Part shown: positions 1-20,591 of the stretch, piece by piece
Layout of the letters: every line of letters begins with the position of its first letter
Numbering within the stretch: position 1 is the stretch's first letter
Assembly: GCA_903970355.1 (NCBI GenBank)
Contig: CAJCIF010000381.1
Coordinates: 1-20,591, forward strand
Direction: 5' to 3'
Length of the DNA stretch: 20,591 nt
Origin: Actinomycetota bacterium
Lineage (GTDB): Bacteria; Cyanobacteriota; Vampirovibrionia; Obscuribacterales; Obscuribacteraceae
Made by a program: the position numbers and the translations under genes
Notes under the pieces: generated by a model
Database searches by the model: none
Told to the model about the DNA's origin: nothing
The model's input: the letters and a program-made list of their open reading frames with translations, nothing else

Positions 1-669
1 GAGATTGCTATCCAGAACGCTGCCGATTACATCCGCCCCGGAATCAATTAAGCCTTTCACCGCCTCTGATTCGGTAGCTGGATCATTCCATGAGTTTGTC
101 CAAACCACCTTCACCTTGGCTTTCGGGTTTACCGATCTAGCACCGAGCGTAAAGGAATTGATGTTCTGCAAGAGAATAGGCACAGGATGAGCACAAACAA
201 ATCCGATGCTGTTTTTCTTGGTCATTTTCCCAGCGACAATTCCTACCGCATATAAAGGCTCAAATTGATAGGCCGCATAGCAACCTACATTTTTCAATTT
301 CGATGGCCGCCAGGTTTGCATGAATATCGTATCGGGATGATTTTTTGCAACTCGTTCTGCTGGTTCGAGGAATCCATAGGATGTGGAGAAGATCAAACGG
401 TTTCCCTGCGCGATCATTTTTTCCATTACCCTCCCAGCTTCAGCGCTTTCAGGGACGCTTTCCACAACGCTAGTTTCGACATTGGGCAAATGCGATTGGA
501 GATAAAGACGCCCCTGATTGTGCTCGTAGTTGTAGCCGGCATCGTTAACTGCACCGACAAGAACGAAACCTATTTTGAGAACTTTCTCTTGATCTGCCCA
601 GGAACTATCAGCAGATAGAAACAACATCGCAAGAAGTAATGGCAATACTCTGAAAGGTCTTGACCACAT
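1..669 (-). CDS. BMP family ABC transporter substrate-binding protein (partial, C-terminus beyond window)
   Basis: This is a periplasmic solute-binding protein of the basic membrane protein (BMP/Med/PnrA) family. Known members deliver nucleosides or related solutes to an ABC importer. Reading the minus strand from ATG 667-669 gives 223 codons with no stop, so the gene runs off the left edge; a full protein would be about 350 residues. Residues 1-25 look like a signal peptide (MWSRPFRVLPLLLAMLFLSA..., then SSWA). The mature part starts VLKIGFVLVGAVNDAGYNYEHNQGR, the usual family opening with the GYNY.HNQGR motif. Later segments, including YAVGIVAGKMTKK and WTNSWNDPATESEAVKGLI, also fit the family. 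No lipobox cysteine is visible, so it may be soluble rather than a lipoprotein. A GAGGA ribosome-binding site lies 7 nt upstream. The gene begins 17 nt after a broken TetR gene on the same strand, so they may once have been co-transcribed. The substrate cannot be told. Confidence 0.85.
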   Translation of the reverse strand, partial: MWSRPFRVLPLLLAMLFLSADSSWADQEKVLKIGFVLVGAVNDAGYNYEHNQGRLYLQSHLPNVETSVVESVPESAEAGRVMEKMIAQGNRLIFSTSYGFLEPAERVAKNHPDTIFMQTWRPSKLKNVGCYAAYQFEPLYAVGIVAGKMTKKNSIGFVCAHPVPILLQNINSFTLGARSVNPKAKVKVVWTNSWNDPATESEAVKGLIDSGADVIGSVLDSNL

Positions 670-686
670 CAATTGATCCTCAGCAA

Positions 687-975
687 TCAGCCCAATTCAC
701 TTTCGACATAATTGATGCATAGTATTTTAAGCGCACGCCTTAACTCGCGGATCATATTTGGTGTTGCCCCTTTTTCTAAGACAGCCTTGGCTGTTCCGGC
801 CATTGTGGAAAAAAGCACCAGGGTGATGAATGAAAGTTTCGGTCGTCAATTTTTTCAAACCTTCTTTCAGCAAAACCTGAATAGTTGCTTCGGAAATGGC
901 CCGAACCGTTTCGTTAGCACGGGCCTGAGTTGGCTGTTTGCGCGGCTTTAGAGTGGTCGATGAAGTTTTAGGCAT
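687..975 (-). pseudogene. TetR/AcrR family regulator, internally deleted and frameshifted remnant
   Basis: The ATG at 973-975 opens a protein whose first 46 or so residues look like a TetR-family N-terminus: a basic tail, then ANETVRAISEATIQVLLKEG, then LKKLTT. The frame then turns to unrelated sequence and stops at 727. In the next frame, downstream of about 836, a typical TetR C-terminal end can be read: FITLVLFSTMAGTAKAVLEK, then GATPNMIRELRRALKILC, ending ESELG and TGA at 687-689. The two ends total about 95 residues against the usual 190-210. The recognition helix and most of the ligand domain, roughly 100 codons, are therefore missing, and the junction (about 836-846) is also out of frame. 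The gene is divergent from the SDR at 1038, which it probably once controlled. It cannot make a working DNA-binding protein. The identification rests on motif recognition at both ends. Confidence 0.72.
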
Positions 976-1037
976 ATGCGAATTCCAAAACTGAATGATC
1001 CTTCATATAATCAATTGTAGTTCAAAAAGGAGTCGAT
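976..1037. promoter_or_regulatory. Divergent promoter region between the TetR remnant and the SDR gene
   Basis: Between the two divergent starts lies a TATAAT -10 hexamer (1006-1011) with a weak TTCCAA (983-988) 17 nt upstream, reading toward the SDR. A small inverted repeat, TGAA-N6-TTCA (992-1005), sits in the spacer and could be the old TetR operator. A good ribosome-binding site (AAAGGAG, 1026-1032) precedes the SDR start ATG at 1038. The promoter reading is plausible but the -35 match is poor. Confidence 0.35.
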
Positions 1038-1769
1038 ATGAAAGCGCAAGAAAAAATTGCATTAATTACCGGTGCTAATAAAGGAATTGGATTTTAAGTA
1101 GCTAAACAATTAACTAAAGCAGGTTGCACAGTCATTCTCACTTCAAGAAACAAAGAGTTGGGGCTGGCGGCTTGCGATAAATTGAAAACTAATGGCGCCA
1201 AGATCCAGTTTATTGAACTAGATTTGTTGAAGCCGGAAACTATCGAAAAGGCAGCAGCAACAGTGGAACAAGAATACGGAAGACTTGATATTCTCATCAA
1301 CAACGCTGGCATCATCGATAGCGAAGACGGCCTTCCCTCCAAAACCGCAATAAATGCTGTCGAAAAAGCAATGGCGACAAATTTCGTAGGACAACTACGC
1401 GTAACACAAGCTATGTTGCCACTTTTGAAACAATCAAAAGAAGCTTCGGTTGTAAATGTTTCAAGTGGACTTGGTTCACTGAAATTGAATGGAGAAGAAA
1501 ATACACCTTATTCGGAAGTGAAATTCTTAGGTTATAGCGCCTCGAAAGCGGCACTGAATATTATGACGGTGCACTTTGCATACGAGCTGAGAAATACTCC
1601 AATAAAAGTGAACTCTGTATGTCCCGGTTATACAGCCACAGATCTAAATAACAATCAGGGAACCCAAACCATAGAAGAAGGTGCTATTGAAACCGTCCGG
1701 CTTGCACTAATAGGGTCTGATGGTCCTAATGGAAAATACTCCGATAGACACGGCAGTATGCCTTGGTAG
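1038..1769 (+). pseudogene. Short-chain dehydrogenase/reductase interrupted by an in-frame TAA
   Basis: From ATG 1038 the frame reads MKAQEKIALITGANKGIGF, the NAD(P)-binding TGxxxGIG motif of classical SDRs. It then meets TAA at 1095-1097 and continues in the same frame with VAKQLTKAGCTVILTSR and the rest of the protein to TAG at 1767-1769. The TAA sits where relatives usually carry Glu (GIGFEVAKQL), so a GAA-to-TAA change is the simplest explanation. Downstream the family marks are intact: ILINNAG, catalytic Ser in VVNVSSGLGSL, the YSASK Tyr/Lys pair, and the VCPG turn. Without the stop the protein would be 243 residues, a normal SDR length. A restart at ATG 1158 would give 203 residues lacking the first Rossmann strand and the cofactor loop, probably inactive. 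Relatives are carbonyl reductase-like oxidoreductases; the substrate is unknown. The ribosome-binding site before ATG 1038 is strong, which supports this as the original start. Confidence 0.8.
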
Positions 1770-1777
1770 CTCCAAGG
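1761..1777. other. Small inverted repeat at the SDR/LRR convergent junction
   Basis: CCTTGG-TAGCT-CCAAGG is a perfect 6-bp stem with a 5-nt loop. It overlaps the SDR stop codon and ends just before the LRR stop on the other strand. It could act as a modest two-way RNA hairpin between convergent genes. There is no T-run on either side, so it is not a classic terminator. Confidence 0.3.
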
Positions 1778-2749
1778 TCAATGCTGCATCGGCGCAAATA
1801 GATGTCTGTCATCGGTAGATATTGTCGGAGCTGAACTTGACAGAAAACGACACTTTGGAAAAAGTGTCTTGAGAGTTGCAAGTTCACCTTGATCATTTTT
1901 GATCGACGAATTTATCCCTAAATGTTCGAGCTTCAATCCTTTCAATTTCCTGAATCCGCTCACTGTTACTGAAGTATCAGTAAGTCCTAAACGTTTTAAT
2001 TGCGACAAGCATGAAAGACAACCGACTGATGCATCGTCAACTCTTTTGTCTCCGGTTAGATACAGATATATGAGGTGTTGGCATTTGGCAATTTCCTGAA
2101 GCCCTTGTGCATCAATACTTGGATTCATCGCCGCAATATTCAAATACTTCAACTTCTTTAACTTGGACAAACCTTTAAGCTCTTGAGCAGAGACAATGTT
2201 GGAAGAAATATCTAAATTTTCGAGTGGCACTGATTCGAAAGCAGCCAAACATTGACCGCGCAGTGCACATTGGAAAGCATCAATTTGCGTCAGCTTGGAA
2301 AGCCCTTTTACATTGGAAAGTCCAGCATCCGTTGCATCTGAGTGTCTAACGTTTAGCACCTGAATATCTTCGAAACTTTTCAGATGTCTTAGTACAGGGT
2401 CAGTCAGACTCTTCCCATCATCTTCGAAGGAGTGATAGTTTAGTTTCAAATAGTCTATACCTTTGAAGTTCCTGCCCTCAAGTAAGTTCGGCTTTCTGCA
2501 AAGGATCGGACCACCAACAAACGCTAGCCAGTGCCGAGGTGGAACTACCAGTGTGACCTGTCCTTTGGCAGACGTTGCTTGAAGTTTCGCGTCCCGATCA
2601 TTCAAGGGAATGAGATAAACCGCGCCGATCGAAACATCTTCCGGAAACTGGAATGTTCGTTTATCTGTACTAGCAGTATCTGCAAAACCAATTTGGGCAA
2701 ACAAAATTGCAAACAAGAAGACCACTAAACATGTGATTCTAATTCGCAA
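1778..2749 (-). CDS. Secreted leucine-rich-repeat protein of unknown function
   Basis: The frame contains an N-terminal hydrophobic stretch (RIRITCLVVFLFAILFAQIG, ending FAD) that looks like a signal peptide. It is followed by a roughly 90-residue leader domain and then about six leucine-rich repeats of 22-26 residues. Examples are FEDIQVLNVRHSDATDAGL, LKKLKYLNIAAMNPSIDAQG, LIYLYLTGDKRVDDASVG and LKRLGLTDTSVTVSGFRKLK. The pattern LxxLxLxxTxVxxxGLxxL is the bacterial 'DAGL' type. I chose TTG 2747-2749 as start because the signal peptide begins there and GAGG lies 5 nt upstream. The frame is open further, to a TTG at 2810-2812 (344 aa), but that start has no ribosome-binding site. The product should be exported and probably serves binding rather than catalysis; its partner is unknown. 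It converges on the SDR with 8 nt between stop codons. Confidence 0.7.
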   Translation of the reverse strand: MRIRITCLVVFLFAILFAQIGFADTASTDKRTFQFPEDVSIGAVYLIPLNDRDAKLQATSAKGQVTLVVPPRHWLAFVGGPILCRKPNLLEGRNFKGIDYLKLNYHSFEDDGKSLTDPVLRHLKSFEDIQVLNVRHSDATDAGLSNVKGLSKLTQIDAFQCALRGQCLAAFESVPLENLDISSNIVSAQELKGLSKLKKLKYLNIAAMNPSIDAQGLQEIAKCQHLIYLYLTGDKRVDDASVGCLSCLSQLKRLGLTDTSVTVSGFRKLKGLKLEHLGINSSIKNDQGELATLKTLFPKCRFLSSSAPTISTDDRHLFAPMQH

Positions 2750-2821
2750 AAGCGCCTCGAAATTTGCGGCCTCAGCAATTATATCAAGCAGAATTAGGCA
2801 AAGATCGAACAAGATTAGACA

Positions 2822-2850
2822 TTGAGAGAATGGATGTGACTTAGTAAAGT
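2822..2850 (+). promoter_or_regulatory. Candidate sigma70-type promoter for the aldo/keto reductase
   Basis: TTGAGA (2822-2827) and TAAAGT (2845-2850) are 17 nt apart on the plus strand. Transcription would start around 2857, with translation beginning at 2863 or, more likely, 2881. The match is moderate and based on sequence alone. Confidence 0.35.
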
Positions 2851-2880
2851 GAGTTCATATCAATGGGAGAACTATCGGCG

Positions 2881-3849
2881 ATGGAAAAACGACGACTTGG
2901 TAAAAGCGAATTACATGTTTCTGAAATTGGACTTGGATGCATGGGAATGAGCGAGTTTTATTCGCCATCAGAGATGAATGAAGAAGAATCATTTCGCGTC
3001 ATACATCACTTCCTTGATGCTGGTGGTAACTTCCTCGATACAGCCGATATGTACGGCACCGGCCGCAATGAAGAACTAGTTGGAAAAGCAATAGCAGACC
3101 ACCGAGATTCCGTTGTACTTGCTACGAAGTTTGGAAATCAACGCGGACCCAATGGTGAATTCCTTGGTGTACGCGGTGACAGCCAATATGTAAAAGATTG
3201 CTGTGAAGCCAGCTTGAAGAGATTGAAAGTCGAGCACATCGATCTCTACTATCAACATCGCGTCGATCCAAATATTCCAATCGAAGAAACGGTTGGTGCA
3301 ATGAAGGAACTTGTAAAAGAAGGGAAGGTTCGTTTTCTCGGTTTGTCCGAAGCCGGTCCTGCCACCATCCGTAAAGCCAATAAGGTTCATTCGATAGCCG
3401 CCCTGCAAAGCGAATATTCTCTCTGGACAAGAGACATCGAAAACGAAATCTTGCCAACAATTAGAGAACTTGGAATTTCTCTGGTTGCTTACAGCCCGCT
3501 TGGACGTGGCTTTCTCACCGGTCAATTCAAGAAATTCGAAGATTTACCGGCAGACGATTTTCGTCGCTTCTCACCGCGATTCCAGGGCGAAAACTTTGAA
3601 AAGAATTTGGAACTAGTGACTAAGATTGAAGAGTTGGCCGCCAAAAAGGGTTGTACACCAAGTCAATTAGCGCTTGCCTGGGTGCTAGGTCAAGGTCAGG
3701 ATGTTGTACCGATTCCCGGTACAAAGCGAATGAAATATTTGCAGGACAATCTCGGTGCGGCACGCATCAAACTTTCCGACAAGATCAAAAAGAAATCGCC
3801 AGTGCCATTCCCTCAGCTTCAGGGGAACGATATGCAGCTCAGCATATGA
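2881..3849 (+). CDS. Aldo/keto reductase with frameshifted C-terminus
   Basis: An NADPH-dependent aldo/keto reductase (TIM barrel), nearest in look to the AKR13/YhdN-type group. It opens [20 protein letters not shown], which fixes ATG 2881 as the likely start (GGGAG lies upstream at 2865-2869); an in-frame ATG at 2863 would add MGELSA. The catalytic tetrad is visible: Asp and Tyr in FLDTADMYG, Lys in VLATKFG, His in YYQHRVD. The C-terminal cofactor segment [19 protein letters not shown] is present. After KLSD (about 3780) the frame reads [20 protein letters not shown] and stops at 3849. The next frame carries the expected ending, [20 protein letters not shown] and HMKALNL, with TAA at 3864-3866. 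Restoring one G between GAC and AAGATC rejoins the two as [12 protein letters not shown]. So a single-base loss replaced about 27 C-terminal residues. The barrel is complete, but the tail that closes over the cofactor is altered, so activity is uncertain. Confidence 0.85.
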
Positions 3850-3870
3850 AAGCTCTAAATCTCTAAAAAT

Positions 3871-3894
3871 GTAGGGGCGGCTTTAGCCGCCCGC
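3871..3894. repeat. Interspersed palindromic repeat, GTAGGGGC type (copy 1)
   Basis: GTAGGGGCGGCTTTAGCCGC followed by CC contains the perfect 8-bp stem GGGCGGCT/AGCCGCCC (3875-3882 with 3885-3892). It starts 4 nt after the ancestral stop of the aldo/keto reductase. A related element with the same GTAGGGGC opening but a different stem lies at 10634-10658. Such GTAGGGGC...GCCC elements are, from general knowledge, scattered in many cyanobacterial genomes. It may help end transcription of the reductase, though no T-run follows. Confidence 0.6.
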
Positions 3895-3969
3895 TGAAGC
3901 AACATCAATTCGAATCAATCCAGATATAACCCATAGGTTACCGATCTCCGGCAATTTCCTATAGACCCA

Positions 3970-4002
3970 TTGACAGACCATACGTACGTATGCGTTAATA
4001 GT
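3970..4002 (+). promoter_or_regulatory. imuA promoter with CATAC-N4-GTATG operator (candidate SOS box)
   Basis: TTGACA (3970-3975) is followed by the perfect 14-bp palindrome CATACGTACGTATG (3979-3992) and then GTTAAT (3995-4000) at an 18-nt spacing. Almost the same string occurs at 10570-10602 upstream of imuB-dnaE2, the only other place in the window. An inverted repeat lying between -35 and -10 is the expected place for a repressor, and LexA controls imu genes in well-studied bacteria. The box differs from the E. coli, Bacillus and alphaproteobacterial LexA boxes, so the LexA assignment is inference. The leader to imuA would be about 180 nt. Confidence 0.65.
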
Positions 4003-4013
4003 TGATACACCAC

Positions 4014-4172
4014 ATGGGCCATTTATCCAGACAACCTGCTTGCAGGCTGAACTCTGTTCGGCTTTGCCAGCGGGCTGTTTGGATCCCAATTGCCTGTGGC
4101 TTTTTTGCGGCGAAAATGCGGAACGGAAGCAAAAACCAGGCACGAACTAGGCACATAGAACCAGGCACATAG
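4014..4172 (+). CDS. Candidate 52-residue ORF in the imuA leader (weak)
   Basis: An ATG at 4014, just after the imuA promoter, opens 52 codons ending in TAG at 4170-4172, 13 nt before the imuA start. The peptide begins MGHLSRQPACRLNSVRLCQR and has a hydrophobic middle (AVWIPIACGFFAAKMRNG). Its tail is encoded by the CCAGGCAC tandem repeats (QARTRHIEPGT). No ribosome-binding site is visible and I do not recognise the peptide. It could be a translated leader, a small basic protein, or chance reading through a repeat. The rest of the 319-bp gap (3867-4185) holds only the palindrome, the promoter and the tandem repeats. Confidence 0.2.
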   Translation: MGHLSRQPACRLNSVRLCQRAVWIPIACGFFAAKMRNGSKNQARTRHIEPGT

Positions 4173-4174
4173 AA
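4134..4174 (+). repeat. Short degenerate tandem repeat, C(C/T)AGGCAC units
   Basis: Three copies of an 8-bp core occur at 4136-4143 (CCAGGCAC), 4147-4154 (CTAGGCAC) and 4161-4168 (CCAGGCAC). The last two are each followed by ATAGAA. The array ends 11 nt before the imuA start codon and so lies in its leader RNA. Its role is unknown. Confidence 0.6.
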
Positions 4175-4185
4175 AGAGATCGTAA

Positions 4186-5010
4186 ATGAAAAGCTCTGTT
4201 GCTGCCCTCAAACAACACTTCGAGAATTTATTTCCAGGTAAGTGGGTTGATGCTGATGCACGTCAGAACACTCTTCTGACCGGCTTAAATCAAATCGATC
4301 ATAGTTTAACGAAGGGCATAGCTCGCCAGCGTATTACAGAGTGGACAGGTTCTTCTTCTTCCGGAAAATCAACGATATTGCGAGCAGTCATCAAGCAATG
4401 GTGCCTGGCCGGATTCGATGTTGCATTCATTGATGCTGAAAATAAACTTGTAGCTGCAGATTGGACTTCCATCAATCAAGATAATAGTGCTGCATCAACA
4501 CCCAACATGGGCAAGTTCTGGGTAATCCGTAACTTAGAGTCGAATGTCACTCATAGTAAAAATTATCTCTGGGCAGCAGATGAACTGATTCGTGCTAATG
4601 CTTTTGATGTTGTCGTTTTAGATGTCGGCACAAGATCGCACCGGTCATCTATTAACAGCAGAGTCTATGCTCGCTTGCAAAATTCATTGGGAAAATCCAA
4701 ATCTGCTTTGGTAATTTTGCAAGATATCGAAAACCATTCAGTATCAGAAGAACGCACTCCTTCCGGTTGGGGTTCATATGCCCAGCTCAATTTTCATTGG
4801 GGATCTGAAATCAATCGCGTCAGTGGCCTGCACGGAACCATAACCATCGCACCATCAATTAATTGCGAAGTCATAAAAGATGGCATTACTCGCGATGCAG
4901 ATGTATCTGTTGTTTCACATGTCGTCAATCGATTGTTCACGCATGCTCCGGTTCCAGATCGTCGAATACCAAAGGCACGACAATCAGCCGTTAGTGTTGT
5001 AAATCGCTAA
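4186..5010 (+). CDS. imuA: ImuA-like RecA-fold protein of the translesion mutasome
   Basis: A 274-residue RecA-like ATPase-fold protein of the ImuA (SulA-like) family. ImuA works with ImuB and DnaE2 in SOS-induced, error-prone bypass of DNA lesions. The start is fixed by a TAA codon directly upstream in frame; AAAGAGA precedes it as a weak ribosome-binding site. Visible features are an N-terminal helical part ending LTGLNQIDHSLTKGIARQRI, a Walker A loop GSSSSGKST (55-63), the strand VAFIDAENKL, and a Walker B-like VVVLDVG (Asp146). A RecA-type segment, GWGSYAQLNFHW, follows, and the C-terminal tail is basic. The length fits the family. The usual partner genes are not adjacent: a kinase operon and a DUF4239 gene separate it from imuB-dnaE2. 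Both units share a matching promoter/operator, which supports the assignment. A generic RecA-like protein is the alternative. Confidence 0.8.
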   Translation: MKSSVAALKQHFENLFPGKWVDADARQNTLLTGLNQIDHSLTKGIARQRITEWTGSSSSGKSTILRAVIKQWCLAGFDVAFIDAENKLVAADWTSINQDNSAASTPNMGKFWVIRNLESNVTHSKNYLWAADELIRANAFDVVVLDVGTRSHRSSINSRVYARLQNSLGKSKSALVILQDIENHSVSEERTPSGWGSYAQLNFHWGSEINRVSGLHGTITIAPSINCEVIKDGITRDADVSVVSHVVNRLFTHAPVPDRRIPKARQSAVSVVNR

Positions 5011-5149
5011 AATGATCGGAATTAACCAAGCGCAAGATAATCTTAAGATTGCAATCCTGTGAGCGGTTGCATTAACGAAGCCTTATGTTGAGCCCAGTTC
5101 AAACCAATAACAAAGGGTATAAAAGAGCTATTGATTATGGCGTAAATCA

Positions 5150-6568
5150 ATGGCAGAACTACAACTCTCCATCAAGCACTCTCCAATTCAGCAGCGCATT
5201 TCCTTCTGGTCTATGTGCGCGCTTGCACCTGTATGGTCGCTCGTAGCGCCTCTTGCTCTTGGCGCTATTATCGCGCTTGCACTTTCCAGCGCTACGGCTG
5301 CCAGTTCCATATATTGTCCAATGCTGATTTTGTTTCTGCTCGGTGTAATGGTGAGCGGAATAGTCGGCACTGCGCTCTCCGAAGATGACACTATTTACGC
5401 AACAAAATCCGGAATCGCCTTTCCAATACTTCTTCTATTCCAAACACGCTTCCATAGAAATAAAGAATGGAACGATCTGATTGCTGCAGATGTAATCGAA
5501 GGAGACAACAAGCAAACACTTGAGCTTGCCTTTAGAGACGATAGCCGAGTTTCTCTTCAACGTCACGACATGAAAAATGCCGAGCTGGAGCAGTTGTTGT
5601 TGGCAATTGAATTATGGGGAACGAACTGTCAGCGCTCTCCCAATCTGATCGATTTTCAAAGAAGTTTGCAAACAGCGGCTCTCAACGAAAGCATCGGCTA
5701 TACCCGAATATGGGAAGAGGAACTAGGCAGACGATTTTCAACCACTGCCTTCATGCCTCTTGAACCTGGTCAAGAACTTCGGAATGGCAGACTAAAAGTA
5801 GTTAGGCAACTAGCTTTCGGTGGACTTTCTGCGATCTATCTTGTTGAAACAGACGGATCAGAATTGGCTGTTCTCAAAGAAGCTGTGGTGCCAAGTGCAG
5901 TGGACGAAGAAACGATGAAGGCTGCAACTGCAAGATTGGAACGAGAGTTCAAAACACTCACTTCGCTGAAACATCAGAATATAACTGCAGTACGTGATTA
6001 CTTTGTAGAAAACAATCGCAATTATTTGATGCTCAACTATGTCAATGGCCAAGATCTTCGACAACTCGTTAAACAACACGGTCCACGATCAGAAAATGAA
6101 GTCCGCGAATGGGGCATAACACTTGCTTCCGTGCTCACCTATCTCCATAATCACGAGCCACCCATTTTGCATAGAGATTTCACGCCTGATAATGTAGTAC
6201 TCCAAAATGATGGTCAGTTGGTTGTTATCGATTTTGGTGCAGCTAACGAATTCATCGGACAGGCTACCGGAACTTTAATAGGTAAGCAAGCTTACATTGC
6301 ACCAGAACAACTGAGAGGTAAGGCGCAACCATCAAGTGACATTTATGCACTTGGTGCCTCACTTTTCTTCCTTCTCACCGGACGTGATCCTAAACCACTA
6401 GCCGTAGCACATCCAAAATCTGTCATTCCTGAAATCTCAACGGAGTTTGATGATCTCATTGCTACTTGCACAGCATTCGAACCAAACATGAGATTTTCTT
6501 CTGCGGATGAAGTGCTTGCCGCTCTCAACGCGCTGCCGGTAAATACAACACCAGAACCAGTTAGCTGA
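5150..6568 (+). CDS. Membrane-anchored Ser/Thr protein kinase (first of a tandem pair)
   Basis: A 472-residue Hanks-type kinase with two N-terminal membrane helices (about 21-46 and 56-76). A small juxtamembrane domain (about 80-158) follows, then a full kinase domain (about 208-460). Kinase marks: Gly-rich loop LAFGGLSAIY, ATP-binding Lys243 in AVLKEA, helix-C Glu near 266, catalytic loop LHRDFTPDNVVL (Asp343, Asn348), metal-binding DFG (361-363), and IAPEQL. The catalytic loop has Thr where HRDLKPxN kinases have Lys. All other core residues are present, so it should be active. No PASTA or other extracellular sensor domain is seen. It heads an operon: the next kinase starts 6 nt after its stop. 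The 139-bp gap before it holds a weak TATAAA-like box (5119-5124) and the 12-bp palindrome AATCTTAAGATT (5039-5050), but no clear promoter. Substrate and signal are unknown. Confidence 0.88.
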   Translation: MAELQLSIKHSPIQQRISFWSMCALAPVWSLVAPLALGAIIALALSSATAASSIYCPMLILFLLGVMVSGIVGTALSEDDTIYATKSGIAFPILLLFQTRFHRNKEWNDLIAADVIEGDNKQTLELAFRDDSRVSLQRHDMKNAELEQLLLAIELWGTNCQRSPNLIDFQRSLQTAALNESIGYTRIWEEELGRRFSTTAFMPLEPGQELRNGRLKVVRQLAFGGLSAIYLVETDGSELAVLKEAVVPSAVDEETMKAATARLEREFKTLTSLKHQNITAVRDYFVENNRNYLMLNYVNGQDLRQLVKQHGPRSENEVREWGITLASVLTYLHNHEPPILHRDFTPDNVVLQNDGQLVVIDFGAANEFIGQATGTLIGKQAYIAPEQLRGKAQPSSDIYALGASLFFLLTGRDPKPLAVAHPKSVIPEISTEFDDLIATCTAFEPNMRFSSADEVLAALNALPVNTTPEPVS

Positions 6569-6574
6569 TACCAA

Positions 6575-8968
6575 ATGAAATACGAACAAGATATAGCTAG
6601 CGAAACTAAAGTCAAAATTGCAGAAGCAATCAATGAGAGTGTTGTGTCCGATCTTCAGCTTCCGATAGCAGAGGCCGCACCAGAGAATTCCGAGGCATCC
6701 ATAGATTTAAGCAATGCACCAACTGCAGCGGAAACGCCCGAGATAACCGACAACAAGCAGCAGGAATTATTCGAACAACAAAGCGCAAAGTCTGCCGAAA
6801 AGCCGGTCGTAACAGAGCCATCGGATTTTGCTGAAAAAAAGAAACCTCCTGTTTGGCTTGTTGCATCTGTTCCGATGTTCTTTTCAATCTCACTTATCAC
6901 AACCAACATCTTTTACTTCTTGCGCCACATCGCTGCACCACACTTGCAACCATGGCTAATAGACGTGTACCTTGTCTTGCTTTTCATGACCAGCTATTTC
7001 TTCTTTCGAATTTTTTGTATACAACAAACAGCAGCGTTGAATGGGGCTCTTTTTAAGGCAAGACCTCCAACAGAATTCCTCACGGAAGATCCAATAAAAA
7101 AATATTGCAAAGAACTGAGAAAGCGGAATAGCAAAGATAAACGTCCTAAAACATTTCTTGTTCTTACCAGTCAGCTTCGGCACGGTTTATTGGGAAGCGT
7201 TTTTTGGCTAGCAAGGGGTACTCTTTACACCATTCTATATTTGGTGATCGGATTCTTGGCTTTGGCTACTATGTGTGCTGCCATCTGCAATCCCGGCACG
7301 CATCAAATCGTTAACAATGCAAGCTGTATTTCTGGCTTGATTCTGAGTTGCATAACATTCGCCATCGCATTCAGATTCAATAATACCTATAGAAAGATCA
7401 TTCAAACTTATAATTTCGCACTTCTCGACCCGAAGCTTAAAGAGTATGTAAAACTACCACCAACAAAGGCTTCCACTCGTAACGAGATTACTGTGGACTT
7501 CGATGCATTTGCCGACATTGAACGCTGGGTAAAGCATCGCTTCAGTCAAAAAAGCCGGAAAAAGACGATGTTTATGTGCTGTCTTGTGGTGCTTTTCTTC
7601 GCATTCAATGGATTCGGTGTCCTCGAAAATTCGTTGAGATCTATATCACTCTTTCTTGTGAACGCCGGTGGACTTCCTGGTGCGGCTGGCAGTGGCACAA
7701 GCTTCACACAGTATACAATCAACTATTTCAATCTGCTTTTATCTTTCCTGGGGCTTGGAGGTATGAGCGCAGCGATTTATGCAATGCTCCAACCAACGCA
7801 TTTGAAATTGACAACGGAAGGTGTGTCATTCCTCTATAAACGACGCCCATTTGGGAAGGTCCGTTTTACACCATGGTCGAAAATTAAACAGCTGCGAATT
7901 CTTAGCCGCAAAGGCACCACTATGTTGGGAGATAAACAACTTGAATTTAGAGGTGACAGAAATGCTCTTATTAAATTTAAATTGAATTGCATCGATTCCA
8001 TTTCGAGCCGTGAAGCTATATTGAAGGGCATAGAATCATGGGCGCCAAATGTAAAACGCGATGCGGACGTCATTCAAACATTGCAACGTCCACCAGAACA
8101 GAGTTATACGGATCTCTGGTTACAAGCATTAGTTGCTCCACCGAAACGCGATCGCCTTAAGCCACTTATAACCAATTCGAGCCTGCAGGAAGGTCATTAC
8201 TCCGTAGTTAAAACGATTGGTCTGGGTGGTCAAGGAACAGCATATCTAGCGAGAGATACAAAAACTTCTCAACTCGTCGTGTTGAAGGAATTCATTCTTC
8301 CAATTTATGTCGATATCAATGTACGCAAAGCTGCTTTAGAAAGATTCGAAAACGAAGCGAGAATTCTCAAAGGACTGGATTGCGCTCAAATCGTAAAGTT
8401 GGTCGATTTCTTTGTTGAAGATCACCGCGGTTATTTAGCACTTGAATATATTGACGGCGAAGATTTGAAAACGAAAGTAGAACGCAATGGCAAGTTGACG
8501 GAGAAAGAAGTTCTAAATTACGCAGTTCAGATGTGCGAGATCCTCAATTACCTGCACAACCAGGTGCCACCAGTAATTCATAGGGATTTTACTCCTGATA
8601 ACCTTATTCTCCAACTGAACGGATCGCTAAAACTTATAGACTTCAACGTAGCCCAGCAAACCAACGATACTATTACCGGCACAATTGTCGGTAAACAGTG
8701 TTATTTACCGCCGGAGCAGTTTCAGGGTGAACCTGTAATTCAAAGTGATATATACAGCATGGGCGCCACTCTATTTTTCCTTGCTACTGGGTCACCGCCT
8801 TCTCCAATAAGCCAATCACATCCGAAAGAGTTCAATAGTGAATTGAGCAAGGATTTTGATGATTTCGTGGCACGAGCAACCACTATTGATACGGGTTTGA
8901 GATACACGAGCGCAACTGAATGCCTCGAAAAACTTAAACGAATATTGAATACAGAGGATAAAGCCTGA
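6575..8968 (+). CDS. Large multi-helix membrane Ser/Thr kinase with DFN motif (second of pair)
   Basis: A 797-residue kinase. Residues 1-90 are acidic, Ala/Glu/Pro-rich and probably disordered. About six membrane helices follow: near 92-117, 126-147, 207-238, 248-266, 330-350 and 384-404. Next is a juxtamembrane domain (about 408-491) that resembles the one in the upstream kinase, and a C-terminal kinase domain (about 541-792). Kinase marks: IGLGGQGTAYLA, Lys571 in VVLKEF, helix-C Glu594, catalytic loop IHRDFTPDNLIL (Asp671, Asn676), and YLPPEQF in place of APE. The metal-binding motif is DFN (689-691), not DFG; the Asp is kept. Such a change can affect activation-loop movement, so it may be weakly active, differently regulated, or a scaffold. 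ATG 6575 lies 6 nt after the upstream stop with no clear ribosome-binding site, which suggests translational coupling. The membrane part fits no sensor domain I recognise. Confidence 0.88.
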   Translation: MKYEQDIASETKVKIAEAINESVVSDLQLPIAEAAPENSEASIDLSNAPTAAETPEITDNKQQELFEQQSAKSAEKPVVTEPSDFAEKKKPPVWLVASVPMFFSISLITTNIFYFLRHIAAPHLQPWLIDVYLVLLFMTSYFFFRIFCIQQTAALNGALFKARPPTEFLTEDPIKKYCKELRKRNSKDKRPKTFLVLTSQLRHGLLGSVFWLARGTLYTILYLVIGFLALATMCAAICNPGTHQIVNNASCISGLILSCITFAIAFRFNNTYRKIIQTYNFALLDPKLKEYVKLPPTKASTRNEITVDFDAFADIERWVKHRFSQKSRKKTMFMCCLVVLFFAFNGFGVLENSLRSISLFLVNAGGLPGAAGSGTSFTQYTINYFNLLLSFLGLGGMSAAIYAMLQPTHLKLTTEGVSFLYKRRPFGKVRFTPWSKIKQLRILSRKGTTMLGDKQLEFRGDRNALIKFKLNCIDSISSREAILKGIESWAPNVKRDADVIQTLQRPPEQSYTDLWLQALVAPPKRDRLKPLITNSSLQEGHYSVVKTIGLGGQGTAYLARDTKTSQLVVLKEFILPIYVDINVRKAALERFENEARILKGLDCAQIVKLVDFFVEDHRGYLALEYIDGEDLKTKVERNGKLTEKEVLNYAVQMCEILNYLHNQVPPVIHRDFTPDNLILQLNGSLKLIDFNVAQQTNDTITGTIVGKQCYLPPEQFQGEPVIQSDIYSMGATLFFLATGSPPSPISQSHPKEFNSELSKDFDDFVARATTIDTGLRYTSATECLEKLKRILNTEDKA

Positions 8969-8969
8969 C

Positions 8970-9638
8970 GTGAAATTCGATTTTAAATCAAAGCTGAAGG
9001 AATCCAGCCCCGAAGTGAAATTAGATCACAACGAGGATATAAAAGCCCCTACTCAGCAAGGCCTAGTCCCTGTAGATAATAAAAATACTCAACAAACCTT
9101 GAGCTTGGTTTCAGATCGATCTGATGACGAGCCAAACAAGCGAATCAAGTTACCAGATTCCACTTCCAATAACATTGTGGATCGAATCGCTAAAAATAAA
9201 TGGTCGTTTCCCATCTTCGTATTTGTATGCTGTCAAACTTTGCTTCTTAGTTTTCTAACTCAACCACAGTCTTATATTGATATAGGTAGAGACACTTTGA
9301 GCTTTACCCTCAATGCAGGCGAAGCCGATCGATGTTTTAGAGAAGCAGCACGAATAGATCCACAGTCAGAGGAAGTGCCGTTAGCTGCGACGAAAGCATT
9401 TCTCGATTATCCCTATGACGATAATTATGCTTATGAGTGGGCCAATAAAGCAATAAATATGAATCCTAAATCAGCAGATGCTCATAGAGCTTTAGGTGAT
9501 TATGCCTTTCGAAGGCAGCAATTCGATATAGCTAAAGCCCAGTATTCAAAAGCTTTGTCTTTCGATAACCAAAACCAGGGTGCAATTGAAGGTCTCAAAG
9601 CACTTGAGCATTTAAATGATTTTCAACAGGCGAAATAA
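8970..9638 (+). CDS. Membrane-anchored TPR protein of the kinase operon
   Basis: A 222-residue protein starting at GTG 8970, one base after the upstream kinase stop; an ATG alternative close by is not seen. Residues 1-75 are polar and probably cytoplasmic. One membrane helix (WSFPIFVFVCCQTLLLSFL, 78-96) follows, then about 120 residues of tetratricopeptide repeats. These include EADRCFREAARIDPQSEE, YAYEWANKAINMNPKSADAH and DIAKAQYSKALSFDNQN. TPRs bind other proteins, so this may be a partner or substrate of the two kinases. This follows from operon position, not from any recognised family. It ends 9 nt before the stop codon of the convergent DUF4239-type gene. Confidence 0.75.
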   Translation: MKFDFKSKLKESSPEVKLDHNEDIKAPTQQGLVPVDNKNTQQTLSLVSDRSDDEPNKRIKLPDSTSNNIVDRIAKNKWSFPIFVFVCCQTLLLSFLTQPQSYIDIGRDTLSFTLNAGEADRCFREAARIDPQSEEVPLAATKAFLDYPYDDNYAYEWANKAINMNPKSADAHRALGDYAFRRQQFDIAKAQYSKALSFDNQNQGAIEGLKALEHLNDFQQAK

Positions 9639-9647
9639 TTCCGGCTA

Positions 9648-10451
9648 TTAAGTCTCGTTTTTTTCCAAATCAATGTGATTACCCAATTGATTTTCGAATA
9701 TTTGCTTGTCCACTTGAAACGCATCCGGATGCACCTTTCTATCACCTGAAAACGGATAGCCAAACCAAAGCACCAGAAGAAGATTCAAGGAAATAATCAC
9801 GGAAATCATTCCCGTCATCACCATTTGCAATGCCGCATGTTCGAGTGCAAAAAAATAGGTAAACATAATTGTTACTACTCCACCAATTAAAAGAACTACC
9901 CATTCTTCAGCTGGGACACCAGCTTGCGCAGCGTTTGTACGTGTTCTCCTGCAATCCCACAATTGACAAACTTCTTGTACAGCAATTGGATACAAACCTT
10001 GTTCGGTTTGCGTTTTTGGATCAAGGTCTTCAACAGCCCGCATCAACTTAATGGCAGTTTTGCGACTTTCCATGTCTATTTTGCATTCATCCATCAACTG
10101 CCATTCCACATCAATAACTCGCTCAGCATAGTGGTTACAGAGATCTTTGATTTTCTTTTCTTTGTCTGGAGAGAATCGCTCAGACAATAAGAAAACATCA
10201 GCCAGACTATTTGCTTCTGTTTGAACATTTGTGCGTGCTTCTTGAAACTTGGCCAGAGCTTCCACGACCACGAGGCCAAGTAAAACTGCGTACATGGTGC
10301 CAATAATTGCAAGCAAATAACCTGCGACTTCTTGCGATTCACGAAGCCTTTTCATGTTCGTAAAGCGCCGGAACAAGTAGAGGCCACCAACAGCCATCGT
10401 GGCTGTAAGTAGTACTAGTAGAACGCCAGTGCTATACGAATCGATTTGCAT
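9648..10451 (-). CDS. DUF4239-type membrane protein
   Basis: A membrane protein resembling the DUF4239 (bestrophin-like) family. From ATG 10449-10451 it has 267 residues. An N-terminal helix (TGVLLVLLTATMAVGGLYLF) is followed by AGYLLAIIGTMYAVLLGLVV and a soluble helical segment beginning TEANSLADVFLLSERFSPDK. Next come the conserved-looking RRTRTNAAQAGVPAEEW and two final membrane helices (VVLLIGGVVTIMFTYFFAL and MVMTGMISVIISLNLLLVLW). The C-terminal tail is polar. The GTMYAVLLGLVV, EANS and PAEEW-then-helix pattern is what I associate with DUF4239. The family function is not settled; a channel-like role is only a guess from fold similarity. The frame is open upstream to ATG 10484 and TTG 10496. 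I prefer ATG 10451 because it directly precedes the first helix, but no start has a good ribosome-binding site. Confidence 0.72.
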   Translation of the reverse strand: MQIDSYSTGVLLVLLTATMAVGGLYLFRRFTNMKRLRESQEVAGYLLAIIGTMYAVLLGLVVVEALAKFQEARTNVQTEANSLADVFLLSERFSPDKEKKIKDLCNHYAERVIDVEWQLMDECKIDMESRKTAIKLMRAVEDLDPKTQTEQGLYPIAVQEVCQLWDCRRTRTNAAQAGVPAEEWVVLLIGGVVTIMFTYFFALEHAALQMVMTGMISVIISLNLLLVLWFGYPFSGDRKVHPDAFQVDKQIFENQLGNHIDLEKNET

Positions 10452-10500
10452 AGAGCAAAGTATACAGTTCAAACGCTTTTGCATAGAAGATAGCAATTCG

Positions 10501-10561
10501 ATCTCTATATCGATTGGCGTGCAATTTTGTGCCTGGTCTTACCCTTCCTTTATATAGAGAT
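10501..10561. repeat. Widely spaced 10-bp inverted repeat upstream of imuB
   Basis: ATCTCTATAT (10501-10510) and ATATAGAGAT (10552-10561) are perfect inverted copies with 41 nt between them. They sit between the DUF4239 gene and the imuB promoter. The right arm overlaps a TATAAA that would serve as a -10 toward the DUF4239 gene. The pair could be a looping operator or the ends of a tiny element; chance is possible in AT-rich sequence. Confidence 0.45.
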
Positions 10562-10569
10562 GTCCCGCC

Positions 10570-10602
10570 TTGACAGACCATACCTTTGTATGGGTTAATA
10601 GT
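10570..10602 (+). promoter_or_regulatory. imuB-dnaE2 promoter with CCATAC-N4-GTATGG operator (candidate SOS box)
   Basis: TTGACA (10570-10575) is followed by the palindrome CCATAC-CTTT-GTATGG (10578-10593) and GTTAAT (10595-10600) at 18 nt. All but five or so of 33 positions match the imuA promoter at 3970-4002; the differences fall mostly in the palindrome centre and at position 10593. Operator arms lying between -35 and -10 suggest repression, most likely by LexA given the genes controlled. The leader to the imuB start is about 80 nt and includes a GTAGGGGC palindrome. Confidence 0.68.
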
Positions 10603-10633
10603 AAAACATCATATTAATGGCGTCGCTACTACC

Positions 10634-10658
10634 GTAGGGGCATGGCATTGCCATGCCC
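10634..10658. repeat. Interspersed palindromic repeat, GTAGGGGC type (copy 2)
   Basis: GTAGGGGCATGGCA-T-TGCCATGCCC holds a perfect 10-bp inverted repeat (10638-10647 with 10649-10658). It shares the GTAGGGGC opening and GCCC ending with the element at 3871. It lies inside the imuB leader, between the promoter and the start codon, so its RNA hairpin could influence imuB-dnaE2 expression. Confidence 0.62.
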
Positions 10659-10684
10659 ACCCCCACATGTTCCTGGTACTTGTC

Positions 10685-12265
10685 ATGCCGCGAATTGCAT
10701 TCTTACGCATTCCCCGCTTCCAGGTTGCCGTACATCAAAAGCGCGAAAATTTGCAAGGCAAACCATTCGCACTTGTCGCCGGCAAACTTACTCCTGGTGG
10801 CTATAGTCGCGCTCGCATTTTTATGTGCTCATCCGAAGCTAGCCGCAGGCGAGTTGTCACCGGCATGCGCTTAAGTGAAGCAAAAGCGGCGTGCTCCGAT
10901 CTTATTCTGCAGGAATGCGATGACGTGCTTTACACAAACGTTCAAAATCAATTGTTGCAAGCTCTTGTAAATTGCTCACCGAAAGTTGCATCACACAAGA
11001 CTGGTGAATTTTCTCTGGATGCATCCGGCTTATTGCATCTAGGCGGCGAAACTAAATTTTGCCATGCTGTTTTGAAACTTTGCGCACAGGCAGGTTTTCC
11101 CAATACACGCATCGGCATTGCAGACAGTACCTTTGCCGCCATGGTAGCAACCAGGCTTCGAAAGAAAATGATCTTTGTCGTTCCGAAAGGCAAAGACAAA
11201 GAATTTCTTGCACCATTGTCCATTACCCATTTGGAATTAGATCCGGAAATGGAAGAGGTGTTGTTGAATTTAGGAATCAATTCAATGGCGCAGCTTGCAA
11301 ATTTACCGCCTGATTCCTTAGTAGAACGTTTTGACGAAGTTGGTAAATGGGCCTATGAAATGGCACAAGGGAAAGACGACCGTAGGCCGCGTTTGCCTGT
11401 TTTTTCCAAAGAGTATGAGTGCTCCATTGACATGGGTGGTGCAATTTCTTCACTTAATCAAACTATCTTTGCTTTCAAAGCGTTGCTCAACAAATTAACT
11501 TTAGATCTGCAACAAAATGGTTTGTGGGCAGAGGAATTGCATTTGAGTTTCTTCAATGAAGACGACTGCTTTGATGAACGTATTCTGCGATTGATTCGTC
11601 CGTCCAGTCAGGCGAAGTTTTTGCTGGAGGTAATCAGGCTTTCCATAGAAGCCAAACCTTTAGCGCGCGAGTTTACCAAAATAAGGCTCACCATTTCTCG
11701 CTTCTCCAAACAATTGTGGGAACAAACTGCCATTGCAGATTCCGTCAATGTGCGTTCTGCAAACAAAATAAGTGCATCACTCCTCCTCTTACTGCAGCGC
11801 TTCTTAACGAGATTCGGAGAGCATAAGGCAGTAAAGCCAATTGCCAGCGATCATTACGATATGCAGCATGCTGGGGCATGGGTGCCAGTAGTCAAAAACA
11901 ATTATTCCGATGCCGTCATACCTGTCAATTTTGAGTACTTGCAAAATGCAGTTGGCAGTCATCTCATGCCGGATCTCGTCTTGCGTAAATGCCAGCCGAA
12001 ATCACAAGTCATGATAGAACTGCAAGATTCCAGGCCATCTGCCATAAATCACAACAAAACGTGGTACCGCGTCAAGGAATTTACGGTACCAGAATATCTT
12101 TCCGGTAATTGGTGGGAAACAAAATCCGCCAAGTCCTATTACAAAGTTTTGGTGGAACCTTTTTCTTTAAAAGGATCGGGCACCACTGTATCCGCTGCTA
12201 CGTTGATGCTACTCGTTCACGATCAACAAAATAACCATTGGTACGTTGAAGGGTTCTTTGACTGA
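10685..12265 (+). CDS. imuB: ImuB, inactive Y-family DNA polymerase homologue
   Basis: A 526-residue Y-family polymerase-like protein that acts as a hub for the DnaE2 mutasome, linking ImuA, DnaE2 and the sliding clamp in studied bacteria. ATG 10685 is chosen because the family opens MPRIAFLRIPRFQVAV at that point. The frame is open back to TTG 10586, but that codon lies inside the operator; ATG 10667 is also possible. Family marks: ALVAGKLTPGGYSRARIFMC, GMRLSEAKAACSDLIL, TRIGIADSTFAAMVATR, the helix-hairpin region LGINSMAQLANLPPDSLVER, and YEMAQGKDDRRPRLPVF. Active polymerases of the family use DxD and SIDE motifs. Here the first acidic site is LRIPRF and the second is SLDASGLL, so catalytic acids are missing, as expected for ImuB. 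The dnaE2 start lies 6 nt after its stop. Confidence 0.88.
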   Translation: MPRIAFLRIPRFQVAVHQKRENLQGKPFALVAGKLTPGGYSRARIFMCSSEASRRRVVTGMRLSEAKAACSDLILQECDDVLYTNVQNQLLQALVNCSPKVASHKTGEFSLDASGLLHLGGETKFCHAVLKLCAQAGFPNTRIGIADSTFAAMVATRLRKKMIFVVPKGKDKEFLAPLSITHLELDPEMEEVLLNLGINSMAQLANLPPDSLVERFDEVGKWAYEMAQGKDDRRPRLPVFSKEYECSIDMGGAISSLNQTIFAFKALLNKLTLDLQQNGLWAEELHLSFFNEDDCFDERILRLIRPSSQAKFLLEVIRLSIEAKPLAREFTKIRLTISRFSKQLWEQTAIADSVNVRSANKISASLLLLLQRFLTRFGEHKAVKPIASDHYDMQHAGAWVPVVKNNYSDAVIPVNFEYLQNAVGSHLMPDLVLRKCQPKSQVMIELQDSRPSAINHNKTWYRVKEFTVPEYLSGNWWETKSAKSYYKVLVEPFSLKGSGTTVSAATLMLLVHDQQNNHWYVEGFFD

Positions 12266-12271
12266 CACATA

Positions 12272-15200
12272 ATGGAGTATGCGGAATTACATTGTCACTC
12301 ATCATTCTCCCTCCTGGATGGTGCCTCCAACCCGGAAGAACTGATCGGCACAGCCAAAAAGTTGGGATTAAAGGCACTTGCCATTACCGACCACGATGAT
12401 ATGGGCGGCATCGTACGATTTTCCGAAGCAGCCAAGGAAGCTTCCTTTGAAGCGATTCTTGGTGCTGAGCTAACACTGGAAGATGATTCCCATTTGACAT
12501 TGCTGGTTGAAAATCTCGATGGCTATAAAAATTTGTGCTACTTGATCAGCCGAGCGCGTCTTGCTTCTGTGCGAGGACTGCCTCATGTTTCCTATGACGA
12601 ACTGGCGCGATATGCAAAAGGTCTGGTTGCGCTTTCCGGTTGCCCGCATGGTGCAATTCCGCACAACCTCCTGTTGGAAAAAGTAAGTGAGGCAGAGCGG
12701 CTCTCTCGGTTTTTTCAGGAGATTTATGAGGGGCGATTCTTCTATGAGCTGTGGGATCACGGCGTTCTTCAGGAAGCAGTTTTATGCAAAGGTCTGGTGG
12801 AGTTATCAGGACGCAATGGCACACCATGTTTGGTCACCAATAATGTGCATTATGCTTCCCGCCGCAAGCGCATAGTACATGATGTTTTGACTTGCCTGAA
12901 GCACGAAGTAATACTGTCAACAGCGGGCCGCCGTTTGCGACCCAACGACAATTGGTGCTTGAAATCACCGGAAGAAATGTTTTCTCTCTGGCAAAACTAT
13001 CCGGACTTCCTTACTAACACTGTGCGGGTCGCTGAACGTTGTCAATTTCGTTTGTTCTCACTAAAGCCATCGCTCCCTCATTTCCCGACGCCGGACAATT
13101 TGACTTACGATGAATTTCTGGAGCGGTTAGTTTGGAAAGGAGCGGAAAGACTTTTCGAAACTATCAGCCCGCAGCACACAAAACAGATTCAACACGAATT
13201 GGACATTATCAAGCGCATGCAAATTGCGCCATATTTCCTCATTATGTGGGACATTGTTGAATTTGCAAAATCGAAAGGCATTCTCGTGCAAGGACGTGGC
13301 TCGGCGGCCAATTCCGTAGTCTGCTATTGCCTGGCAATAACTGCCGTAGATCCTGTTGCTATGCAATTGCTTTTTGAACGTTTTATCTCAGAAGGAAGAG
13401 ACGAGCCACCTGATATAGATCTCGATATCGCGCACCAGCATCGCGAAATTGTTCTTCAATATGTATACAACAAATATGGGCGAGAACATGCCGGTATGGT
13501 TTGCGAAACGATAACCTATCGCGGTCGCTCTGCAGTGCGTGATGCTGCACGTGTATTGGGTTTTTCACAAGAGCAGGCAGAACACCTCGCCCGTCAATCT
13601 CATTTTTCAGAGGCAAAAGATGCAGCGATCGGCCTTGCCAGTGGTGGCGTTCAAGAAGCCGGATTGGATATTAAAGACAACCGCACTCGAACACTCATTG
13701 AAGTTGTAGCAGGGTTGGATCGTTTACCCAGGCATCGGTCAATTCACGTTGGTGGCTTTGTTTTATCCGGCGAGCCATTAGGCAAACTGGTGCCGCTCGA
13801 ACCAGCTTCCATGAAAGATAGAACCGTTATTCAGTGGGATAAAGACGATCTCAATCCGGTTGGTATGTTCAAGATAGATCTGCTTGGACTCGGCATGCTC
13901 TCAATGGTGCAAGAAGCAAGCCGCCTGATCAAATTACACCGCCAGCAAGATTTCGAAATGGCTAAGTTGGACATGCATGATGCCGGTGTTTTTGAAATGC
14001 TGCAGAAGGCAGACACCATTGGCATATTTCAGGTAGAGTCGCGTGCACAAATGAGCATATTGCCCAAACTCTATCCTCAGAGGTTTTACGATATCGTCGT
14101 TTCAATTGCATTGATAAGACCAGGGCCTATTCAAGGCAATATTGTGCATCCTTATATTCGAAGAAGGCGCGGCTTAGAACCGGTAACTTATCCCCATCCT
14201 TCACTTATTCCAGTTTTGGAGCGTACTCTCGGTGTGCCGCTCTTTCAAGAACAAGGCATGCGGGTTGCTGTAATAGCGGGTGGTTTCACTCCTGCACAGG
14301 CGGATCAATTGCGTCGCGTTATGAGTTTTAAGCGATCGAAAGAACGCATGTCTGATATCTGCATGGATTTAGCAGACGGCATGAAACGAAATGGATTCTC
14401 AGATGAAGTTATCATTTCGCTTACGAATCAGTTGCAGGCTTTTGCTAACTATGGTTTTCCCGAAAGTCATTCGGCGTCATTTGCATTAATTGCCTATGCC
14501 TCAGCCTACCTCAAAAGGCACTTTGCACCAGAATTCTATTGCGCCATGCTCAATGCTCAACCGCTCGGATTTTACAGTCCAAACACTCTCATCCGTGATG
14601 CACTGCGTCATGATGTAAAAGTATTGCCAATTGATTTAGCATGCAGTGATTGGGATTGCACATTAGAGCCCATCGAAAATAATGGCACCACGAAAGAACA
14701 ATTTGCTATGCGAATGGGGCTTCGCTATATCCATAGTTTAGGTTCAAAAGCCAAAGAGTTGTTGGAAAAAGCATGGCGAGAAGGTGGTCCGTTTAGATCG
14801 GCAGAAGATGTATGCGCTCGCAGCGGGCTGGGTTGGAAAACATTGCAATTGCTTGCCACTGCTGGTGCATTCGAAACATTTATCCCCGGCCGCAGGCAGG
14901 CACTATGGGAAGTGATTGCGATTTCCAAACGAAAAGATTTACCGCTATTGAAAGAATTGAAGAAAAGTGAAAGTAATGATTCAACAGCGCATTTAAATAT
15001 TCCACCAATGACAGAATTTGAACGGACAGTTGCAGATTATCAAACTCAATTATTTTCAGTGTTTGAACACATCACAAAGTATTATCGTCCCTGGGCAGAA
15101 AAAAACGGCATGAAATCTTGCTCTTATGTAATGCAGGGGAAAAATAATGAGTACATTACTATTGCGGCCAGCGTCATTTGCAGACAACGACCAGGCACAG

Positions 15201-15430
15201 CAAAAGACTTCGTCTTTCTAACGCTGGAAGATGAAACCGGTTTGGCAAATGTAGTTGTTAATCCGAAAATTTTTAAACAGTATAAAGAACAACTTTTGCG
15301 AAGTAATTTTTTGGCGATATCAGGCACCTTGCAAGTAGACGAAGGGGTAAGAAACCTAATTGCACGACAGGTCGAGTCTCTTCCAAAATTAGTGGGCAAT
15401 CCGAAGTTTGTTTCGCGCGATTTTCACTAG
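12272..15430 (+). CDS. dnaE2: Error-prone DNA polymerase III alpha subunit DnaE2 (ImuC)
   Basis: A 1052-residue C-family DNA polymerase that carries out mutagenic lesion bypass during the SOS response. Domains in order are PHP (1 to about 210, starting ELHCHSSFSLLDGAS and ITDHDD), polymerase palm and fingers, helix-hairpin-helix/tail (about 830-880), and a C-terminal OB fold (about 965-1040, FVFLTLEDETGLANVVV). The three catalytic aspartates are present: PDIDLDI (Asp381, Asp383) and FKIDLLGLG (Asp536). GRGSAANSVVCYCL, QGMRVAVIAGGFTPAQADQL and YGFPESHSASFALIAYASA are typical of DnaE2. The length (about 1050) and the lack of the long C-terminal tail of replicative DnaE1 support DnaE2. It is co-transcribed with imuB from the operator-bearing promoter at 10570. 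Confidence 0.93.
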   Translation: MEYAELHCHSSFSLLDGASNPEELIGTAKKLGLKALAITDHDDMGGIVRFSEAAKEASFEAILGAELTLEDDSHLTLLVENLDGYKNLCYLISRARLASVRGLPHVSYDELARYAKGLVALSGCPHGAIPHNLLLEKVSEAERLSRFFQEIYEGRFFYELWDHGVLQEAVLCKGLVELSGRNGTPCLVTNNVHYASRRKRIVHDVLTCLKHEVILSTAGRRLRPNDNWCLKSPEEMFSLWQNYPDFLTNTVRVAERCQFRLFSLKPSLPHFPTPDNLTYDEFLERLVWKGAERLFETISPQHTKQIQHELDIIKRMQIAPYFLIMWDIVEFAKSKGILVQGRGSAANSVVCYCLAITAVDPVAMQLLFERFISEGRDEPPDIDLDIAHQHREIVLQYVYNKYGREHAGMVCETITYRGRSAVRDAARVLGFSQEQAEHLARQSHFSEAKDAAIGLASGGVQEAGLDIKDNRTRTLIEVVAGLDRLPRHRSIHVGGFVLSGEPLGKLVPLEPASMKDRTVIQWDKDDLNPVGMFKIDLLGLGMLSMVQEASRLIKLHRQQDFEMAKLDMHDAGVFEMLQKADTIGIFQVESRAQMSILPKLYPQRFYDIVVSIALIRPGPIQGNIVHPYIRRRRGLEPVTYPHPSLIPVLERTLGVPLFQEQGMRVAVIAGGFTPAQADQLRRVMSFKRSKERMSDICMDLADGMKRNGFSDEVIISLTNQLQAFANYGFPESHSASFALIAYASAYLKRHFAPEFYCAMLNAQPLGFYSPNTLIRDALRHDVKVLPIDLACSDWDCTLEPIENNGTTKEQFAMRMGLRYIHSLGSKAKELLEKAWREGGPFRSAEDVCARSGLGWKTLQLLATAGAFETFIPGRRQALWEVIAISKRKDLPLLKELKKSESNDSTAHLNIPPMTEFERTVADYQTQLFSVFEHITKYYRPWAEKNGMKSCSYVMQGKNNEYITIAASVICRQRPGTAKDFVFLTLEDETGLANVVVNPKIFKQYKEQLLRSNFLAISGTLQVDEGVRNLIARQVESLPKLVGNPKFVSRDFH

Positions 15431-15523
15431 CACTCGTGATAAATTACGAAGATATAGGCAGCAGAAACCAGTATCACCAAGAATACTGCCCAACACCAAT
15501 TTTCAAGCAGAAGGAATCGACAT

Positions 15524-16570
15524 ATGGAATTTAGACAATTAGGACGTTCAGGACTAAAAGTGCCCGTGTTGAGTTTTGGAGCTGGAACATTTGGCGGCAA
15601 AAATGACTTCTTCAAAGCTTGGGGCGCTACGGATGATATTAAAGTTGCAACGCGCATCGTTGATATTTGTCTTGAAGCCGGTGTGAATTTTTTTGATACC
15701 GCTGATATCTATTCCGATGGGCAATCTGAAGAAGTACTTGGTAAAGCTATTGGTAAAAAGCGCAATGATGTCATCATCTCGACCAAAGCGACTTTTCCAA
15801 TGGGCACAGGTCCAAATGATGTCGGCTCTTCTCGATACCGTCTTATTAAGTGCTGCGACGACAGTTTGAAACGACTGAACACAGATTACATCGACATTTA
15901 TCACATGCATGGCTTTGATGCAGTGACGCCAATCGAAGAAACCTTGAGCACCTTGGAAACTTTAGTGCAAAGCGGAAAAGTAAGATACATAGGTTGCTCA
16001 AACTTTTCAGGCTGGCACCTGATGAAGTCGCTTTCCATTTCGGAGCGATACGGCTGGGCGCGTTATGTTTCACACCAGGCCTATTATTCACTGATAGGTC
16101 GTGAGTACGAATGGGAATTAATGCCGCTCGCTATCGATCAAGGAGTAGGCATTACGGTATGGAGTCCACTCGGTTGGGGACGTCTAACTGGAAAAATCAG
16201 GCGCGATCAGCCACTGCCAAAAGAAAGCAGATTGCATCACACTGCTCAATACGGTCCGCCGGTGGAAAACGAACATCTCTTTAACGTCATCGATGCCATT
16301 GATGAAGTAGCGAAAGAGACAAATAAGAGCGTGTCCCAAATTGCCTTAAATTGGCTCATGCAGCGACCGACCGTTTCTAGCATCATATTCGGTGCACGTA
16401 ACGAAAAACAACTCAAAGATAATCTCGGCGCATTCGGTTGGAATCTTACTGCCGACCAGGTTGCAAGACTCGATGCAGCAAGTGAACAAACACCAATCTA
16501 TCCATACTGGCACCAACGCCAATTCGGTGCGCTAAATCCTTCACCGATTAAGGAATTAGTCCGAGCCTAA
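15524..16570 (+). CDS. Aldo/keto reductase (intact)
   Basis: A 348-residue aldo/keto reductase of the kind often annotated as predicted oxidoreductase or L-glyceraldehyde 3-phosphate reductase-like. It starts MEFRQLGRSGLKVPVLSFG after a good AAGGA ribosome-binding site 8 nt upstream. The catalytic tetrad is visible: Asp and Tyr in FFDTADIYSDG, Lys in VIISTKATF, His in IYHMHGFD. The cofactor-binding end, SSIIFGARNEKQLKDNLGA, is intact. It is only distantly like the frameshifted reductase at 2881, so it is not its tandem copy. Its last 15 nt overlap the 3' end of the TetR gene on the other strand. The 93-nt gap after dnaE2 shows no clear terminator, so read-through from dnaE2 cannot be excluded. 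The substrate is unknown. Confidence 0.9.
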   Translation: MEFRQLGRSGLKVPVLSFGAGTFGGKNDFFKAWGATDDIKVATRIVDICLEAGVNFFDTADIYSDGQSEEVLGKAIGKKRNDVIISTKATFPMGTGPNDVGSSRYRLIKCCDDSLKRLNTDYIDIYHMHGFDAVTPIEETLSTLETLVQSGKVRYIGCSNFSGWHLMKSLSISERYGWARYVSHQAYYSLIGREYEWELMPLAIDQGVGITVWSPLGWGRLTGKIRRDQPLPKESRLHHTAQYGPPVENEHLFNVIDAIDEVAKETNKSVSQIALNWLMQRPTVSSIIFGARNEKQLKDNLGAFGWNLTADQVARLDAASEQTPIYPYWHQRQFGALNPSPIKELVRA

Positions 16571-17179
16571 AATCAAATCGATCAATGTATCAGCGGTTCG
16601 CTCCATCTGAAATGGAAACAACTCGCTGCCATACAATACTTCTTGCGTCATGATGTGATTGACGAGCGTGCCGCAGAATATTCGCGCAATCGCCTCAGGA
16701 TCCTTAATTCGAGGGCTTGGATTTACGGCGAAGTATTCGCAAAACAGTTTGATGCCCGGTCTAATTACTGCATTGGTATAGAGCCTTGCCAATTCTGGAA
16801 AGCGGCTTGATTCACCAATGACTGTTCTCAGAAGCGCTACATAAGAAGGATCCTTTTGCCGTCCAGCAAACACCTTTGCAAGAGTTTTCAACATCTGGCG
16901 TGGGGGAACGTTCATATCGATCGTGCCACCAAACTGCTCTTTCACGTGGGCTAGGGTAAGGCTCTCGATAATGGCTGTGAAAAGCCCTTCTTTATCATTA
17001 AAATGACTATAAATAGTCTGTTTAATTACACCAGCTCGTTCGGCAACGCGATTCATGCTTGTGCCTTCGTAGCCAAATTGCAGAAACACTTCAATTGCGC
17101 CGCGGATAATTTGATCGCGCTTCGCCTTCGAATAGGCTGACAGGCCCTCTTTTGAAGTATCGTTTGCCGTAAGACTCAT
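16556..17179 (-). CDS. TetR family regulator, CecR-like, of the adjacent efflux operon
   Basis: A 207-residue TetR-family repressor. The DNA-binding domain occupies about 17-65, with RDQIIRGAIEVFLQFGYEGT followed by SMNRVAERAGVIKQTIYSHF, a full helix-turn-helix. The ligand-binding C-terminal domain contains RQMLKTLAKVFAGRQKDP and LLRTVIGESSRFPELARLY, which recalls regulators of multidrug efflux pumps. The start ATG 17177-17179 is 58 nt from the divergent HlyD-type gene. A perfect palindrome in the promoter between them (17200-17215) is the likely operator, giving autoregulation plus control of the pump. The layout matches E. coli cecR (ybiH) with ybhGFSR. Its effector is unknown. Confidence 0.87.
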   Translation of the reverse strand: MSLTANDTSKEGLSAYSKAKRDQIIRGAIEVFLQFGYEGTSMNRVAERAGVIKQTIYSHFNDKEGLFTAIIESLTLAHVKEQFGGTIDMNVPPRQMLKTLAKVFAGRQKDPSYVALLRTVIGESSRFPELARLYTNAVIRPGIKLFCEYFAVNPSPRIKDPEAIARIFCGTLVNHIMTQEVLYGSELFPFQMERTADTLIDLILGSD

Positions 17180-17191
17180 AACAAACCCGAT

Positions 17192-17220
17192 TTGACTTTC
17201 ATACCGAATGGTATGATAAT
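17192..17220 (+). promoter_or_regulatory. Efflux-operon promoter with TetR operator in the spacer
   Basis: TTGACT (17192-17197) and GATAAT (17215-17220) are 17 nt apart. The spacer holds the perfect inverted repeat CATACC-GAAT-GGTATG (17200-17215). A dimeric TetR repressor there would block RNA polymerase directly. Transcription would start near 17227, leaving only about 11 nt before ATG 17238, so the first message may be nearly leaderless. Confidence 0.68.
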
Positions 17221-17237
17221 AACATCAAACGGTAATA

Positions 17238-18620
17238 ATGTCTAATTGGCGACCACGGCCCGCAATGCAAACAACAAGGAAAAGCGACTCGGAAGAATCC
17301 GACAGAACTCCCAGAGAACAGGGAGCGGTTGGCACGCCGCCGCAACGTTCGGACCCTTCTGCTTCACGTAGTCAAAGTCCTAAACAGGAAAAACCAGCTC
17401 CTCAGCCACCAAAGCGGAAAAGGAGAACCGGCGTCTTCGTTCTAATTTTCCTGGTAGCGGCTGGCGTTCTAGCTTTTTTTGGTTATCGTAATTACGCAGC
17501 CCGCCAGGAGCAGAAAGGCAAACTGTTCGTAAGCGGTCGCATTGAAGGTTACGAGACGAACCTCGGAGCTAAGATAGGCGGTCGGGTTCAATGGATCAAA
17601 TACCGTGAAGGGGCTGTTGTCCACCCGGGTGAACTTGTTGCTCAATTAAGCGATGATGACTACCAGGCTCAATTGCGTGGTTCTCAGGCACGGTTGAAAA
17701 AAGCAATCGAGGCTCGAGATGTTGCCGAGCAACAGGTGGAAGTTGCACAACAAACTGTAGATCAATCTGAACTCAACAGGCTGCAAGCTACTCAAGACAC
17801 CAAAGGAAAAGTTTTCCAGGCTCAAGCACAAGTGGCATCCGCAAAAGCACAGTTGAGTCAGGCCGAAGCGGAAGTAATTCAAACTCAAGCAGACTTAAAA
17901 CTCGCCCATTTGCGGAAAGAGCGTTATGACACGCTTGCGCAACAGGGTGCGGTTATGCAAGACCAAGCCGATCAAGCTGACACGACGGTTGCTACCACCC
18001 AAGCCACACTGGAAGCTAAGATTGCTGCTCTAGAATCAGCGAAAAAGCAACTAGCAGCATCTCAAGGCAACTTGATGCAACAGGAAAGTACACGTTTGAA
18101 TCCGCCGATTCGGTCATCGCAATTAACGGCATCACAACGTCAACTTATCCAGGCGAAGTCACAACTTAAGTCGGCAGCTGATGAAATCCACAATGCTCAG
18201 TCGGACATAGACCAAATTAAAGCGAATATCGCTTACCTGAATATTCCAAGCACTATATATGGTGTGGTTACGGCCAGACCGGTGGAACCAGGTGCTGTTG
18301 TGACAGCAGGCCAAACTGTTTTGTCTTGCATCAATCTTGATACCGTTTACCTGCGAGGTTATGTACCGGAAGGCTCTATAGGCAAAGTGCGGGTAGATCA
18401 AGATGCCATGGTCTATCTAGATTCAGCACCAAAAAAGGGCCTGCCGGGAACGGTGATCGAAATTGATCCGGAAGCTTCATTCACTCCGGAAAATATCTAT
18501 TTTCGAGATGACCGTGTTAAACAAGTATTCGGCATCAAAATCGCTATAAAAGACCCTCAACGATTTCCAAAACCGGGAATGCCTGCGGATGCAGAAATTC
18601 TCTTGAAGGAAACAAAATGA
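17238..18620 (+). CDS. HlyD family membrane-fusion protein (YbhG-like)
   Basis: A 460-residue periplasmic adaptor of an ABC exporter. Residues 1-60 are a Ser/Pro/Gln-rich, basic cytoplasmic tail longer than usual. A single membrane anchor follows (GVFVLIFLVAAGVLAFFGY, 65-83). Then come the first lipoyl half (VSGRIEGYETNLGAKIGGRV), a long coiled-coil hairpin (about 140-330, rich in Ala and Gln), the second lipoyl half (GVVTARPVEPGAVVTAGQTV) and a beta-barrel (LDTVYLRGYVPEGSIGKVRV). The segment DPEASFTPENIYFRDDRVKQ corresponds to one in E. coli YbhG. The stop overlaps the next start (ATGA), so translation is coupled to the ABC protein. ATG 17265 is an alternative start. It probably moves drugs or other toxic small molecules; the substrate is not shown. 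Confidence 0.88.
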   Translation: MSNWRPRPAMQTTRKSDSEESDRTPREQGAVGTPPQRSDPSASRSQSPKQEKPAPQPPKRKRRTGVFVLIFLVAAGVLAFFGYRNYAARQEQKGKLFVSGRIEGYETNLGAKIGGRVQWIKYREGAVVHPGELVAQLSDDDYQAQLRGSQARLKKAIEARDVAEQQVEVAQQTVDQSELNRLQATQDTKGKVFQAQAQVASAKAQLSQAEAEVIQTQADLKLAHLRKERYDTLAQQGAVMQDQADQADTTVATTQATLEAKIAALESAKKQLAASQGNLMQQESTRLNPPIRSSQLTASQRQLIQAKSQLKSAADEIHNAQSDIDQIKANIAYLNIPSTIYGVVTARPVEPGAVVTAGQTVLSCINLDTVYLRGYVPEGSIGKVRVDQDAMVYLDSAPKKGLPGTVIEIDPEASFTPENIYFRDDRVKQVFGIKIAIKDPQRFPKPGMPADAEILLKETK

Positions 18621-20590
18621 CTACGAGCTCCTTGCCTCGAAATGCAACGGACAATAGTCAGAGGGAAAACTCAATCATCTACGCGCGCGGGTTAACCAAG
18701 CGCTATGGCAATCTTGAAGCTATAAAAGCAATCGATCTTTCCGTTAAAAAAGGAGAGATATTCGGTTTAATTGGTCCGGATGGTGCCGGCAAAACAAGCA
18801 CGTTTCACATACTCGGTGGCGTTATGGAACCCACTTCCGGTGAAATTCTGGTTATCGGAAAACCTCCACGTGAATCTCGCTTATCAATCGGTTATTTAAC
18901 ACAACAATTTTCTCTCTACCTCGACATGAGCATAGAAGAAAACATGAAATATTCGGCCGGATTGAGAGAAGTGCCTCCCGCTGATTATAAAGAACGCTTT
19001 GAAAAATCATTACGGCAAATGAACTTATACAAGTTTAAAGAACGGCTTGCCGGGCAGTTGTCTGGCGGGATGAAACAAAAGCTTGCTCTTTGTTGTGCGC
19101 TCGTTTCCAGACCGACAGTCTTGCTTCTTGATGAACCAACAACAGGTGTTGATCCTGTATCAAGGCGCGAATTCTGGGATCTCCTCGCTGAGGTGTCTGC
19201 TGAGGGTGTAACGATTGCTGTTGCGACCCCTTATCTGGATGAAGCAGAAAGATGCAACCGTGTTGCTTTAATGCATCAGGGATCGATTTATCAAGTTGGC
19301 ACTGTTGCCGAACTAAAGGCAAGTCTTAATCTGCAAAGATTAGAATTGCGCTCGCCAACGATATTAAAGGTAGAAGAGGATCTCGTTAAATCTCTCAATG
19401 AACACAGACCAGATATTGCCGACGTGCAGACTTTTGGAGATCGTTTAGATGTTCTCGTTCCAAATGTTGACTCCGGCAAGCAAATAATCACAGAAGTTGG
19501 CAATCAATTTAATCTGCGCGATCTCAAAATAGAAGTTGAAGAACCGAGTCTCGAAAACGTTTTTGTGATGCGATTAAAAAGTGCCACAAGCACTGAGCAA
19601 GGCGTGCAGAATGCTTTTGCGTTTCAAAAGCCGCACCGGAATAAACTTGGCGATTCAGCCATTCACGCTGCCGAAATCTGGAAGACGTATGGCGACTTCA
19701 ACGCTGTGAAAGGCGTTAGTCTCGATGTGGCTTACGGAGAAATCTATGGATTGCTAGGTGCAAACGGTGCAGGAAAAACAACAACCATCAAAATGCTTTG
19801 CGGTTTGATCGAACCTTCCGCCGGCACCATGACCTTAGCCGGTGAAACTGAAGGTTTGCGCGATCCAAAATTGCGAGAACGCATTGGTTACATGAGCCAG
19901 AAGTTTACTCTTTATGACGATCTCACTCTTTTTGAAAATTTGCAGTTTTACTGTGGCGTCTACGAAGTGCCAATTAGATACAGGCTGGAACGAATCAAGT
20001 GGGTTTTGAAGGCAAGCGATCTTGTCGGTCAAGAAACTATGATTACAGGAAAATTGCCGGGTGGCTGGAAGCAACGGCTCTCTTTTGGTGCATGCGTAAT
20101 GCACGAACCAGACATTCTCTTTCTTGATGAACCGACAAGCGGTGTTGACCCTCTGGCGCGGCGGCAGCTCTGGGTATTAATTTCAGAATTCGCCCGTAAA
20201 GGAACAGCCGTGCTTGTAACCACTCACTTCTTAGAAGAAGCGGAGCATTGCCACCATCTCGGTTTTATGGTTGCTGGTGAGCTGGTTGCACAAGGAACAC
20301 CGACAGCAATTAAAGAATCACAACCCGGTCAGTTGATTGAAGTGGTCACAGATCAAAATCAACGCGCCTCGGATGTCCTCAAGAAAAAGATGGATGGATG
20401 GCGAGTTTCCATATTTGCAGATCGATTGCATATTGTTTTGGATAACCCGGATTCTGAGCTTCAAGAAATTCTCAATCTCTTGCAAAACAACAACATAAAC
20501 GTCAAGTCTCATAAACCGATTCCATTTTCTCTGGAAGATTCTTTTATCGGGATTGTCCAGAGGACGGGCAATCAAACAGCGGACTCTTAG
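18617..20590 (+). CDS. Double-NBD ABC exporter ATPase (YbhF-like)
   Basis: A 657-residue cytoplasmic protein with two complete ABC ATPase domains (about 20-240 and 368-585) and short C-terminal extensions after each, as in YbhF. NBD1: Walker A GPDGAGKT (53-60), Q-loop YLTQQF, signature LSGGM, Walker B VLLLDEP (Asp172, Glu173). Its H-loop His is replaced by Pro (VATPYLDEAE, Pro205). NBD2: Walker A GANGAGKT (401-408), Q-loop YMSQKF, signature LPGGW, Walker B ILFLDEP, H-loop His557 (VTTHFLEEAE). Site pairing therefore predicts one normal ATP site (NBD2 Walker A with NBD1 LSGGM) and one degenerate site. No membrane segments are present, so partner permeases are needed; by comparison with ybhGFSR they should begin just past the right edge. 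The start overlaps the adaptor stop by 4 nt. Confidence 0.9.
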   Translation: MTTSSLPRNATDNSQRENSIIYARGLTKRYGNLEAIKAIDLSVKKGEIFGLIGPDGAGKTSTFHILGGVMEPTSGEILVIGKPPRESRLSIGYLTQQFSLYLDMSIEENMKYSAGLREVPPADYKERFEKSLRQMNLYKFKERLAGQLSGGMKQKLALCCALVSRPTVLLLDEPTTGVDPVSRREFWDLLAEVSAEGVTIAVATPYLDEAERCNRVALMHQGSIYQVGTVAELKASLNLQRLELRSPTILKVEEDLVKSLNEHRPDIADVQTFGDRLDVLVPNVDSGKQIITEVGNQFNLRDLKIEVEEPSLENVFVMRLKSATSTEQGVQNAFAFQKPHRNKLGDSAIHAAEIWKTYGDFNAVKGVSLDVAYGEIYGLLGANGAGKTTTIKMLCGLIEPSAGTMTLAGETEGLRDPKLRERIGYMSQKFTLYDDLTLFENLQFYCGVYEVPIRYRLERIKWVLKASDLVGQETMITGKLPGGWKQRLSFGACVMHEPDILFLDEPTSGVDPLARRQLWVLISEFARKGTAVLVTTHFLEEAEHCHHLGFMVAGELVAQGTPTAIKESQPGQLIEVVTDQNQRASDVLKKKMDGWRVSIFADRLHIVLDNPDSELQEILNLLQNNNINVKSHKPIPFSLEDSFIGIVQRTGNQTADS

Positions 20591-20591
20591 C

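Follow-up and report, generated by a model that had tools for sequence, protein, structure and literature searches.

A predicted LexA operator of Candidatus Obscuribacterales in two near-identical promoters of a split imuA / imuB-dnaE2 mutasome

The palindrome CATAC-N4-GTATG (YATAC-N4-GTATG when lexA is included) is very probably, at roughly 0.92 by our own estimate, the LexA operator of Candidatus Obscuribacterales, a little-known group of non-photosynthetic cyanobacterial relatives (Melainabacteria). Through it, LexA would repress both imu promoters in the 20,591-nucleotide stretch of DNA analyzed here (the window). The same box stands before lexA and other repair genes family-wide, and is therefore very probably the group's own SOS switch. 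The sequences and how they are conserved, the sets of genes and an intact LexA lead us to infer the following course of binding, repression and induction. In undamaged cells, a LexA dimer bound to the palindrome within the -35/-10 spacer would block RNA polymerase at both promoters. DNA damage would lead to RecA-stimulated self-cleavage of LexA, freeing both promoters. The imuA and imuB-dnaE2 units would then be induced jointly despite the 5.7 kb between them.

The segments at 3970-4002, 5′ of imuA, and 10570-10602, 5′ of imuB-dnaE2, are identical at 29 of 33 positions by direct comparison, where a first-pass annotation of this DNA had put the match at about 28. Each contains TTGACA, CATAC-N4-GTATG and GTTAAT (Table 1). 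The mismatches fall on three of the four bases of the box center and on the one base directly 3′ of the box; the arms are identical, in agreement with the earlier description of constant arms around a variable 4-nt center. That description also had one promoter common to both units, which needs correcting, as each unit has its own near-identical copy. No other 33-mer in the window, on either strand, gets to 20/33. The window has two exact boxes, against a mean of 0.007 across 300 first-order Markov simulations of the same stretch, not one of which produced two. Among imuA promoters of the family, TTTAAT is the most frequent form of the -10 element. A promoter and terminator scan of 3850-10750 returned 6 promoter-like sites against 13.3 expected and picked up neither imu promoter, because its -10 rule excludes GTTAAT.

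Table 1. Promoter elements and genes of the split mutasome region, in window coordinates
Feature	Position	Strand	Evidence
-35 hexamer TTGACA, imuA promoter	3970..3975	+	sequence; family conservation
LexA-type operator (predicted) CATACGTACGTATG, imuA promoter spacer	3979..3992	+	sequence, family counts
-10 element GTTAAT, imuA promoter; 18 nt from -35	3994..3999	+	sequence
imuA, RecA-like, 274 aa	4186..5010	+	Pfam RecA above cut-off; orthologues adjoin imuB in relatives
Ser/Thr protein kinase gene 1, between imuA and imuB	5150..6568	+	Pfam Pkinase
Ser/Thr protein kinase gene 2	6575..8968	+	Pfam Pkinase
TPR-repeat protein gene	8970..9638	+	Pfam TPR_11 barely above cut-off, TPR_2 barely below cut-off
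Bestrophin-like membrane protein gene	9648..10496	-	Pfam Bestrophin-like
-35 hexamer TTGACA, imuB-dnaE2 promoter	10570..10575	+	sequence
LexA-type operator (predicted) CATACCTTTGTATG, imuB promoter spacer	10579..10592	+	sequence
-10 element GTTAAT, imuB-dnaE2 promoter	10594..10599	+	sequence
imuB, Y-family polymerase relative, 526 aa from ATG at 10685	10685..12265	+	Pfam IMS
dnaE2, error-prone DNA polymerase, 1052 aa	12272..15430	+	NCBIfam PRK05672 above cut-off

The window's genome, assigned to Candidatus Obscuribacterales through its relatives, is a draft that is 66% complete in 548 contigs. Its lexA gene lies on a separate contig and has TATACTTACGTATG upstream, 38 bp from the ATG. Of 48 family genomes, 47 have TATAC-N4-GTATG ahead of lexA, with 31 to 176 bp between the start of the box and the first aligned residue. 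The exception, G001, has a degenerate site only. Among 112,725 other positions of these loci, a single one matches the box with no more than one mismatch. The LexA protein itself is complete and intact, with a winged helix and a self-cleaving protease. It exceeds the cut-off of the NCBIfam LexA equivalog (TIGR00498, 169.6 against 110.95 bits), and 18 aligned LexA orthologues show no variation at the Ala-Gly cleavage site or at the catalytic Ser and Lys. A profile of the family's LexA retrieves LexA structures, and the recognition-helix motif GL[KR]NRMT[VI]HQHV is present in 47 of the 48 lexA loci.

Upstream of imuA, YATAC-N4-GTATG was found in all 44 genes examined, which cover 44 of 45 genomes (the contig of G035 ends at the gene). 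It lies within 300 bp in 37; the remaining seven have an exact box farther up, at 310-379 bp in four and at about 1.35 kb in three, all of one genus. Elsewhere in the imuA loci there are 7 exact and 3 one-mismatch matches in 124,953 positions, the exact ones being these farther-up boxes together with the one before imuB in G009. At ssb, for which 30 loci out of 49 genomes with a match were counted, the box is exact in 22, has one mismatch in four and two in three, and is cut by a contig end in one; additional ssb sites were noted elsewhere. TTGACA and the box overlap in ssb promoters. Where dnaE2 stands apart, it has its own box in three of five loci. An imuB box occurs in the window genome and G009, and a boxed radical-SAM gene in the window's genome and five relatives. 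In an unbiased count of 5-N4-5 words, made with one genome per genus and controlled by 20 mononucleotide shuffles, the dyad ranked first at lexA (23/24), imuA (17/21) and ssb (17/20); the highest word count in the shuffled upstream sequences was 3. The counts at lexA, imuA and ssb support the suggestion of the first-pass annotation that the box defines a lineage-specific SOS motif.

The whole draft genome of the window holds six exact copies of CATAC-N4-GTATG and none of the reversed pattern. Four lie at imuA, imuB, ssb and the radical-SAM gene; of the other two, one is internal to a reading frame and one precedes an unnamed frame. Elsewhere, counts of the bare pattern are often near the reversed control: many genomes exceed it only mildly and some fall below it, so many of the remaining sites must be chance matches. 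We dropped bare genome-wide enrichment as proof for this reason.

The same annotation had looked to lexA, recA and other repair genes as places for the box. This held for lexA, imuA, ssb, the separate dnaE2 loci and the radical-SAM gene, but not for recA. Of 46 genomes that have recA, 30 were scanned, over 150 to 1,500 bp upstream of each gene (150 bp in G035), and in all 30 every site had at least two mismatches to the box. The best upstream site had two mismatches in five genomes, three in 24 and four in one, and some recA frames are open up to 342 bp upstream of the first model position. The window genome's own recA is absent from the draft. With none of the 30 carrying the box, recA was ruled out as a regulon member. 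An operator before recA is common, though not universal, in LexA-controlled SOS regulons.

The box is typical of the order. Outside it, most of the outgroup lexA genes examined (35 of 36, all but G204) have other dyads, or none that we found, and the box is therefore best read as a lineage variant of the cyanobacterial and Bacillus AC-N4-GT boxes. G185 has the same dyad at -249, three lexA genes of family f4 have a one-mismatch form, and another family of the class has perfect dyads with this geometry before lexA in 12 of 14 genomes. Class-wide, the dyads are graded variants on one AC-N4-GT core, with AGAC, GTAC, GGAC, GAAC or ATAC arms, and the arm variation comes with changes in the recognition helix.

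The palindrome could instead be the site of another repair-gene regulator, such as a WYL- or TetR-type repressor. The same pattern does occur beside efflux-type genes in three of eight genomes examined (in two of the three, a TetR-type gene flanks the opposite side), and two of the eight have it ahead of genes for WYL-domain regulators. We nonetheless consider this very improbable, given a box at lexA and imuA in nearly all family genomes examined and at ssb in most. A box at lexA is the classical signature of autoregulation, and the same-geometry dyads at lexA in the other family of the class also point to LexA. The three efflux-linked sites differ from the repair-gene boxes in center and flanks while having their own in common; they look like the operator of another repressor, and were set aside as LexA sites. 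It is harder still to credit that the two promoters resemble each other only through core-promoter similarity (TTGACA and an A+T-rich -10), with an incidental palindrome. Family imuA promoters do have TTGAC within 12 bp 5′ of the box (26/35) and T-N-AAT within 9 nt 3′ of it (21/35). However, the dyad also ranks first in the unbiased count at lexA and ssb, whose promoters are laid out differently, and the lexA box counts already contradict such an explanation.

From the imuA stop at 5010 to the probable imuB start at 10685 there are 5,674 bp and four genes, close to the 5.7 kb of the first-pass annotation, and imuA-imuB-dnaE2 are not one operon in the window. The name imuA is given because of RecA likeness and linkage to imuB; the window ImuA is below the NCBIfam ImuA cut-off (NF033429, 19.6 against 150 bits), as is that of relative G018 (24.5). 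DnaE2 scores 1193.7 against a PRK05672 cut-off of 939. In ImuB, at the single position judged, a Gly aligns with the Asp of the SxDE motif of a Pol IV chain, which we take to be a catalytic residue. In each of the 20 relatives read, imuA adjoins imuB, so the split is, judged by gene order, a derived arrangement. The ancestor would have had a single boxed promoter 5′ of an imuA-imuB operon; in the window lineage imuB would have acquired a boxed promoter of its own, and other genes would have come between imuA and imuB. Since the DnaE2 tree leaves the branching order of G000, G035 and G009 unsettled, a single acquisition of the imuB promoter plus a loss in G035 fits as well as two gains.

That the split is instead an assembly or binning artefact seems quite improbable. 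The draft is incomplete and fragmented, and there is no second genome of the same genus among the 50 family genomes. Against an artefact, G+C runs from 0.40 to 0.47 along the stretch, inside the window's range, the promoter copies differ at four of 33 positions, and neighbor G009 likewise has a separate boxed imuB promoter. A derived split suggests that a broken-up operon retained co-regulation by promoter copying.

Two kinase genes and a TPR gene follow on the same strand, starting 140 bp after imuA. No plus-strand terminator was found between imuA and the first kinase gene in the scan of 3850-10750, which hints weakly at read-through into the kinase genes. In 28 of the 29 family genomes examined, a kinase gene also diverges from ssb, across the SOS box region. 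Co-regulation of this kinase is not claimed, because the kinase side of the box has no conserved promoter-like element in 21 loci compared. An SOS circuit of the order that extends to Ser/Thr phospho-signalling, with the kinases and TPR gene reached by read-through from the imuA promoter and the ssb-divergent kinase included, is a tentative and rather unlikely proposal. If true, the kinases would be switched on with the mutasome upon DNA damage.

Our literature search returned no binding or expression data for the order and nothing on its SOS response. A testable LexA operator is now proposed for this large uncultured sister lineage of cyanobacteria, and the regulon of Obscuribacterales genomes therefore becomes predictable. 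The graded dyads and accompanying recognition-helix changes make the class a good system for studying how a repressor shifts its target without losing its regulon.

The excerpts of PMC3091678 compared here give the cyanobacterial LexA box as RGTACNNNDGTWCB or AGTACWNWTGTACT for Nostoc and others, and a CATAC half-site for Microcystis ssb and recA. The Obscuribacterales box shares with it a 14-bp dyad, a 4-nt center, the AC-N4-GT core and presence at lexA and ssb. Its arms are ATAC/GTAT rather than GTAC/GTAC, and neither window box nor the lexA box matches RGTACNNNDGTWCB. In Obscuribacterales the imu genes carry the box and recA does not, unlike the cyanobacterial system as excerpted. The Bacillus box CGAAC-N4-GTTCG, quoted in the same excerpts, has the same dyad geometry and AC-N4-GT core, with CGA as the outer three arm bases in place of YAT. 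In the portions consulted of PMC8565304 and PMC7739468, the LexA regulons of Bacteroidetes and Balneolaeota likewise have lineage-specific motifs established by similar comparison. Those motifs differ (CTAA-N5-TTAG and a direct repeat), and both regulons contain recA, unlike that of Obscuribacterales. Genes of the imu, ssb and splB kinds belong to the Bacteroidetes regulon, and a radical-SAM gene to the Balneolaeota one. The LexA-controlled imuA-imuB-dnaE2 cassette, as outlined in part of PMC9578287, has the same three genes and an SOS-type operator; in the window, imuA stands apart from imuB-dnaE2, and a separate copy of the boxed promoter precedes each of the two units.

The first-pass annotation had placed two near-identical promoter stretches before imuA and before imuB-dnaE2. 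Both are present, and an ungapped alignment gives 29 identities over 33 positions, against the annotation's estimate of about 28. Each reads TTGACA, 3 nt, CATAC-N4-GTATG (hereafter the box), 1 nt and GTTAAT, a layout of a sigma-70-like -35 element, an 18-nt spacer holding the palindrome, and then a -10 element. As had been described, the arms are unchanged and the centre varies, at three of its four bases. Everywhere else in the window, on both strands, the match to these stretches stays below 20 of 33. The window holds two exact boxes, a number that none of 300 Markov simulations produced (mean 0.007). On the minus strand, upstream of the imuA promoter, a GGGCGGCT...AGCCGCCC stem and its T-rich tail look like a terminator (table).

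If the box is a LexA operator, it would be expected at lexA, and this expectation was borne out. The draft genome has a single lexA, its product scoring over the LexA equivalog cut-off, and TATACTTACGTATG, one base off the window's box, ends 38 bp before the probable ATG. LexA was found in 48 of 50 genomes of the family, and TATAC-N4-GTATG lies upstream of 47 of these 48 genes, starting 31-176 bp ahead of the first aligned residue; one genome (G001) has a degenerate version only. The rest of the lexA loci gave one match at one mismatch or fewer in 112,725 positions.

The same site recurs at imuA and ssb. imuA is present in 45 of the 50 genomes, 44 with upstream sequence; within 300 bp, the box is exact in 30 of these and of the TATAC form in 7. 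The remaining 7 have an exact box farther upstream, at 310-379 bp in G012, G023, G026 and G027 and at about 1.35 kb in three genomes of one genus (G047, G048, G049), with a YhcG-type nuclease gene between box and imuA in G048. Beyond the 300-bp stretches, the 124,953 positions of the imuA loci contained 7 exact matches, accounted for by G009's imuB box and the farther-up imuA boxes, and 3 with one mismatch. Among 30 ssb genes, 22 have the exact box, 4 a form with one mismatch and 3 with two, and 1 is lost at a contig end; here the box overlaps the -35 element, as TTGACATAC. When every 5-N4-5 word was counted with one genome per genus, the box dyad ranked top at lexA (23/24 genera), imuA (17/21) and ssb (17/20), and in 20 mononucleotide shuffles the count was never above 3. 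In the window's genome the box also stands at a radical-SAM gene (PF04055), which comes closest to the PA0069-like model of NCBIfam but scores under its cut-off; similar frames in G001, G005, G008, G018 and G029, identified by eye and in one case also by Pfam, have it too. The expected site before recA failed to appear: none of 30 genes has one with fewer than two mismatches, one of them having only 150 bp upstream.

Several further features were seen around ssb. A CTCCCC tract about 33-39 bp past the box start is kept in most of 21 loci, and most family genomes have two ssb genes, the second being more distant (about 38-47% identity). In 28 of the 29 family genomes examined, the divergent neighbour of the boxed ssb encodes a Ser/Thr protein kinase (loci L357 and L359-L386); on the kinase side of the box, nothing promoter-like is conserved among 21 loci compared. 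In G012, a box also precedes a Ku gene.

Features with coordinates, and the six exact sites in the window's genome (L-numbers are loci from the genomes compared)
Feature	Coordinates	Box or neighbourhood
imuA promoter stretch, with exact site 1	window 3970-4002	before imuA
imuB promoter stretch, with exact site 2	window 10570-10602	before imuB-dnaE2
Exact site 3		65 bp before ssb
Exact site 4		start of radical-SAM gene
Exact site 5		inside long frame
Exact site 6		30 bp before unnamed frame
Terminator-like stem	window 3875-3892	upstream of imuA promoter
Probable efflux unit	window 16556-20590	
Kinase gene, own genome	L001 981-2837	divergent from ssb
WYL-domain regulator genes, two genera	L319 580-1590; L324 619-1635	CATAC-N4-GTATG 81 and 119 bp upstream
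Ku gene, G012	L186 929-1964	box 157 bp ahead

Genome-wide, counts of the bare pattern are close to a reversed control in many genomes. The draft genome (3.75 Mb, 66% complete), of which the window is contig 381, has six exact sites. Eight relatives hold 57 distinct YATAC-N4-GTATG sites, whose neighbours were named from the frames' first residues, mostly by eye. Five kinds of neighbour account for 27 (lexA 8, imu operon 8, ssb 6, dnaE2 3, radical-SAM gene 2); the other 30 comprise efflux-type genes (3), WYL-domain regulators (2), an xseA-like/unnamed gap (1), sites inside frames (12) and sites with no assignment (12). None of the 57 was noticed beside recA or a uvr gene. With many sites off these five kinds of gene, only part of the bare matches would be operators. 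In three loci (L292, L317 and L326) CATACTNNAGTATG sites lie next to efflux-type genes, and in L292 and L326 the gene across the site is, by eye, TetR-type; a further match, at G001:C1:303494, is a pattern match only. These are probably TetR-type operators resembling the LexA box. The window itself has a TetR-type regulator gene divergent from genes that by eye are HlyD-type-like and double ABC-ATPase-like, probably an efflux unit.

In the LexA protein the Ala-Gly cleavage site is intact, as are the catalytic residues Ser and Lys, and the recognition-helix motif is present in 47 of 48 loci. N48, M50, T51, H53 and Q54 are invariant in 18 sequences. We take chain 7ocj to be E. coli LexA. Aligned through it, these five positions correspond to the DNA-contacting residues of E. 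coli LexA listed in PMC3091678. Searched against named genomes, the family LexA profile found 65 loci, and its best matches bear the labels Candidatus Obscuribacterales, Obscuribacter, Melainabacteria or Cyanobacteria, with a few looser or other ones. By these relatives the window's genome probably belongs to the order Obscuribacterales. Among 35 imuA promoters with the box and 12 bp ahead of it, 26 have TTGAC upstream and 21 have T-N-AAT just downstream; because these elements flank the box, LexA, if bound, would cover the spacer and shut out RNA polymerase in most of them. We infer LexA binding, repression and induction at these boxes.

The gene in the imuA position encodes a RecA-like protein, imuB a Y-family relative, and dnaE2 an error-prone polymerase over the NCBIfam cut-off. 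In ImuB, a Gly aligns to the Asp of the SxDE motif in a Pol IV chain, which, on our assumption about the role of that Asp, is what an inactive ImuB would show. The two imu genes overlap or lie at most 135 bp apart in all 20 relatives with the locus read, and the window alone among 21 loci has genes between them. In 12 of the 20, dnaE2 comes next, directly or after at most about 240 bp; it stands behind other genes in 5 and is absent from the stretch in 3, and the separated dnaE2 has its own box in 3 of the 5 (G017, G028, G046). G009 has a second boxed promoter inside its 135-bp imuA-imuB gap; G035, the nearest relative by sequence, has no boxed promoter between the two genes. The window, G009 and G035 form a fully supported clade in the DnaE2 tree, which does not settle their internal order. 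Outside the box, the window's two promoters are alike at 19 of 24 positions, against best matches of 15 and 17 to any other of 44 compared promoters; the G009 pair are alike at 17, against 15 and 13 with others. This likeness may reflect duplication or conversion inside each genome, with which it fits.

The box reaches beyond the family: all 3 lexA genes from another family of the order have TATACTTATGTATG. Among 32 lexA genes outside the order (f3 7, f4 7, f5 14, f9 4), it occurs at one, in a family f5 genome (G185) at -249, and three f4 genes have the one-mismatch form CATACATCYATATG. The outgroup search used AC-N4-GT, so the core was imposed and the full arms were not. It found a single perfect dyad among the 18 genes of f3, f4 and f9, and a perfect dyad of a different kind in 12 of 14 f5 genes, with arms TAGAC (6), TGTAC (4), TGGAC (1) and TGAAC (1), each followed by N4 and the complement. 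These differences are matched in the helix: HKNS[VI]WQY goes with all six TAGAC boxes and the TGGAC one, SKNSIKQY with all four TGTAC and SKNSIWQY with TGAAC.

The proposal of a lineage-specific SOS motif over both mutasome units is supported, save at recA. A literature search on the SOS response of the Melainabacteria/Obscuribacter/Vampirovibrio lineage found no matching title or abstract opening. Seventeen LexA motifs were counted in 2021, according to PMC8565304, so another in a new lineage is expected in kind and new in detail. PMC3091678 gives the cyanobacterial box as RGTACNNNDGTWCB and that of B. subtilis as CGAAC-N4-GTTCG. With the f5 boxes, these form an AC-N4-GT series, to which the Obscuribacterales box is a new addition.
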